NCBI GenBank assembly: GCA_027068435.1
Contig: JAMOTA010000058.1
Coordinates: 1-64,000 of the forward strand
Length of the DNA: 64,000 nucleotides
Source of the DNA: Sulfurovum sp.
GTDB taxonomy: Bacteria; Campylobacterota; Campylobacteria; Campylobacterales; Sulfurovaceae
Direction of reading: 5' to 3'
Part shown: one piece after another, positions 1 through 64,000 of the stretch
Layout of the letters: the number at the start of each line of letters is the position of its first letter
How positions within the stretch are numbered: the stretch's first letter is position 1
Program-made: the position numbers and the translations under genes
Notes under the pieces: model-generated
Databases searched by the model: none
Told to the model about the DNA's origin: nothing
What the model saw: only the letters and a program-made list of their open reading frames with translations

Positions 1-28
1 ACTCTTTTGGTAATTTAGGGTAATTCAT
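1..28 (-). CDS. Start of a gene running off the left edge (partial, unidentified)
   Basis: On the minus strand an ATG at 28-26 opens a frame that begins MNYPKLPKE and leaves the window after nine codons. An AAAGGAAA ribosome-binding site lies just upstream at about 37-44. Only nine residues are visible, so no function can be given. The gene would be divergent from the outer-membrane protein gene at 158. The combination of ribosome-binding site and start codon supports a real gene. Confidence 0.45.
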
Positions 29-145
29 TATAGGTTTCCTTTAAACTTTATATAGAACTATCATAACATATCTTATCTGTTATCACTCATAACTCAAAGC
101 TTCCAACTACTACTTTAAAACACTAATTCTTAATTAAAATATGGT

Positions 146-151
146 TATACT
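146..151 (+). promoter_or_regulatory. -10 promoter element directly before the Omp85-type gene
   Basis: TATACT ends six bases before the ATG at 158, so transcription would be expected to start at or within a base or two of the start codon. No purine-rich ribosome-binding site lies between. This is the arrangement of a leaderless mRNA. It is inferred from sequence only. Confidence 0.4.
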
Positions 152-157
152 CTAGCT

Positions 158-1489
158 ATGCAAATAAAAAAATTAACAACATTAACCCTACTTCTAACGA
201 ATCTTCTCATGGCAGAAGGTATTCATGATAACAATACATCACTAAATTTAGATTTTGACAGAGAGGGTGTATGGACTTTTTTACCCTATGCTTTCTCAAC
301 AGATACTACAGGTTTAACAGGAGGTGTCGGAGTCATTGCACAAGGATTACTTCAACCTCATACCACCTTAGTAGCAACAGTATTTATGGGGGAAGAACAA
401 ACAGTCATAACCAATGGAGAAGAGAGTAATACAAACTTTGAAGGCGGTTTATTTGCTTTTAAGAACTTAAAAATACCTTACACTCATAGATTATACTTCT
501 CTACTTTAACCTATAAGACAACAAACCCTAAAGAGAAGATCTATTTTGATAGCAGACATGAGTCTACTACAGATAATACATGGTTTAGCTCTACAGAAAA
601 TACTTTCTTTACCGCATCACTTACCTATGTACTTCCATGGGGAGAGGGGTTAGATAATCCTCAAGGAAGATACCCACTTAAAGATGGTTTTGCCATGAAT
701 CGTGAAGCGTATGGAAATGGTACACCTTTTGTCACTGGTCGTACTGAAGTTGGACTTACTACATTTTATCAAAGTAAAACCATAAACAACACAGAAAATG
801 CCATAGAAGCATCCGATTCACCCAGAGAATGGAACTCTAACGGATTAAGACTCTTTTTATCACATGATAATACAGACTATAAAGATAACCCTTCACGAGG
901 CTACAGTACATACCTATGTTACTCTAAAGATTTTGGAAAAGATGACTCTTTACAAAGTTGGGATTTTTTAGAGTTTAAGTCGAGTAAATACTTCAACTTA
1001 GAGACTTTCTCTTTTACACAACAAAATGTTTTAGCCTTTAACTTTTGGACGGGTTACTCTTTTAGTTGGGAAAATGACAAAGAACTTGTATCAGGGATAG
1101 ACCTACACCGTACACCTTTAGCAGAGGGGGCAAGGCTTGGTGGCTTTACGCGAATGAGAGGGTACAACCAAAATAGATTTATAGACAAAGCTGCCATTTA
1201 TGCTTCTATGGAGTACCGAGCTGTTATAAACTATAACCCCATTAAAAATGGTGCTTTAGGTACATGGGTTGCAGACAACTTTCCTGTTGATTGGTTTCAA
1301 GTTGTTGGCTTTGTTGAAGCAGGAAGAGTCCACGACAGCTACGATGTAGAACTTTTGAAAGAGTTAAAGTATGACGCAGGGGTGAGTCTGCGTGCAATGG
1401 TAGCTGAGTTACCTGTACGTTTTGACATCGCTTATGGAGATGAAGGTATGAACATGTGGGTTATGATTAAACATCCTTTTGATTTTTAA
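158..1489 (+). CDS. Omp85/BamA-TamA-type outer-membrane beta-barrel protein
   Basis: The 443-residue product starts with a signal peptide (MQIKKLTTLTLLLTNLLMAEG, cleavage near residue 19) and ends in phenylalanine (HPFDF), as outer-membrane barrels usually do. The body alternates aromatic and polar residues like membrane beta strands. An RMRGY motif at residues 332-336 matches the conserved (V)RG(F/Y) loop-6 motif of the Omp85 superfamily. There is no room for POTRA domains, so this is a barrel-only form rather than BamA or TamA. Its cargo or role is unknown. It stands alone before rnr. The start is supported by the signal peptide although no Shine-Dalgarno sequence is visible. Confidence 0.75.
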   Translation: MQIKKLTTLTLLLTNLLMAEGIHDNNTSLNLDFDREGVWTFLPYAFSTDTTGLTGGVGVIAQGLLQPHTTLVATVFMGEEQTVITNGEESNTNFEGGLFAFKNLKIPYTHRLYFSTLTYKTTNPKEKIYFDSRHESTTDNTWFSSTENTFFTASLTYVLPWGEGLDNPQGRYPLKDGFAMNREAYGNGTPFVTGRTEVGLTTFYQSKTINNTENAIEASDSPREWNSNGLRLFLSHDNTDYKDNPSRGYSTYLCYSKDFGKDDSLQSWDFLEFKSSKYFNLETFSFTQQNVLAFNFWTGYSFSWENDKELVSGIDLHRTPLAEGARLGGFTRMRGYNQNRFIDKAAIYASMEYRAVINYNPIKNGALGTWVADNFPVDWFQVVGFVEAGRVHDSYDVELLKELKYDAGVSLRAMVAELPVRFDIAYGDEGMNMWVMIKHPFDF

Positions 1490-1521
1490 TTCAAGGGCTT
1501 TTTTTACCCTCACTAATCTGC

Positions 1522-1527
1522 TATAAT
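1522..1527 (+). promoter_or_regulatory. Candidate -10 element for rnr
   Basis: TATAAT preceded by TGC (extended -10) in the gap between the barrel gene and rnr. A second weaker -10-like TATACT lies near 1563-1568. The ribosome-binding site AGAGG sits about eight bases before the rnr ATG at 1590. Confidence 0.45.
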
Positions 1528-1589
1528 ATTTTTATGAATATACTAACAATAAAACAACAATTTATACTATCTATGACGAGAGGTTTTAG

Positions 1590-3557
1590 ATGAGTCCTTT
1601 TGCTATACAAATCAGCAATGGCTGTCTTCTTTTGGACATTGAACCTGAAGACCAAAATAACTTTCAAGCCCTACAACAACTCGGTGCTATTACTGAAGTA
1701 AATGGGTTATGGAAACTACTATCGATCTACCGTGCAGGAAGACTCTACCTAGGTAAAGATGGAAGAGGCTACATAGAATCTGAATTTAAAGAGCAGAAAG
1801 ATTTACTTGTAGAAGCAGACGACCTCTGTGGTGCAAAACATGGTGACGTGGTTGTAGCTAAGCGTGTCATAGCAAGACGTGGAAGAGCCAGTGGTAAAGT
1901 AAAACTTATCATCACAAAAGCCCATGCCTTTACTGTAGCCTACACCCATAGAGATGAACAAAACAACTTTATGATACTAGACATTCGCACCAACATACCT
2001 ACCCACGCAGTCATGGAGGGGATGGACTTAAAAGCATTTAAGCTTGGTACTGTACTTAAAGTAGATATAGATGATGACAACGTCTTAGAAGTCTTTGGGC
2101 ATTTAGCAGATCCAAAAGTAGATGAGAAAATCTCCCTTGCACTTTATGAACGTGAAGATGCTTTTCCTAAAGAGTGTGTTACTGACGCCATAGCCATAGA
2201 GTCTGAAGTAAACAAAGAGGAGCATCCAGAGCGTGTTGACCTTACCCATCTGGACTTTTGTACTATTGACCCCATCTCTGCAAAAGATTTTGATGATGCT
2301 ATCTACTTTGATATGGAAACTTATACACTTTATGTTGCTATTGCCGATGTAAGTCACTATGTACCGTTCTTTACACCCATCGACAAAGAGGCAAAAAAGA
2401 GAGGCTTTACCACCTACTTACCACACAAATCTTTTCCTATGCTTCCACGTGAACTCAGTGAAAATATCTGTTCACTTAAACCCAAAGTAGATAGACTAGC
2501 ATTTGTAGCCAAAATAACCCTAGACAGAGTAACACTCAAACCCCTAAAAGAGGAGTTTTTTGAAGCTATTATCCACTCTAAGCACCGTTTTAACTACGAA
2601 GCCATAGACCGCATACTTGAAGAGGGTACAGAGGGTATTACAGATACCGTTGCTCAGATATTGACATGGTTACTCCCTCTACAAAAAATCACCGTTGAGC
2701 TTCACAATGAACGTCTTAAAAAAGGTTTTGACTTTAGAAGTGAAGAGACAAAACTCAGCATCAATGCAAAGCATCTCTTAACCCAAACACAAACAGAGAC
2801 AGGCACCCCCTCTCACTCACTCATAGAGGAGTGTATGCTCTTAGCAAACCAAGCCAGTGCTAAACGTTTTACAGGAGAGGGTGACGGCATCTTTAGGATA
2901 CACGAACCCCCTCAACTCACCCGTACCGAAGCACTTTTAGCAGAACTAGCAACCATAGGACTCTTTGTCACAGAGTATGAAGATAGCCCCTCTCTCATAA
3001 GAGCCATTCAAAAAGAGGCAGATAAAATGGGACTAGCCTCAGAGGTAGACTCTATGGTCATCAAGTCTCTTCGCCGTGCAGAGTACAATGCAGACAATGT
3101 AGGACACTTTGGGTTAGGTTTCTCTTACTACAGTCACTTCACCTCCCCTATCCGTCGGTATGCAGACCTTATACTTCATCGTCTCATTAAAGCTCAACTT
3201 AAAGAGGACAAAGAAGAAGCAGGATACCTCCTACGAAACATCGAACCCCTTTGTGCAAGAGTCTCAGAACTAGAACGAGAAGCCACAAAAGCAGAATGGG
3301 ACTTTAGAGACCGTAAATTTGCAAGATGGGCAAAAGAGCAGATAGGACTCTTTTTTGAAGCAGAAGTCATAGAAGCGGGAGAGAGTGCAAAAGCTGTACT
3401 CACAGGTAACATCAAAGGTGTCACAGTCCACCTAAAAGGCGACAACATCATGCTCTTTGACAAAATACGAGTCATGATAACAGAAGTAAACCTAGCACAA
3501 GCCGTAGTAATGGCAGAACTTGTAGCTAAATTAGAGAAAGATGAGATGGAGTTGTAA
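1590..3557 (+). CDS. rnr: Ribonuclease R (RNB-family 3'-5' exoribonuclease)
   Basis: The 655-residue protein has the RNase II/R layout: N-terminal OB/cold-shock-like region, a central RNB catalytic domain and a short C-terminal S1-like segment. The catalytic aspartate cluster is seen in IDPISAKDFDDAIYFD (about residues 228-243). A second conserved RNB block is HFTSPIRRYADLILHRL. The length is close to what I know for Campylobacterota RNase R and shorter than the 813-residue E. coli enzyme. It degrades structured RNA processively from the 3' end in the cytoplasm. The start has a reasonable AGAGG site. It is the left-hand housekeeping neighbour of the AT-rich insert that follows. Confidence 0.93.
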   Translation: MSPFAIQISNGCLLLDIEPEDQNNFQALQQLGAITEVNGLWKLLSIYRAGRLYLGKDGRGYIESEFKEQKDLLVEADDLCGAKHGDVVVAKRVIARRGRASGKVKLIITKAHAFTVAYTHRDEQNNFMILDIRTNIPTHAVMEGMDLKAFKLGTVLKVDIDDDNVLEVFGHLADPKVDEKISLALYEREDAFPKECVTDAIAIESEVNKEEHPERVDLTHLDFCTIDPISAKDFDDAIYFDMETYTLYVAIADVSHYVPFFTPIDKEAKKRGFTTYLPHKSFPMLPRELSENICSLKPKVDRLAFVAKITLDRVTLKPLKEEFFEAIIHSKHRFNYEAIDRILEEGTEGITDTVAQILTWLLPLQKITVELHNERLKKGFDFRSEETKLSINAKHLLTQTQTETGTPSHSLIEECMLLANQASAKRFTGEGDGIFRIHEPPQLTRTEALLAELATIGLFVTEYEDSPSLIRAIQKEADKMGLASEVDSMVIKSLRRAEYNADNVGHFGLGFSYYSHFTSPIRRYADLILHRLIKAQLKEDKEEAGYLLRNIEPLCARVSELEREATKAEWDFRDRKFARWAKEQIGLFFEAEVIEAGESAKAVLTGNIKGVTVHLKGDNIMLFDKIRVMITEVNLAQAVVMAELVAKLEKDEMEL

Positions 3558-3592
3558 AACAATTCACTTAGAATACTAAAAAAAGGGAATAA

Positions 3593-5770
3593 ATGCCAGA
3601 AATTGAAAAAACTAAAAAAATAAGTACAAATCTAAAAAACTTTTACTTAGACCCTAATAACTATAGGTTTGTTGACCATAAAGATTATAAAAAGGTTGAT
3701 AAACAAGATGTTTTAGATGAAAAAATTCAACAAAGAACACGAAACTTTATTTCAGGAAAAAATAGAGAAGGTGTAAAAGATTTATTAGATAGTTTTAAAG
3801 CAAATGGTTTCTTAGAAGTAGATGTTATTCAACTTAAAGATTTAGGGGATAATAACTATTTAGTTCTTGAGGGTAACCGAAGAGTAACAGCTTTGAAAAT
3901 TTTAAAAGAAGATTATGATAATGGTTTAGATATTGGAAAATTTAATCCTGAAACTTTTAAAAAAGTTCCTTCTTTTATTCATGAAAATGAAGATGATGCT
4001 ACACATAAAATTATTATGGGATTAAAACATATTAGTGGTAATAAAAAATGGCCTGCTATTAATCAAGCTCAACTAATTTATGACTATTTAGAATCTCATT
4101 GGAGTGATGGAACATATTATGATGAAGAGATTAACTTATGTGAATCTCTGGGTATTACAAAAGCTAAACTTAGAAGTTCTCAAAGAGCATATCATCTGAT
4201 TCTTCAATATAAAGAGAGTGATTACGGTGACCAATTTGCTAGTGATATGTATTATACTTTTTCAGAAATTACAAAACGACCTACAATTAAAAAATGGATA
4301 GAGTGGAATGATGATAAGTATGAAGCAAAAAATGAAGAAAATACTTTACGCCTTTTTTCTTGGTTGTCTCAAAGAGAAGAGCAAGATGAGCTTGAAGATG
4401 ATGAGATAGAAGATTCTAAAAAATATCCTCCTATTATTACCAAATATCGTGAAATTCAAGATGTAGCAAAATTTATTGATAATGAAAAAGCTCTGCTTGT
4501 AATGGAAGAGGAAAATAGTGTTGCACAAGGGCTTTTAGCTAGTGGAAGTAAAGAGCAAGAGAGTTATGAAAAAAGTATAAAAGCATTATCTGATCATGTT
4601 GGAAATTTAGATAGATTAAAGGACTTGTTTTCTTATGATGATATAGAAAAACTTCAAACTATAAATAAAAATTTTACAAATTTATTACCAAATGATTCTT
4701 CTCTTGATATTCAAAATGAAAGTGTCTCTTTGGCTTTTGGACGAACTGAAGTAAAACATTTTACCTCTTTAAATATTCAAAAATATAAAGTCTTTACTGA
4801 TTTTAAAATTGATAAACTTAATCGTATCAATATTTTTGCAGGATTTAATAATACAGGAAAAACAACTCTTTTAGAAGCAGTTTATCTTTTGACAAAACAA
4901 AATAATATCTCTGCTTTTTTTGAATTAATTAAGTTTAGACATAAACTTTCATCATTAAGTAGTAAGTCTCTGAGTTTATATTTAAATGAAGACATTCAAG
5001 TCTCTGGGACTTTTAATAATGAACATACAGAAGTATTATTGAAAAGATTAAAAAGTGTTAATATTGATAAAAAAGATGATTATATTGCTTCTTATGAAGT
5101 TATTGCTTCTATTAATGAAGAAAAATTAAATAATATTATTCATACTTTTAGTCATAATCCTCTTCAGCGATTTAATGAAAGAGTTGAGATTTTATGTAAT
5201 AGTATATTTAAAAGTCCTTATTTTTATAATCAAAAAGAGATTATTAATACACATAGTAAAAATGTTGAACTAAAAGTATTTAATCTTGTAGTAGAATTTC
5301 TGCAAAACTCGATTGATAATAAGATTAAAAATATTGAGTTTACAGAATTAGAAAATATTAAACGCTTCTTAGTTGATTCAGAAGCTTTTCCTAATAGTGC
5401 AATTCCTATTACAAGTTATGGAGAAGGATTACAACGAATATTTGAAATAGCTTTATCTTTTGCTTATTGTAAAAATGGTGTAGTTTTAATCGATGAACTT
5501 GAAACGGCTATTCATTATTCTTTATTGGTTGATTTTACAAAGTTTATTCAAGAGTTGGCAGTTAAGTTTAATGTTCAAGTCTTTATTACCTCTCACTCAA
5601 AAGAGTGTATTGATGCTTTTGTAAATAATGAGTTTAAGAATGATGAAGTATCCGCATTTTTTCTAAAGAATGAAAATAACAATATTAAAGCAGTCTCTGT
5701 GACAGGTGAGAAGTTAAAGCATTACATAGATAGTGTTAATTTTGACCTCAGAGGTAAAAATAATGGATAA
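3593..5770 (+). CDS. ParB/Srx-like domain fused to an ABC/AAA-type ATPase; putative defence ATPase
   Basis: The 725-residue protein has two recognisable parts. Residues about 14-145 look like a ParB/sulfiredoxin-fold domain: a LDPNNYRF opening (19-26), then DLLDSFKANGFLEVDVI and EGNRRVTAL (93-101), the equivalent of the ParB GERR box. A charged helical linker follows (about 145-375). Residues about 385-705 form an OLD/AAA_15-type ATPase: Walker A GFNNTGKTT (417-425), a SYGEGLQRI signature-like loop, Walker B VVLIDELET with D634/E635, and ITSHS with the switch histidine H668. The next gene, overlapping by 8 bp, encodes a TOPRIM-like protein, so the two probably act together as in OLD, Gabija or PARIS-type systems. 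The gene is AT-richer than rnr upstream, which suggests transfer. A defence role is inference. Confidence 0.72.
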   Translation: MPEIEKTKKISTNLKNFYLDPNNYRFVDHKDYKKVDKQDVLDEKIQQRTRNFISGKNREGVKDLLDSFKANGFLEVDVIQLKDLGDNNYLVLEGNRRVTALKILKEDYDNGLDIGKFNPETFKKVPSFIHENEDDATHKIIMGLKHISGNKKWPAINQAQLIYDYLESHWSDGTYYDEEINLCESLGITKAKLRSSQRAYHLILQYKESDYGDQFASDMYYTFSEITKRPTIKKWIEWNDDKYEAKNEENTLRLFSWLSQREEQDELEDDEIEDSKKYPPIITKYREIQDVAKFIDNEKALLVMEEENSVAQGLLASGSKEQESYEKSIKALSDHVGNLDRLKDLFSYDDIEKLQTINKNFTNLLPNDSSLDIQNESVSLAFGRTEVKHFTSLNIQKYKVFTDFKIDKLNRINIFAGFNNTGKTTLLEAVYLLTKQNNISAFFELIKFRHKLSSLSSKSLSLYLNEDIQVSGTFNNEHTEVLLKRLKSVNIDKKDDYIASYEVIASINEEKLNNIIHTFSHNPLQRFNERVEILCNSIFKSPYFYNQKEIINTHSKNVELKVFNLVVEFLQNSIDNKIKNIEFTELENIKRFLVDSEAFPNSAIPITSYGEGLQRIFEIALSFAYCKNGVVLIDELETAIHYSLLVDFTKFIQELAVKFNVQVFITSHSKECIDAFVNNEFKNDEVSAFFLKNENNNIKAVSVTGEKLKHYIDSVNFDLRGKNNG

Positions 5771-6611
5771 ATATATTATTGTATTTTGTGAAGGAGATCA
5801 TGATATCGCCTTTTTAAGTCGTATTTTACTTGTTAATGGTTTTACTCCTTATGATAAAAAAGTGAAAAATTTTATTGTTCCATTAAATGATTTATATATT
5901 TCTGCACTGAAAGATAAAAAAATTGAAGATAGTAAATTTAAATTTCAAAGAGCTAATATTCATGTTCCCTATGCTGTATTTCAAAAAGATGATACATTAG
6001 TAATATTTCATAACCTTGGTGGAGATGGAAATATTTTAAATGGTAAAGCAAATAATATAATGCAACTATATTTGGAACAAAATGATGAATTTTTAAGAGA
6101 AACAAGCGGGTATGATATTTTAAATTATCGTTTTCTTTATTTTTTAGATGCTGATGATGAAGGTGTGGTAACACGTTTGTCTGAAATAAGTAATTTACTG
6201 TCTTTAGCAAATCAATTAGAACATTATGAAGTTATTGAAAAAGATGACTTTGAAATTTCTTGCTGTGTTTTTTATAATAGTGAATATGAAAATACTCATG
6301 GAAAACTAGAAGATATTTTACTTGATTTAATGTCTCCGAGTAATGAAGTTATTTTTGAAGAGAGCCAAACTTTTATAAACACGCATTTACTTTCAGATAT
6401 ACGACAACGAAAATTTGTGTGTACTCATGAGAAAGAAGAGTCAAGGGGTTCAATTCAATTTAAACAAGAGAAATCAATTATTTCAATTGCAGGTCAACTA
6501 CAGTTTTCAGGTTCTAGTAATTCGGTTATAATTGCTAATAGCGACTATATTAAAAAAAGTGATATTGATAATAACGTAATTTGTCAAAATATTATACTAA
6601 TGTTTAAATAG
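5763..6611 (+). CDS. TOPRIM-like protein, partner of the ParB-ATPase
   Basis: I take the start at the ATG at 5763, which has an AGAGG site just upstream; it overlaps the previous stop by 8 bp, a sign of translational coupling. A frame extending back to 5733 would have no such site. The 282-residue product opens with a beta strand and the TOPRIM glutamate motif, IIVFCEGDHDIAFL (E10, D12, D14). A second acidic motif, FLYFLDADDEG (D129, D131, D132), matches the DxD of TOPRIM nucleases. The order and spacing resemble DUF3226/DUF4435-type TOPRIM proteins paired with ABC ATPases. I infer a nuclease effector that needs divalent metal. The C-terminal part (SIAGQLQFSGSSNSVII) I cannot assign. Confidence 0.65.
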   Translation: MDKYIIVFCEGDHDIAFLSRILLVNGFTPYDKKVKNFIVPLNDLYISALKDKKIEDSKFKFQRANIHVPYAVFQKDDTLVIFHNLGGDGNILNGKANNIMQLYLEQNDEFLRETSGYDILNYRFLYFLDADDEGVVTRLSEISNLLSLANQLEHYEVIEKDDFEISCCVFYNSEYENTHGKLEDILLDLMSPSNEVIFEESQTFINTHLLSDIRQRKFVCTHEKEESRGSIQFKQEKSIISIAGQLQFSGSSNSVIIANSDYIKKSDIDNNVICQNIILMFK

Positions 6612-6693
6612 AACATCATCTCCCTATTCTCAAGAGCAATAGGCTTAGATCTCGATTTTAAACGAGCAGAGTTCAACAAAAAGAGGAATAAAA

Positions 6694-7827
6694 ATGACAA
6701 AACCACTAACTACTAATACAACCATACAACAATACAAAACCATAGACCTCTTCTGTGGTATAGGTGGCATCAGAAAAGGGTTTGAGCTAACCAACAGTTT
6801 TGAAAATGTACTCTCTGCTGAAGTAGACAAATACGCTTGTATGACTTATGAACATTTATATGGAGAGAACCCACAAAATGATGTCACAAGCCACGAGTTT
6901 AAGGAGAGAGTAAAAAATACAAACTATGATGTACTGTTGGCAGGTTTTCCTTGTCAATCTTTTTCTATTGCAGGTGGTAAAAAAGGCTTTAAAGATACGA
7001 CTAGAGGAACACTCTTTTTTGATGTGGCAGATATTATCAAAGAGACAAAGCCCAAAGCCTTTTTATTGGAAAATGTAGAGGGGCTTTTACGTCATGATAA
7101 GGGTAAAACTTTTAAGATAATACTAGAAACACTTATCAATGAATTGGGATATAAAATTGTCGGTGTCAATGAAAATAATGGTATTTTAGAATATAATGCA
7201 ACATCATTTTTACGCAAAACTATAGATTTTGGACTGCCACAAAAGAGAGTGAGAACGTATATAATGGGATTTAGAAAGGATTTAGTTCCAAAGGGGTATA
7301 TTTTTGATAAGTTGCCAATGAAAAGAGATAAACCTATTTTTAATAATCTATATGAATTATTAGAAGAGGATGTATCTGCTAAATTTTATCTATCGGAACA
7401 ATATATTAAAACGCTTGAAAAACATAAGGCTACGCACAAGGCAAAAGGCAATGGTTTTGGGTATAAGGTGGTCAATATTGGGGATAATCCTATTTCTAAC
7501 ACTATTTTAGCCACAGGGGGAAGTGGGAAAGAGAGAAATCTTGTGATACAAGAGAAACCTGAATATTATGGGATGATATTTGGTAGCAAAAAATCACCTA
7601 TTAATGACCAAGGAATAAGAGTAATGACGCCTTTGGAGTGGGCAAGACTTCAAGGTTTTAAAGATTATGCTTTTATGCGAAAAGGTCAAGATACTTTTTC
7701 ATTTCCAACAACTATAAGTGATACTCAGCAGTATAAACAGTTGGGAAATTCTGTATCTATTCCAGTAATTGAGGAGTTGGCTAAATATATGTTTATACAA
7801 TTAGAGGAGTTTAAAAATGGGATTTAA
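6694..7827 (+). CDS. DNA (cytosine-5) methyltransferase of a HpaII-type restriction-modification system
   Basis: All main C5-methyltransferase motifs are visible in the 377-residue protein: I (DLFCGIGGI, 18-26, SAM binding), IV (GFPCQSF, catalytic C87), VI (LLENVEGL, 124-131), VIII (QKRVRTYIMGF), a variable target-recognition region (about 230-300), then ARLQGF and motif X (QLGNSVSIPVIEEL). The gene has an AGAGGA ribosome-binding site and overlaps the endonuclease gene by 11 bp. Because the partner is HpaII-like, the target is expected to be CCGG, with the modified base inferred by analogy with M.HpaII. No control (C) protein gene or Vsr gene is beside it. It lies in the AT-rich island between rnr and holA. 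Confidence 0.93.
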   Translation: MTKPLTTNTTIQQYKTIDLFCGIGGIRKGFELTNSFENVLSAEVDKYACMTYEHLYGENPQNDVTSHEFKERVKNTNYDVLLAGFPCQSFSIAGGKKGFKDTTRGTLFFDVADIIKETKPKAFLLENVEGLLRHDKGKTFKIILETLINELGYKIVGVNENNGILEYNATSFLRKTIDFGLPQKRVRTYIMGFRKDLVPKGYIFDKLPMKRDKPIFNNLYELLEEDVSAKFYLSEQYIKTLEKHKATHKAKGNGFGYKVVNIGDNPISNTILATGGSGKERNLVIQEKPEYYGMIFGSKKSPINDQGIRVMTPLEWARLQGFKDYAFMRKGQDTFSFPTTISDTQQYKQLGNSVSIPVIEELAKYMFIQLEEFKNGI

Positions 7828-8872
7828 TAAGGGCGAATGGTCGGAACTTTATACTTTTTTGTATCTGATGGATAATCCAAATTTGATTATAGTAGATGAA
7901 AATTTACAAGTAAAAGACAATATAACATTTAAAATACTAGAATTTATGTTGACTAATAAAACCAAATATCAACTCTTCAATAGTGATAAAATTCTTAAAA
8001 TATCTCCTAATGGTTGTAATCAAGAGTATGATATTAGCTATATTAATGGTCAACACAAAATATTACTTGAAAAAATAATATCACACAAGAGTGCCAAAGG
8101 TACATTTGAAATTAACGAAATGACATCACTTATTAATGATTTATTAGATGGAAATAAACTAAAAGGAAGTTCAAAAGTTAAAGGTGATTTAGAAGCACTT
8201 GTATTTGACAGTCTCAAAAATAGTAGTATAAATATTTCATATAATGTCAAATCTAGTTTAGGAAGCCCTGCCACACTTTTAAATGCTTCTAATCATACAA
8301 ACTTTATTTATGAAATCACAAATATAAATGATGATATTATGAATAAAAATAACACTATTAATACTAGAACTAAACTATTGGATAGATGTAATTTTTTAAT
8401 GAAAAATAGTGCAAGAATAGATTTTAGTAAAGTCCAAAGTGATAAGTTTGATTTCAATTTACAAATGATAGATACAAATTTGGACAATATTTTAGCAGAA
8501 ATACTTTTTAACTCATATGCTAAGAATGAAAAAGACATTCAACGATTGATTGAATATATGGCAGATAATAAAGATAAATTTGACATTTATAAAAAGAAAA
8601 TTAGTGATTTTGCTAATGCTGTAACCTTTGGTATGAGAGCTGGTGAAAAATGGAATGGAATAAATGAGGTTAATGGAGGGATACTTCTCGTTACAAGAAC
8701 AGGTGAAGTATATTTATTAGATTTAATTTATTTTAAAAGTATTGTAGATAAATATTTAATTAATAATATTAAACTTGATAGTCCTAGTTCAAGTAGATAT
8801 AAGATGTTTGAGATTTATAAAAAGAGTGGTAGATACTATTTTAAACTAAATCTGCAAATAAGATTTAAATAG
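7817..8872 (+). CDS. HpaII-family type II restriction endonuclease
   Basis: The 351-residue protein begins with NKGEWSELYTFLYL (residues 4-17) and ends with KLNLQIRF, the two most recognisable blocks of the HpaII endonuclease family. The stretch GEKWNGINEVNGG and the DSPSSSRYKMFEIYKK block near the C-terminus also fit this family. It would cut unmethylated CCGG. Its ATG lies inside the end of the methyltransferase gene, preceded by GAGGAG, so the pair is translationally coupled with the methylase made first. The frame is intact with no stop or frameshift. I cannot point to catalytic residues with confidence. Confidence 0.85.
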   Translation: MGFNKGEWSELYTFLYLMDNPNLIIVDENLQVKDNITFKILEFMLTNKTKYQLFNSDKILKISPNGCNQEYDISYINGQHKILLEKIISHKSAKGTFEINEMTSLINDLLDGNKLKGSSKVKGDLEALVFDSLKNSSINISYNVKSSLGSPATLLNASNHTNFIYEITNINDDIMNKNNTINTRTKLLDRCNFLMKNSARIDFSKVQSDKFDFNLQMIDTNLDNILAEILFNSYAKNEKDIQRLIEYMADNKDKFDIYKKKISDFANAVTFGMRAGEKWNGINEVNGGILLVTRTGEVYLLDLIYFKSIVDKYLINNIKLDSPSSSRYKMFEIYKKSGRYYFKLNLQIRFK

Positions 8873-8904
8873 CATAAAAACCAACCCATAAAGGAAGCCT
8901 CCTA

Positions 8905-9882
8905 ATGTACCAAAGAGAATTTGACCAAAAACTTAAACAATCTTTTCCTAAAGCAGTGTTGCTTTATGGAGATAATGAGTATCTTTTAGACTACTATATA
9001 GACCTTTATAAGAGCCATCTTGATGCTAAAGAGAGTATGCTTACTCTCTATTATGATGAGTGGAATTTTGAACAGGCTAAGAGCTACTTGTCTCAGACAT
9101 CTCTGTTTGGTGGAACCAATCTAGTGGTAGTAAAACATGATAAAAAGATTCCTAAAAAAGAGTTAGATGCACTAATACAACTAGCCAACAAAAACAGTGA
9201 TAATTATTTGGTCTATGCCTATGAGGGAGCGGCAAAAGATGCAAAGAGTATGCAGTCTGCTTTTACAGAGAAAAAAGGGGGGATATGGGTACGTTTCTTT
9301 GAACCCAATATCAATGAAGGTATAGCTATACTCCAGCAAAAAGCCCAAGAGATACAACTTGACATAGACCACTTTGCCCTACAACACCTTATGCTTCTAC
9401 TTAACAACAACTTAGCTCTTTGTGCTAATGAGCTACATAAACTTGCTATTCTTGGTATGAAAGTTACGAGTAAAGACATCGATAGACTGGTATACTCTAC
9501 GGCACCTTTAGCCACAGAGCAATTACTTGTTGAACTGTTCAATAAAAAGCCTATTACTACAACCATCACTAAGCTGCTAGACTTAGGAGAAGATGAATCA
9601 TCACTTTTACGTTCAACACAATACTTTGTAAATCAGATTTTTCTCTTTAACGCCTACATTAAGTTGCATGGGTATGTAGATTCAGCTGCTATTTTAGGCT
9701 ATAAACTACCCAAACAGATAGAAGAGAAAAAAGCACAACTTGCTCTACGTGTTAACTCTGCTTCTTTGTTAAAGATATTTGAACATCTTTTAGAGAGTGA
9801 GATAGCCATGAAAAAAGCAACCACTACACAAAAAGAGGTTCTTCTCTACAGCACACTTATCAAATTGCAAGGGTATTTGTAG
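8905..9882 (+). CDS. holA: DNA polymerase III delta subunit
   Basis: The 325-residue protein starts MYQREFDQKLK and has the HolA N-terminal strand AVLLYGDNEYLLDYYIDLYK. The later blocks LNNNLALCANELHKLAIL and LFNKKPITTTITKLLDLGEDESSLLRS match the AAA-lid and collar helices of delta subunits. Delta opens the sliding clamp as part of the clamp loader; dnaX, its partner, is in this same window at 21524. The gene resumes housekeeping composition after the AT-rich island. AAGGAAG precedes the start. Its TAG stop is built into a GTAG-footed hairpin repeat. Confidence 0.88.
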   Translation: MYQREFDQKLKQSFPKAVLLYGDNEYLLDYYIDLYKSHLDAKESMLTLYYDEWNFEQAKSYLSQTSLFGGTNLVVVKHDKKIPKKELDALIQLANKNSDNYLVYAYEGAAKDAKSMQSAFTEKKGGIWVRFFEPNINEGIAILQQKAQEIQLDIDHFALQHLMLLLNNNLALCANELHKLAILGMKVTSKDIDRLVYSTAPLATEQLLVELFNKKPITTTITKLLDLGEDESSLLRSTQYFVNQIFLFNAYIKLHGYVDSAAILGYKLPKQIEEKKAQLALRVNSASLLKIFEHLLESEIAMKKATTTQKEVLLYSTLIKLQGYL

Positions 9883-9898
9883 GGTGGATTTATCCACC
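9879..9898 (+). repeat. REP-like hairpin with GTAG foot, overlapping the holA stop
   Basis: GTAG at 9879-9882 is followed by a perfect 7-bp inverted repeat GGTGGAT-TT-ATCCACC (9883-9898). The same 20 bases occur on the minus strand at the end of dxs (29094-29113). A longer hairpin with the same GTAGGGTG opening lies in the transposase relic at 16102-16127. A GTAG tetranucleotide at the foot of a hairpin is the hallmark of REP elements recognised by REP-associated tyrosine transposases. It could also act as a weak transcription terminator for holA. Confidence 0.55.
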
Positions 9899-9943
9899 GT
9901 TAAAATAAAATTATATGCAAGCAATAAAGAAGATAATTTAGGA

Positions 9944-10033
9944 TAGAATATTGCTTCCAAAATTCCTGCTCATTTTTGGACGGATATACACTATTCGCAT
10001 TTTTAATGGGCTATTAAACCAAAAGGAAACAAT
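9944..10033 (+). promoter_or_regulatory. Promoter and structured leader of the rpsF-ssb-rpsR operon
   Basis: A -10-like TAGAAT lies at 9944-9949. Downstream the leader holds a hairpin TCCAAAA (9956-9962) / TTTTGGA (9974-9980) with an 11-base loop. The ATG of rpsF follows at 10034 after AAAAGGAAAC. Ribosomal S6:S18 leaders are known autoregulatory sites in some bacteria; I cannot show that this leader matches that motif. Confidence 0.3.
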
Positions 10034-10450
10034 ATGACTTGTTATGAAACACTGTTTGTAGTTAAACCTACACTTACAGAAGAAGAGATTGCAGCAGCTA
10101 TCACTAAAGTGAAAAATGTACTTGCTAAAGAGGGTGCTGAGCTTGTAGGTACTAATGACATGGGTATGAGAAAACTTGCTTACCCTGTAGAGAAAAATGA
10201 TAGAGGTTACTACACAATCCTTTTCTATAAAGCAGAAGGTACAGTGATCAACGAGCTTGAGAGAAATCTTAAGATTAGTGAAGATGTTATTAAATTTTTA
10301 TCAGTTAAATATGTTAAAAATAAAGAGTTAGCACAATTTGACAAACTTGTTACAGCTGCAAACAAAAATATAGAAGCTGAAAAAGTTGAAGCACCAGCAG
10401 TTGAAACTCCAGTAGTTGAAGCACCAGCAGCTGAAACAACAGAAGCGTAA
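10034..10450 (+). CDS. rpsF: 30S ribosomal protein S6
   Basis: The first 100 residues of the 138-residue product have the S6 fold sequence: YETLFVVKPTLTEEEI, the MGMRKLAYPVEKNDRGYY block, and ELERNLKISEDVIKFLSVK. The tail from about residue 115 is a low-complexity Ala/Glu/Val/Pro extension (EAPAVETPVVEAPAAETTEA). S6 binds 16S rRNA with S18, whose gene is two positions downstream. The order rpsF-ssb-rpsR is the classic operon. Confidence 0.95.
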   Translation: MTCYETLFVVKPTLTEEEIAAAITKVKNVLAKEGAELVGTNDMGMRKLAYPVEKNDRGYYTILFYKAEGTVINELERNLKISEDVIKFLSVKYVKNKELAQFDKLVTAANKNIEAEKVEAPAVETPVVEAPAAETTEA

Positions 10451-10474
10451 TTAACAGAAACTTAGGAGAACTTT

Positions 10475-11002
10475 ATGTACAATAAAATAATTTTAGCAGG
10501 AAACCTTACAAGAGATGTAGAGGTTAGATATACACAAGGTGGGAGTGCTATAGGTAATACAGCAATCGCTACTTCACGTAAATTTAAATCTCAAACAGGT
10601 GAACAGAAAGAGGAAGTTCTTTTTGTTGACTTAACATTTTTTGGTAGAACTGCTGAGATTGCAAATCAGTATTTACGTAAAGGTTCTAAAGTTTTAGTAG
10701 ATGGAAGATTGAAGCTTGACCAGTGGACAGCACAAGACGGTACAAAAAGAAGTAAGCACTCTGTAACTGTAGAAAATCTACAGATGCTAGGAAGTAAAGA
10801 TGATGCACAAGGTGGCGGATATAATCCTGCACCAGCAGGAGATAACTATTCTCAACCTGCACCACAAGCAGCAGCATCATATAACAATGCTCCTGCATAC
10901 AACAATGCACCTTCTCAACCTGCCCCACAACCTGTTCAACAGCAAGCACCTGTATCTAACATCCCAGAAATTGACATCAATGAAGATGAAATACCATTTT
11001 AG
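10475..11002 (+). CDS. ssb: Single-stranded DNA-binding protein
   Basis: The 175-residue product has an N-terminal OB fold (MYNKIILAGNLTRDVEVRYT through about residue 108), a Gly/Pro/Gln/Asn/Ala-rich linker (about 110-160) and the acidic tail DINEDEIPF used to recruit replication and repair proteins. It coats single-stranded DNA. It sits between rpsF and rpsR with GGAGAA before the start. Reading frames overlapping its linker on both strands are low-complexity by-products. Confidence 0.96.
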   Translation: MYNKIILAGNLTRDVEVRYTQGGSAIGNTAIATSRKFKSQTGEQKEEVLFVDLTFFGRTAEIANQYLRKGSKVLVDGRLKLDQWTAQDGTKRSKHSVTVENLQMLGSKDDAQGGGYNPAPAGDNYSQPAPQAAASYNNAPAYNNAPSQPAPQPVQQQAPVSNIPEIDINEDEIPF

Positions 11003-11011
11003 GAGAATATC

Positions 11012-11275
11012 ATGGCAGAAAGAAGAAAATTCAAAAAAAGATTTTGTAAGTATTGTGAGTTAAAAACAGACTTTATCGACTATAAAGACTTAGCACAACT
11101 TAAATTTTCACTAAGTGAAAGATTTAAGATTATGCCAAGAAGATTGACTGGTAACTGTAAAAGACACCAAGAGCTAGTAACTATAGCTATCAAAAGAGCA
11201 AGACAAACAGCACTTATTCCATACATTGTAGATAGAAAAAATGTTGTAGAATCTCCATTTGAAAACGTAAGATAG
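11012..11275 (+). CDS. rpsR: 30S ribosomal protein S18
   Basis: The 87-residue product has the S18 blocks [26 protein letters not shown] and [19 protein letters not shown]. It lies 9 bp after ssb with an AGGAG site, and is the last gene of the operon before a hairpin at 11291. It binds next to S6 in the small-subunit platform. Two cysteines (KYC and GNC) may give partial zinc-ribbon character. Confidence 0.95.
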
Positions 11276-11290
11276 ATAGACCTCTCCACC

Positions 11291-11314
11291 CTACCCATCA
11301 GTTTTGATGGGTAG
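11291..11314 (+). terminator. Hairpin after rpsR
   Basis: A perfect 10-bp stem CTACCCATCA / TGATGGGTAG with a GTTT loop starts 15 bases after the rpsR stop. The sequence after it is TTCAACACTTT, so there is only a weak U-tract. It is likely the end of the rpsF operon; stem quality is high, terminator efficiency uncertain. Confidence 0.6.
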
Positions 11315-11392
11315 TTCAACACTTTACCCTCCATTTTTAGCGTTACCCTCTCATAAAACACCTCTTCCTTATCATATCTCTATTTTATTTGC

Positions 11393-11398
11393 TATAAT
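11393..11398 (+). promoter_or_regulatory. -10 promoter element of the metallopeptidase lipoprotein gene
   Basis: TATAAT preceded by TTTGC in a T-rich region. The transcript would begin about 25 bases before the ATG at 11430, and AAGGAAAT supplies the ribosome-binding site. Confidence 0.5.
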
Positions 11399-11429
11399 TG
11401 CACAAAATTACGACGACTAAGGAAATAAA

Positions 11430-13397
11430 ATGAAATTAACAATTGTAAGTTCTACACTACTTGGACTACTACTCGCTCTTAATGGATGTGGTAGTAGTGG
11501 GAGTAATGACACTCCAGATACTCCCACCGATACACCCACAGATACACCAATAGAAAACATTGCACCCACAGCACTAGCAGGTACAGATAAAACGACTATT
11601 GTCAACACTACCATTAACATAGTAGGAACAGGAACTGACAGTGATGGTACTGTTGTTAGTTATGTATGGAAAAAAGGTACGACTACTTTAGCTAACACTG
11701 CTTCTTTTAGCTATACTCCTAGCACTGCAGGCACAGACACCCTCACACTTACAGTCACAGATGATGACGGTGCTACAAGTAGTGATAACATGAGTGTGAC
11801 TGTAAATGAAGAAGAAACAGTAAATCCTGATACTATTGAGATAACTGAAGCGTATCAAGTAGAAAGTTTAGGACAAGCTTCTAGTATCAATACAACTATC
11901 TCAATAGATACAGATACACCTAAAAGTCTTTACCTTCTTCTTAGTAACTATGGTTCAACAAGTACAACTCCCAGTATAAGTCATAGTGCAAAAGTAATCT
12001 ATGCACCTGTACTGAAAGATAAAATGAAAAATACCTCTAAACCGACTATTATTCGTACTCCTGAGTATGTACGTCAATTCAATGCTAACATTCCAAATTT
12101 ACTTAAAAAAGCAGGGCAACACCCTTTAGAAAAAACCTTAATAGTAAAAAGAGAAGATAGCACTGGAGAGACAGATACTTTTTATCTTGATACTAATGGA
12201 AATGATGCAACAGAGGTAACAGCTAAAAAGATAGTCTCGAATGTAAGTACAAACTTTGGAGATAAAACACTCAACATCTGGGTCTCTAATGATAGCTTTG
12301 GTGAAGGGTGTGGCAAAGCAAAATGTGTCACTCAAGAGATGGTTGATGCCCTTGCCGATAGCTTTTTACACACAGGATTAGATAATGATGTTTATGACTG
12401 GGTAACAAACATTTATGGTGAAGCGTGGGGAGATGATGCACAAGGTGTATATAGTAACCTTATCTCTAGTAATGATGAGATAACTATCTTACTTACAGAT
12501 ATAGACGATGATAATAGTTCAAATGGTGGTGTAGTTGGGTATTTCTGGGCAAAAGACAACTATAAAAAATCTTCATTATCTGGCTCAAATGAGCGAGTGA
12601 TGTTTTACATTGATTCTGTAATGTTTGCCAACGGGAATGGCGATTGGGATATCAATGACTTCTGGCCAAAAGAGATGATATCTACTTTAGCACATGAATT
12701 TCAACATATGATTCACTTCTACCAAAAAACTGTTTTACTTGCTGATGACTCTACAGATACATGGATTGATGAGATGTTAGCAGAGACTACTGAAGAGCTA
12801 GTAGCAACCAAAATCCAACACACAGGACCTAGAGGTGTAGCATATACAGATGGTAGTGCAGGTGATACAGATAATACATCAGGTAGATACCCCCTTTTCA
12901 ACGAGAACAATACACTCTCACTTACTTCATGGGGTAACCAACTAAGAGACTACTCTAAGGTCAACGCCTTTGGTGCTTTTCTTACACGTAACTATGGTGG
13001 AGCTAAACTTCTTCATGATGTTATGCATAACAGTTATACTGATGAACAAGCTATTGTAGATGCTGTTAACAACTCAGCTAATGGAGGAAGTAAAACGTTT
13101 GACAACTTACTTACAGAATGGGGTGTTGCCGTACTCTTATCTGACCATGAAAACTTAGAAGATACACCTTTTTACAACACAGGTGACTTTACAGAAGAGA
13201 GCTACAACGGTACTACTTACCAAATGGGTTCTATTAACTTCTTTAACTATAGTCCTACACCTACTATATATACAACGACAGGTACGATTCCTAAAAAAGG
13301 AAACTACTACTATAAGATAGGTGACAACCTTACAGGAGATGTTACTGTAGAGTTAGAGCTTAATGGACAAACTGAAGTAACACTGATAGCAAAATGA
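11430..13397 (+). CDS. Secreted lipoprotein with Ig/PKD-like domain and M30-type zinc metallopeptidase domain
   Basis: The 655-residue product has a lipoprotein signal (LLLALNGCGSSG, lipid-modified C20), then a Pro/Thr linker repeated as DTPTDTPTDTP. Residues about 43-130 form an Ig/PKD-like domain with DSDGTVVSYVWKKG and TLTVTDDDGATSSD. The C-terminal half contains HEFQHMIHF (H422, E423, H426), an HExxH zinc motif, followed by DEMLAETTEEL, where a downstream glutamate would complete a gluzincin-type site as in hyicolysin-like M30 peptidases. It would sit on the cell surface or in the periplasm and digest extracellular protein. The small lipoprotein gene behind it overlaps by 4 bp. Confidence 0.7.
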   Translation: MKLTIVSSTLLGLLLALNGCGSSGSNDTPDTPTDTPTDTPIENIAPTALAGTDKTTIVNTTINIVGTGTDSDGTVVSYVWKKGTTTLANTASFSYTPSTAGTDTLTLTVTDDDGATSSDNMSVTVNEEETVNPDTIEITEAYQVESLGQASSINTTISIDTDTPKSLYLLLSNYGSTSTTPSISHSAKVIYAPVLKDKMKNTSKPTIIRTPEYVRQFNANIPNLLKKAGQHPLEKTLIVKREDSTGETDTFYLDTNGNDATEVTAKKIVSNVSTNFGDKTLNIWVSNDSFGEGCGKAKCVTQEMVDALADSFLHTGLDNDVYDWVTNIYGEAWGDDAQGVYSNLISSNDEITILLTDIDDDNSSNGGVVGYFWAKDNYKKSSLSGSNERVMFYIDSVMFANGNGDWDINDFWPKEMISTLAHEFQHMIHFYQKTVLLADDSTDTWIDEMLAETTEELVATKIQHTGPRGVAYTDGSAGDTDNTSGRYPLFNENNTLSLTSWGNQLRDYSKVNAFGAFLTRNYGGAKLLHDVMHNSYTDEQAIVDAVNNSANGGSKTFDNLLTEWGVAVLLSDHENLEDTPFYNTGDFTEESYNGTTYQMGSINFFNYSPTPTIYTTTGTIPKKGNYYYKIGDNLTGDVTVELELNGQTEVTLIAK

Positions 13398-13675
13398 TAA
13401 AAAAATTATTAGTTGGTATCGTTGCCATGGGTTTTATAGGGTGTGCAGAGAGTCAAACTGTAGTACTTGAGGGGAAAGTGTCTGTTAAAGGCTCTTTTCA
13501 CCACTACTTGAACATAAAAGACATAAAGAGTAACAAGAGTTACCAGATACAAAACGCAGAGAAGTTTGATTTAATGAAAAAACAAAATCAAATACTTAAA
13601 GTGGAAGTGAAACTTATCAAAGAGGCTACAGGACCTGGTTCCCCTGCTGTAGTAGAAGTGTTACAGATACAATAA
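13394..13675 (+). CDS. Small predicted lipoprotein, possibly OB-fold
   Basis: The 93-residue product starts MIKKLLVGIVAMGFIGCAES, a lipobox with C17. The remainder alternates hydrophobic and polar residues as in a small beta barrel (VVLEGKVSV, NQILKVEVKLI). The ATG overlaps the TGA of the metallopeptidase gene by 4 bp, so the two are translationally coupled and probably work in the same place. I do not recognise the family. Confidence 0.6.
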   Translation: MIKKLLVGIVAMGFIGCAESQTVVLEGKVSVKGSFHHYLNIKDIKSNKSYQIQNAEKFDLMKKQNQILKVEVKLIKEATGPGSPAVVEVLQIQ

Positions 13676-13676
13676 A

Positions 13677-14384
13677 TTATTGTTTCTGTAGTACGATAAA
13701 CTTTTTATCTGCCTCTTCCATCTCGTAGAGGCTCACATCATCTGCTACAATGCGTTTCAAGTTAGAGAGTTGTTCTATCTGCTCTAAAGTATACAAATAC
13801 TGTTTTATAATCTCTTGAGACTTTGTAAAGCTATTTTTCTTCTTTTCAAAAAGTGTAAATTCTGAAACATACTCATCTTTTTCAAAGTCACTATCTACAG
13901 TTAAAAAACGCTCGTTATCATCAACGATATAAGCACCAACTGCAACATTTTCAAAACCATAAAGGGTGTTGATGTCACATAAGAAGTAACCCCCTTCATT
14001 GAGATGTTCACTTATGCAGTGTAAGAAACGCTCTAATCCCTCTTTGTCTAAGTAGTTTAACATGTCAAAGACTGCGGTAATAACGTCGTATTTACCCCCT
14101 AAGTCACAAAGGTCGATACATTGTGAGGGTATATCTAGTTTTGCTGTTTTAGAGACCATGAGAGGGCTTAAGTCTATACCTAACACCTCTTCTATGCCTA
14201 AAGCTTTTTGCATCTGATGTAAAAAGTCACCAGAGCCACACCCTACATCAAGCAGAGAGTGAAACTCTACACTGTTAAGAAAAAGAAAATAGTGTGCATA
14301 AAGACGAGGTGCAACCTCTTTAACGCCAAGTAAATCCTCTACTTTTGCATAGAGGTCTAATGAGTTTGATGTAGGATTAGTCAC
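13677..14384 (-). CDS. Class I SAM-dependent methyltransferase
   Basis: The 235-residue product has the SAM-binding motif LLDVGCGSGDFLHQM, the acidic second motif EVLGIDLSPLMV, and YDVITAVFDMLNYLD as the post-II region. The substrate cannot be read from the sequence. It overlaps the 3' end of hisG by 8 bp and is the last gene of the coaX-hisG operon. It meets the plus-strand lipoprotein gene tail-to-tail with one base between. Confidence 0.75.
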   Translation of the reverse strand: MTNPTSNSLDLYAKVEDLLGVKEVAPRLYAHYFLFLNSVEFHSLLDVGCGSGDFLHQMQKALGIEEVLGIDLSPLMVSKTAKLDIPSQCIDLCDLGGKYDVITAVFDMLNYLDKEGLERFLHCISEHLNEGGYFLCDINTLYGFENVAVGAYIVDDNERFLTVDSDFEKDEYVSEFTLFEKKKNSFTKSQEIIKQYLYTLEQIEQLSNLKRIVADDVSLYEMEEADKKFIVLQKQ

Positions 14385-14997
14385 GACTCTCTACAACCAC
14401 TTTTATTTTCTCGTAGAGTGCAAGTATCTCTGACTTTTTAGCATAAAAACTATTTTTGTTAGCGATAAGGTGTGCAGAAGAGTCCATAATATCTTCTGCT
14501 ACCTTAAGCCCATTTTCTCTCATTGTAGAACCTGTCTCAACAATGTCAACAATAGCATCGGCAAGTCCTACTAAAGGTGCAAGTTCTATAGAGCCATAGA
14601 GTTTAACCACTTCAACACCTACAGCTTTTTGAGCAAAATACTGTTTTGTAATGTTAACCATTTTGGTTGCTACTTTAATGTTAGGACGTGACCAGTCTAA
14701 CTCATCTTCATTTCTAATCCCAATAGAGACTTTACATTTTCCAAGTTGCATGTCAAGAAGTTGGATAATATCTAACTCTTTTTCTGTAATAACATCAAGA
14801 CCTACCACACCAATGTCGGCTGCTCCATGCTCCACATACGTAGGTACATCTTGATTACGTACATTTAAAAAACGAAACTCACCCATATCTAAAATGAGTT
14901 CTCTACCTTCAAACTTAAATTCTCCACCGAAAATCTCTGCAAATATCTCAAGTGTTTGCTCTGCAATTCTTCCTTTTGGAAGGGCTATTGTTAACAT
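14377..14997 (-). CDS. hisG: ATP phosphoribosyltransferase, short form
   Basis: The 206-residue product begins LTIALPKGRIAEQTLE and has the PRPP-binding block DIVETGSTMRENGL. The length marks it as the short form, which in other bacteria works with a HisZ regulatory subunit; no hisZ gene is in this window. It catalyses the first step of histidine synthesis. Its start overlaps the coaX stop by 7 bp. hisC, a later step of the pathway, is at 30913-32016 in a different operon. Confidence 0.92.
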   Translation of the reverse strand: MLTIALPKGRIAEQTLEIFAEIFGGEFKFEGRELILDMGEFRFLNVRNQDVPTYVEHGAADIGVVGLDVITEKELDIIQLLDMQLGKCKVSIGIRNEDELDWSRPNIKVATKMVNITKQYFAQKAVGVEVVKLYGSIELAPLVGLADAIVDIVETGSTMRENGLKVAEDIMDSSAHLIANKNSFYAKKSEILALYEKIKVVVESRD

Positions 14998-15632
14998 TTT
15001 TCATCATCCTTTAGTGCATTACGCATCCCATTAAATACCAACATTTCATCATATACTGCTTCTTCAAAAAAAGAGGAAAGAAGTTCTCCATCACCACCAG
15101 TAAAATAAAGTCTGTGTCTGTTTCTATGTTTATCTATGAGTGCTTTTATAGACGCGATTATACCATAGCTTATCCCATCTTTGGTTGTTTTAGGAAGTTG
15201 GTTTAGTGATATTGTTTCATTTAATGCTACATCAAGAACCAAAGAGATACCTTTGTAGCTTTGCAACATAGCTTGAATACCTGGCAATATATATCCACCT
15301 ACATACCTACCCTTACTTACAACATCTACAGTAATAGCTGAACCCGCATCAACAAAAACACCATCTTCATGGCTTAAGCAGAGAGCTTTTCTGTCAACTC
15401 CCATCGTCTCATACTCCCCCTCAATACGCATAAGTTGTGAGATATTTCTCCATGAGGCTATCTGAGATATTTGCTCTGTTAACTGATGTTTCACACAGAT
15501 ATAATAGAGTGTTTTATCCTTATATTTATCGATAGCATCCCCATAAGAAAGATGCTCTACCTTTGTACCATCATAAATGTGAAAATGGGTATTACCAATA
15601 TCTGCATAATAGACTTTAAGCTCATTATTCAT
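14991..15632 (-). CDS. coaX: Type III pantothenate kinase
   Basis: The 213-residue product has the acetate-kinase-fold motifs of CoaX: ADIGNTHFHIYDG near the N-terminus (phosphate binding), MGVDRKALCLSHEDGVFVDAGSAITVDVV and GGYILPGIQAM. It phosphorylates pantothenate in the first step of coenzyme A synthesis. It overlaps the upstream unknown gene by 8 bp and hisG by 7 bp. Short length is typical of Campylobacterota CoaX. Confidence 0.88.
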   Translation of the reverse strand: MNNELKVYYADIGNTHFHIYDGTKVEHLSYGDAIDKYKDKTLYYICVKHQLTEQISQIASWRNISQLMRIEGEYETMGVDRKALCLSHEDGVFVDAGSAITVDVVSKGRYVGGYILPGIQAMLQSYKGISLVLDVALNETISLNQLPKTTKDGISYGIIASIKALIDKHRNRHRLYFTGGDGELLSSFFEEAVYDEMLVFNGMRNALKDDEKC

Positions 15633-16011
15633 CTATCTGCCACACTCTCCACCCTTGCTCTTCTAACATAACTTTAGCATGAGAACATAACGGTGCTTTA
15701 ATGTAGAGGTATTTTTTAGTAATCTTACTGTCGATGTACTTTTCTAACTTTTCATGCAAAAGCATCAACTCCCCAGCCTCTTTACGAAGTACCCTACTCT
15801 TCTTTTGCACACACATTACTAAAGCATAGTAACCCTTTAAATTCACCCCAACATAAAGCAAAACCCGCTTACGAGAACCCAACTCTTTAGGACTCACCTC
15901 TTTAAAAGACTTAAATATAATCTGTTTTTTCTGTAAATATTCTACGATTTCTTTCATAGTAGTATCATAGCTAAAAGATGTAAAGAGTCGTGTTATATCC
16001 AAATAAGGCAT
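15625..16011 (-). CDS. Unknown protein, first gene of the coaX-hisG operon
   Basis: The frame allows 128 residues from the ATG at 16011; an alternative ATG lies at 15957 (MKEIVEYLQK). Neither has a clear ribosome-binding site. The product is basic, without signal peptide or membrane segment, and mixes helices with short strands (KRVLLYVGVNLKGYYALVM). Its 8-bp overlap with coaX supports it as real. I do not recognise a family. Confidence 0.6.
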   Translation of the reverse strand: MPYLDITRLFTSFSYDTTMKEIVEYLQKKQIIFKSFKEVSPKELGSRKRVLLYVGVNLKGYYALVMCVQKKSRVLRKEAGELMLLHEKLEKYIDSKITKKYLYIKAPLCSHAKVMLEEQGWRVWQIDE

Positions 16012-16068
16012 AATGAAAAATACTCTTTAAAATAAGTTTTTGTAGTTTTACTAAAGTAAATATATAAT

Positions 16069-16296
16069 TTATATTAATTTATCACATAAATTTTGAGAGT
16101 TGGTGTTTTCGTGGGAAAACACCCTACGGGAACTATATTTCCAATCATTTATATTCTCTACTAGACCATGTTTTATGGGGTTGTTGTAGATATAGTTTAG
16201 GATGTTCAGATAATCTTTTTCATCTCGAATGGTATGTTCATAAAATCTTTTTTGCCACACACCAGATAGATTGCGTCTATAACTTGAAGCTGTCAT
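16069..16296 (-). pseudogene. C-terminal relic of a REP-associated tyrosine transposase (Y1/IS200-like)
   Basis: The 75-residue frame contains VWQKRFYEHTIRDEKDY and YIYNNPIKHGLVENINDW, the conserved C-terminal blocks of REP-associated (RAYT/Y1) transposases. The N-terminal half with the HUH motif is missing, and in frame just upstream lies a stop codon after IIKSLDQ, so the gene is dead. The 3' end of the relic contains a GTAG-footed hairpin (16102-16127). It directly follows a truncated amidoligase-like gene, which suggests that an insertion or deletion here destroyed both. Confidence 0.75.
16102..16127 (-). repeat. REP-like hairpin with GTAG foot inside the transposase relic
   Basis: On the minus strand GTAG (16127-16124) is followed by a perfect 9-bp inverted repeat, GGTGTTTTC / GAAAACACC, with a 4-base loop. 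The opening GTAGGGTG is shared with the hairpins at holA (9879) and dxs (29113). The presence beside a RAYT transposase fits the known link between these enzymes and their REP substrates. Confidence 0.6.
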
Positions 16297-16327
16297 CCTT
16301 TATTGGTCTAAAGATTTAATGATGTTA

Positions 16328-16621
16328 TCAAGCTATCCCTTTCTTCTTGTTGTATTGGACTCCATAATCTTGTGAAACTGGACATGTAGTAATTTCCATA
16401 CCTACTTTATTTAAAGATAAGATTGGCATCGTTGTTTCTACTGATAAAATCCATTTTTCATCATCCTCAGAATATTGTGTATGCGTTAAATCAAGAACCT
16501 CAACATCAAATTGGTGATTAATACATTCAATAAATTTTTCCTTTTGGTCTGAACTTTTAAAATAAAATTCAAACTCTAATCCAAAAAGAAAATCATCTTT
16601 ATTAAATGTAGGATAGCTCAA
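16328..16621 (-). pseudogene. N-terminal fragment resembling an amidoligase-family protein
   Basis: The 97-residue frame has FLFGLEFEFYF near the start and KVGMEITTCPVS near the end, the spacing of the (G)xExE and E-I-x-S/T motifs of amidoligase/glutamine-synthetase-like enzymes. Complete members are much longer. The frame stops at KKKGIA and is followed at once by the transposase relic, so I read it as a gene cut off at the 3' side. A functional small protein cannot be excluded. Confidence 0.4.
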
Positions 16622-16653
16622 AATATTCCTTTAAGATAATAACTACTATTTAT

Positions 16654-19095
16654 CTAAGCTGGTTTAACTGCTAAGTTCACCAGTTTATTAGGAACGACTA
16701 TCTCTTTTACTATAGTCATACCCTCAAGCCATTTAGCCCCTGCTTCTTTTGCACTTAAGAGTATCTCCTCTTTACTTGCAGCAGGATTCATCTCTATCTC
16801 TGTACGTTTCTTTCCACCTATCATAACCATATACAAAATACTATCTTGTACAAATACCTCTTCTTTTACTTCAAACTTTGCACCTAAGTTCTCTCTGCTA
16901 AATAACATTTCAGAAAGCTCAGTAGTCACATGAGGAATAATAGGCTCTAAGAGGTTTAGCATAATATACATTCCCTCTGTCCATACCTCAGCATTATCTT
17001 GTTTATCTAGGGCATTTAACGCTTCCATACAAGCAGCAATGAGTGTATTAAATGCAAATGTTTTTTCATACACATCACTAGACTTTTGTAAAGCCTCATA
17101 GACTTTTACACGTGCAAGTTTAGACTCTTTACTAAGCGTACTTTGGTCTATGTTTGGTAATGTCTTAGCATTGACTTTACTGTTTCTGTCATAAAGTTTT
17201 TTGATGAACCTAAACGCACCCTCAACCGCAGAGTCATTCCACTCTAACTCTTTTGCAGGAGGAGCAGCAAAAAGTGTAAAGAGCCTTGCAGTATCTGCTC
17301 CATACTTCTCTATGAGTGCATCTGGGTCAACAGTGTTACCTTTAGACTTAGACATCTTCGCCCCATCCATCAGTACCATACCTTGTGTAAGCAAGTTCTC
17401 AAAAGGCTCATCTATATCATGGTAACCCAAGTCACGAAGTACTTTAGTAAAGAAACGTGCATAAAGCAGGTGCAAGATAGCATGTTCTATCCCCCCTATA
17501 TACTGGTCAACACCTAGCCAATAGTTTGCCTCTTCTTTATCTATGCCTGTTTCGTTCCATTTGTTAGGATTGGTTGCATAACGGAACTGATACCAGCTAG
17601 ACTGTACAAAAGTATCAAGAGTATCTGTCTCCCGAATGGCATCTGCACCACATTTTGGACAAGCACAGTTTTTCCATGTTGGATGGTTTTCAAGTGGGTT
17701 ACCCTCACCTGTTATCTCTACATCTTCAGGAAGTGCAATAGGCAAATTCTCTACCTTTTCAGCCACAAGTCCACAAGAGTCACAATGTACAAATGGTATA
17801 GGTGCACCCCAGTAACGCTGACGGCTTATCCCCCAGTTACGTAACTTATAGTTTGTTGTACCCTTACCTAAAGCATGTTCTTCAAAATAACTAATAATCT
17901 CTGCTTTAGCCTTTGTGTTTTTCGTACCTGTAAAGGTATCTGAATTCTCTAAGTTACCCTCTAAAGTATAAGGTAATTCATCACCACCTAAAATCACTCT
18001 TTTTATAGGTAAGCTATACTTAGTAGCAAACTCAAAGTCTCTCTCATCATGAGCAGGAACAGCCATCACTGCCCCTCCACCGTAACTTGCGAGTACAAAG
18101 TTTGCAGTCCATACAGGTATCTCCTCTTTTGTAAGAGGATGTATCACCGTTAAACCTAAATCATACCCCTCTTTTCCCTCTTTGGCACGTTCTATCTCAG
18201 TCATGTTTGTGATAGTCACTATCTTCTGTGCTATATCTGAGTCTAACAGTTCGTTTTCAAGCAGATATTTTGTAATAGGGTGTTCCGCAGCAAGTGCAGA
18301 GTATGTCACACCATAAATCGTATCTGGTCGTGTAGTAAATACAGTATATCTATCAAAGTTACCACCTAGTTTAGCTTTACTCGCTTCTGAGAGTTCAAAA
18401 TCAAACTCCAATCCTTGAGATTTTCCTATCCAATTGCTTTGCATAGTCACAACCTGATTTGGCCATTTACCCTCAAGCAGTTTTAAGTCATCTAACAACT
18501 CATCTGCATACTTAATAATATCTAAGTAATACCCTGGCATCTCTTTGAGTTCTACCTCATTGTCACAACGCCAACAGCACCCCTCTTCTACTTGTTCATT
18601 TGCAAGAACCGTATGACAATCTTCACACCAGTTGACTGTAGTACTCTCACGATAGAGTAACTTCTCTTCAAACATTTTGATAATAAACTCTTGTTCCCAC
18701 TTCGTATAAAGCTCATCACAAGTAGCAAACTCACGTGTTTTAGAAAAACTAAGTCCTAGTGTGTTAAGCTCTTTTTTCATGTAGTCTATGTTTGAGTATG
18801 TCCAATCTTTAGGGTGACGACCATGCTTAATAGCCGCATTCTCAGCAGGCATACCAAAAGCATCCCAACCAATAGGATGCAGTACATTAAAGTCTTGCTT
18901 TCTGTAGTAACGTGCAAAAGCATCACCTATAGCATAATTACGCACATGTCCCATATGCAGACGTCCCGATGGAAAAGGAAACATAGAGAGTATATATTTC
19001 TTTTCTCTTGTTAAAGCATCATCTGGCTCAAACGCTTTTTCATCATCCCATTTTTTTTGCCATTTCGCTTCGATTTCATTTGGATTATAACTCAT
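16654..19095 (-). CDS. leuS: Leucyl-tRNA synthetase
   Basis: The 813-residue protein has class I synthetase signatures: [10 protein letters not shown] (HIGH-type) near residue 42 and [10 protein letters not shown] (KMSKS) near residue 570. The editing (CP1) domain contains [13 protein letters not shown]. Zinc-type cysteine pairs CEDC...CCWRC and CDSC...CPKC are present. It charges tRNA-Leu. Length is normal for the bacterial form. A TATAAT element at 19133-19138 (minus strand) lies in a 26-bp sequence that recurs upstream of the neighbouring nucleotidyltransferase cassette. Confidence 0.97.
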
Positions 19096-19127
19096 ATTTT
19101 CTCGCTTATATTATGATTGTTTTATTG

Positions 19128-19153
19128 AAAAGATTATAGCTAAGATGGGGTTA
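19128..19153 (-). repeat. Direct repeat copy 1 (leuS promoter copy), 26 bp
   Basis: The plus-strand sequence opens AAAAGATTATAG and ends AAGATGGGGTTA; all 26 bases are repeated exactly at 19898-19923 in the same orientation. Read on the minus strand it contains TTAGCTATAAT, an extended -10 element, placed about 38-43 bases before the leuS ATG. The two copies bracket the nucleotidyltransferase gene pair. Confidence 0.75.
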
Positions 19154-19189
19154 GAGGTGTCTGTAGAAAGGGAGTTACTAATTTCTTGC

Positions 19190-19657
19190 TTATTTGATAC
19201 TTTGAATTTTTAAAAGCTTTTCAAGCTCTAGTAAATCATACTTATCTTTAGCTCGATTGGTTGCTGTTTTATTTTTGATAAGATCTTGTAAACTAATAAA
19301 ATGTATCTCTTCACCAAAGAGGCTATTATTTGTTTTGTTGTCCCATGCATGTGCAAATTCTACACCATCAATATCGGTCAGTACATCAATACGCATAGGT
19401 TCTATACCTATTTGCAATACAAAATTCTTTTGTGTTAACTCATCTATAGTAATCTCATAAGGTATAGGAAAATCCTCAAAAGCTTTTTGTATCTTTTGAG
19501 CATTATTTACAGATTTTTCAATCCATAAATCAATATCTAATGTATATCTACTATAACCATAATTTCCCATAGCATACGCACCAATTACAAGGTATTGAAC
19601 ATCATATTTGTTAAAAAGTTGTAACATATCTTTATAATCTTCAAAATAATCCATCAC
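19190..19657 (-). CDS. Minimal nucleotidyltransferase (possible toxin component)
   Basis: The 155-residue product has the polymerase-beta-type NTase signature: YLVIGAYAMGNYGYSRYT followed by DID (D41, D43), and a third acidic position in RIDVLTD (D91). The C-terminal LQDLIKNKTATNRAKDKYDL resembles AbiEii/DUF6036-type nucleotidyltransferases. Such enzymes often serve as toxins that modify tRNA, paired with a small antitoxin. The preceding 65-residue gene ends one base before this start, so the pair is co-translated. The cassette lies between two 26-bp direct repeats, suggesting it was inserted. Toxin function is inference. Confidence 0.7.
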   Translation of the reverse strand: MMDYFEDYKDMLQLFNKYDVQYLVIGAYAMGNYGYSRYTLDIDLWIEKSVNNAQKIQKAFEDFPIPYEITIDELTQKNFVLQIGIEPMRIDVLTDIDGVEFAHAWDNKTNNSLFGEEIHFISLQDLIKNKTATNRAKDKYDLLELEKLLKIQSIK

Positions 19658-19855
19658 TTAAGCCTTCAGATATTTTTTGACTATTTTACTCTTATCTAAT
19701 CGTGCTGGATATTTACCATGGGTATCAAAATAACGCTGAACTGTCATAGAGGTCATCATTTTAAAAAGTTCATCTCCAGTGAGCCCAAAAATGAAACTAT
19801 GATGAGAAGCATCATGCAAAGACATTTTATTTATCGTAACCACTCTTTTTTTCAT
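19658..19855 (-). CDS. Small protein coupled to the nucleotidyltransferase (possible antitoxin)
   Basis: I place the start at the ATG at 19855 because GAGGAGAA lies just upstream; an ATG six codons earlier overlaps that site and is less likely. The 65-residue basic product (MKKRVVTINKMSL...SKIVKKYLKA) has no signal peptide. Its stop abuts the nucleotidyltransferase start. By position and size it could be an antitoxin or substrate-recruiting partner, but I do not recognise the family. A TATAAT within the repeat at 19903-19908 is the likely promoter. Confidence 0.55.
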   Translation of the reverse strand: MKKRVVTINKMSLHDASHHSFIFGLTGDELFKMMTSMTVQRYFDTHGKYPARLDKSKIVKKYLKA

Positions 19856-19897
19856 AATTTCTCCTCTCATCATTTCAAATTTTTATTAAGCTTTATT

Positions 19898-19923
19898 AAA
19901 AGATTATAGCTAAGATGGGGTTA
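19898..19923 (-). repeat. Direct repeat copy 2 (duplicated leuS-type promoter), 26 bp
   Basis: Exact copy of 19128-19153, 770 bp away and in the same orientation. The similarity continues a few bases more (TTTATT on the plus-strand left side, with a one-base difference) and then stops. Its TATAAT (19908-19903 on the minus strand) is correctly placed to transcribe the small-protein/nucleotidyltransferase pair. Confidence 0.75.
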
Positions 19924-19976
19924 AAACTACTTACCAAACAGATAAAACCTAAGCATCTTTTTGTTACACTTTTAAG

Positions 19977-20507
19977 ATGAATCAAACGCAACAAACACCT
20001 TATAATTCTTATCCTAGTATTATTCAAGATTTTGTAGATATGCAAGAGTGTTATAGTCCACTCTATACTGATGAGAAAGACTACCCATCTGTGAAAGCAT
20101 GGTTAAAACAGATACGTACAGAGGGATTTACAAACCCTATGATGGATGAAATTTTACGATATATCTATAGACTACTTCAAAAAGAAAAACTAGAGGAAGC
20201 GACACTTTTACTTTTAGTATCCTCTGCAACAAAGCATGATGAAGCTAACTACATCTTAGCTAGAGAACTCTATAAAGGTGAGTTGTTTGAAGTCAACAAA
20301 GCAGCGGCTTTTGGTATTTTATATACACTTTCTAGCAGGGGTCACCCTCAAGCACTTTGCGATATGGGATACTTTTATAAAAATGGTATTATGGTGAAAA
20401 AAGATAAACAACAAGCAGTAAATTTTTATAGACTTGCTATGGAAGCAGGTGTAGAACGTGCTAAAAAGCAGTACCTACTACTCACGCAAAAACACTTTAG
20501 GTTTTAA
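19977..20507 (+). CDS. Sel1-like (TPR-type) repeat protein
   Basis: The 176-residue product has no signal peptide. Residues about 108-170 form two SEL1-type helical repeats: AAAFGILYTLSSRGHPQALCDMGYFY and QAVNFYRLAMEAGVERAKKQYL. Such repeats bind other proteins; the partner is unknown. A TACACT at 19965-19970 lies six bases before the ATG with no Shine-Dalgarno sequence, so the mRNA may be leaderless. The gene meets the zinc-peptidase gene tail to tail. Confidence 0.65.
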   Translation: MNQTQQTPYNSYPSIIQDFVDMQECYSPLYTDEKDYPSVKAWLKQIRTEGFTNPMMDEILRYIYRLLQKEKLEEATLLLLVSSATKHDEANYILARELYKGELFEVNKAAAFGILYTLSSRGHPQALCDMGYFYKNGIMVKKDKQQAVNFYRLAMEAGVERAKKQYLLLTQKHFRF

Positions 20508-20509
20508 AA

Positions 20510-21388
20510 CTAAAAAGTATTACATGCTCTAATATCTCCTGAGCTAAACCCTTTTCTAAACCAAGCTACTCTTTGTGCAGAAGTTCCATGAGTGAAACCA
20601 TCGGGTCTTACATGACCTGTTGCTTCTCTTTGCAGGGTATCATCACCTATGGAACTAGCTGCTCTTAATGCCTCTTCAACATCACCTGCTTCTAAGATAT
20701 GGAAATCTTTATGTGCATAAAATGCCCATGCACCTGCATAACAGTCTGCTTGTAGTTCTACTTTTACTTGTAGTGCATTAGATTTTTTACTACTTCCACC
20801 CCAACTCTGTTTTGCTTTTTGAACTTTTGCTAATGTTCCTTGTAAGTTTTGAATATGGTGTCCTATCTCATGAGCGAGTACATATGCTTGTGCAAAATCA
20901 CCTGGAGCATTATGACGATTTGCTAACTCATCAAAAAAACCTAAATCCAAATAGACTTTCTGATCAGCTGGACAGTAAAAAGGTCCCATCTGTGAAGAGG
21001 CATGACCACAACCACTTTGGGTAGAACCTCGGTAGAGTACCATAACAGGTTCTCTATACCCACGTAACTTTTTACCCCATACATCTTCTGTACTTGCTAA
21101 TACTGTAGAGATAAAGGCTGCATTTTTATCATCTTTTGCTTTGTTAACTGGCAGGCTAGGTGCTGTTCCACCACCTAGTATCGCTAAAGGGTTAAACCCA
21201 CTCATCATAGCCACTACACCAACTGCTATAACACCCCAGCCAAACTTTGTTCGCAATAACGGTTTAATAATAGGCCATAACATCATCATCGTACCCATAG
21301 ATGGCATATTTCCACCACCTCTACTTCCACCTGATGTTTCTCTTCTATCTTCTACATTTGAACTTTTACGTTCATTTTCCCATTTCAT
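20510..21388 (-). CDS. YpfJ-type neutral zinc metallopeptidase, membrane anchored
   Basis: The 292-residue product starts with a polar, Gly-rich stretch (residues 1-30), then a single membrane segment (WGVIAVGVVAMMSGFNPLAI, 51-70). The catalytic motif is HEIGHHIQN (H173, E174, H177). Other family blocks seen are GSTQSGCGHASSQMGPFYCP, LDLGFFDEL, QADCYAGAW and HGTSAQRV. These match the conserved YpfJ/PF04228 family of bacterial zinc peptidases, whose physiological substrate is not known. The catalytic domain should face the periplasm. Confidence 0.85.
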   Translation of the reverse strand: MKWENERKSSNVEDRRETSGGSRGGGNMPSMGTMMMLWPIIKPLLRTKFGWGVIAVGVVAMMSGFNPLAILGGGTAPSLPVNKAKDDKNAAFISTVLASTEDVWGKKLRGYREPVMVLYRGSTQSGCGHASSQMGPFYCPADQKVYLDLGFFDELANRHNAPGDFAQAYVLAHEIGHHIQNLQGTLAKVQKAKQSWGGSSKKSNALQVKVELQADCYAGAWAFYAHKDFHILEAGDVEEALRAASSIGDDTLQREATGHVRPDGFTHGTSAQRVAWFRKGFSSGDIRACNTF

Positions 21389-21523
21389 ATCGTTACCCTT
21401 TAATTGCTAAATAATTCTTTCAATTATACCAATCAAAAGTAAAAATTGACTACAATTAGTACAATATTTATACGCTCACTTCTATGCTTCTGTATTAAGA
21501 TAGAGAGCCATCTAGGAGTTTAT

Positions 21524-23308
21524 GTGTCACTAGCCCTTGCAAGAAAATACCGTCCTAGTACTTTTGATGACCTCATTGGTCAAGAAGCCGTTTCTCAAAC
21601 CCTCTCACTCGCACTTGATGGAAACAGACTCTCCCACGCTTACCTTTTTTCAGGGCTAAGAGGGAGTGGTAAAACCTCTACTGCACGTATTTTTGCTAAA
21701 GCATTACTGTGTGAAAATGGAGCCACTTCCCACCCTTGTAACAACTGTATCCATTGTAATATGGCAAATGAGAATCGTCACATGGACATTATAGAGATGG
21801 ACGCAGCTTCTAACCGTGGTATTGATGATATTAAAGACCTTATAGAACACACCAAATACAAACCAAGCTCTGCACGTTATAAGATTTTTATCATTGATGA
21901 AGTACACATGTTGACAAATCAAGCATTTAATGCTCTACTTAAAACCCTAGAAGAGCCTCCTGATTTTGTAAAATTTATTTTGGCTACTACAGATCCACTT
22001 AAACTACCAGCAACTATACTCTCACGTACACAGCATTTTAGGTTTAAAAAGATTCCTCAAAATCTTGTCCTTAAACATTTAGAACATATCTTAACACTTG
22101 AAAATATTGGGTATGAAGTAGAGGCGTTAGATATTATTGCTCGTACGGGAGCTGGTTCTCTTAGAGACTCTCTTACATTACTTGACCAAGCTATTGTTTA
22201 CTCTAAAAACTATGTCAATGTAAACACAGTTACTGGTATGCTAGGGATAATAGAACCTAGTTTACTTGAAAAACTTCTTGAAAATATTTTACGTAAAGAT
22301 ACTCAAGAGATACTAAACTTCATTAAACTCTCTTCAGACTATGAAGCAGAGATGATACTTGATGAACTCACTCTCTATCTTAAAGAGTTATTACTCCTAG
22401 GTAATGGGTCACTTAGCCCTACTATCATAGAGCGTTTTTTTAGAGTTATAGCAGAATCAAAAGGATTACTCTCTTTAGGAAGTGATGGAGAGTTTATTCT
22501 TGCTTTAGCACTCTTTAAAATGATAGAGTCTTTAGAGATAAAAGATATAGATACGATGATTAAAGGTTTAGAAAATGAGCTCAAAGGCGTTAAAATCAAT
22601 GAGATTATGGTCTCTACCCCTATGCCTGACTTGTCACTTCCTTCAAAAGTTATTACTATTACAGAAGATGACATCAAAAATTCCCTCTCTCCCACTCAAC
22701 CCCTAGAAGAAAAAATAAAGATAGAAGAGATAGAGAAAGAAGAGACTGTAAAAAAGAAGCCTACAGCAGTAGCACCCATTGTAGAGCGACCTATCATTGA
22801 GGAGCCAACAGTTCTCCCTTCTGTAGAAGTGACTCCCAACCCGTATCAAGCAATTTTTGACAATTTGATTAAAAAAGTTTATGATAGAAACTATGAGTTA
22901 GGTAGCACTTTTGAAAATAATATAGATTTTATAAGCTTTAGTGAGGAAAAACTTACATGGGAGTCATCTGCCGATGGAGAAGAGAAGAAACAACTCATTA
23001 CCCACTGGGGAATTATCAATATGTTTGTAAAAGAACTTTTTGGTTTTGAAACTAAAATAGTAAATATTCCTAAAAAAAAAGTTGAAGTACCTAAGCAGAC
23101 CCACCTAACAAGCCCTGTCCCTCATGCCGATGCAGATACAGGTTCTATGGTAGAAGAGGAGATGAAAAGCTCATGTATCGCCCCTGAAGCAGGAGAGACA
23201 GAAGCTGCCAAGGAGAAAGACCCTTCAACTCTACTAGATGAACCTATGGTAAAAGAGGCTATTGAGCTATTTAACCCTAAAAAAGTAAGAGTAAAGAGAA
23301 ATAGTTAG
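21524..23308 (+). CDS. dnaX: DNA polymerase III gamma/tau subunit
   Basis: I choose the GTG at 21524, five bases after AGGAG, giving 594 residues that begin with the conserved LALARKYRP. A frame extending to 21446 lacks a ribosome-binding site and encodes an unrelated N-terminus. Walker A is GLRGSGKTSTARIFAKAL, a zinc module follows (CENG...CNNCIHC), then IIDEVHML and the SRx motif (PATILSRTQHF). The C-terminal tau-like part (after about residue 380) is charged and poorly conserved. Codons 410-411 sit on an A AAA AAG heptamer (22750-22756), a possible frameshift site. It forms the clamp loader with HolA. The 3' end overlaps the convergent ymdB-like gene by 4 bp. Confidence 0.93.
   Translation: MSLALARKYRPSTFDDLIGQEAVSQTLSLALDGNRLSHAYLFSGLRGSGKTSTARIFAKALLCENGATSHPCNNCIHCNMANENRHMDIIEMDAASNRGIDDIKDLIEHTKYKPSSARYKIFIIDEVHMLTNQAFNALLKTLEEPPDFVKFILATTDPLKLPATILSRTQHFRFKKIPQNLVLKHLEHILTLENIGYEVEALDIIARTGAGSLRDSLTLLDQAIVYSKNYVNVNTVTGMLGIIEPSLLEKLLENILRKDTQEILNFIKLSSDYEAEMILDELTLYLKELLLLGNGSLSPTIIERFFRVIAESKGLLSLGSDGEFILALALFKMIESLEIKDIDTMIKGLENELKGVKINEIMVSTPMPDLSLPSKVITITEDDIKNSLSPTQPLEEKIKIEEIEKEETVKKKPTAVAPIVERPIIEEPTVLPSVEVTPNPYQAIFDNLIKKVYDRNYELGSTFENNIDFISFSEEKLTWESSADGEEKKQLITHWGIINMFVKELFGFETKIVNIPKKKVEVPKQTHLTSPVPHADADTGSMVEEEMKSSCIAPEAGETEAAKEKDPSTLLDEPMVKEAIELFNPKKVRVKRNS
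22750..22800 (+). promoter_or_regulatory. Possible programmed -1 frameshift (or transcript slippage) site in dnaX
   Basis: A AAA AAG (22750-22756) is in the correct phase (gtA AAA AAG) for tandem -1 slippage, the same heptamer as E. coli dnaX. In the -1 frame 14 codons follow and then TGA at 22798-22800. The short product would be about 425 residues, close to the 431-residue E. coli gamma protein. A purine-rich stretch (AGAGAAAGAAGAGA) lies upstream; a strong downstream stem-loop is not obvious. Confidence 0.45.
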
Positions 23309-24114
23309 TCTATCCAAGCCTGAGTGACTATCTTAGGCTTTTCATCATAAATCTTTATCTTCTGAGCATCTATACAGCGTCCATTTTCATCTAATTCAAA
23401 CACCAACATTTGTAAAATTCTTTTACACTTCTCATTGATGTCAAAATGCCCTCCTAGCCCTGTGAGTACACGTCGCATAGGAATTTCACTCTTCATTCCT
23501 ATCACACCATCTCTACACCCAGTAAGCCCTACATCTGTCACATAACAACACCCATCAACCACTTGTAAGTCATCTGTTGCTACATGTGTATGTGTACCTA
23601 TGATGGCAGATAAATCTGTTTTTAACATCTGTAGCAGGGTATTTTTTTCAGAACTTGCCTCTGCATGTATATCTAAAATAATATGCTTAAAACCATCTGC
23701 TTTTAGAGACTCTACAACCTCTACTATCATCGTAAAAGGATTATCTACCATTGGCATAGTGTAGTGTCCCATAAGGTTTAAGATAGCTACATTTTCTCCT
23801 AATATAGTCGTCTTAAAAATTCCCTCTCCCGCTGTTTTTTTGGGGTAATTCATAGGACGAATAAGAGGATAACTCTCAAACATCTCTAGTATCTCTTTTT
23901 TGTCAAAAGAGTGGTTTCCACCAGTCATCATATCTATGCCATAACCTAAAAGCTCTTCACAATTTTTTTTAGTTAAACCAAACCCATGAGAGGCATTTTC
24001 ATAATTTGCTATAGTAAAGTCTATAAAATGTTCTTGTTGGAGTTGTTTAAGATGTCGTTTGAGCACTAAACGACCTGGTTTACCTACAATATCACCGATA
24101 AAAGCTATTTTCAT
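23305..24114 (-). CDS. YmdB-family metallophosphoesterase (TIGR00282 type)
   Basis: The 269-residue product begins MKIAFIGDIVGKPGR and carries the metal-ligand blocks ANYENASHGFG, TGGNHSFDKKE, LDIHAEASSEK and IGTHTHVATDD. These match YmdB-type phosphoesterases, some of which act on cyclic nucleotides. It follows fabH in the same direction with 56 bp between, a gap that contains a hairpin. Its 3' end overlaps dnaX by 4 bp on the opposite strand. Confidence 0.85.
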   Translation of the reverse strand: MKIAFIGDIVGKPGRLVLKRHLKQLQQEHFIDFTIANYENASHGFGLTKKNCEELLGYGIDMMTGGNHSFDKKEILEMFESYPLIRPMNYPKKTAGEGIFKTTILGENVAILNLMGHYTMPMVDNPFTMIVEVVESLKADGFKHIILDIHAEASSEKNTLLQMLKTDLSAIIGTHTHVATDDLQVVDGCCYVTDVGLTGCRDGVIGMKSEIPMRRVLTGLGGHFDINEKCKRILQMLVFELDENGRCIDAQKIKIYDEKPKIVTQAWID

Positions 24115-24124
24115 TACACCACCT

Positions 24125-24152
24125 GTAGGGTATGTTTACTTACATAACCCTA
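24125..24152. repeat. Imperfect hairpin with GTAG foot between fabH and the ymdB-like gene
   Basis: GTAGGGTATGT and ACATAACCCTA pair over a TTACTT loop with one bulged base. GTAG is at its 5' foot on the plus strand, as in the hairpins at 9879 and 29113, but the stem is different and imperfect. It may be a diverged REP-like element or an attenuator within the fabH transcript. Confidence 0.35.
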
Positions 24153-24170
24153 TAATTTTAACCTATAAAT

Positions 24171-25187
24171 CTATTTACTTTTTCCTGCAAAAGGCAACAA
24201 TGCAGAAGCCCAAGTAAGTCCACCACCAAAAGTGTCAAGTAACATCAACTCACCATTTTGAAGTCTTCCTGACTCCCAAATATCATTGATAGCCATAGGG
24301 ATAGAAGCAGCAGAAGTATTTCCATATTTACCTACAGTTACTACCACTTGCTCCTCTCTCATCTTTAGTGCATCACCTACTGCCTTAATAATACGGTAAT
24401 TTGCTTGATGAGGAATAAAGTGAGGTATGTCTTCTGATTTTATCTCATTCTTAGCCAAGATCTCTTTCACATCTTTTGTTAAAGTCTTGACAGCTAGTTT
24501 AAAGGTTTCATTACCTTTCATCTGTACAAAATTAAGCCCCTCATCAAGTACTTTTTGACTTACAGGATTGATACAACCTGGAGCTGGAGTAACTAAGAAA
24601 TCTGCATAAGATCCATCTGCACTTGCATGTACATCAATGAACTTTTCTTCTTCTAACTCTGACGCACTAATAACCGCTGCACCCGCACCATCACCAAATA
24701 AGATACATGTACTTCTATCTGTATAGTCAACAATAGAGGAAAATTTCTCTGCTCCAATAACCAGTACATTCTTTTTCATACCAGACTCTATGAAAGCTTT
24801 TGCAATAGAGAGAAGATAGACAAAACCACTACATGCTGCTGAAATATCTAATGCTTGAACATTTTTAATACCAAGTTTATCAGAGATAATACATGCTGTT
24901 GAAGGCATATTGAAATAATCAGGTGTTACAGTTGCACATAAAACCAAGTCTATCTCTTCTGTAGATATACCTAATCTATCTATCGCTATTTTTGCTGCTT
25001 TTGCGCCCATATCACTGGTATATTCATCATCTGCTGCTAAATGACGCTCTTTAATACCAGTACGTTTCAAAATCCACTCATCAGTTGTATCTACCATTTT
25101 TTCAAGGTCAGCATTAGATAATATCTTTTCAGGTACATACGCACCTATAGATTTAAATGATGCATATACGGGTTTACTTTGTGACAT
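24171..25187 (-). CDS. fabH: 3-oxoacyl-ACP synthase III
   Basis: The 338-residue thiolase-fold enzyme shows the catalytic triad: cysteine in [11 protein letters not shown] (C119), histidine in [11 protein letters not shown] and asparagine in [11 protein letters not shown]. It starts fatty-acid synthesis by condensing acetyl-CoA with malonyl-ACP. plsX lies just upstream in the same direction, a common pairing that joins fatty-acid initiation and phospholipid synthesis. The 107-bp gap between them contains a terminator-like hairpin. Confidence 0.95.
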
Positions 25188-25270
25188 AGTTATCCTTAAG
25201 CCATTAATTATAGTTTATATTCTACCATAAATTTCTAATGAGATATATATAAAGGGGAGATAAATGAGAA

Positions 25271-25295
25271 ATTAATGGGGTCATGCCCCATTAAT
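25271..25295 (-). terminator. Terminator-like hairpin after plsX
   Basis: A perfect 10-bp inverted repeat ATTAATGGGG / CCCCATTAAT with a 5-base loop abuts the plsX stop codon. On the minus strand it is followed by TTCTCATTT. It may end or attenuate transcription between plsX and fabH. Confidence 0.6.
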
Positions 25296-26284
25296 TATTT
25301 GTTCTTAGAAAGTAGTTTTTCTATTGTAGTGTTAACATCTGATTCTGTATATCTTATCGCTTGAAAAATAGCATTTTTTATAGCTTTTGCATTAGAAGAG
25401 CCATGAGAAATAATTGCACATCCATTAATACCAAGTAGTGGTGCACCACCATACTCTGCATAATCAACTTGCTTTTTCATATTTCCAAATACTTTTTTCT
25501 TCATCATTAATGCACCAATCTTTGCTGGCAATGATTTACGAATATGCTGTCTCATAAGTGTAAAGATAGTTGATACTACCCCTTCACTTGTTTTAAGTAA
25601 GATATTTCCTGTAAATCCATCACAAACAACAACGTTTGTATTTCCATTAAAAATATCTCTACCCTCAACATTACCCACAAAACCATCAAGATTTTGAAGC
25701 AATTTAAAGGCTTCCTTAGTCAAAGCATTCCCTTTAGAATCTTCTGATCCATTGGAGAGTAAGCCAACTTTTGGAGAAGCTATATCTAAAATATTTTGTG
25801 CATACGCTTCACCCATAGCACCAAACTGATACAAGTTTTCTGCTGTACAGTCTGTTACTGCTCCAACATCTAAAACCAAAGTATTAGTTTCAACTACTGA
25901 TGGCATAAGCGTTGCAAGACCTGGTTTAGAGATACCTGGAAGCCTACCAATACGTAAAGTAGCAAGTGTCATAGTTGCACCACTGTGTCCAGCTGATACT
26001 ACTCCTGATGCTTCTTTATTACGTACAAGTTCTACTGCTTTGTAGATAGAAGAGTCTTTACGTTTTAAAGCATTAGTTGCTTGATCACTCATTGCTATCA
26101 CATCAGATGCTTCAACAATTTCAACTTTATCAGTATAATAGTAAGGGAGGAAAGAGAGTATCTCAGATTTGTTACCTACAAGTATAGGCATGAATTTTTC
26201 TACTTCAAGTGCTTGAACTACACCTTCTATAATGGGCTCGGGACCAAAGTCCCCACCCATAGCGTCAATCGCAATTTTAATCAT
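25295..26284 (-). CDS. plsX: Phosphate acyltransferase
   Basis: The 329-residue product begins [20 protein letters not shown] and has [29 protein letters not shown] and [17 protein letters not shown], all PlsX blocks. It converts acyl-ACP to acyl-phosphate for phosphatidic acid synthesis. It lies just after rpmF and before fabH, the conserved rpmF-plsX-fabH order. Confidence 0.95.
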
Positions 26285-26287
26285 GAA

Positions 26288-26452
26288 TTACGCTTCTTTT
26301 TTAACTTTGTACTCACCTGTAGTCATGTTCATGTGGTGAGGCATTCTCCATGTTCCATCAGCATCTTTAACTGGCATTGGTAATGTCAATTTGTAATGTG
26401 TTCTTCTTTTTGCTGCTCTCGTGTGACTCACACGTCTTTTAGGTACTGCCAT
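26288..26452 (-). CDS. rpmF: 50S ribosomal protein L32
   Basis: A 54-codon frame begins [20 protein letters not shown] and ends VKKEA, typical L32. AAGGACA precedes the ATG. It lies between the DUF177 gene and plsX, its usual place. The frame stops 3 bp before plsX begins. Confidence 0.95.
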
Positions 26453-26466
26453 AATATGTCCTTGTT

Positions 26467-26841
26467 TTAATATTCAACTTCAAACTCTTCATCATTACCG
26501 TCACATTTATCACAGTAATGGAAAGAACTCTCTATTGATGTAATTTCACTCTCTAAAATGTACAAAAGATCAATTTTGCCATCTAAAAATTCAATTATAT
26601 CTAAATCATCTTTATCTTCAGAAACTAAATCACTTAACTTAAGTCTTAACTTACTGTCCATGTTATAAATATAGCTCTCACCACATCTATCACAGTCTAA
26701 GTTAAAACTACCATCCATTTTAGCATCTAAGGTTACTTGATGATAACCACTCTTTTTTAACGTTCCCTCAAGCTTTACACCTTTTGAACTAAGTCCTATA
26801 GGCTTTGCTGTGGAACTTATTTTATCAAAAAAAATAATCAT
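26467..26841 (-). CDS. YceD/DUF177-family protein
   Basis: The 124-residue product has two cysteine pairs, CDRC (about 50-53) and CDKC (about 113-116), and an acidic middle segment, the pattern of the YceD/DUF177 family. In many bacteria this gene precedes rpmF, as here (14 bp gap), and has been tied to 23S rRNA or ribosome assembly. AGGAG precedes the ATG. Confidence 0.8.
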
Positions 26842-26862
26842 AAGGAAACTCCTTAAAGTAAA

Positions 26863-27276
26863 TTAGTTAATCTCTCTTTGTGCAAAGAAAAAGTTAATTT
26901 CATTTGTTGCATTTTCAACAGAATCAGAACCATGAACTGCATTTGCATCAATACTCTCTGCAAAGTCTGCTCTAATAGTACCAGCTTCGGCTTCAGCAGG
27001 GTTAGTAGCACCCATAAGGTCTCTGTTTTTAGCCATTGCATTTTCACCTTCAAGTACTGTTACAACTACAGGACCAGAGATCATAAACTCTACTAAGTCT
27101 TTAAAGAAAGGTCTCTCAGCGTGAACAGCGTAAAATGCTTCTGCATCAGCTTGTGAAAGTTGAATTTTTTTAGTTGCTGCTATTTTAAGGTCTGCTGCTT
27201 CAAATCTTGCAAGAATTTGTCCTACAACGTTTTTAGCCACTGCGTCTGGTTTAATGATTGATAATGTTTGTTCCAT
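26863..27276 (-). CDS. ndk: Nucleoside diphosphate kinase
   Basis: The 137-residue product starts [15 protein letters not shown] and has the active-site histidine in [12 protein letters not shown] (H115), which is phosphorylated during transfer. It balances nucleoside triphosphate pools. It is the first gene of the ndk-DUF177-rpmF-plsX run. A -10 TATAAT (27334-27329 on the minus strand) and a 6-bp hairpin in the leader (27303-27317) lie upstream. Confidence 0.96.
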
Positions 27277-27328
27277 ATTTAATATTCCTAAAACGATAAT
27301 TTACTTCATCGTGAAGTATTCGGGCGGA

Positions 27329-27334
27329 ATTATA
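27329..27334 (-). promoter_or_regulatory. -10 element of the ndk operon
   Basis: TATAAT on the minus strand about 52 bases upstream of the ndk ATG, behind a T/A-rich region typical of Campylobacterota sigma-70 promoters. The leader contains ACTTCA-TCG-TGAAGT, a small hairpin. Confidence 0.5.
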
Positions 27335-27375
27335 CCCAAAATAATATAAAATATTTATTAAATAGTGTGGGAGGT

Positions 27376-27397
27376 TTGTCAGGCGAGTGCCTGACAA
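27376..27397 (-). terminator. Hairpin after the ferredoxin gene
   Basis: A perfect 9-bp stem TTGTCAGGC / GCCTGACAA with a 4-base loop lies 9 bases after the ferredoxin stop. No U-tract follows on the minus strand. It separates the ferredoxin gene from the ndk promoter and may be a terminator or another dispersed hairpin repeat. Confidence 0.45.
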
Positions 27398-27406
27398 GAG
27401 TGGAGA

Positions 27407-27682
27407 TTAGTCTTCGATTACAGGTTCGCCTTTGTCGCCTCTACTCTCCATAGCAGGCATTCCGTCTACAACGTCATCCCATACTATACAACCCTCTGTT
27501 GGACATGCTTCAGCACAAGCTGGTACATCATGGTGTTCAACACACTCAACACATTTATCTGCATATACGTAATAAATCTCTTCACCCGTTGGGTTATCAT
27601 CCTCATCTACGATTGCTTCTACTGGACATTCGTCAATACATGCTGCACAATTGATACAAGTATCACTAATTAAAACTGCCAT
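27407..27682 (-). CDS. 2[4Fe-4S] ferredoxin
   Basis: The 91-residue protein holds two cluster motifs. The first is CINCAACIDECP. The second is CVECVEHHDVPACAEACP with the longer spacing found in the YfhL/alvin-type bacterial ferredoxins. The acidic C-terminus (GDKGEPVIED) is also typical. It carries electrons in the cytoplasm. The position before ndk is conserved in Campylobacterota. Confidence 0.93.
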   Translation of the reverse strand: MAVLISDTCINCAACIDECPVEAIVDEDDNPTGEEIYYVYADKCVECVEHHDVPACAEACPTEGCIVWDDVVDGMPAMESRGDKGEPVIED

Positions 27683-27776
27683 TTTTTCTCCTTAAATTTA
27701 ATATGCTCAAACTATATCAAAAGATTTTTAAGAAGTGCTTTAATATTTTGATAAATTGCATAAAATAAATAAAACA

Positions 27777-27807
27777 AAACAAATCCCTACATAGTAGAAA
27801 TTTGTTT
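27777..27807 (-). terminator. Probable terminator of metK
   Basis: An 8-bp stem AAACAAAT / ATTTGTTT lies just after the metK stop; on the minus strand it is followed by a T-rich tail (TTGTTTTATTTATTTT). It ends the metK transcript before the ferredoxin gene. Confidence 0.5.
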
Positions 27808-27814
27808 GTGAATT

Positions 27815-28972
27815 CTATAGTCCTAAAAATTCTTTAATTTCATCAACTCTATCTGTCTGTTCCCAAGTAAAATCTACATCTTCTCTACCAAAGTGTCCAT
27901 AAGATGCTGTTTTACGATAGATAGGTCTAAGTAGATCCAATTCTTCCATGATACCCTTAGGTGTAAGGTCAAAAAGAGCCTCTACACAAGCTGTAATCTT
28001 CTCTTCATTTACACTATTTGTACCATGTGTATCTACGTAGATAGAGACAGGTTTAGCTACACCAATAGCATAGGCTATTTGGAGTGTTGCTTTTTCACAC
28101 GCTCCTGAAGCTACAAGGTTTTTAGCCACATATCTTGCTGCATACGCTGCTGAACGGTCTACTTTTGTAGGATCTTTCCCAGAAAAAGCTCCCCCTCCAT
28201 GAGGACAAGAACCTCCATAAGTATCTACGATAATCTTACGTCCTGTAAGTCCTGCATCACCTTGTGGTCCACCAATAACAAAACGCCCTGTAGGGTTAAT
28301 ATGATATTTGATATCTTCAGACATTAGTTCAGTAGGAATCACTACTTTAATAACCTCTTCAAGTACAGCTTTTTGTACCTGCTCTAGTGTTACTTCTGGA
28401 TGGTGCTGTGTAGAGACTACAATAGTATCTATAGAAACAGGTTTACCATCTACATATTTTACTGAAACTTGTGCTTTACCATCTGGACGTAAAAACGGGA
28501 CAGTTCCATTTTTACGTACTTCTGCAAGTTTAGCAGTAATCTTATGTGCCAACGATATAGGTAGAGGCATCAACTCAGGTGTCTCTTTACACGCATAACC
28601 AAACATTAAACCTTGGTCACCCGCTCCTATCTCACCACAAGACTTATCTACCCCTTGGTTAATATCTGGACTTTGCTCCCCTACACCATTGAGTACACCT
28701 GCTGATCTATAGTCAAAACCATAACTTGCATCGGTGTAACCTATCTCTCTTATTACTTCTCTAGCAATCTCTTGCATAGGACAATAAGTATCTGTTTTTA
28801 GTTCTCCTGCAATAACACAAAAACCATTACTCAATAACGTTTCACAAGCTACTCTAGCTTGTGGATCTCTTGCGATAATATAATCCAATATCGCATCAGA
28901 AATCTGATCAGCCATTTTATCTGGATGACCCTCTGTTACTGATTCACTTGTAAAAATGTATTCGTTAGCCAT
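27815..28972 (-). CDS. metK: S-adenosylmethionine synthetase
   Basis: The 385-residue protein begins [19 protein letters not shown], the methionine-binding signature. [12 protein letters not shown] and [19 protein letters not shown] are the other two MetK signatures. It makes SAM from ATP and methionine. It stands alone with its own upstream region; I saw no recognisable SAM riboswitch before it. Confidence 0.97.
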
Positions 28973-29093
28973 TTTTATTCCTTTATTTTATTAAAACTAT
29001 TTTGTTCACTGTCACTGAACTTGAAAAAATATCTCTTAAGGTACTTATTCAAATTTAGTTTTGTGAGGTAAGCGTATTTTCTTTTATCATAAA

Positions 29094-29113
29094 GGTGGAT
29101 AAATCCACCCTAC
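29094..29113 (-). repeat. REP-like hairpin with GTAG foot, overlapping the dxs stop
   Basis: On the minus strand GTAG (29113-29110) runs into GGTGGAT-TT-ATCCACC, identical over 20 bases to the element at 9879-9898. In both cases the TAG of GTAG is the stop codon of the gene (dxs here, holA there). Confidence 0.55.
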
Positions 29114-30909
29114 GATATCTTTTTAGCTAACTGTTCAGGTAGCAATCCTAAACTCTCTTCTACCAACTTTGTGTTTCCGTGAGTAATAAACGCATCATCA
29201 TACTCAAATGAAGTTAATATTATATCTTGTATCTTTTTTTCACTTAAAAATTCAAGTATAGCAGAGCCTACACCACCCATTTTTGCAGAATCTGAGAAAA
29301 CATACCATTTTTTATAGTGACTACTTAAAGTAACAAGCATCTCTTCATCTAAAGGTTTAACAAAACGCAAATCTAAGATAGCAATTTTTTTATCTAATAG
29401 TTTAGACGTCTTTTCTGCACGTCCTACTCCATCTCCATACCCTATAAACAAAATCTCTTCACCCTCTTGAAGTAAAACAGACTTTCCTAGTTCATATGGT
29501 GGGCTTACTCTATCTTCTGCTGTAAAAGCACCTCTTGGGTATCTAAATGCACAAGGGTGATTATACTCTTTTGCAAACTCCATAGAGAGCTTCATAGTTG
29601 TTTCATTATAGGGAGCAAGCAGTGTCATATTTGGGACTGTTCTTAAAAAAGAGATGTCAAAAACTCCTTGGTGTGTCTCTCCATCTTCCCCTACTATACC
29701 TGCTCTATCTATGGCAAAAGCTACACCTAAGTCCATAAGGGCAATATCATGAATAACTTGATCATAACCTCTTTGTAAGAAAGTAGAGTAGATGGTACAA
29801 AAAGGTTTAAACCCCTCTTTTGCTAAAGGTCCCATAGAGGTTACTGCATGTTGCTCTGCTATAGCCACATCCCAAAAACGTTCAGGGTATTTTTCCATCA
29901 CAGCAGACATCCCTGTACCACTTGGCATAGCAGCTGTAACACCTACTAGTTTATCATCACTATCTGCTAACTCCACTAAAGTATCAGAAAAGATAGCTGT
30001 TGCTGATTTAGCTCCCGATTTTTTAACAGATTCTCCTGTTTTAGGGTCAAAACTACCAACACCATGCCAATGTTCTTTTGTCCCCTCTGCTATCTCATAC
30101 CCTTTACCTTTAGTGGTTTGAGCATGAATAATAACAGGTTTACCTAAAGCCTTAGCAACTTTCATAGTCTCTATAAGTGACTCTATATCATGTCCATCTA
30201 CTGGTCCTATATACTCTATACCTAACTCTTGAAACAAGATACCTGGAGTGATAAGTTTAAAGGATTCTTCAAATTTTTTAGCCATATAAGTTGCACTCTC
30301 AGGAAAATGTTCTAATGCTTTTTCCACCTTACCTTTAAACTTTTGGTAAAAAGAGCCTGCCATCGTTTGAGAAAGAAGTTTAGAGATAGCACCTATAGGT
30401 TTAGCAATACTCATCTCATTGTCATTAAGAATAATCACCACTGGATACTTTCTATCTCCTAGCTCATTCATCGCTTCATACACCATGCCAGCACTCATAC
30501 TACCATCACCAATAAAAGCTACAGGTACTCTATTCTCCCCTTTAAGGGCTATAGCTTTAGCTGCACCAACAGCAAGAGAGATAGAAGTAGAGCTATGCCC
30601 AGCAACATAATAGTCAGATTCAGATTCACTAGGCTTTGTGTAACCACAAGTACCACCAAATTGACGCAAAGTACTAAAGCTTTCCCAACGATTGGTTAAA
30701 AGTTTATGTGCATACGCTTGATGACTTACATCAAAAAGAAAAGGGTCATTTTTAGGGTCAAAAACTTTATGCATAGCAACAATAAGATCAGTAGCACCTA
30801 GTGTTGAACTTAAATGTCCACCATTTTTACTTACTGTGTCTAGTATTCTTGCTCTAATATCTTCTGCTAAAGTAGTAAGTTCTTCTATATTATAGGATTG
30901 TATGTTCAT
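29110..30909 (-). CDS. dxs: 1-deoxy-D-xylulose-5-phosphate synthase
   Basis: The 599-residue transketolase-fold protein has the thiamine-diphosphate motif GDGSMSAGMVYEAMN...NDNEMSI, the histidine block GHSSTSISLAVG and the central-domain block FWDVAIAEQHAVT. It makes DXP, the first step of the MEP isoprenoid route. The start is 3 bp after the hisC stop, so it belongs to the lysA-pheA-hisC-dxs operon. Its stop codon is part of a REP-like hairpin. Confidence 0.96.
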   Translation of the reverse strand: MNIQSYNIEELTTLAEDIRARILDTVSKNGGHLSSTLGATDLIVAMHKVFDPKNDPFLFDVSHQAYAHKLLTNRWESFSTLRQFGGTCGYTKPSESESDYYVAGHSSTSISLAVGAAKAIALKGENRVPVAFIGDGSMSAGMVYEAMNELGDRKYPVVIILNDNEMSIAKPIGAISKLLSQTMAGSFYQKFKGKVEKALEHFPESATYMAKKFEESFKLITPGILFQELGIEYIGPVDGHDIESLIETMKVAKALGKPVIIHAQTTKGKGYEIAEGTKEHWHGVGSFDPKTGESVKKSGAKSATAIFSDTLVELADSDDKLVGVTAAMPSGTGMSAVMEKYPERFWDVAIAEQHAVTSMGPLAKEGFKPFCTIYSTFLQRGYDQVIHDIALMDLGVAFAIDRAGIVGEDGETHQGVFDISFLRTVPNMTLLAPYNETTMKLSMEFAKEYNHPCAFRYPRGAFTAEDRVSPPYELGKSVLLQEGEEILFIGYGDGVGRAEKTSKLLDKKIAILDLRFVKPLDEEMLVTLSSHYKKWYVFSDSAKMGGVGSAILEFLSEKKIQDIILTSFEYDDAFITHGNTKLVEESLGLLPEQLAKKIS

Positions 30910-30912
30910 CTT

Positions 30913-32016
30913 CTATTTTAACCCTATAACCGTTTTAAAGTTTTGAAAGAAGATGTTGTTCTGCTTTTGTGTTCCTACAGTAATACGTATCGCATTCATA
31001 CTATACGAGCTTAAATCACGTATAATTACTCCACGTTTAAGCAACTCATCTGCAATCTCACTAGAGTTTAATGTTTCATCAAACAGGTAGGTAATAAAGT
31101 TTGTATAACTCTCGATAAACTCTAACCCATTCTCTTTAGCAAAGGCTTCATAGCGTTTAATCTCCTGTTGATGAAGAGAGATAGACTCTTTCACAAAATT
31201 TTCATCTTTACATACAGCTATTGCTGAAGCCAAAGAGAGTGATGAGATATTAAATGGTGATCTCATTTTACTAAGTTGGTCTATAAGAGATTTTTGGGCA
31301 ACACCATACCCTACACGCATACCACCTAAACCATACGCTTTAGAAAATGTACCTAAATAGATAACATTTTCATAAGGCAGAATATCTTGAGGCACAATAG
31401 CATACGCTTCATCTTTAGCAGCAGCATACTCCATGTATGCACCATCTACTACGACTAAGGCATCTTTTTGCATCGCTTCTATAAGTTTAAGAACTTCTGC
31501 TTTAGGTGTTGCATCTCCAGTAGGGTTGTTAGGAGTACAAATGTAAACAATCTTAGGCTTACGCATCTCAAATGCTTCCATAAACTCATCATACTTATGC
31601 TGGAAACTCGCTGTACGAAGTACTTTTGCACCCATCTGTTTAGCGTAAATCTCATACATTGCAAACGTCACAGATGACATTAATACAGAAGAGTTTTCAT
31701 CTAATACAGCACGCGAAATAAACTCTAAAACTTGGTCAGACCCAGCCCCGATAATGATGTTTTCATCTTCTACATCAAATTTTGAGCTCAAAGCCGATTT
31801 GAGTTCAAACATACTATCATCAGGATAAAGATGTGCTTTTGTTGCATGTGCTTTAATAGCCTCAGCAACTAAAGGACTTGTTCCTATAGGGTTTTCATTT
31901 GAAGCTAACTTTACTACATCTTCAGGTGCAATACCAAATTCACGTACTACTAACTCTATGGGCTTACCCGCTTCATAGATTTTAATATCTCTTAATACTT
32001 TGTTAAATTTTACCAT
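30913..32016 (-). CDS. hisC: Histidinol-phosphate aminotransferase
   Basis: I place the start at the ATG at 32016 (MVKFNKVLRDIK), with GGAAG upstream; the frame is open back to 32043 but that would overlap pheA and lacks a good ribosome-binding site. The resulting 367 residues fit HisC. The PLP lysine is in GTFSKAYGLGGMRVGYG; LASNENPIG and CTPNNPTGD are further signatures. It acts late in histidine synthesis and may also transaminate aromatic keto acids, which would suit its place directly after pheA. Confidence 0.92.
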   Translation of the reverse strand: MVKFNKVLRDIKIYEAGKPIELVVREFGIAPEDVVKLASNENPIGTSPLVAEAIKAHATKAHLYPDDSMFELKSALSSKFDVEDENIIIGAGSDQVLEFISRAVLDENSSVLMSSVTFAMYEIYAKQMGAKVLRTASFQHKYDEFMEAFEMRKPKIVYICTPNNPTGDATPKAEVLKLIEAMQKDALVVVDGAYMEYAAAKDEAYAIVPQDILPYENVIYLGTFSKAYGLGGMRVGYGVAQKSLIDQLSKMRSPFNISSLSLASAIAVCKDENFVKESISLHQQEIKRYEAFAKENGLEFIESYTNFITYLFDETLNSSEIADELLKRGVIIRDLSSYSMNAIRITVGTQKQNNIFFQNFKTVIGLK

Positions 32017-32017
32017 G

Positions 32018-33076
32018 TTATATATCTTCCGTCTCTTTGACATAAGAGCCTAATACTTTAATGACCTCTTTATGTTTTGCTAAAATATCTTGTATCTTTT
32101 TATCGTCTTTATGTCCATTAAACTCTAAAAAGAAAAGAGATTTACCCTCTACAATATGTGATTTTATTTTTGTTAAATTCACTTTTGCTTTTTCAAAATC
32201 ATTTAAAAAATCTACTAGTGAACCTGGTTTGTTTGTTAGCCTTGCCAAGATAGAAGTCTTATCTGCCCCTGAGGGTTGATTTTCAAAATTTGAGATAATA
32301 AAAAATCTTGTTTTATTATTGATGTCATCTTCTACATTTTCAAAACGTATCGGCAGGTTATTGATTTTGGCTGCTACAGAGGGACAGAGTGCTGCTGCAT
32401 TTTTATCATCTTGTGCTAACTTGGCTGCTTTTGCTGTAGATTCTACTGGGATATGCTCTATCTCATCTAAACCTAAGTCTTCTAAAAACTTTCTACACTG
32501 CCCAAAGGCAATATCACGTGAGTATATTTTTTGAATACTTTTAATATCCTCATTAATTGTTGCAAATGCTAAATGCACATCAACAACAACTTCAGCGATA
32601 ATCTTAAGATTATACTGATCTAAAGAGTTAATAGTATCGGTTACGATACCATTTGAAGAGTTCTCTATAGGGATAACACCAAACTTTGCTGTACCTTTTT
32701 CTACCTCTCTAAATACCCCAGGAATAGAACGAATAGCCAAGTACTCACTTAACGCACCAAACTTACTCTCTGCTGCTTGATGAGTAAAACTTGCTTCTGG
32801 TCCAAGATAGGCTACAGCTTCAGGGAGTTCAAGGTTTCTAGCTACAGCAAACATCTCTAAAAAGAGTGCATCTATCGCAACATCTGTAAGCTTACCACTG
32901 TTTTGTGCTTTAAGACGATTGAGAATAGATTGTTCTCTTTCAGGACGATAAATAGGAGCTCCTGTAGTATTTTTTAGTTCTCCTACTTTATGAACAAGAT
33001 CCATACGCTCATTATAGAGTTTTAAAAGTGTATCATCTATGTTATCTATGCTGTTTCTCAAATCATCTAATGTCAT
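32018..33076 (-). CDS. pheA: Bifunctional chorismate mutase / prephenate dehydratase
   Basis: The 352-residue protein joins an AroQ-type chorismate mutase (about 1-90: LRNSIDNIDDTLLKLYNERM), a prephenate dehydratase domain (about 92-275: AYLGPEASFTHQAA and NNKTRFFII) and an ACT regulatory domain (about 282-352: LARLTNKPGSLVDFLNDF). It converts chorismate to phenylpyruvate, and the ACT domain suggests feedback by phenylalanine. The gene lies 9 bp after lysA and one base before hisC. Confidence 0.95.
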   Translation of the reverse strand: MTLDDLRNSIDNIDDTLLKLYNERMDLVHKVGELKNTTGAPIYRPEREQSILNRLKAQNSGKLTDVAIDALFLEMFAVARNLELPEAVAYLGPEASFTHQAAESKFGALSEYLAIRSIPGVFREVEKGTAKFGVIPIENSSNGIVTDTINSLDQYNLKIIAEVVVDVHLAFATINEDIKSIQKIYSRDIAFGQCRKFLEDLGLDEIEHIPVESTAKAAKLAQDDKNAAALCPSVAAKINNLPIRFENVEDDINNKTRFFIISNFENQPSGADKTSILARLTNKPGSLVDFLNDFEKAKVNLTKIKSHIVEGKSLFFLEFNGHKDDKKIQDILAKHKEVIKVLGSYVKETEDI

Positions 33077-33085
33077 CTTCTACCT

Positions 33086-34297
33086 TTACTTTACTAAATA
33101 CTCACGTTCTAAACGTACTTGATCTTCATACGTTTCACGTTTTCTTATGAGTCTATCTTCTCCACCCTCTAGTGCAACCTCTGCACTTTTTGCACGTGTA
33201 TTATAGTTACTTGCCATAGTAAATCCATACGCTCCTGCTGAATGTACCACTATAAGGTCATTGTGTTCAAGAGGTGGAAGCTGAACATCTTTACCAAAAA
33301 AGTCACCACTTTCACATACTGGTCCTACTACGTCTGCTGGTGTTTTTTCACCCTCTTTCTCTACAGCTTCTATTTTATGATAGGCACTGTAAAGACTTGG
33401 TCTAATAAGGTCATTCATCGCACCATCTACGATAACAAAACGCTTCTCTTCATTGAGTTTTTCATACAGTACTTTTGTAAAAAACGCACCTGCATTAGCT
33501 ACCATGTAGCGTCCTGGTTCACATAGCAAAGTTACATCTAAACCTTTTGTCATAGCAAATATCGCTTCGGTGTATTCTTTGGCTGTTATGGTTACTTCAT
33601 CATCGTACACAACACCTATACCACCACCTACATCAAAAAACTTAATATCTATTTTGATAGCTTTTAAAGAGCGTACCAAATCTGCAACAATGCCACAAGC
33701 TTCACGTATAGGCTCTAAGTTTGTTAGCTGTGAACCAATATGAAAGTGAATCCCTACTGGGTTTAGAAATTCTGATTTTTTCGCATAAATATACATACGT
33801 TTAGCCATAGCAATCTCTACACCAAATTTACTCTCATGTAACCCAGTAGAGATATAAGGGTGTGTTTGTGGGTCTATATTTGGGTTTACACGTACAGAGA
33901 TACGTGCTTCTACACCTAGCTCTTTAGCTATCTGCTCTACACGCTTCATCTCTGCTTCACTCTCAAGGTTTATGAGTAAAATATCGTACTCTAGTGCCAT
34001 ACGTATCTCATCATCACGTTTTCCTACGCCTGAGAAGATAATCTTATATTTACTGATACCTGCTTCTAATGCACGTTTTACCTCTCCAATACTTACACAG
34101 TCTGCACCTGCACCAAGTTTTGCTAAATGAGCGATAACAGAGAGATTGGAGTTGGCTTTTACTGCATAGTTGATAAGTGATTTTTTTCCTGCAAAAGCCT
34201 CTTTAAGGGTAGTATATCTGTTTTCAATATAATCAAAATCATAAATATACAATGGCGTCCCATATTTTTCTGCCAATGCTTTATAGTCAATATTCAT
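33086..34297 (-). CDS. lysA: Diaminopimelate decarboxylase
   Basis: The 403-residue fold-type III PLP enzyme has the PLP lysine in INYAVKANSN, HFHIGSQL, DVGGGIGVVYDD and the GPVCESGDFFGKD block. It makes lysine from meso-diaminopimelate. It is the first gene of the lysA-pheA-hisC-dxs operon. Confidence 0.95.
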   Translation of the reverse strand: MNIDYKALAEKYGTPLYIYDFDYIENRYTTLKEAFAGKKSLINYAVKANSNLSVIAHLAKLGAGADCVSIGEVKRALEAGISKYKIIFSGVGKRDDEIRMALEYDILLINLESEAEMKRVEQIAKELGVEARISVRVNPNIDPQTHPYISTGLHESKFGVEIAMAKRMYIYAKKSEFLNPVGIHFHIGSQLTNLEPIREACGIVADLVRSLKAIKIDIKFFDVGGGIGVVYDDEVTITAKEYTEAIFAMTKGLDVTLLCEPGRYMVANAGAFFTKVLYEKLNEEKRFVIVDGAMNDLIRPSLYSAYHKIEAVEKEGEKTPADVVGPVCESGDFFGKDVQLPPLEHNDLIVVHSAGAYGFTMASNYNTRAKSAEVALEGGEDRLIRKRETYEDQVRLEREYLVK

Positions 34298-34438
34298 TTG
34301 TAATATCCTAGTTCTATTTTAGGGTGATTTTATCTAAAATTTGATTAAAAGGTCGTTGAGTCTCTCTCTATTTTGAAGGAGTCGTAGAGAAGAGGGGAGA
34401 AAGACTCACCCCTTATTATATATAATTTTATCTATCTT

Positions 34439-35902
34439 TTATTTTTTAATACAACGGATAGAGTGTCCTACACTTCTATCTTCTGATTTTGTTCCTACAC
34501 CAGTATTGATAAAACGTGACTCAGAAGATTTACCAGAAAGGCTATGAGACCAATAATAAATACCATCTCCTTCATCTTCTATCACGCCTAAAGAACTTCT
34601 TTTCCCTGCAGAGCCTAATTTAAGTACTCCACTCATTGCATTCTCTAAGCCTGTAATGTTGTCATCTAAAAAGGCTTGTTTAAGTTCATCAATAGTTGGG
34701 ACATACCACCCTTTTGGACAGATGCTAAGTAAATCATGGTCATTATCATGCCATGCAGCCTCTCTTATTTCACCATCATCATCATTATCTCCCCAGTCAT
34801 TTGGTGCATCTTCACTCTCTTCATCCATAGTTACAAACTTCTCATTGCTTCCATCATATTCTAATACTCCTACAGGTCCTTCCATAGTCGTTGAATCTCT
34901 TAGCTCATGTCCATCTTTACCTCTACCCCATTGGTAGAGTGCACCATAACATTGACTATCTGTTGCACTTTCACATACTCTATCTGCTTTTAGGTTTCTA
35001 TCAAACCAGATGTTACCATCTGCTACATGTGCTTCACAGTATTTATAGTCATTAAAGACAAAACATGCACTAAGTGGATCATAAGGGTCACTTAATGGTT
35101 GACCAAAATCTACCATAGTAATATTATCTTCTGCTCCATTATCGTAACCATCACCATCACAATCTTTTACTTGCCACATTGTATTGTTATTATCATAATA
35201 ACTATATCCTGGGTTTTGCATAGGATCACATGAATCTAATGGATCTGTTGTATTTTCAGGTACAGGTACTGTATTGTTATCATCAATATTATTTACCTCT
35301 TCACCATCATATAAACCATCTCCATCTGTATCTGCAACTTTTGGATTTGTCCCTATCTCCGCTTCATCTTCATTAGTTAACCCATCTTCATCTTGATCAC
35401 ATATACCTGCCTCTACATTGGGATCACATGGATTTAATGGGTCTGAAGTTTGCTCTGGAATTAATACTGTTTGATTATCATCAATATTATTTACCTCTTC
35501 TCCATCATATAATCCATCACCATCTGTATCTGCAACTATAGGGTCTGTCCCTTCTCTTGCCTCTTCGTCATTGGTTAAACCATCTGGCTCTTGATCACAA
35601 ACTCCTGCAACTGCACTTGGAATACAAGGGTCTAGTGGATCTGGATCTAAAGGATTGATAATTCCATCACCATCATCATCTTCTTCACATGTTGGTGAAT
35701 TTCTATCTGGTATACATGGGTCTGTATCATCTGGGTCATAGTTTGGATCTTCTTGTGGTAAATCTGGGGAATAACCATCACCATCATCATCTACAACAAC
35801 AGGTGCTGTAGTACTCTTCTCACCTACTGGTCTATCACCACAACCACTTAACCCCAAAAGAGCAATCATTGCTGCAGTAAGTATTTTTTCTTTTAATAAC
35901 AT
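34439..35902 (-). CDS. Lipoprotein A of the tandem array: calcium-type (TSP3) repeats plus FISUMP/DUF1566-like domain
   Basis: The 487-residue product starts with a lipobox (LLGLSGCG, C21). Residues about 35-235 hold repeated DxDxDG units such as VDDDGDGYSPD, EDDDGDGII and VADTDGDGLYDGEE, the thrombospondin type-3 calcium-binding pattern. The C-terminal part (about 260-487) has GNIWFDRNLKA, GALYQWGRGKDG and SICPKGWYVPTIDELKQAF, as in FISUMP/DUF1566-like domains, ending SIRCIKK. A 726-bp stretch (34629-35354) appears identical to part of gene B. It has one more DGLTN..DGLYDGEE repeat block than B. Upstream lies a deleted ompA copy instead of an intact one. It is probably surface exposed; function unknown. 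Confidence 0.75.
   Translation of the reverse strand: MLLKEKILTAAMIALLGLSGCGDRPVGEKSTTAPVVVDDDGDGYSPDLPQEDPNYDPDDTDPCIPDRNSPTCEEDDDGDGIINPLDPDPLDPCIPSAVAGVCDQEPDGLTNDEEAREGTDPIVADTDGDGLYDGEEVNNIDDNQTVLIPEQTSDPLNPCDPNVEAGICDQDEDGLTNEDEAEIGTNPKVADTDGDGLYDGEEVNNIDDNNTVPVPENTTDPLDSCDPMQNPGYSYYDNNNTMWQVKDCDGDGYDNGAEDNITMVDFGQPLSDPYDPLSACFVFNDYKYCEAHVADGNIWFDRNLKADRVCESATDSQCYGALYQWGRGKDGHELRDSTTMEGPVGVLEYDGSNEKFVTMDEESEDAPNDWGDNDDDGEIREAAWHDNDHDLLSICPKGWYVPTIDELKQAFLDDNITGLENAMSGVLKLGSAGKRSSLGVIEDEGDGIYYWSHSLSGKSSESRFINTGVGTKSEDRSVGHSIRCIKK
34629..35354 (-). repeat. Long duplicated segment, copy in lipoprotein gene A
   Basis: The 726 bases match 36414-37139 (offset 1785) in every stretch I compared by eye. 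The match starts just inside the FISUMP-like domain and ends inside the TSP3 repeats; both flanks have diverged in protein sequence. Confidence 0.8.
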
Positions 35903-35914
35903 CTTCTTTCCTTT

Positions 35915-36022
35915 CTATTTCTTCGGATATGTCAATTCGACTTCAATTCTACGGTTTAGACTTTTCCCTACAGCTGTACGGTTTGTAAGAACTGCATTTA
36001 CTCTTTTTTGTGACAATAACAT
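35915..36022 (-). pseudogene. ompA relic (third copy, mostly deleted)
   Basis: A 35-codon frame begins MLLSQKRVNAV and ends SLNRRIEVELTYPKK. It joins two segments of the OmpA domain of the neighbouring copies: the LSQKRANAV segment and the GKSLNRRIEVELTYPKK tail, with about 24 codons between them lost and everything before them gone. The spacing to the lipoprotein start downstream is kept at 12 bp. It could still be translated as a short peptide, but I treat it as a relic. Confidence 0.7.
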
Positions 36023-36186
36023 ATTTAAGTAATACTTTAAATAATATTTTATATCTTACATTTATACTTTACACTATTACATATTAAATTATATTAAAAA
36101 TACTTGATATAATCATATTCTTGAATGTTTAATTTTATTGAAATTTTATGGTCAAAATGCTTTTGTAAATTGAGATATAGAGAGAG

Positions 36187-36214
36187 TATAGAGGCTAGAT
36201 GTTTAGCCTCTATA
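36187..36214 (-). terminator. Hairpin after lipoprotein gene B
   Basis: A perfect 11-bp inverted repeat TATAGAGGCTA / TAGCCTCTATA with a 6-base loop begins 9 bases after the stop. There is no U-tract on the minus strand, but the stem is strong enough to protect or end the transcript. Confidence 0.5.
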
Positions 36215-36223
36215 GATTGATAT

Positions 36224-37480
36224 TTATTTTTTAATACAACGGATAGAGTATCCTACACTTCTATCTTCAGCTTTAGTTCCTACACCAGTATTGATAAAAC
36301 GAGAATCAGCTGATTTACCAAAAGGACTACTAGACCAGTAGAAAATAGCTGTTCCATCTTCTTCTTTATTACCTAAAGAATTTCTTTTTCCTGCTGAGCC
36401 TAATTTAAGTACACCACTCATTGCATTCTCTAAGCCTGTAATGTTGTCATCTAAAAAGGCTTGTTTAAGTTCATCAATAGTTGGGACATACCACCCTTTT
36501 GGACAGATGCTAAGTAAATCATGGTCATTATCATGCCATGCAGCCTCTCTTATTTCACCATCATCATCATTATCTCCCCAGTCATTTGGTGCATCTTCAC
36601 TCTCTTCATCCATAGTTACAAACTTCTCATTGCTTCCATCATATTCTAATACTCCTACAGGTCCTTCCATAGTCGTTGAATCTCTTAGCTCATGTCCATC
36701 TTTACCTCTACCCCATTGGTAGAGTGCACCATAACATTGACTATCTGTTGCACTTTCACATACTCTATCTGCTTTTAGGTTTCTATCAAACCAGATGTTA
36801 CCATCTGCTACATGTGCTTCACAGTATTTATAGTCATTAAAGACAAAACATGCACTAAGTGGATCATAAGGGTCACTTAATGGTTGACCAAAATCTACCA
36901 TAGTAATATTATCTTCTGCTCCATTATCGTAACCATCACCATCACAATCTTTTACTTGCCACATTGTATTGTTATTATCATAATAACTATATCCTGGGTT
37001 TTGCATAGGATCACATGAATCTAATGGATCTGTTGTATTTTCAGGTACAGGTACTGTATTGTTATCATCAATATTATTTACCTCTTCACCATCATATAAA
37101 CCATCTCCATCTGTATCTGCAACTTTTGGATTTGTCCCTAAATCAGCTTCTTCATCATTAGTTAACCCATCTTCATCTTGATCACAAACACCTGCTTCTA
37201 TATTTGGATTACAAGGATCTAAATAATCTGGATCATCAGGATTTATTATTCCATCTCCATCAGTATCTTCTTCACATGTTGAAGCTTCAAGATTTGGAAT
37301 ACAAGGATCTGTATCATCTGGGTCATAATTAGGGTCTTCTACTGGTAAATCTGGAGAATAACCATCTCCATCTACATCTACATGAGTTGCACTCTTCTTT
37401 CCAACTGGTCTATCACCACAACCACTTAACCCTAAAAGAGCAATCATTGCTACAGTAAGTATTTTTTCTTTTAATAACAT
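36224..37480 (-). CDS. Lipoprotein B of the tandem array: TSP3 repeats plus FISUMP/DUF1566-like domain
   Basis: The 418-residue paralogue of gene A has the same lipobox (LLGLSGCG) and a shorter TSP3 region (VDVDGDGYSPD, EDTDGDGII, VADTDGDGLYDGEE), then an almost identical C-terminal domain. The last 50 residues differ (GNKEEDGTAIFYWSSSPFG against GVIEDEGDGIYYWSHSLSG in A). It starts 12 bp after the ompA copy at 37493, so the two are an operon: an OmpA-like peptidoglycan-binding protein with a surface lipoprotein. Confidence 0.75.
   Translation of the reverse strand: MLLKEKILTVAMIALLGLSGCGDRPVGKKSATHVDVDGDGYSPDLPVEDPNYDPDDTDPCIPNLEASTCEEDTDGDGIINPDDPDYLDPCNPNIEAGVCDQDEDGLTNDEEADLGTNPKVADTDGDGLYDGEEVNNIDDNNTVPVPENTTDPLDSCDPMQNPGYSYYDNNNTMWQVKDCDGDGYDNGAEDNITMVDFGQPLSDPYDPLSACFVFNDYKYCEAHVADGNIWFDRNLKADRVCESATDSQCYGALYQWGRGKDGHELRDSTTMEGPVGVLEYDGSNEKFVTMDEESEDAPNDWGDNDDDGEIREAAWHDNDHDLLSICPKGWYVPTIDELKQAFLDDNITGLENAMSGVLKLGSAGKRNSLGNKEEDGTAIFYWSSSPFGKSADSRFINTGVGTKAEDRSVGYSIRCIKK
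36414..37139 (-). repeat. Long duplicated segment, copy in lipoprotein gene B
   Basis: Partner of 34629-35354; see that entry. Its ends do not coincide with domain ends, which suits recombination between tandem copies rather than exon-like shuffling. Confidence 0.8.
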
Positions 37481-38497
37481 CTTATTTCCTTTCTATTTCT
37501 TCGGATATGTCAATTCGACTTCAATTCTACGGTTTAGGCTTTTCCCTGCAGCTGTATTATTTGTAGCTATTGGCATTGTCTCACCTTTTCCCTCTGCACT
37601 TAGTCTGTTTTCACTTACTCCTAGCTCTACTAGTTTTCTTACTACTGCATTTGCTCTTTTTTGTGACAATATAATATTGTATGCATCATCTGCTACGCTA
37701 TCTGTATGTCCTATCACTTTTACAGTTGTCCCTTTATTTCTTATTAGGAATGAGGCAAACTTCTCTACTTTCTCCATTGAATAGCTTCTAATATTTGCTT
37801 TATCTGTATCAAAATGTATTCTTAATGTCCCTTTTATTGGGCATCCGTACTCATCTACTGTGAAGTAACATGGTGTTTCTGGACACTGGTCTAACATATC
37901 TGTCACTCCATCTCTATCTTCATCTGGTGCATCTATTTTTACTGGACACTCATTTTCATTTTCTACTCTTTTTTTGAACTTACTTAATGGTATCTGTACT
38001 CCTGCAGTTAAAATTACTTCATTATCTTGATCTTTCGCATCTAGTATCTGTAGTACTTTCCCTTCTACATTAAACTTTATACCATGCTCATTTTTATAGA
38101 TTAATCCACCTCCACCTTGTACAAACATCTGAGCATCAAAGGTATTATCCATCTCTCCCTCTACAAATTCGTATCCTACTCCTCCTACGAGGTATGGTGA
38201 CAACACATTCTCCTCTGCAAATCCTATCACTCCATTGATTGAACCTTTATACAAACTCTGGACTGTCCCATATCCTGATATATTTACATAGTCAAAATCA
38301 AATCTTGGTTTTACTTCAAAATCATTCAACTCATTAAATTGATAATTCATCCCTACGGTAAAGTTATCCATCTTAATGGAGTCTTCATTATAGATTGACA
38401 ATGCTCCCATATTGAAGCCTATTGTATCTTCCTCTGCCATAGCTTGTGTTCCACTTACTAAAACCAACGCTGTTACTATTGATAGTATTTGTTTCAT
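37441..38497 (-). repeat. Repeat unit copy 2: whole ompA plus start of the lipoprotein gene
   Basis: Matches 39102-40158 (offset 1661) in every line I compared; I saw one difference near its left end. The identity stops exactly at the ATG of ompA on the right side; upstream sequences differ (CGTTTTATC against TAAATCTTCC after CAT on the plus strand). Confidence 0.85.
37493..38497 (-). CDS. OmpA-family outer-membrane protein, copy 2
   Basis: The 334-residue product has a signal peptide (residues 1-21, ending TQAMAEE), a beta-barrel region (about 22-175), a TSP3-type linker DAPDEDRDGVTDMLDQCPETP and a C-terminal OmpA/peptidoglycan-binding domain (about 215-334: LRIHFDTDKANIRSYS, VIGHTDSVADDAYN, RRIEVEL). 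It should span the outer membrane and hold the peptidoglycan. The protein is identical to copy 1 at 39154-40158. Lipoprotein B follows 12 bp downstream. Confidence 0.88.
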   Translation of the reverse strand: MKQILSIVTALVLVSGTQAMAEEDTIGFNMGALSIYNEDSIKMDNFTVGMNYQFNELNDFEVKPRFDFDYVNISGYGTVQSLYKGSINGVIGFAEENVLSPYLVGGVGYEFVEGEMDNTFDAQMFVQGGGGLIYKNEHGIKFNVEGKVLQILDAKDQDNEVILTAGVQIPLSKFKKRVENENECPVKIDAPDEDRDGVTDMLDQCPETPCYFTVDEYGCPIKGTLRIHFDTDKANIRSYSMEKVEKFASFLIRNKGTTVKVIGHTDSVADDAYNIILSQKRANAVVRKLVELGVSENRLSAEGKGETMPIATNNTAAGKSLNRRIEVELTYPKK

Positions 38498-38683
38498 CGT
38501 TTTATCTCCTTTTTAAGATAACGCTTTAAATAATATTTTATACTTTACACTATTTAATATTAAACTATATTAAAAATGTTTTATTTATTGATATTTTTTA
38601 ATGTTTTTTAATGTTTAATGGAAATTAAAGTTAGATTGAAAATTATTTTGTCACTTTTAGTATGGGGGAAAATAGGTTTAGGG

Positions 38684-38699
38684 GGGGAAAGAGTTCCCC
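38684..38699 (-). terminator. Hairpin after lipoprotein gene C
   Basis: GGGGAA / TTCCCC (6 bp, 4-base loop) lies 22 bases after the stop, beside a run of seven G on the plus strand. It is followed by C-rich sequence on the minus strand, so terminator function is uncertain. Confidence 0.35.
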
Positions 38700-38721
38700 T
38701 TATATATTTGATAATTAAATA

Positions 38722-39141
38722 TTAATTATTTGCATCATAAGGATTACTCAAACGACTTGAATCTCTATAGTCATCTTCTTCTCCATTTAATGCCCCATCT
38801 CCATCACAATCATCTGCTATCCAAATACTATTGGTATTATCATACCCTAGATAGTCTGTAGATTGACGAGGTAAACATGCATCTTTAGCTGTATTACTAT
38901 TTGAACCATCTGCTACATCAGCAATACCATCACCATCGGTATCTCTATTTTTCTTATCTGTTCCAAGTAAATCTTCTTCTTTGTTAGTTAAGCCATCATT
39001 GTCTTGATCACAAGCTTGGTCATTAATACTTGTTGAACAAGGGTCATTTTCTAAAGATGCTCCTCTATCTCCTAAACCACAACCACTTAACCCCAAAAGA
39101 GCAATCATTGCTACAGTAAGCATTTTTTCTTTTAATAACAT
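38722..39141 (-). CDS. Lipoprotein C of the tandem array: short form, TSP3 region only
   Basis: The 139-residue product shares the lipobox region (MIALLGLSGCG) with A and B and has two TSP3-like units (DQDNDGLTNKEEDLLG, DTDGDGIADVADG), then a block like that preceding the FISUMP domain in A and B (YLGYDNTNSIWIADDCDGDG). It ends at SNPYDANN, exactly before the FISUMP/DUF1566 domain would begin. It is either a truncated copy or a naturally short calcium-binding lipoprotein. It starts 12 bp after ompA copy 1. Confidence 0.65.
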   Translation of the reverse strand: MLLKEKMLTVAMIALLGLSGCGLGDRGASLENDPCSTSINDQACDQDNDGLTNKEEDLLGTDKKNRDTDGDGIADVADGSNSNTAKDACLPRQSTDYLGYDNTNSIWIADDCDGDGALNGEEDDYRDSSRLSNPYDANN

Positions 39142-40158
39142 CTTATTTCCTTTCTATTTCTTCGGATATGTCAATTCGACTTCAATTCTACGGTTTAGGC
39201 TTTTCCCTGCAGCTGTATTATTTGTAGCTATTGGCATTGTCTCACCTTTTCCCTCTGCACTTAGTCTGTTTTCACTTACTCCTAGCTCTACTAGTTTTCT
39301 TACTACTGCATTTGCTCTTTTTTGTGACAATATAATATTGTATGCATCATCTGCTACGCTATCTGTATGTCCTATCACTTTTACAGTTGTCCCTTTATTT
39401 CTTATTAGGAATGAGGCAAACTTCTCTACTTTCTCCATTGAATAGCTTCTAATATTTGCTTTATCTGTATCAAAATGTATTCTTAATGTCCCTTTTATTG
39501 GGCATCCGTACTCATCTACTGTGAAGTAACATGGTGTTTCTGGACACTGGTCTAACATATCTGTCACTCCATCTCTATCTTCATCTGGTGCATCTATTTT
39601 TACTGGACACTCATTTTCATTTTCTACTCTTTTTTTGAACTTACTTAATGGTATCTGTACTCCTGCAGTTAAAATTACTTCATTATCTTGATCTTTCGCA
39701 TCTAGTATCTGTAGTACTTTCCCTTCTACATTAAACTTTATACCATGCTCATTTTTATAGATTAATCCACCTCCACCTTGTACAAACATCTGAGCATCAA
39801 AGGTATTATCCATCTCTCCCTCTACAAATTCGTATCCTACTCCTCCTACGAGGTATGGTGACAACACATTCTCCTCTGCAAATCCTATCACTCCATTGAT
39901 TGAACCTTTATACAAACTCTGGACTGTCCCATATCCTGATATATTTACATAGTCAAAATCAAATCTTGGTTTTACTTCAAAATCATTCAACTCATTAAAT
40001 TGATAATTCATCCCTACGGTAAAGTTATCCATCTTAATGGAGTCTTCATTATAGATTGACAATGCTCCCATATTGAAGCCTATTGTATCTTCCTCTGCCA
40101 TAGCTTGTGTTCCACTTACTAAAACCAACGCTGTTACTATTGATAGTATTTGTTTCAT
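39102..40158 (-). repeat. Repeat unit copy 1: whole ompA plus start of the lipoprotein gene
   Basis: Partner of 37441-38497 with the same end points. The right end again coincides with the ompA start codon. Confidence 0.85.
39154..40158 (-). CDS. OmpA-family outer-membrane protein, copy 1
   Basis: The 334-residue product is identical to copy 2 (signal peptide, barrel, TSP3 linker, OmpA C-terminal domain). It is the first gene of the array and has its own upstream region (40159-40355), which differs from that of copy 2. If those regions act as promoters, the same protein could be made under two controls. Confidence 0.88.
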   Translation of the reverse strand: MKQILSIVTALVLVSGTQAMAEEDTIGFNMGALSIYNEDSIKMDNFTVGMNYQFNELNDFEVKPRFDFDYVNISGYGTVQSLYKGSINGVIGFAEENVLSPYLVGGVGYEFVEGEMDNTFDAQMFVQGGGGLIYKNEHGIKFNVEGKVLQILDAKDQDNEVILTAGVQIPLSKFKKRVENENECPVKIDAPDEDRDGVTDMLDQCPETPCYFTVDEYGCPIKGTLRIHFDTDKANIRSYSMEKVEKFASFLIRNKGTTVKVIGHTDSVADDAYNIILSQKRANAVVRKLVELGVSENRLSAEGKGETMPIATNNTAAGKSLNRRIEVELTYPKK

Positions 40159-40355
40159 TAAATCTTCCTCTTTCTCTTAAAATGTAGAGCCTACAATATT
40201 CAAATATAGACAAAATAGTATGAATCTTACACTAATTAATATTAAAAATAAGTTATATTTATACACATAAATATCGAATTTATGTAATTATCATGTAGAA
40301 CCTTAACTATGCTGATGTATAATTAGATTTTATTATTTAACCAAGGAAATTATTT

Positions 40356-41111
40356 TTGAAAAAATACTATATAATTACTATTATTATCTTATTTAATATT
40401 TCATTTGCTTCTGCCTATACTATTAAATTAGCAAGTTATGGGAACAAAGAGAATCTTATTGCACAGGTTTCAAAACTTGACAAGGCATTAAGTCAAACTA
40501 CACATATTATTAAGGAGAATAATCTTTACAAGGCATTTTCCAAATCATTTCCAACGAGAGAGAGAGCCATAGAACAACTTAATCTTTATAAAACTGTCTT
40601 TCCAGATGCATATGTAAGTTCAACTTCTATAGATTTAATCAAAGACGAACCAAATTTAGTAAGAGAACCAATTAGTACTGTTGAAGAGCAAAATGATACT
40701 GTAGTTATTGAAAAAACTAATGAACTCATGATACCTACAAAAAGTTTAGCTTCTAAAGAGTCTTTAGCCCATAAATTCACAGGTCATACATTTTACATCT
40801 GCCCTAACCGTATTAAGTCTGATAAAGAGAAGTTACTTATTGAAGTCTCATTTAAAGAGCATAATGTGGTCACATACAAAACACTCTTAGGAAAGATACC
40901 CTCTATTGAGATGGGCTACATAATACAAAATAGTAGAATATACTTTTCAAGAAATGGGATAGTAAACCCTAGTCAATTTAGCCAAGTGGATGAGACATTT
41001 TTTGAATATTACATCATATCTAAATGGTCAAGAGGAAGAAAAATACATAGTATGCGTTTTTATAAAAAAAGAGCATATGCAGAGTCTTACCTTAACTCTT
41101 TAATCTTTTAA
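40356..41111 (+). CDS. Secreted protein with SPOR-like N-terminal region
   Basis: The start is a TTG at 40356 with AAGGAA eight bases upstream; no in-frame ATG lies near. The 251-residue product has a signal peptide (KKYYIITIIILFNISFASAY). Residues about 20-90 (YTIKLASYGNKENLIAQV ... AIEQLNLYKTVFPDAYVSS) resemble a SPOR-type fold. The C-terminal half (about 135-251) has HTFYICPNRIKSDKEKLLIEVSF and ends in basic aromatic residues; I do not recognise it. It is convergent with lptG, two bases apart. Confidence 0.6.
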   Translation: MKKYYIITIIILFNISFASAYTIKLASYGNKENLIAQVSKLDKALSQTTHIIKENNLYKAFSKSFPTRERAIEQLNLYKTVFPDAYVSSTSIDLIKDEPNLVREPISTVEEQNDTVVIEKTNELMIPTKSLASKESLAHKFTGHTFYICPNRIKSDKEKLLIEVSFKEHNVVTYKTLLGKIPSIEMGYIIQNSRIYFSRNGIVNPSQFSQVDETFFEYYIISKWSRGRKIHSMRFYKKRAYAESYLNSLIF

Positions 41112-41112
41112 A

Positions 41113-42192
41113 CTAGGATATATACTCTTTTTTATAGAAGATGTAAATTGCATAACTTAATAAAAGTAAAATAGGTAAGATTAACGTCACCTCTGGTGAT
41201 ATAACACCATTTGAAGCAATCTGACCTAAACCAAATAAGATACCCCATGTTACAAAAGTAAGCCCTAAAGATGAGGCTACAACTATACCCATATTCATCA
41301 TTCTACCATGAAAAGGGAGTTTAAAAAACAAAATAAGTAAAAGTGCTATAGAGAATAGAGGAACGATTGTTTTATTGTAAAAACTTGATCTTATTTTATC
41401 GGTATTTATCCCCTGCTTACTAAGTAGTTTCCATGTATTAAAAGCATCAACTATATTTAAAACTTTACCCTCATAGAGTGACTCAATTATACGTGGTTTG
41501 TACCCCTTTAAGGTTTTAATACTCTTTTTATACTCAACACTATACCTCTCTAAGTTCTTCTCCTTATAGATATGTGTTTTTATTTTGGCATCTTTAGCAT
41601 CCCATTCATTTCCATTAAAAAGTGCAAAAGGTGCTTGGATGATATACTCCACCTTAAAACCTGCTACCTTAAAAATAGTAATATCTGTGATTTTTTTCTC
41701 TACTGGGTCGAGTTTTTTAATATAGACAAAAGTATCATTGTATTTGAAAAATAAATCATTGACTTCATAGCTATCTAGCTCATTTGCTAATAGTGCTTCT
41801 GCTTTCTCTTTAGCATAAGAGAACTCTGTAGTATGAAGTAGCGTAAAAAGTACGTAGGTAACAGATGCAATAAGTAAAAAAGGCATTAAGAGCCTCTTTT
41901 TATTGTAACCAAAGGCGTGAAATGCACCCATAGTGTTGTTCTTAATAAGTGCTAGTTTTGTCATGATAAGAGCAAAGACTATAGCCAAGGGATAGAGTAA
42001 CCCCAATGCCTCTTGCCACATATAGAAGATATAGAGTATCTGATAGTTACCTGAGATATCTAACTTTTGAATATGCTGAAAGTAATCAATCACTGCAAAG
42101 GCAAAAGAGAGTCCAAAGAGTATGGCAAGGAGGTTTTTAACGTAAAGTTTGGATAGGTATTTAAAGTATAAAGTATGAGAGAGATAACTCAT
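41113..42192 (-). CDS. LptF/LptG-family permease (YjgP/YjgQ), lipopolysaccharide export
   Basis: The 359-residue protein has three N-terminal membrane segments (LLAILFGLSFAFAVI, a second at about 57-75, LLMPFLLIASVTYVLF), a periplasmic beta-jellyroll region (about 115-260) and three C-terminal segments (IALLLILFFKLPF to LILPILLLLSYAIYIFY). This is the LptF/LptG topology. It would move lipopolysaccharide from the inner membrane with LptB2. The start overlaps the pth stop by 4 bp. I cannot say whether it is LptF or LptG with certainty; LptG is my preference. Confidence 0.8.
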   Translation of the reverse strand: MSYLSHTLYFKYLSKLYVKNLLAILFGLSFAFAVIDYFQHIQKLDISGNYQILYIFYMWQEALGLLYPLAIVFALIMTKLALIKNNTMGAFHAFGYNKKRLLMPFLLIASVTYVLFTLLHTTEFSYAKEKAEALLANELDSYEVNDLFFKYNDTFVYIKKLDPVEKKITDITIFKVAGFKVEYIIQAPFALFNGNEWDAKDAKIKTHIYKEKNLERYSVEYKKSIKTLKGYKPRIIESLYEGKVLNIVDAFNTWKLLSKQGINTDKIRSSFYNKTIVPLFSIALLLILFFKLPFHGRMMNMGIVVASSLGLTFVTWGILFGLGQIASNGVISPEVTLILPILLLLSYAIYIFYKKEYIS

Positions 42193-42761
42193 ACCTTCAA
42201 CCCTTCAATAGATTTTAAACTATATTTTGATTTAACTTTATTGAGTTCTTCTGTTGCGAGTAGTTTACACGCTTGGGCAACGTGATCTATCAGTTTTTCA
42301 AGTGTTTGACTCTCTTCTATAGAGAAATCATGTAACACATAGTCAGCAACCTGAGACTTATGTTCAGGTTTACCTACACCCACACGTACACGTATGTACT
42401 CTTTAGTGATATGCGTGTCGATGGACTTCAACCCATTGTGACCACCATGACCACCACCCTTTTTAAAACGTAAAGCTCCAAATGGTAAATCTATATCATC
42501 ATGAATGACAACTATATCTTCTAGATCTATTTTATAAAAGTGCTTAACTACTTGAAGACTTTTACCAGATAGATTCATATAAGTTGTGGGTTTTAAAAAA
42601 AATGAGTTTGCAGAGCGATTAAGCTTGCCTTGAAAAGATGTTTTAGAGATATCTCTAGCATTAGAGTCGTTGACAAGCTTATCAATAACTCTAAAACCAA
42701 TGTTATGTCTTGTAGATTCATACTGTAATCCAGGATTACCTAAACCTACAAAAAGTGTCAT
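42189..42761 (-). CDS. pth: Peptidyl-tRNA hydrolase
   Basis: The 190-residue product begins LFVGLGNPGLQYESTRHNIGF, with the catalytic histidine in RHNIGF. FLKPTTYMNLSGKS, VIHDDIDLPFG and GGGHGGHNGLKSI are further Pth signatures. It frees tRNA from dropped-off peptidyl-tRNA. It lies 4 bp after rplY and overlaps lptG by 4 bp. Confidence 0.96.
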   Translation of the reverse strand: MTLFVGLGNPGLQYESTRHNIGFRVIDKLVNDSNARDISKTSFQGKLNRSANSFFLKPTTYMNLSGKSLQVVKHFYKIDLEDIVVIHDDIDLPFGALRFKKGGGHGGHNGLKSIDTHITKEYIRVRVGVGKPEHKSQVADYVLHDFSIEESQTLEKLIDHVAQACKLLATEELNKVKSKYSLKSIEGLKV

Positions 42762-42765
42762 TAGA

Positions 42766-43302
42766 TTACTTAGCTTTAATTACACCACAGATAGCAACAT
42801 CAGTTCTATCCATTAATCTACAGTTAGCAGGTGCTTCAACATCTCTTACAAGAATTGATTCATCTCTATCTAAAGGTTTAACATCAAAATCAAAGTTTGC
42901 TGGTACATCTTCAATAGCACCTCTTACTTTTAATCTCTTTTTAGACATTACAAGTACACCTTTGTTTTTAAGACCTATTGGTGTTCCATGAGTGATTACA
43001 GGTACAAGGAAGTTTGTTACTTGACCTGGAATTGCTACTCTTAAATCTACATGGATTACATCACCATTTACTGGGTGTACTTGGTACTCTTGAATAAATA
43101 CATTAATCTCTTTATCACCAACTTTAACTGGGAATGCAAGTGTCTCTTTATTTCTTATAGTTCTTACAAATTCACCACGTTTAAATGCAGCATTGATATT
43201 TTCAACACCATTTGCATAAATGTTCGCGATTAGATAACCATCTCTTTTAAGCTTCTTTGCATTCACTTTTCCGATACTCTCTCTAATGATACCTTCTAAC
43301 AT
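42766..43302 (-). CDS. rplY: 50S ribosomal protein L25/general stress protein Ctc
   Basis: The 178-residue product has the N-terminal 5S-rRNA-binding L25 domain and the C-terminal TL5/CTC beta domain (about 95-178: PVITHGTPIGLKNKGVLVMSKKRLKVRGA). VHPVNGDVIHVDL is a clear family block. It is the two-domain Ctc form. The rplY-pth pairing is widely conserved. Confidence 0.92.
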   Translation of the reverse strand: MLEGIIRESIGKVNAKKLKRDGYLIANIYANGVENINAAFKRGEFVRTIRNKETLAFPVKVGDKEINVFIQEYQVHPVNGDVIHVDLRVAIPGQVTNFLVPVITHGTPIGLKNKGVLVMSKKRLKVRGAIEDVPANFDFDVKPLDRDESILVRDVEAPANCRLMDRTDVAICGVIKAK

Positions 43303-43354
43303 ATTTAGTCCTTAAATTTAAAATAGAAAAGGATTATATCTAAAAAGGATTAAA

Positions 43355-44524
43355 TTATGCTTCTTCCTCTTCATCTACTTTAAAGTCAAAAACATCTACT
43401 GGTGCATCAGGGTCAACATCTTGAGCAATAGCCCCTTTTCCTACCCCTGCCATTTTCAATAACATATCAGAAGGATTGGTTGCATACTCTAGTGCCATCT
43501 CTTTTGTAATCTTGCCAGTATCAAAATGGTCTAGGAGTGACTGGTCAAAAGTCTGTGTTCCATAAATCTCTTTACCCTCTGCTAAAGCGTCAGGAATTTC
43601 AGCATCTCTGTTTTCTGCTATGAGTTGCTCTATACGTGATGTCTTTTTCAAAATCTCAAGTCCTGCAACACGCCCTCCATCTATGGTAGGGATAAGCCTT
43701 TGACATAAGATCCCCTCTATCACAGAAGCTACAGCTAAACGAATACGAGGCTGTTCTTCAGGTGGGAATGTACCAATAATCCTATCTATCGTCTCTTTAG
43801 CATCTGTGGTGTGAAGTGTAGAAAATACTAAGTGACCTGTATTGGCAGCGTGAAGTCCTATCTCAATAGTCTCCATATCTCTCATCTCTCCAACTAAAAT
43901 AATATCGGGGTCTTCTCTCAACGCCCCTTTAAGTGCTGCAGCAAAAGAGACAGCATCTTCACCTATTCCTCTTTGGTTAATAAGACACTTTTTATCTTGA
44001 TGTACAAACTCAACTGGATCTTCAACGGTAATAATATGCTTTGAATGGGTGTTGTTAATCCTATCGATAATCGCTGCAAGTGTTGTAGATTTACCAGAAC
44101 CTGTAACCCCTGTTACTAAAACCATACCCCTAGAGACATCGGCAAACTCTGCTACAACTGGAGGGAGGTTAAGCTTCTCAAGAGATAAAATATCTATAGG
44201 AATAATACGCATAACTGCAGAGAGACCATTCATCTGAAAAAAGAAGTTTGCTCTAAAACGCCCCTCTTTACCTATGACATAAGAGAAGTCTAGTTGTCTA
44301 TCATAGACAAGCTTCTGATATTGGTCAGGTGTCAAAATTTCTTTTGCTAGATTTTCCATCATGGTAGCATTCATAATATCTTTACCTAAAGTTTTAAGTA
44401 TTCCCTGTACACGTACTCTAGGAATAGCTGTTGCTTTAAGGTGAAGGTCTGAACCTCCACTTTTCATCATCGCTTTTAGATATAGTTGTAAACGTTTTTC
44501 CATTTCACCTATTACTTGACTCAT
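43355..44524 (-). CDS. PilT-like twitching-motility ATPase
   Basis: The 389-residue secretion-ATPase-family protein has Walker A GVTGSGKSTTLAAIID, the Asp box ITVEDPVEF, Walker B DIILVGEMRDMETI and His box HLVFSTLHTTDA, in the order of PilT. The N-terminal PAS-like part begins RLQLYLKAMMKSGGSDLHLK. PilT retracts type IV pili, but no pilin, pilB or pilQ gene is nearby. The acidic tail (DAPVDVFDFKVDEEEEA) is unusual. It lies between tal and rplY in the same direction. Confidence 0.82.
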   Translation of the reverse strand: MSQVIGEMEKRLQLYLKAMMKSGGSDLHLKATAIPRVRVQGILKTLGKDIMNATMMENLAKEILTPDQYQKLVYDRQLDFSYVIGKEGRFRANFFFQMNGLSAVMRIIPIDILSLEKLNLPPVVAEFADVSRGMVLVTGVTGSGKSTTLAAIIDRINNTHSKHIITVEDPVEFVHQDKKCLINQRGIGEDAVSFAAALKGALREDPDIILVGEMRDMETIEIGLHAANTGHLVFSTLHTTDAKETIDRIIGTFPPEEQPRIRLAVASVIEGILCQRLIPTIDGGRVAGLEILKKTSRIEQLIAENRDAEIPDALAEGKEIYGTQTFDQSLLDHFDTGKITKEMALEYATNPSDMLLKMAGVGKGAIAQDVDPDAPVDVFDFKVDEEEEA

Positions 44525-44558
44525 TGCAGTTCCTTTTTACCCTAAATTTATTTGACTT

Positions 44559-45554
44559 TTACACTAAACTCTCTAACATTTCAGCAAAAGCTTTTTCAAA
44601 TGATGTCAATCCATCTTTTAACAATGTATCATAAATCTCATTCATCTCAAAACCATTATCGGATAGTTTAGTAAAGTATCCGTTGATAACGCTATCTTCT
44701 ACAAGCTCTTTAACTCTCACTCCTTTACTCTGCACAAATGCTTCTATGGTAGATAAAGGTGCTGTGTTTACAGAGTGAGGAAGTAACAGTGCTTTCATGT
44801 AGTAGTCTGCTTCTAAAGTGTCACCTTTTACCCCTGTACTTGCAAAGAGTGTACGTATGTTTGCTTTGTGGTTTTTCTCTACAAGGTTGTAGATTTTCAA
44901 GGCGTTATAGATACCTGTCATAGAGACATCTAACCCCTCTTGTGCTAAGTCTTTGTCAAGTAGTCTGTCAAAACGGCTTACAAAAACAGAGATAACAGCA
45001 TCTACTTTTTGCTCACTCTTCTCTTCAAAAACTTCCAACCCCTTAGACATCGCTTTAAAACAACGTTTGGCTTGTTCTGGTGAGAAAATAAGCGTTGCAT
45101 TGACTGAGATACCCATAGAGAGTAGTTCACGCATCGCTTCATAACCTGCTTTGGTTGCAGGTACTTTTACCATAACGTTTGGTTCACCTATAGCTTCAAA
45201 AAGACGTTTACCCTCTTCTACTGTACCTTTTGTGTCATTGGAGAGAAAAGGATCTACCTCTATGGAGATGTACCCATCATTGTCATCATCATATAGAGGT
45301 CTAAGTGCTTGTGCAGCTGTGCGTATATCTTCTATCGCTAGAGCTTCATACTTCTCTTTAGCTGTTTTTCCAGTTAAAGACTTTAACTGCTCTGCATACG
45401 CGGGAGAAGTTGTAATCGCTGAAGCAAAAATAGCAGGGTTTGACGTTGCACCATTAATTGTCTCATTCTCTATCAGTTTTGAAAACTCATTTTTCAAATA
45501 CTCTCTCTCTACAAAATCTAACCATAAAGAAAACTTTATATCTCTATTTACCAT
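44559..45554 (-). CDS. tal: Transaldolase
   Basis: I choose the ATG at 45554 (MVNRDIKFSLWLDF), the third of three consecutive ATG codons, since GGGAG lies 7 bases upstream; this gives 331 residues. NETINGATSNPAIFASAI and VMVKVPATKAG (Schiff-base lysine) identify transaldolase. It moves three-carbon units in the pentose-phosphate pathway. Its start overlaps the 3' end of aat by 11 bp, linking it to the clpS-clpA-aat operon. Confidence 0.93.
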   Translation of the reverse strand: MVNRDIKFSLWLDFVEREYLKNEFSKLIENETINGATSNPAIFASAITTSPAYAEQLKSLTGKTAKEKYEALAIEDIRTAAQALRPLYDDDNDGYISIEVDPFLSNDTKGTVEEGKRLFEAIGEPNVMVKVPATKAGYEAMRELLSMGISVNATLIFSPEQAKRCFKAMSKGLEVFEEKSEQKVDAVISVFVSRFDRLLDKDLAQEGLDVSMTGIYNALKIYNLVEKNHKANIRTLFASTGVKGDTLEADYYMKALLLPHSVNTAPLSTIEAFVQSKGVRVKELVEDSVINGYFTKLSDNGFEMNEIYDTLLKDGLTSFEKAFAEMLESLV

Positions 45555-46281
45555 CATCATACTCCCATTTAAAATGTTGCCATGAACCCAAATCACTAGG
45601 TTTTGTTAGTGCAACTTTGAGTGCATCAAGAAAAATATCTCTTGGTACAACCTCAGCCCCTAACCCTATCATATGATCTGTCTGCATTTGGCAATCTACA
45701 AAATCATAACCTCTCAACCCTAAAACATCACTTAGTGCTTTAAAAGCTACCTTTGAAGCATCGGCTCTCAAAGAGAACATAGACTCTCCAAAAAAAGCTT
45801 TTCCCATGGCTATACCATAGAGTCCACCTACTAGTTCATCTTCATAGTAAACCTCTACACTGTGAGCAAACCCCTCTTCATGCAAGCGTATAAACGCCTC
45901 TTGTATCTCTTCTACTATCCATGTACTCTCCTGCCCCTCTCTTGGAACAGAGGCACAGTGCCTAATGACATTTGGGAACAATTTGTCAAATGTCACACGA
46001 AACTTACCACTTCGTAACACCCTACGAAAAGACTTACGTAGGTAAAATTTTTCAGGATAGAGTAGAAGACGAGGGTCTGGCGACCACCAAAGTATGGGAT
46101 CTCCAGGACTATACCAAGGAAAAATCCCATTACGGTACGCAGTCAGCAGACGAGAAGAGCTTAAGTCTCCACCATATGCTAAAAGCCCCTCATCTGAAGC
46201 CTCTCTAGGGTTAGGAAAAATATAAGAGTATTTATTTAGAGGAGGAACAAAATACTCCTCTTCATCAAACATAGATCCCAA
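45544..46281 (-). CDS. aat: Leucyl/phenylalanyl-tRNA--protein transferase
   Basis: The 245-residue product has LLAYGGDLSSSRLLTAYRNGIFPWYSPGDPILWWSPDPR, the characteristic Aat block, and SVEVYYEDELVGGLYGIAMGKAFFGESMFS. It adds Leu or Phe to N-terminal Arg or Lys, making N-degrons. Its start codon follows the clpA stop without a gap, so the three N-degron genes clpS, clpA and aat form one operon. Confidence 0.94.
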   Translation of the reverse strand: MGSMFDEEEYFVPPLNKYSYIFPNPREASDEGLLAYGGDLSSSRLLTAYRNGIFPWYSPGDPILWWSPDPRLLLYPEKFYLRKSFRRVLRSGKFRVTFDKLFPNVIRHCASVPREGQESTWIVEEIQEAFIRLHEEGFAHSVEVYYEDELVGGLYGIAMGKAFFGESMFSLRADASKVAFKALSDVLGLRGYDFVDCQMQTDHMIGLGAEVVPRDIFLDALKVALTKPSDLGSWQHFKWEYDDGK

Positions 46282-48471
46282 TTAGTTTCCTTTAAAAGAG
46301 AAATGTAACTTCTCTGCTTTCACACTTACCTTCACCTCACCACCCTTTTGAAGTTTTCCAAAAAGTATCTCATCTGTGAGAGCCTCTTTTACCTTTTCGT
46401 CTATTACACGTGCGATGTGTCTTGCACCATAACGCTCGTCATACCCTGCTTTAGCTAAGTACTCTTTGGCTTTTTTACTCACTTTTACTTTTACACTTTT
46501 AGGCTTAAGTAATAGGTTGAGTTTTTTCACTTCTGTATCTACTATGGTTATGAGAGCAGGAAGTCCCAAGGAGTTAAACTCTATGGTTGCACTTAAACGG
46601 TTTCTAAACTCTGGAGAGAAGAAGGCTTGAAGGGCTTTGTCTGTTTTCATGGAGTTGTCTTTATTAAAGCCCATCACATTTGCCTCTTTAGTACCTATAT
46701 TAGAGGTCATAATAAGTATAACATTTTTAAAGTCACTCACCACACCATTGTTGTCTGTAAGCTTTGCACCATCCATTACTTGAAGTAAGATATTCATAAT
46801 ATCAGGATGGGCTTTTTCTATCTCATCTAAGAGTAGTACGGTGTGGGGGTGTTTTTTTATCATCTCTGTTAAAAGCCCTCCTTGTTCATACCCTACATAC
46901 CCAGGAGGAGCACCCACTAAACGGCTAATGGTATGTGCTTCCATGTATTCACTCATATCGATACGCTCAAAGTGTACATGCATCGTCTGAGCTAGTTGTG
47001 TTGCCAATGCTGTCTTACCTACACCAGTAGGTCCTACAAAAAGAAATGAGCCTATGGGAGAGTTTTCTCTATTGAGTCCTGCGTAAGAGCGTTTTATCGC
47101 TGTTGTTAAGGCATCTATAGCCTCTTCTTGCCCGATGATATGTGAAGCTAAATCTTTTTTAAGCGTTTTAAGTTTTTGAGTATCATCTGTACCTATGACA
47201 GTAGATGGTAACTTCATCATCTTTGCTACACTAAGCTCTATATCTTTAGTTGTAACCGTCACTCCCTCTTTACCTTTAAGCATAAAGTGTGCACCCACTT
47301 CATCTATAATATCCATAGCCTTATCTGGCAAAAATCTATCGTGCAAGTACTTCACAGAGAGGTCTATAGCAGAGGTTAACGCTTCATCTTTAAAGGTGAT
47401 TTTATGAAAGGCTTCATATTTATGTTTAATCCCTTGTAAGATAATCATAGTATCTTCTTTACTTGGCTCCTCTACGTCTATCTTGGCAAACCTACGACTT
47501 AGTGCCTTATCTTTGTCAAAAAAGTTTCTATACTCTGCGTACGTAGTAGCACCGATACACTTTAAGTCACCACGAGCTAGTGCAGGTTTAAGTAAGTTTG
47601 ACGCATCCATACTCCCTCCACTTGTAGCACCAGCACCTACCATAGTGTGAATCTCATCTATAAATAAAATAGCATCATTCATAGCACTAAGCTCAGAGAT
47701 AATGCCTTTAAGTCGCTTCTCAAAGTCTCCTCTAAATTTGGTTCCTGCTACCAATGCACCCATATCAAGTGCAAAAAGCTTAGAATCTTTAAGTACTTCA
47801 GGTACATCACCCTCAGAGATTTTTAACGCTAAGCCCTCTGCTATGGCTGTTTTACCAACACCAGGTTCACCTACTAGGAGTGGGTTATTTTTTTTGCGAC
47901 GGCAGAGTGTCTGCATAACACGCTCTATCTCTTCTACACGTCCTACTACAGGGTCTATTTTCCCTGTTTGGGCTAAGGCTACGAGTTCTATGGTAAATTT
48001 GTCCAGATAACTCTCTTCTTTTTTCTCTTCATTTAGCTCTTGTGATGTATCTGTATCATGATGAGAGATAACTTCAAGTACATCTAAACGCTCTATATCC
48101 TCTTTTCTCATGAGGTAAACTGCATAGGCATGCTCTTGCATAAATATAGCTGCTAACATATCACCAATGCTAGCCTCTGCTCTTCCTGAGCTGTGAATAT
48201 GCATCATCATGTCATTGATAGCTTTTGAGAGTGATACACTCTCAACAGGCTCTATTTCTTTCTCAAGAGAGGGAATTGTTTTTGTGATATGCTTTACTAT
48301 CTCCACTTCAAGTGTGTTTAAATCTGCATCTAAAATAGTGAGTATCTCTACCCCCTCTTCACTTCTTATGAGTGACAAAAACAGATGCTCTACAGTTAAG
48401 TACTCATGTCTGTTCTCTCTAGCATACTCTACAGCTTGTTTAAATACATTGTTTAGTGCTATACTAATCAT
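46282..48471 (-). CDS. clpA: ATP-dependent Clp protease ATP-binding subunit ClpA
   Basis: The 729-residue protein has the N-terminal Clp repeat domain (about 1-140), then two AAA+ modules: Walker A GEPGVGKTAIAEGLAL with IDEIHTMVGAG, and GPTGVGKTALATQLA with LLLDEIEKAHPD. It unfolds proteins for ClpP. The start follows the clpS stop by 2 bp. The downstream partner clpP is not in this window. Confidence 0.96.
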   Translation of the reverse strand: MISIALNNVFKQAVEYARENRHEYLTVEHLFLSLIRSEEGVEILTILDADLNTLEVEIVKHITKTIPSLEKEIEPVESVSLSKAINDMMMHIHSSGRAEASIGDMLAAIFMQEHAYAVYLMRKEDIERLDVLEVISHHDTDTSQELNEEKKEESYLDKFTIELVALAQTGKIDPVVGRVEEIERVMQTLCRRKKNNPLLVGEPGVGKTAIAEGLALKISEGDVPEVLKDSKLFALDMGALVAGTKFRGDFEKRLKGIISELSAMNDAILFIDEIHTMVGAGATSGGSMDASNLLKPALARGDLKCIGATTYAEYRNFFDKDKALSRRFAKIDVEEPSKEDTMIILQGIKHKYEAFHKITFKDEALTSAIDLSVKYLHDRFLPDKAMDIIDEVGAHFMLKGKEGVTVTTKDIELSVAKMMKLPSTVIGTDDTQKLKTLKKDLASHIIGQEEAIDALTTAIKRSYAGLNRENSPIGSFLFVGPTGVGKTALATQLAQTMHVHFERIDMSEYMEAHTISRLVGAPPGYVGYEQGGLLTEMIKKHPHTVLLLDEIEKAHPDIMNILLQVMDGAKLTDNNGVVSDFKNVILIMTSNIGTKEANVMGFNKDNSMKTDKALQAFFSPEFRNRLSATIEFNSLGLPALITIVDTEVKKLNLLLKPKSVKVKVSKKAKEYLAKAGYDERYGARHIARVIDEKVKEALTDEILFGKLQKGGEVKVSVKAEKLHFSFKGN

Positions 48472-48473
48472 CT

Positions 48474-48779
48474 TTAATTCTCTTCTTCAAATGTAGCGAG
48501 TAGAGGAAACTTACTCTCTTTTGCTTTTGCTTTGACTTGTTCTACTTTAGTTTGTGCTATCTCAAAGCTATAGACCCCACAAATAGCCTTATCTTTTTGA
48601 TGTATCTGTAGCATTATCTGCTCTGCTTGTGCGTGTGTTTTGTGAAAGATACCCACCAAAATATCTACCACAAAATCCATACTAGTATAGTCATCATTAT
48701 GTAGTAGTACTCTAAACATTTTAGGTTCTTCTAATTCTAGTGCTAAATCAAATTCTAATTCTTGGTCATTCTTTGGCAT
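48474..48779 (-). CDS. clpS: ClpS adaptor protein
   Basis: The 101-residue product has RVLLHNDDYTSMDFVVDIL and the GICGVYSFEIA-like block AICGVYSFEIAQTKVEQV, typical ClpS. It delivers N-degron substrates to ClpAP. First gene of clpS-clpA-aat-tal. Divergent from bioD. Confidence 0.95.
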   Translation of the reverse strand: MPKNDQELEFDLALELEEPKMFRVLLHNDDYTSMDFVVDILVGIFHKTHAQAEQIMLQIHQKDKAICGVYSFEIAQTKVEQVKAKAKESKFPLLATFEEEN

Positions 48780-48846
48780 GTTATGTTAAACTTCCTATTA
48801 TAAATTATTTATTTTATCATTATACATTAAAATCAAGGATTTTCAA

Positions 48847-49485
48847 GTGCAAACACTTTTTATCACTGCTACAGGTACAAATGTAGGCAAAACACACACA
48901 ACACTACAACTCATAGAGGCTTTTGCTTCTAAAGGTCTATTAGTAGGTGTTTTTAAACCCATAGAGACAGGAGTAGAAGAGTCCCCTCTTGATGCTACTA
49001 TACTTTTAGAAGCGTGTCAAAAAGTAAACAAGAACTTTAAAAACTTTACAGCTAAAGATATTACTGCGTACACGTTTCCTCTTCCCTCTGCACCTTTTTG
49101 TGCAGATATTGAGAAGACCATCAACCTACAGAGGATTATAGAGAAACACCAAGAACTCTCAAAACTTTGTGACATTCTTTTAGTAGAGGGGGCGGGTGGT
49201 CTTATGGTTCCTATTACCAAAGAGTACATGATGATAAATCTCATTAAAGAGCTTGAAGCTAAAACCCTTTTAGTTACCCCTAGCCGTTTAGGGTGCATCA
49301 ACGATACACTACTCTCTATTTTGGCTTTAAAAACTTTTGATGTAGAGTTTGAGTGGTGTGTAAATCTACATGAAGATAGTAAAAGTTTTCATGAAGTTAC
49401 AAAACCCTACTACGATACAGTCTTTCCACAGTGGTGGAGTGTAGAGGAAGGATTGAGCAGATATATCACTCAATTTAGATCTTAA
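48847..49485 (+). CDS. bioD: Dethiobiotin synthetase
   Basis: The start is GTG at 48847, after CAAGGA. The 212-residue product has the P-loop TATGTNVGKTHTTLQL, VFKPIETGV and LLVEGAGGLMVPI, the BioD signatures. It closes the ureido ring in biotin synthesis using ATP and CO2. No other bio genes are near; it is divergent from clpS. Confidence 0.92.
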   Translation: MQTLFITATGTNVGKTHTTLQLIEAFASKGLLVGVFKPIETGVEESPLDATILLEACQKVNKNFKNFTAKDITAYTFPLPSAPFCADIEKTINLQRIIEKHQELSKLCDILLVEGAGGLMVPITKEYMMINLIKELEAKTLLVTPSRLGCINDTLLSILALKTFDVEFEWCVNLHEDSKSFHEVTKPYYDTVFPQWWSVEEGLSRYITQFRS

Positions 49486-49536
49486 AATCTTACTATGACA
49501 ACGCGATTGCATAATGAATTTTTACCATCGCTTAGC

Positions 49537-49542
49537 TATAAT
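49537..49542 (+). promoter_or_regulatory. -10 promoter element of pyrB
   Basis: TATAAT with the extended context TTAGC, identical to the TTAGCTATAAT of the leuS promoter copies. The ATG of pyrB is 26 bases downstream, preceded by AAGGAC. Confidence 0.55.
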
Positions 49543-49567
49543 ACGAAATTAAAATCCAAGGACAACC

Positions 49568-50446
49568 ATGCAACACTTAGTAGATACCAACAACTTTTCA
49601 GACCAGCAGATACAAAACTTACTATATGATGCTAAAACCTTTAAAGCTAAACGTCCGCCTCAACTTTTATGTGACAAACTTCTCATAACCCTTTTTTTTG
49701 AAGCTTCTACACGTACAAGAAGCTCTTTTGAAGTAGCAGCTAAAAGATTAGGTGCTTCTGTGGTACATCTTGACCCCTCACGCTCCTCTACAAAAAAAGG
49801 TGAATCACTTGAAGATACCTTTGCTAACCTTTGTGCCATGGAGCCTGATGGGGTTATTATTCGTCACTCTGACAACGAAGCACCACAACTCTTAGCAAAT
49901 ATGCAGATGACACCTGTTATCAATGCAGGTGCAGGAAACTATGCACACCCTACCCAAGCCCTACTTGATCTTTTTACTTTAGTAGAGCATTTTGATGGTG
50001 ACATCAAAGGTAAAACCATCGCCATTGTGGGAGACATCGTAAGTTCTCGTGTAGCAACCTCAGGGATACGTCTCTTTAGACGCATGGGGATGAATGTACT
50101 CTTAGTTGCACCTAAACCGTTTATGCCAAAGAGTGATTTACCTCAGTATGAGAACCTTGAAGATGTTGTAGATAAGGTTGATGTTATCATGAGCTTAAGA
50201 GCCCAGCTAGAGCGACACGCCTCTCCTCTTTTTGATGACTATGAAGAGTATGCAAAGCACTACTGTATCGACCATAAGCGTTTAGGAGAGAGAGATGTGT
50301 TAGTCTTACACCCTGGACCTGTGATGAGAAATATCGATATCTCCGATGAGATGCTAGAAGATAAACGGTGTAAAGTTTTAAACCAAGTAAAAAATGGTGT
50401 CTATATGCGTATGGCCATTTTAAAGTTACTCTTGTTAGACAGCTAA
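49568..50446 (+). CDS. pyrB: Aspartate carbamoyltransferase catalytic subunit
   Basis: The 292-residue product has FFEASTRTRSSFEVAAKRLG (carbamoyl-phosphate binding), the HPTQALLDLFT block and VLHPGPVMRNIDISDE. It makes carbamoyl aspartate in pyrimidine synthesis. No pyrI follows. pabB begins 27 bp downstream in the same direction. A run of eight T lies near the start (49692-49699). Confidence 0.95.
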   Translation: MQHLVDTNNFSDQQIQNLLYDAKTFKAKRPPQLLCDKLLITLFFEASTRTRSSFEVAAKRLGASVVHLDPSRSSTKKGESLEDTFANLCAMEPDGVIIRHSDNEAPQLLANMQMTPVINAGAGNYAHPTQALLDLFTLVEHFDGDIKGKTIAIVGDIVSSRVATSGIRLFRRMGMNVLLVAPKPFMPKSDLPQYENLEDVVDKVDVIMSLRAQLERHASPLFDDYEEYAKHYCIDHKRLGERDVLVLHPGPVMRNIDISDEMLEDKRCKVLNQVKNGVYMRMAILKLLLLDS

Positions 50447-50472
50447 CACAACAACATCTAGGGGTAAATGAA

Positions 50473-51444
50473 ATGTCTTGGCTTACTACTAAAGAGGGTT
50501 TTACTGAAATAAACAGACTCTCTAAAGCACGTACACCTTTTCTTTTTATCGTCTCTTATGACAAAAAGAAAATCTTTGCCAAGGCACTTCATTCCTTAGA
50601 TGATGATATATTTTACAAATTAGAAGAGTGGCGTAACTACCCTGTTAAAAAACGTACAGATAGTTTTACTTTCTCCAAATCTCCCATAGATTTTTTTACC
50701 TATCAAAACGCTATGTATCGAGTACTTGAAGAGATTCGCTTAGGCAATACCTACCTATTCAACCTTACCTTTAAGACACACATAGAGAGTAGCTTTAGCC
50801 TTAAAGAGATATTTACCTACGCAAGGTCAAAGTTTAAACTCTATTTTAAAGATGAATTTATCTGTTTCTCTCCTGAACGCTTTGTCAACATAGAGCAAAA
50901 CACCATCTCTACTTACCCTATGAAAGGTACGATAGATGCAAATATCCCACAAGCTAAAGAGAAGATATTAGCAGACAAAAAAGAGATGGCTGAGCATGTG
51001 ATGATTGTTGATCTTATGCGTAATGACTTGGGTATTATAGGCGTAGATGTAAAGGTAGAGAAGTTTCGCTTTGTAGAGCAGATAAAAGCTGGAGAGAAAG
51101 CACTTCTACAAGTAAGCTCCAAAATCACCGCTACACTACCTTCTCAGTGGAGAGACACGTTAGGTGACGTGTTAGAACAACTACTTCCTGCTGGGTCTAT
51201 TTCTGGAACACCTAAAAAAAATACACTAAAGATTATAGAGGAGATGGAAGATTATGAGAGAGGTTTTTATACTGGTATATTTGGTCTGTTTGATGGTGAG
51301 TCCCTACGCTCTAGTGTGATGATACGCTTTATCGAAAAAGAGAATCATAAACTTTTTTACAAAAGTGGTGGAGGTATCACCATAGACTCTAGTGCAAAAG
51401 ATGAGTATGCTGAGCTAATAGATAAGATCTATTTACCGTTTTAA
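50473..51444 (+). CDS. pabB: Aminodeoxychorismate synthase component I
   Basis: The 323-residue product is a chorismate-binding enzyme: IRLGNTYLFNLTFKT, CFSPERFV, YPMKGTIDA, VDLMRNDLG and LLPAGSISGTPKKNTLKII. It lacks the longer N-terminal region of TrpE, which favours PabB (folate pathway). It probably shares the pyrB transcript. The last 12 bp overlap the convergent lipoprotein gene. Confidence 0.88.
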   Translation: MSWLTTKEGFTEINRLSKARTPFLFIVSYDKKKIFAKALHSLDDDIFYKLEEWRNYPVKKRTDSFTFSKSPIDFFTYQNAMYRVLEEIRLGNTYLFNLTFKTHIESSFSLKEIFTYARSKFKLYFKDEFICFSPERFVNIEQNTISTYPMKGTIDANIPQAKEKILADKKEMAEHVMIVDLMRNDLGIIGVDVKVEKFRFVEQIKAGEKALLQVSSKITATLPSQWRDTLGDVLEQLLPAGSISGTPKKNTLKIIEEMEDYERGFYTGIFGLFDGESLRSSVMIRFIEKENHKLFYKSGGGITIDSSAKDEYAELIDKIYLPF

Positions 51445-51981
51445 AGGCTTACTTAGGCACCCTCTGTTGGCTCTATGTACCCAATTGTAGGCTTTGTCCT
51501 CATTTATTTTAGAGAAATATAAATCTCCTGAGTCTCTCCAAGGGTCTATCACAACCCCCTCTTCAATCACACCCCCTTTTTTAAGAACTGCCAAAGCATT
51601 GTGTTCAAAAAAGTACTCTCCGATGTTTGCACCTATAAGATGAAACTCAAAGTTTTCATAACGATTGAGAAGATGAAGATAAAGTGCATCACTCCAGTGG
51701 TAGCAGAGTCCTTTTTTACGAAACCCAAGGTTTACTAGAGTGTTATGAAAAAGTGGTGGAGAGGTTAGTTTGAACTCTTGGGCTAAAAGAGAAGTTTTGT
51801 GCAAAATATCTTTAGAGAGTTTAAGTGTCTGTTTTTTAGGTGTAGTAGGGTCTAAGCTTTGCAGTAATTTAGCTAGTTTAATCGTTTTAGAGGGTGACAC
51901 GTTTACACTTACGACACTACAACCTACTATAAGTAGGCTTAGAAAGAAAAAGCTAAAACATCGCTTCAACATAGTGTCCAT
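51433..51981 (-). CDS. Lipoprotein with a transglutaminase/papain-like Cys-His-Asp pattern
   Basis: The 182-residue product starts with a lipobox (LLIVGCSVV, C21 from the first ATG; a second ATG lies three codons on). Three segments stand out: KKGLCYHWSDALYLHLL (C93), FFEHNALAVL (H127) and GVVIDPWRDSGDLYF (D146). That order and setting are those of papain-fold cysteine peptidases and transglutaminases. The family is unnamed to me; activity is inference. It overlaps the rhomboid gene by 29 bp, so the two are co-transcribed. Confidence 0.6.
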   Translation of the reverse strand: MDTMLKRCFSFFFLSLLIVGCSVVSVNVSPSKTIKLAKLLQSLDPTTPKKQTLKLSKDILHKTSLLAQEFKLTSPPLFHNTLVNLGFRKKGLCYHWSDALYLHLLNRYENFEFHLIGANIGEYFFEHNALAVLKKGGVIEEGVVIDPWRDSGDLYFSKINEDKAYNWVHRANRGCLSKPLKR

Positions 51982-52633
51982 GCATATAAAAAATTCTACC
52001 CAATATAATGAGTGTCATTAGCATAACATAGAGCCAGATAAATTTTGGATTTTTAGAGACTACAAACCCTCCTATAAAACCTACAACTAAACCACTAATA
52101 TGTGCACTCATGTCTATTGAAGGGATAGTAAATCCTAGCACTAAGTTAATAATAATAATAATACCAAAGTCTTTCATAAAGGCTTTGCTCTGCTCTTTTA
52201 TACGCTCTCTAAAAGCTAGGAAAAAGCCTGCTATTGCACCAAGTACACCAAATATCGCACCAGATGCACCGATAGCTACATTTACAGGGTGCATAAACTC
52301 TGAAACCAACCCAGCTACAAGACCAGAAAAGAGATAGATAGCAATATAGGTTTTTCTCTCAAAATAGCTTTCTAACACACGACCTATAAGATAGAGTGAA
52401 AACATATTCATAAGTAAATGTGTCATTCCTGAATGTAAAAACATTGCAGTAAAAAGACGCCACCACTCTGAGTGAAGTACCATATAAGGACCATACAGTG
52501 CACCCATATTTAAAAGTACTTTTATATCTATATCTATAATATCGCTACTCAAAAACGCTGAGATGAGATAAACGATAAAATTTAATATGATAAACAGATA
52601 AGTGATTTTATATTTTTTGAACTCTTTTATCAT
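51953..52633 (-). CDS. Rhomboid-family intramembrane serine protease
   Basis: The 226-residue membrane protein has HSGMTHLLMNMFSLYLIG, the nucleophile motif IGASGAIFGVLGAI (S124) and the catalytic histidine in MSAHISGLVVGFIGG (H178). This gives the six-helix rhomboid core with an intact Ser-His dyad. It cleaves membrane proteins; substrates unknown. It starts 6 bp after the preceding unknown gene. Confidence 0.9.
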   Translation of the reverse strand: MIKEFKKYKITYLFIILNFIVYLISAFLSSDIIDIDIKVLLNMGALYGPYMVLHSEWWRLFTAMFLHSGMTHLLMNMFSLYLIGRVLESYFERKTYIAIYLFSGLVAGLVSEFMHPVNVAIGASGAIFGVLGAIAGFFLAFRERIKEQSKAFMKDFGIIIIINLVLGFTIPSIDMSAHISGLVVGFIGGFVVSKNPKFIWLYVMLMTLIILGRIFYMHGHYVEAMF

Positions 52634-52639
52634 AATAGT

Positions 52640-53020
52640 TTAACTTATAGCCTCTGAAAAAATTACACCATCTATACCTAATCTAGCTATTTTACTTATA
52701 TCTTTTTCATCATGGATAAGTACCAATATCTTTGTATCAAAGAGATACTTCTCTGCGATAGGTTGAATAATACACGCTTCATTCTCTTCACAGATAATAA
52801 AGTTTGCCTCTAAAGAATTACAGAATATGGCATCTTTGAGTGAACTTACTGTCACTGCATAAGGAACATCATTAGCTTGACAATAGTTTGCTAATTTAAT
52901 AGAGTCAACCAATGGTTCAAGTAAAACAATACTATTAATCTCTGTATTCTTAATCTCATCTTCTGAAAATACTTTCATAAAACGACTGCTATTTATCCAT
53001 TCGTGTCCAATTACTATCAC
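52640..53020 (-). CDS. Unknown cytosolic protein, 126 residues
   Basis: The start is GTG at 53020 with AAGGAG five bases before it. The product has no signal peptide or membrane segment. It alternates strands and helices (SIVLLEPLVDSIKLANYC, EANFIICEENEACIIQPI, ILVLIHDEKDISKIARLGIDGVIF) as in a small Rossmann-like or receiver-like domain. I do not recognise a family. It lies between the PP0621-like gene and the rhomboid gene. Confidence 0.65.
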   Translation of the reverse strand: MIVIGHEWINSSRFMKVFSEDEIKNTEINSIVLLEPLVDSIKLANYCQANDVPYAVTVSSLKDAIFCNSLEANFIICEENEACIIQPIAEKYLFDTKILVLIHDEKDISKIARLGIDGVIFSEAIS

Positions 53021-53036
53021 CTTAACTCCTTATTAT

Positions 53037-53246
53037 TTAAACTACACACTCATCACAATAATACTTACCATTAACAATAATACTCTCTTTTACCGTAATG
53101 TAAGTATGACATTTTTCACACTCAACTAATGTATCTTTATCAAGTCTTTTCTCTTCTGAAGTTCTCGAAAATTTTGGAAATTTTCCTCCAAAAAATCTAT
53201 ATATAAGTACTCCAACTACTGCAAATATAATAAGCTTTAAAATCAT
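53037..53246 (-). CDS. PP0621-family small membrane protein with zinc-ribbon-like tail
   Basis: The 69-residue product has one N-terminal membrane segment (LIIFAVVGVLIYRFF), a basic linker and a C-terminal pair of CxxC motifs, CEKC and CDEC, that would bind a metal. This fits the PP0621 family of short proteins of unknown role. It directly follows rsmG (0 bp gap). Confidence 0.7.
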   Translation of the reverse strand: MILKLIIFAVVGVLIYRFFGGKFPKFSRTSEEKRLDKDTLVECEKCHTYITVKESIIVNGKYYCDECVV

Positions 53247-53834
53247 TTATACACCTTTAATATAGAGATAATTTCGTTGATTTTTCTCTACTATATCATA
53301 ATTTAACTGATGTTGTACCGCTTCTATTTCATCAAAAACACGTGAGCCTTTGTAGAATAGATACTCTGTAGATTCATTAGTAATATTTTTAGTTAACTCC
53401 AAGAGTAACTTTGTATTGGTAACTGCACGTGAGCTAATAAGATCAAAAGCTTCATACTCTATAAACTCAACCCTTTTAGCTTCAACTGTTACGTTGTCTA
53501 ACTCTAAATCTATACTTGCGTATTTAAGAAATGAAACTCTTTTTTTAAGAGGCTCTGCAAGTACCACTTTAGTTTGAGGAAGAGCAATAGCCAACACTAA
53601 ACCAGGAAAACCTGCACCCGTTCCAACATCTAAAAGTGTTTTAGGTTGTTTGATAAAACTTAAAGGATAAAGAGAATCTATGATATTAACATAAATAGCA
53701 TCTATACTTTTAGCCCCTGTTAGGTTATGTATTTGGTTCCACTCATGTAAAAGTGAAGCAAAGTTCTCTAGTTTAAGCATAACATCACTCCCTAAGGTGA
53801 TACCCTCTTTCTCTAAGTATTGTGATAAATTCAC
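53247..53834 (-). CDS. rsmG: 16S rRNA (guanine-N7) methyltransferase
   Basis: The 195-residue product has [37 protein letters not shown] (SAM binding) and [15 protein letters not shown], the RsmG/GidB blocks. It methylates G527 of 16S rRNA. It starts 2 bp after the PqqD-like gene. Confidence 0.93.
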
Positions 53835-53836
53835 TT

Positions 53837-54109
53837 CTATTTTACCTCTATTAACTGGTTATCAAGTAGTTGATTGACAAAACGTATCAAATCTTTCTCT
53901 AACACATCAGACTCAACCTCATACTCTTGAAGTAGTGAGTCTAGTACTTCTTGAAGTGATTTATCTTTTTCCATAGCTTGCCATATAGCTGTACCTACTT
54001 CATCAAGCCCAAAGTAATTTTCGCTATTCATGTCTAGTAGAACCATCTCATCATCTACCTCTTGAGCAAAAATGGTATCTGCAAAGGTTATTTTTTTATT
54101 TAAATCCAT
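53837..54109 (-). CDS. PqqD-like small protein
   Basis: I place the start at the ATG at 54109 (MDLNKKITF), with AGAGG upstream and just after the DsbC-like stop; the open frame extends to 54187 inside that gene. The 90-residue product has [26 protein letters not shown], the PqqD fold signature, and a C-terminal helical region. PqqD proteins bind peptides for radical-SAM maturases; no precursor peptide or radical-SAM gene is here. Confidence 0.72.
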
Positions 54110-54116
54110 AGATGCA

Positions 54117-54884
54117 TTACCTCTTTTTAAAAGGTTTTCCCTTTGGAGTGACAACCTGTGTCCAAGGTATTTTAGTAAAGTTTTCATCGTAAGTTGAAGG
54201 AGTACCTCTTGTACCTAACTCTCTTACTGCTCTCATAGCTCTATCTATCACTTTTTTAGTATCTGCTGAGTATATAAAAGGTTTTTTACCCTTTTGATCA
54301 AACTTCTTATACTCTGTAGAGTTATGGAGTGTAACTTGAGTTAAACGCTCTTTTTTATCTGCATCTGTTTTACCTTGCATTATCCACTCTATCATAGCAG
54401 GTGCTTTTTTATGAAAATTGAGTGGAAAGAAGATTACATGTACTGTGTACTCTGCCAATTTACCCTCAGCAGCTTTTTCAAATTTTCTACAGTAACTACA
54501 CTCTGGGTCTGTTACAAGGTAAATCTCTTTACTACCTTTTCCATAGCTAAAAGAGACACCTGCTTTAATGCTATCTGTATTTTTAGGAAAAACCATCTTA
54601 TTTCCCTCTTTGTCATACCCCGCACCAAAATAAACAGCCCCTGTCTTTTTATCAAGAAAAGCATTGACTACACGAATACCTCTTTTTGTTTGAGACTCTA
54701 ATTTTAAGAAGTAAACACTATCTTTATCTATAGCCTCAACAAGACTCAAGGTCGACTTTTGAAGTGCTTTAGTATTTGTTTTAATCTCTTGTAACTTTTT
54801 AGCATCAAGCTTTACTACTTCTGCACTAAGGTTCACTGCTAACACTACTAGCAGTGAACCTATTATTGATATACCTTTTTTCAC
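54117..54884 (-). CDS. DsbC/DsbG-like periplasmic thiol-disulfide protein
   Basis: The 255-residue product has a signal peptide (MKKGISIIGSLLVVLAVNLSA) and a thioredoxin-fold domain with active site DPECSYCRKF (C129, C132). The N-terminal region (about 22-110) would correspond to the DsbC linker/dimer part. GTRGTPSTYDENF near the end supplies the cis-proline. It would reduce or isomerise disulfides in the periplasm. It is the first gene of the run down to rsmG. Confidence 0.8.
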   Translation of the reverse strand: MKKGISIIGSLLVVLAVNLSAEVVKLDAKKLQEIKTNTKALQKSTLSLVEAIDKDSVYFLKLESQTKRGIRVVNAFLDKKTGAVYFGAGYDKEGNKMVFPKNTDSIKAGVSFSYGKGSKEIYLVTDPECSYCRKFEKAAEGKLAEYTVHVIFFPLNFHKKAPAMIEWIMQGKTDADKKERLTQVTLHNSTEYKKFDQKGKKPFIYSADTKKVIDRAMRAVRELGTRGTPSTYDENFTKIPWTQVVTPKGKPFKKR

Positions 54885-54948
54885 ATATAATCCTTTAAAT
54901 AACTATTTTATAATGACATTATAATCATATTAGATAAATAATAAATAT

Positions 54949-57900
54949 TTACTCCAATCTAAGTGTAACATCACCTAAGAGGTTACCATTTAAGATAACA
55001 TCTTTGTAATAACTTCCAAGGTTTTGCTTTGTATGAAGTATTGCTTCACCTAAGGTTTCACCTTGAAGTAAATAATCCATAATCTTTGATGCAACTAAAC
55101 TATTTTGACTATAAGTACTAAATAACACTGAGCCATATACTGCTACAGCACCTTGTTCTCCTTGAGTCAAAAGTTCATGTGCAATCGTTACGCTTGATGC
55201 ATTTTCAACATATGTTGAGTAACAAGAGAGAGGTAAAGCTATTGTTGGTTTCTCATTATTACTTAACTCTGCTATATCACTCTCTCTAAATAAACCATCA
55301 TGTGACCACTTAGTAAATGATGAATGTCCACTAAACATTGTAACTGTTGGGCCATTATTTAATGTAGATAACAAAGCTTCTCTTGCATCTGTTACAGCTG
55401 CATTTAAGTCTCCATTATTCTCTTGAACAAATACATCTATATAGATTTTAGTATTATTCCAACCATTAGCCTCTAGTTTGCTTCCTAACCCATCCATCTG
55501 TTTTGTATGAACGGTAGTTCCTTCATCTTCCCCTGCAATAAGCAGAGCAGTATGAGATGCTGCCTGTCCTGAACTCTTCCAACTTAATGTTTTATTAATC
55601 ACTGTTTCTAACTCATCTAAGCTTCTTACTGGCCATCTACCTATTGCCATTTGTGCTATACCCTCTTCATCTACTACAAATGAAATATCACTTGGGGTGT
55701 GAGTAGTATTTGGATTTGTATAAACGTAAATACTTGGAATAAAGCTTATAGAACCTGCTCCTAAGTAGTCGTTGTAATCTACTGTTGCTGCTCCTACAAG
55801 TTGTACATGGGTTACACCTTTTTCCGCTGCTTCAGCTAAGTAAGATTTAATTGCTTCTGGTGTTGCCATACCATTTCCATATGCTTGGTAGATATCTTCT
55901 ACATTCACCAGTTGAACACCCCATCCTTCACTTTTACGTTGTGTGATGTAGTGGTTTAACATATCATTCATAAAGAGTGGATGAGATATCATGACATAGT
56001 CCGTCCCCTCTTTTACTTCAATATCTGATTTGACTATTTTATCGGTAATAGTCACTTCAGACATCTTTGATGCTAATGGCATTTCATTTTCATAATGTAT
56101 AACTGTTTTATCATAATAATATATGTCATACCCTATATCTTGTCCCATAGCAACTATAGTTAAAGTATTACTTCCTTCATTGATAATACTTAAATCATCT
56201 ATTGGTATCTCTATTTCCCATACTTTACGACCTTGAACTTGTTCTGTTGTTACTTCTGTACCATTTATCAAAATTTGTACTTGGTGTTGTGCTTCTGTCA
56301 CTGTTCCTATATAGATAGCCAGTGAGTCAACTACTCTTCCCTCAACAAATTCCATATCAAACTCTCTTTCTAAAGTCGCTTGACCCATATCTTTTACAAG
56401 TAGGTATGTATCATAAAATATATCTGGACTAGGATTAACTGAACTCAATTTGTTGTTGTTTTCAAATACTTCTTCTTCACTTGTAACTGCTTCAATACCA
56501 TCACTCTCTACAACCAATGATTCATCTACACAAAGTTCATAAGTATTAGTTTTGAGGTAACGTCCATCATTACTATTTATTTTATCCCCTTTAAACTCTA
56601 TCCAACTTCCTACTGTCCATTTCCCTTTTCTATCTAAACCACCAATGTGTCGTTCAACCCCTTCGCCTTTAAAGCTTATTGCTATTGTATTACCTTCTGT
56701 TCTTTTCAGGTCTATTCCTAGCATTAAAAGTTCTTCATGTTCTAAACGGTACACAGCATTTTCAGGAACATTGAGTTGAATACTTTGTTCTTCAAGTTTT
56801 ATATCTCCAGTTACTCTCAACTCTTTCTTCATTGCTGTTTTCATCTTACGATCTAATGCAACTTCTTTTTTTATCTTTTTCCAGTCTATCGCTTCTGTAA
56901 CTGTTTTAAATCCTGTTTGTTCTCCCAATCTAAATGGTCCATGTCTCTCTTCACTTGTATCAAAATCTACTCCTGCTATACCTATAGTATATGTGCCAAG
57001 ATTTTTTGGTACATCTACAGTAACATGGTACTCTTGAAGTTCAAATGAGTCTATATGTCCCATAATAAGTTCACTATTTAATTTTATCCATTTTGTACCT
57101 TTTACTGCGTATATATTGAACCCAACATTACCCATCTCAGTCTCTGTTGCAAACTCTATATCTACACTATCTCCATACGATGTGGCATATACGTATGATA
57201 TCGTTATTGGTAATATCGTTTCATCTTCTTCTTGTGTAATAGTTCCTGTTGCATTAACCTCTCCTATACAGATATCATAAAACTCTTCATACTCTTCACG
57301 ATTTTCATCTTGTACACTTGATACAAATACTTGGAATTCTAATACCCCTGCTGGTACAGTTATCTCTCCTGTATTCTCATCATAAGTTACCCCTTCACTA
57401 AAGGTAATATTGTCATCAGATGCGTTGTAGTCATCATCTTCTGTTGTGTTATTTTCTATTTTAAAACAGTATGTTGTATTGGCTTCAGATACCTCACTCA
57501 ATGTAACATTATGTTCAAGTATTTCTCCCTCTGTTACGTTGTCATCTGTTACGGTTAAGACTGTTGGTGGTGCATCATTATCTTCTATTGTTCCTGTTGC
57601 ACCTACGCCCCCTACAGTAATAGTATAATCTTCACTATCTTCATCTACTGTATCATCTATACTTTCAACTGTTACAGTAAAGTCTTTTACTCCTGTTGGA
57701 ACAGTAATAGTTCCATCACCATTGTTAACCACTCCATCACTAAATACAAACGTAAGGTTATAGTCATTTGCACCCTCTGTTGTGTTATCTGTTATACTAA
57801 ATGAGTAGGTTCTATTTGCATCGGCTAAACCACTTAAGTTTACATCATGTACAAGATCTGTACCCTCTGTTACACTATCTGAAGAAACCGTAAGCACTGT

Positions 57901-60900
57901 CACTGTATCATCATCTAAGATAGTACCTGTACCCGTATCTGTAGTGTCTCCTACAGATCCACCTTCTGTACTACTGACTGAGAGTGTCATATTTTCATCT
58001 GACTCATCTGTAGTATCTTCTATAGTAGGCACAGTTACACTACCTGTTGTACTACCTGCAGATATAGTAATAGTTACGGTTGTTGCATTGTAGTCATCTC
58101 CTGCTTTAGCAGTATTATCACTTGTTGTTAACGTGATATTGATATCTTGACTACTTGGGCTTGTGAGGTTTACTTCAAAGACTAAGTCATCGCCCTCTTC
58201 TACAGTTACATCTCCTACTATTACATCTGGGATAACATAGAATCCAAAGTCATAACTTTCATCTTCTGCTCCACGTACTACTGTTACACTCGTACCTGTT
58301 GGGTCACTAGAATCTACTTCTTTGTCACTACCCTCTTCTATTGGACTTGCTTCATAGGTACTTGATACAGAAACCGTCAGTTCATACGTTGGTAATGTAC
58401 CACTGTTAAAGTTTTCATCAAGCATGAGGTTATAAAAATGATAATCCCCATTTGCATCTGTTACTGTTTTTACAATAGCTGTATCACCATTAGGGTAGGT
58501 AATAGTCAATGTCACATTGGCATCAGTGATACCACTCTCTCCTGCATCTTGAATACCATCTGCATCTGCATCTTCCCAAACACGGTCACCAAGAGTTCCA
58601 CCCACTTTATAGAATCCAAAGTCAGCTGTGTTATCTGTCTCTCCTGCTGTAAGTTCTACGGTGTAGCGTGTTGTTTGTGCATTGTCATCTGCCCCATCGT
58701 TTGCACCATGTGTACTCCAGTACCCTGTCATTACACCTAAATCGTCGCTTACATATACTGTATAGTTACCATCATTTAAACCTGTAAAACTATAGTCACC
58801 ATTGGCATCTGTTTTTGTAGTTGCTACGGTATGGTTAGCATCATCAAGAAGAACAACTGTTACATTTTCAAATCGCTCACTCTCTGATGCATCTAAAGTA
58901 CCATTGGTATCACTATCTTTAAAGAGTGTACCACTAAGCGTATTTGCTGTAGATGCCGTGTATCCAAAGTCTTGATCTAAATCTATTTGGCTGTTACTTG
59001 CATTCAGTACGACTAGAGATTCATTGGCTGTATTACCATCTGGGTCAACACTATTACTTAAGTTTGTTCCACTGTTTGGTAGTGTTGTTGTATCTACTTT
59101 TACGGTGTAGTTATGGTCTGCTGAGAGTCCACTAAAGGTATAGTGTCCATTCTCATCTGTTACAGTAGCGTAAAGTTCTATTACTCCTGCCTCGTCATAA
59201 AGTTTAACAGTTACACCTTCAAGACCTTCACCTGCATCTAATGTATCATCTCCATCACGGTCAAGGAAGACAGTATCTCCTATGAAACCATCGCCTGTGC
59301 TGTGGTTAGAGAGTTTATACCCAAAATCTTGGTTAAGATAATCAGCACTTCCATCAACCGTAATCGTATTACCACCATCTTGCGTAAGGATAAAGTCACT
59401 TACAATTGCATGACTATCTGTTACACGTACGTTATAGTCTCCTGCTTGTACACCAGAGAATGCATAGTGTCCGTTTGCATCTGTAAACATAGTAGCTACT
59501 ATATGACTACCATCATCAAGAAGTGCTACGCTTACACCTGCTATACCTGCTTCACTACCATTTTGTGTAGCATCTGCATCTACATCTAAGTAGATTGTAT
59601 CTCCTATAGTACTACCATCACTTGGTTGGTATCCGAAGTCTCCATTGAGGTAAACATCACCTGGAGCTAGAGGTATTGGGTTACTTGTGTTATCTCCATC
59701 ACTATCTGGGTCACCTGTTGGTGTGGTAGCAAAGTTTGCTGGTAAGCTAGAAGTATTAACCTCTAACACATACGCACCTCTTGCTACATCATCAAAGATA
59801 TAGTAACCATCAGCATCTGTTGTTGCTGTTACGTTTGTATCTCCTGTTCCACCATATATACCATCTTTGTTTGCATCATTCATAAGAGTTACAATCACAC
59901 CTCCTATACCACTCTCTCCTGCATCTTGTACACCATTACCGTTAGCATCATTCCAGATACGGTCACCTATTGCACCTGTTGCATCTGTTGGTGGGTTTGT
60001 TGTATCTGTTGGGCTTACCCAGTTGTAACCAAAGTCTGCACTTAAATGTTTTTCACCTTCGGCAACTGTGACAGAAGTCACATTATCTAAAGTAGCATCT
60101 TCATCATAGGTTGCATTCATTCCACTTGGTGGTGTCACTGTAACACTGTATGTTCCTGCTTCAAGGTTATTGAAGAGGTATCCACCTTCTGTATCTGTTA
60201 CTGTTGTGATACTATTTCCATTACCATCATCTAGTGTAACAGTAACATTAGCCATACCACTCTCACCTGCATCTTGTACACCATTGGCATTCTCATCATA
60301 CCATACACTGTTTCCTATGACTGCTTTAACTTGTGACGCTGGTGGTTGTTGGTATCCATCTTCTCCTGCGTTACTATTTCCACCTGAGGTAATAGTGACA
60401 GTTTGAGGATCTGTTCCTGCTGTCTGTTTTGTGAGGTTTGCTGGTAGTGTACTGTTATTTACATCTACTGTTGCATCTCCTGTTTGGAGGTCTGTTGCAC
60501 TATAGCTACCATTTGCATCTGTTGTAACAGTAGTTACTACATCGTTACTATCTGTAATAATAACATCTACACCACTAAGGTTTGCTTCATCAAACTGCTG
60601 TGTGCCATCGCCGTTACTATCTTCAAATACATGCCCGTGTATAGCACCTTTGTCATCGTCCAGTATGGTTCCTGTTGCACTGACTGTACCTACTGTTATG
60701 TCGTAGAACTCATCATCTTCAGCTGTATCGTCATCTATCACTTTTACTGAAACAGTAAAGCTACTTACTCCTGCTGGAACGCTGATATTGCCATCGCCAT
60801 TGTCAACTACACCATCACTAAATATGTATGTAAGGTTATAGTCATTTACTCCATTTGTACTGTTGTCTACTACATTAAAGGTGTAATTTCTATCTACACT

Positions 60901-63648
60901 AGTTGAAGCACTCATAGTAACTGTATGCACTAAGTCATTTCCCGTACCTTCTGTTTGTGTATCTGAAGTGATACTCGTAACTATAGGTAAGTGAAAACCG
61001 TTGTTCTCTTCTACATTGTTACCATCTACTATGGTAACTGTTGTTGGGTTCCTTCCCTCTGTTTGGGCTGCACCTGTAGGGAAGTCATCATCTGATTCAT
61101 CTATAGTAATATTTGCATCACCCACACTTAAATCAGTAAATGTATAATCTCCACTTGCATTTGTCTCTGTGGTATGGGTAACACCATTAGAATCTACTGC
61201 TGTTACAGTAATATTCGATAAGTTCTCATCTGCATTGTTCTGTACACGATCACCATCTTTATCTTCATAAACATGACCTGTGAGTGTTGATGAAAAAGGT
61301 CTAAATCCAAAAGCAACATTATGATTATTCGCACCTGAATATGCTATCTCTGAAGCTACAATAGAAGCATTGGCATCATTTTCACTTACTGCACCGTCAC
61401 TATCATTTACATTGGTATAACTACCTTCACCTACATCTGTTAAGGTCAATACCTTTCCATCAAGTTCTGTTTGCTTATTTATACCCTTTATATTTGGTAT
61501 TTGTACAATATATGCACTGTTTACAAGAAGTTCCGTTAAATTATATTCAGCATTGGATGTATCTGTTCCTAAAGGGTCATTAGAGAAAAGATAATAACCA
61601 TTAGCATCTGTTTGTACAGTAGCAATAAATGTTCCATCTGCTGCATAAAGTGTGACATTAACATCTGCTATACCACTCTCATTTGCATCTTGGATTCCAT
61701 CACTGTCTTCATCAAACCATACCCTACTTCCTATCTCTGTAGGTGTTGGAGCTGTTAAAAGTTCAACATCACCTAAAGAAGCTCCCTTTGCATTATATCC
61801 AGAGTGTTCATTAGTACCATCACCATCGCAATCATTTGGATTCCCATACAGTATAGAGTACCAATTATCAATACTGCCATCTATTGTACTTAAGGTATTA
61901 ATACCAATAGTACTCTGATATTTAGTATCACTATCACCTCCAGGAAAAGGATCTATAGCAAGATGAAGCAGTTGTTTAGTTCCTTTTAAAAGTGCCAAAG
62001 CACCTCCAGAAAGATTTTTCATCCCATCTCCACCCTTATCATAAAGGAAATAACCATCATCACCATTGGTAGCAGTACATGTACCTGTTCCTTCCAAACT
62101 ATAAGTACTGTTACTCTCGTAGCAGGCTCTTAATAAGTCAGAAACACCTACAACATTTTCATCAGCACTTGTATCTTCACTCACTGGGCGATTGTTATGA
62201 TAGGTTCCTTGCATAGAAAAACGATTAATAAAAGCAATATACATTGTATCATTTTCATCAAACTCAATGTCACCAAGTATTGCTTGATTATATTCATCAA
62301 ACCAATGGCTTCTGTCTACACGACTATTGTCATCTGACCATGTTTTCCAAGATTGCCATGAATCACCACCATTTTTATAATCCAAAGGTATATCTAGCTC
62401 TACTGTAAATCCTGTAGTTGGGTCAGATAAATCAAAAGAGAGTACAAAAGCTCTACTGTCTGTACTTACTTCATTGTCTGTATTACTAGCATCAGATTCA
62501 TCACAGACAGCACCTAAATACCCTTTACTTTGATGTGTAGTTAATGCCCAAGGTCTAAGTTCTCCGTTGGTACAAGTTGGTACATTTGTCATATTTTCTA
62601 TAGAGTATTGCTTTGTAGCAGAACTCAAGTTTGACAAATCTCCACTGGCATCTACAGATATAATCCCTTTTTGATTTAAGTTTACTAACCATAGAGTATT
62701 TGTAGTTTGGTCAAAGTCTATATCTCCAAAACTCATCTTTCCTACTTTAGCATAAGCATCAAGATCTATACTAGGGTCAGATGCATTATCGGGAAGTGTA
62801 TAATCAGCAGCTATGCCTGTATTACTACTTGTACTACCATCGTTGGAACAACTTGCTGCTCTACATACGGTACCCAAATCAATATCTGCACCACCATTGG
62901 CTGGTGTTACACCCTGTAAATCAATATATGTATTAGTCACAGAATTTACACCCGCACTATAATCAAGTATTGACACTCTACCTAACCCTACAGAAGTTAA
63001 GCCAACATGTCTTTGGAGTGAAGCTGAAAGAAATAGTCTCTGCTTATCTTTTTGAAATGCCTGCCCCCATGCTGAACCTACATCTTTCACCTCTGCACTT
63101 ACTGTAGGTACAGGACCCGTACCTTGATCACCATTTTCATCACAGAAATCACTGTTTAGTTCACTGTCCGTGTAATGTACTGTTTCTACACCAGGCTGAC
63201 TATTGTCTGCACTTATACCTGTTTGTTGTCTGCCTAGTATATAATCGGGTGTAGCAGTATCAGAATAGTCACTTGGTTCATGCAGAGCAAAATCTACACT
63301 TGTATCTCCATCTGAGACAAACTGAACAGCAATATTATTTGCTGTATTTGGACTCTCATTTAAATAAATTGGCCAATCTGAAAACTCTACCCGAACATCA
63401 CTTGTAGTTGCTATGCTCCAAGTACCATCTGCTCCTGTAGTAGTTGTACTTGTGCCTCCATCATAATAGGCTGTAACTGTTACACCAGCAACTCCCAATT
63501 CATTACTATCCTTAGAACCATATGTATTTAATGCTGTACCATCTACTGCTAAATCTCTAAAAACTAGACCATTTACATCTGCTTGCAGTCCCGTTACAAA
63601 CAGTAAAAATATTAGGTGTGAAAAAATAAATTTTATCCATTTATTCAT
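54949..63648 (-). CDS. Giant secreted protein: SdrD-B-like and Calx-beta domains with C-terminal gingipain-like (C25) peptidase
   Basis: The 2899-residue product has a signal peptide (IFLLFVTGLQA, cut near residue 23) and an SdrD-B-like domain at about 24-120. A Cys-containing region of about 500 residues follows that looks like a beta-propeller (not assigned). Then come about nine SdrD-B-like units starting near 639, 787, 1003, 1110, 1227, 1348, 1455, 1570 and 1687 (pattern IGDxVWxDxDxDGxQDxGE), with four Calx-beta-type domains near 888, 1808, 1915 and 2028. A 400-residue link (2140-2545) has a jelly-roll-like part. Residues about 2550-2899 form a caspase-fold C25 domain with FSGHSSF (H2775) and LPLSCYSTY (C2809), a spacing of 34 against 33 in gingipains. 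No sortase or T9SS tail is seen. AGGAGG precedes the ATG. Confidence 0.8.
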   Translation of the reverse strand: MNKWIKFIFSHLIFLLFVTGLQADVNGLVFRDLAVDGTALNTYGSKDSNELGVAGVTVTAYYDGGTSTTTTGADGTWSIATTSDVRVEFSDWPIYLNESPNTANNIAVQFVSDGDTSVDFALHEPSDYSDTATPDYILGRQQTGISADNSQPGVETVHYTDSELNSDFCDENGDQGTGPVPTVSAEVKDVGSAWGQAFQKDKQRLFLSASLQRHVGLTSVGLGRVSILDYSAGVNSVTNTYIDLQGVTPANGGADIDLGTVCRAASCSNDGSTSSNTGIAADYTLPDNASDPSIDLDAYAKVGKMSFGDIDFDQTTNTLWLVNLNQKGIISVDASGDLSNLSSATKQYSIENMTNVPTCTNGELRPWALTTHQSKGYLGAVCDESDASNTDNEVSTDSRAFVLSFDLSDPTTGFTVELDIPLDYKNGGDSWQSWKTWSDDNSRVDRSHWFDEYNQAILGDIEFDENDTMYIAFINRFSMQGTYHNNRPVSEDTSADENVVGVSDLLRACYESNSTYSLEGTGTCTATNGDDGYFLYDKGGDGMKNLSGGALALLKGTKQLLHLAIDPFPGGDSDTKYQSTIGINTLSTIDGSIDNWYSILYGNPNDCDGDGTNEHSGYNAKGASLGDVELLTAPTPTEIGSRVWFDEDSDGIQDANESGIADVNVTLYAADGTFIATVQTDANGYYLFSNDPLGTDTSNAEYNLTELLVNSAYIVQIPNIKGINKQTELDGKVLTLTDVGEGSYTNVNDSDGAVSENDANASIVASEIAYSGANNHNVAFGFRPFSSTLTGHVYEDKDGDRVQNNADENLSNITVTAVDSNGVTHTTETNASGDYTFTDLSVGDANITIDESDDDFPTGAAQTEGRNPTTVTIVDGNNVEENNGFHLPIVTSITSDTQTEGTGNDLVHTVTMSASTSVDRNYTFNVVDNSTNGVNDYNLTYIFSDGVVDNGDGNISVPAGVSSFTVSVKVIDDDTAEDDEFYDITVGTVSATGTILDDDKGAIHGHVFEDSNGDGTQQFDEANLSGVDVIITDSNDVVTTVTTDANGSYSATDLQTGDATVDVNNSTLPANLTKQTAGTDPQTVTITSGGNSNAGEDGYQQPPASQVKAVIGNSVWYDENANGVQDAGESGMANVTVTLDDGNGNSITTVTDTEGGYLFNNLEAGTYSVTVTPPSGMNATYDEDATLDNVTSVTVAEGEKHLSADFGYNWVSPTDTTNPPTDATGAIGDRIWNDANGNGVQDAGESGIGGVIVTLMNDANKDGIYGGTGDTNVTATTDADGYYIFDDVARGAYVLEVNTSSLPANFATTPTGDPDSDGDNTSNPIPLAPGDVYLNGDFGYQPSDGSTIGDTIYLDVDADATQNGSEAGIAGVSVALLDDGSHIVATMFTDANGHYAFSGVQAGDYNVRVTDSHAIVSDFILTQDGGNTITVDGSADYLNQDFGYKLSNHSTGDGFIGDTVFLDRDGDDTLDAGEGLEGVTVKLYDEAGVIELYATVTDENGHYTFSGLSADHNYTVKVDTTTLPNSGTNLSNSVDPDGNTANESLVVLNASNSQIDLDQDFGYTASTANTLSGTLFKDSDTNGTLDASESERFENVTVVLLDDANHTVATTKTDANGDYSFTGLNDGNYTVYVSDDLGVMTGYWSTHGANDGADDNAQTTRYTVELTAGETDNTADFGFYKVGGTLGDRVWEDADADGIQDAGESGITDANVTLTITYPNGDTAIVKTVTDANGDYHFYNLMLDENFNSGTLPTYELTVSVSSTYEASPIEEGSDKEVDSSDPTGTSVTVVRGAEDESYDFGFYVIPDVIVGDVTVEEGDDLVFEVNLTSPSSQDINITLTTSDNTAKAGDDYNATTVTITISAGSTTGSVTVPTIEDTTDESDENMTLSVSSTEGGSVGDTTDTGTGTILDDDTVTVLTVSSDSVTEGTDLVHDVNLSGLADANRTYSFSITDNTTEGANDYNLTFVFSDGVVNNGDGTITVPTGVKDFTVTVESIDDTVDEDSEDYTITVGGVGATGTIEDNDAPPTVLTVTDDNVTEGEILEHNVTLSEVSEANTTYCFKIENNTTEDDDYNASDDNITFSEGVTYDENTGEITVPAGVLEFQVFVSSVQDENREEYEEFYDICIGEVNATGTITQEEDETILPITISYVYATSYGDSVDIEFATETEMGNVGFNIYAVKGTKWIKLNSELIMGHIDSFELQEYHVTVDVPKNLGTYTIGIAGVDFDTSEERHGPFRLGEQTGFKTVTEAIDWKKIKKEVALDRKMKTAMKKELRVTGDIKLEEQSIQLNVPENAVYRLEHEELLMLGIDLKRTEGNTIAISFKGEGVERHIGGLDRKGKWTVGSWIEFKGDKINSNDGRYLKTNTYELCVDESLVVESDGIEAVTSEEEVFENNNKLSSVNPSPDIFYDTYLLVKDMGQATLEREFDMEFVEGRVVDSLAIYIGTVTEAQHQVQILINGTEVTTEQVQGRKVWEIEIPIDDLSIINEGSNTLTIVAMGQDIGYDIYYYDKTVIHYENEMPLASKMSEVTITDKIVKSDIEVKEGTDYVMISHPLFMNDMLNHYITQRKSEGWGVQLVNVEDIYQAYGNGMATPEAIKSYLAEAAEKGVTHVQLVGAATVDYNDYLGAGSISFIPSIYVYTNPNTTHTPSDISFVVDEEGIAQMAIGRWPVRSLDELETVINKTLSWKSSGQAASHTALLIAGEDEGTTVHTKQMDGLGSKLEANGWNNTKIYIDVFVQENNGDLNAAVTDAREALLSTLNNGPTVTMFSGHSSFTKWSHDGLFRESDIAELSNNEKPTIALPLSCYSTYVENASSVTIAHELLTQGEQGAVAVYGSVLFSTYSQNSLVASKIMDYLLQGETLGEAILHTKQNLGSYYKDVILNGNLLGDVTLRLE

Positions 63649-63689
63649 GATATACTTCCCTCCTAAGGAAATTATTTCTTATTAACGTA

Positions 63690-63702
63690 GGTAGTTACTA
63701 CC
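63690..63702 (-). promoter_or_regulatory. Small palindrome in the leader of the giant gene
   Basis: GGTAGT-T-ACTACC lies 42-54 bases before the ATG. It could be an operator half pair or a small hairpin. Support is only the perfect symmetry. The ATG itself has a strong AGGAGG ribosome-binding site at about 63659-63664. Confidence 0.25.
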
Positions 63703-63780
63703 AATCATTTCTAATATTATCATAAGATTGTCATTGAAATGTTTCACGTAGGAGAAAAGAAGAGATGTTTCTTACTAAAT

Positions 63781-64000
63781 CTATTTAAACACCCAACTTT
63801 TTAACTTTTCATCCCAAGCTGTAAGATAGTATTTACGGTCTTTTTTTGCAGTTTGGGTGATAAGTGAGTACATAAAAGGGATAGTTTGTAACTCTAGGGT
63901 ATTTTTAGCTTTTACTTTTATTTTACGTATGAATTCGTTTGCATTTGGTAAAGTGAGGAGTGTTTTAGCTCTGTTTTTAGCTCTATTTTTGACTATTTGA
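63781..64000 (-). CDS. 3' end of an unidentified gene running off the right edge
   Basis: On the minus strand an open frame of 72 codons enters at 64000 and ends with TAG at 63783-63781. The visible C-terminus is basic and ends YYLTAWDEKLKSWVFK. A KNRAKNRAK repeat lies at its start. The protein is cytosolic by appearance. I do not recognise a family. Confidence 0.5.
   Translation of the reverse strand, partial: QIVKNRAKNRAKTLLTLPNANEFIRKIKVKAKNTLELQTIPFMYSLITQTAKKDRKYYLTAWDEKLKSWVFK

Follow-up and report, generated by a model that had tools for sequence, protein, structure and literature searches.

The gene for a 2899-residue exported protein that ends in a peptidase domain of family C25 lies, judging by its predicted neighbors, inside a lasso-peptide gene cluster of a Sulfurovum genome. 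We put at roughly 0.55 the probability of a partnership between the C25 protein and the lasso peptide, with the former as an accessory extracytoplasmic cysteine peptidase of that cluster. The stretch of DNA analyzed here (the window) is 64,000 nucleotides long and lies on contig C58 of a 2.0-Mb Sulfurovaceae MAG (the window genome, G000), in agreement with the Campylobacterota-like origin that an earlier, sequence-only reading had proposed. That reading took the giant protein for a surface stalk with a built-in gingipain-like protease, and our results partly support it. The lasso-cluster setting, which was invisible within the sequence that it considered, suggests a role for C25 that is tied to a peptide.

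A literature search, conducted in full texts and mostly without subscription papers, returned no exported caspase, gingipain-type or C25 protease tied to lasso peptides. What appears to be new is the pairing of a lasso cluster with an exported C25 protease that would be dedicated to it; lasso clusters with isopeptidases and with exporters are already known.

The giant protein and its stalk

The open reading frame of the giant protein (Table 1) starts with ATG, is preceded just 5′ by AGGAGG, a strong ribosome-binding site, and runs without an internal stop. A promoter scan 5′ of the gene gave a signal no higher than that of shuffles. On inspection of the sequence, the signal peptide lacks a lipobox. 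Pfam finds nine SdrD_B stretches in the protein (E = 2e-140), and a motif count likewise gives nine, with units starting at residues 639, 789, 1003, 1111, 1227, 1348, 1456, 1571 and 1686. The earlier description spoke of about ten such units; the count is nine. Calx-beta is significant once by Pfam (residues 1815-1914), and segments 886-1000, 1806-1915, 1915-2025 and 2027-2142 align together as a Calx-beta unit, so that speaking of four Calx-beta-like domains was fair. The stalk is acidic and of a Ca-binding type. The protein shares its SdrD-B repeats with the MSCRAMM proteins SdrD and SdrC, but it scores far below the cut-offs of their NCBIfam models (279 of 2500 and 230 of 1700 bits), belongs to a Gram-negative host, and has a C25 end instead of a wall anchor.

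Table 1. Annotated features of the window
Feature	Position	Strand	Basis
rsmG-like gene	53247..53834	minus	sequence; conserved chromosomal neighbor of the lasso clusters of Sulfurovum relatives
PqqD-family gene (lasso B1/RRE)	53837..54109 (ORF listed from 54187)	minus	Pfam/NCBIfam
DsbG-like exported thioredoxin-fold protein	54117..54884	minus	Pfam/NCBIfam; same position in lasso clusters of relatives
Giant exported C25 protein, 2899 aa	54949..63648	minus	ORF with AGGAGG RBS; Pfam/NCBIfam domains
C25 peptidase domain, residues 2551-2898	54955..55998	minus	Pfam, clade profile, fold, dyad alignment
Cys2809 codon	55222-55224	minus	
His2775 codon	55324-55326	minus	
FN3-like and pre-C25 beta domains, residues 2143-2550	55999..57222	minus	alignments; common to lasso-linked relatives
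Stalk, residues 639-2142: nine SdrD-B and four Calx-beta-like units	57223..61734	minus	Pfam and segment alignment
N-terminal region, residues 24-638	61735..63579	minus	without a best Pfam stretch
Sec-type signal peptide, residues ~1-23 (MNKWIKFIFSHLIFLLFVTGLQA, putatively cleaved before DVNG)	63580..63648	minus	read by eye; putative cleavage site
3′ end of SGL-propeller-like gene, start of the upstream part of the cluster	63781..64000	minus	

The C25 profile stops at residue 2898 of 2899, so that no C-terminal anchor and, as had been noted before, no T9SS tail comes after it; Pfam found no other C-terminal domain there. A search of the genome for PF14349 (SprA, T9SS translocon) gave no match, and its control gave none either. 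No outer-membrane export route was identified for the giant protein.

A peptidase domain of family C25

Three lines of evidence place the C-terminus of the giant protein in family C25 as a predicted peptidase, namely its profile, its dyad, and its modeled caspase-like fold. The Pfam Peptidase_C25 profile is covered in full (E = 5e-57, 194 bits against a cut-off of 23), which bears out the domain assignment of the sequence-only reading. The catalytic dyad that it described is intact, with H2775 in FSGHS and C2809 in PLSCY; the two lie 34 residues apart, compared with 33 in gingipains, and both are invariant in 26 of the 26 C25 domains that we aligned. In an AlphaFold2 model of the C25 domain alone, which is of modest confidence (pTM 0.63, pLDDT 58), the predicted fold resembles that of caspases and gingipains. 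In structural alignment it matches RgpB with Z 20.3 across 290 residues and Kgp with Z 17.1, followed by separases and caspases with lower scores. Thus, neither of the outcomes named in advance as fatal to a C25 assignment, a fold unlike that of caspases or a dyad that varies among homologues, was seen. We used the domain alone because a 760-residue model was too shallow (pLDDT 55, and under 50 for the bulk of the C25 domain). Foldseek itself ranked shikimate dehydrogenases at the top, with a TM of only ~0.2, and this ranking was set aside for the re-aligned candidates.

By sequence, the nearest solved relative is the sortase PorU, not a gingipain. A profile of the clade described below matches PorU at 1e-22, RgpB at 3.5e-10 and Kgp at 1e-6, both dyad residues being in register, and a sequence search also matched PorU at 2e-6. 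The PorU model NF033707 matches residues 2469-2898 at 145 bits, below its cut-off of 420. By predicted structure, RgpB is nearer than PorU, the latent form of which gives Z 9.5. The window protein resembles the MEROPS C25 members RgpB, RgpA, Kgp and PorU in its C25 Pfam domain, caspase-like fold, dyad and pre-C25 beta domain. It differs from them in that its C25 domain stands at the extreme C-terminus, without a T9SS tail, behind a giant SdrD-B/Calx-beta stalk, and in a lasso cluster.

A lasso-peptide cluster across two contigs

The end of C58 cuts a gene for a lasso cyclase, the other half of which terminates contig C1 of the same genome, and an exact 127-bp overlap joins the two contig ends. 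Beyond the window, C58 encodes a protein resembling copper amine oxidases, an RnfD-like membrane protein, an HprK-like kinase and the C-terminal portion of the interrupted cyclase; across the overlap, C1 encodes a 50-aa precursor candidate, B2 and an ABC exporter. The joined order is thus ABC exporter (D), B2, precursor candidate (A), cyclase (C), HprK-like kinase (K), RnfD-like protein, CuAO-like amine oxidase, SGL-like protein, C25 giant, DsbG-like protein, PqqD/B1 and rsmG.

The assignments of the core genes rest on several family models. PqqD, two genes from C25, matches Pfam at 7e-19, and its best NCBIfam model is that of lasso PqqD (NF033536), below the exception cut-off. B2, which is transglutaminase-like, matches PF13471 at 3e-17 in the window genome, and the B2 of one relative scores above the NF033537 cut-off. 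For the asparagine-synthase-like cyclase, NF033535 is the best model for the window fragment and for loci L062 and L066, in each case below the exception cut-off, while for the cyclases of L015 and L018 the generic TIGR01536 scores slightly better. The cyclase frame of the window genome is open right after A, and no ATG, GTG or TTG stands near its expected start. The kinase carries GGKST and SDDK motifs.

It is instructive to compare this cluster with known systems. The bsf cluster of Bradymonas sediminis shares A, B1, B2, C and K with it, and the exported C25 protein together with the RnfD-, CuAO-, SGL- and DsbG-like proteins are additions to the bsf-type genes as described (PMC10368454). The lasso isopeptidases AtxE2 and SpI offer another comparison. 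They are serine, S9-like enzymes, and thus of another protease family than the window C25, from which they also differ in being stalk-less and divergently transcribed. Like it, they are dedicated proteases beside lasso clusters, those of astexin, benenodin and sphingocin (PMC11006600).

Two other features of this part of the window deserve mention. The DsbG-like gene contains, within its opening codons, a 13-bp perfect inverted repeat around a 7-base loop (54829-54861). At 51433-51981, adjoining a rhomboid gene, lies a gene for a lipoprotein-like protein of 182 aa with a C..H..D arrangement (LCYHW, EHNAL, VIDPW) and without a Pfam match; similar genes occur near rsmG in relatives.

Lasso linkage across one C25 clade

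The C-terminal ~750 residues of the giant protein recur, complete or partial, at five sites (L014/L061, L015/L063, L018/L064, L060 and L062). When 26 C25 domains are placed in a tree, the window C25 forms one clade with those of L014, L015, L018, L060 and L062 (support 100/99), the members being 47-55% identical to it. In a collection of genome contigs, the C25 domain as a single query matched nothing and an alignment query matched six loci; viral contigs gave no C25 match. Several of the clade loci are short MAG contigs. The bins of L060 and L062 are assigned to Gracilibacteria and Proteobacteria, respectively; L060 may be a misbinned Sulfurovum contig.

Four of these loci (L015, L018, L060 and L062) have readable DNA downstream, and all four show the order C25-A-C. 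The gap from C25 to A is -1 bp in L015, 22 bp in L018, 26 bp in L060 and 8 bp in L062, and the small precursor-like ORFs are 57-63 aa long (58 codons in L062). An HprK-like kinase is found wherever the contig reaches far enough, as it does in L015, L018 and L062; the contig of L014 stops 62 bp after its C25 gene. The L062 locus as a whole reads K-C25-A-C, and its C25 protein is complete at 1144 aa. Lasso linkage therefore holds in all five clade loci with readable flanks, which lie in differing chromosomal contexts and, in four cases, show tight C25-A spacing. Chance is a poor explanation for such linkage. Yet the linkage may have arisen once and been inherited since, so that the five loci are not five independent events.

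The stalk is not kept across the clade. L062 and L015 bear the same C-terminal ~750 residues behind other N-termini, so that only this part is conserved and the stalk is the variable one. The proposal of adhesion combined with digestion or self-release has no evidence of its own.

The precursors of the four loci and the window candidate share Y(-17), P(-14), G(-8) and T or I(-2) in one register, while their core sequences differ strongly among loci. Asp8 is present in four of the five cores (L015, L018, L060 and L062). Ser3 is found in three of the five (L018, L060 and L062), and the remaining two have another Ser. The window candidate is atypical; its core, KDASDIDGG.., has Lys1, is preceded by Ile(-2), and would use Asp7 as the ring acid. 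This 50-aa ORF is probably the lasso precursor of the window genome. The L062 precursor reaches 16 bits with the lasso leader model, against a cut-off of 19. The bsf system shares with these precursors YxxPxL at -17 to -12, the Asp8 ring, Ser3 (as in the L018, L060 and L062 cores) and Ile(-2) (as in the window candidate); BsfA has the same register, its -2 residue is Ile, and its Ser3 is phosphorylated by BsfK (PMC10368454). The lasso peptide of the window cluster is probably kinase-modified as well.

Distribution of C25 and of other exported proteases

Lasso clusters are far from being always paired with C25. HprK of this type occurs in 57 of 175 genomes of the family, while C25 occurs by Pfam in 10 of the 175 and this clade in three; run on 397 genomes from the whole phylum, the clade model matches the window genome only. 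Among 20 HprK neighborhoods that we examined, many are lasso clusters beside rsmG without C25. C25 is missing from the majority of the family's lasso clusters, so these normally produce their peptide in its absence. In L066 (3898-5040), L067 (3256-4434) and L074 (6061-7239), none of which has C25, an exported S8 subtilase lies between rsmG and the lasso genes. Thus, an exported protease appears to be a repeated companion of these clusters, and its family varies.

Some Sulfurovum relatives have a second HprK-like gene without a cyclase (L073:2852-6426, L075:6077-10171, L077:14296-18697, L082:6533-10409, L085:5657-10727). It adjoins genes for a small twin-arginine-like protein (RRxFLKKAAYxxPxLxxLG...GPSGPP), which shares the lasso-leader-like YxxP..LG motif, for a lipoprotein-like protein, and for a large secreted protein, which has LamG domains in L075, L077 and L082.

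Outside the clade, the picture is different. Of 20 such C25 loci, 15 have no lasso or PqqD/HprK neighbors. In four gammaproteobacterial ones (L128-L131), C25 lies near genes for PqqD, an HprK-like protein, a radical-SAM/SPASM maturase and an S26-type signal-peptidase-like protein, neighbors that were in part scored with family models and otherwise identified by eye. In L115, a lasso-like precursor lies 4 kb from C25. Among these loci, the stalk-protease pairing turns up again without lasso genes in gammaproteobacterial genomes, either in tandem, with the C25 gene directly after a separate giant SdrD-B gene (L119, L122, L123 and L124), or as a fusion of C25 to 16 SdrD-B units (L121). The pairing of stalk and protease is therefore recurrent, whereas lasso linkage is the property of one clade. 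Of 369 genomes from the class to which G542 belongs, 12 have a C25 that the clade model matches. G123, G141, G165 and G060 give weak C25 matches, and G051 and G152 have C25 proteins of other architecture on contigs without lasso neighbors. The C25 protein on the G162 contig (L017) has an apparent Bacteroidota T9SS tail, and this contig is probably misbinned.

A proposed role with the lasso peptide and its alternatives

How might the C25 protein act? In the sequence of events that we envisage, B1 would bind precursor A, K would modify it as BsfK modifies Ser3, B2 would trim it, C would close the ring, and the ABC protein would export the peptide. The C25 protein would leave via Sec and encounter the peptide outside the cytoplasm, the stalk having no other task than to place the protease. 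There, the most likely mechanism would be cleavage of the exported peptide by the C25 domain, resulting in tail trimming, linearization or release. That the peptide is in fact the substrate is a more tentative proposition than the partnership itself, and we would give it somewhat less than even odds. Speaking against it, gingipains have Arg or Lys as P1 residues, and the core tails are without either. Against the partnership as a whole, the window C25 lies six genes from A, unlike in the other loci, the precursor candidate is atypical, and most C25 genes outside the clade, like most lasso clusters of the family, do without the pairing.

The conserved association with lasso genes must be weighed against the idea that the protein is an independent stalk-borne surface protease, active in adhesion and digestion, which owes its position to an insertion hot spot beside rsmG that it shares with the cluster. 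An acidic stalk of Ca-binding type suits an extracellular protein, and the tandem and fused pairs of gammaproteobacterial genomes do without lasso genes. However, C25 is lasso-linked in five of five readable clade loci in differing contexts, with tight C25-A spacing in four, and the clade has not kept the stalk; we give this account about one chance in four. Another thought is that the peptide regulates the protease, inhibiting or gating a co-operonic secreted C25 in the manner of a bacterial protease-inhibitor pair. Some lasso peptides, such as propeptin, do inhibit proteases; C25 and A are nearly translationally coupled, which would give matched expression; and unrelated exported proteases (C25 and S8) occur in related clusters. 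A tightly matched pair would not be expected to combine strongly varying cores with a conserved C25 active-site region, and regulation of this kind seems to us unlikely.

The kinship with PorU raises the further idea of a sortase-like transpeptidase, which would attach either the peptide or the stalk of the enzyme itself to an acceptor at the surface. PorU is indeed the nearest solved relative in both sequence-based comparisons, and NF033707 spans the C-terminal region. But the score of that model falls well short of its cut-off, a T9SS tail is absent, and RgpB is structurally nearer than the latent form of PorU, so we hold such activity to be rather improbable. Removal of the lasso leader by C25, in place of the leader peptidase, is the least credible of these ideas. 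It draws on the fact that B2 was not found in G054 and G543, nor on the C25 contigs of L015, L018, L060 and L062. Yet the MAG of G054 is incomplete, and B2 does occur in G000, G062 and G542, in the last of these beside PqqD; leader removal is cytoplasmic, while those C25 proteins whose start can be read bear a signal peptide. With B2 and PqqD present and C25 marked for export, C25 is very unlikely to be the leader peptidase, and its role as a replacement for B2 was rejected, because the two coexist.

Implications

An accessory peptidase that meets the lasso peptide outside the cytoplasm may be one instance of something broader. The lasso clade and the radical-SAM/PqqD/HprK/S26 cassettes of L128-L131 could together mean that C25 is a general exported partner of RRE/HprK-guided peptide systems, providing a so far unrecognized post-export or self-protection step across RiPP classes. 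We regard this generalization as speculative, with odds of perhaps one in four. If the peptide is the substrate or the ligand of C25, it would amount to a novel route for the maturation, release or control of such a peptide, and the C25 enzymes found outside Bacteroidetes would gain a testable role. The short K-C25-A-C locus of L062 puts the question within reach of E. coli.
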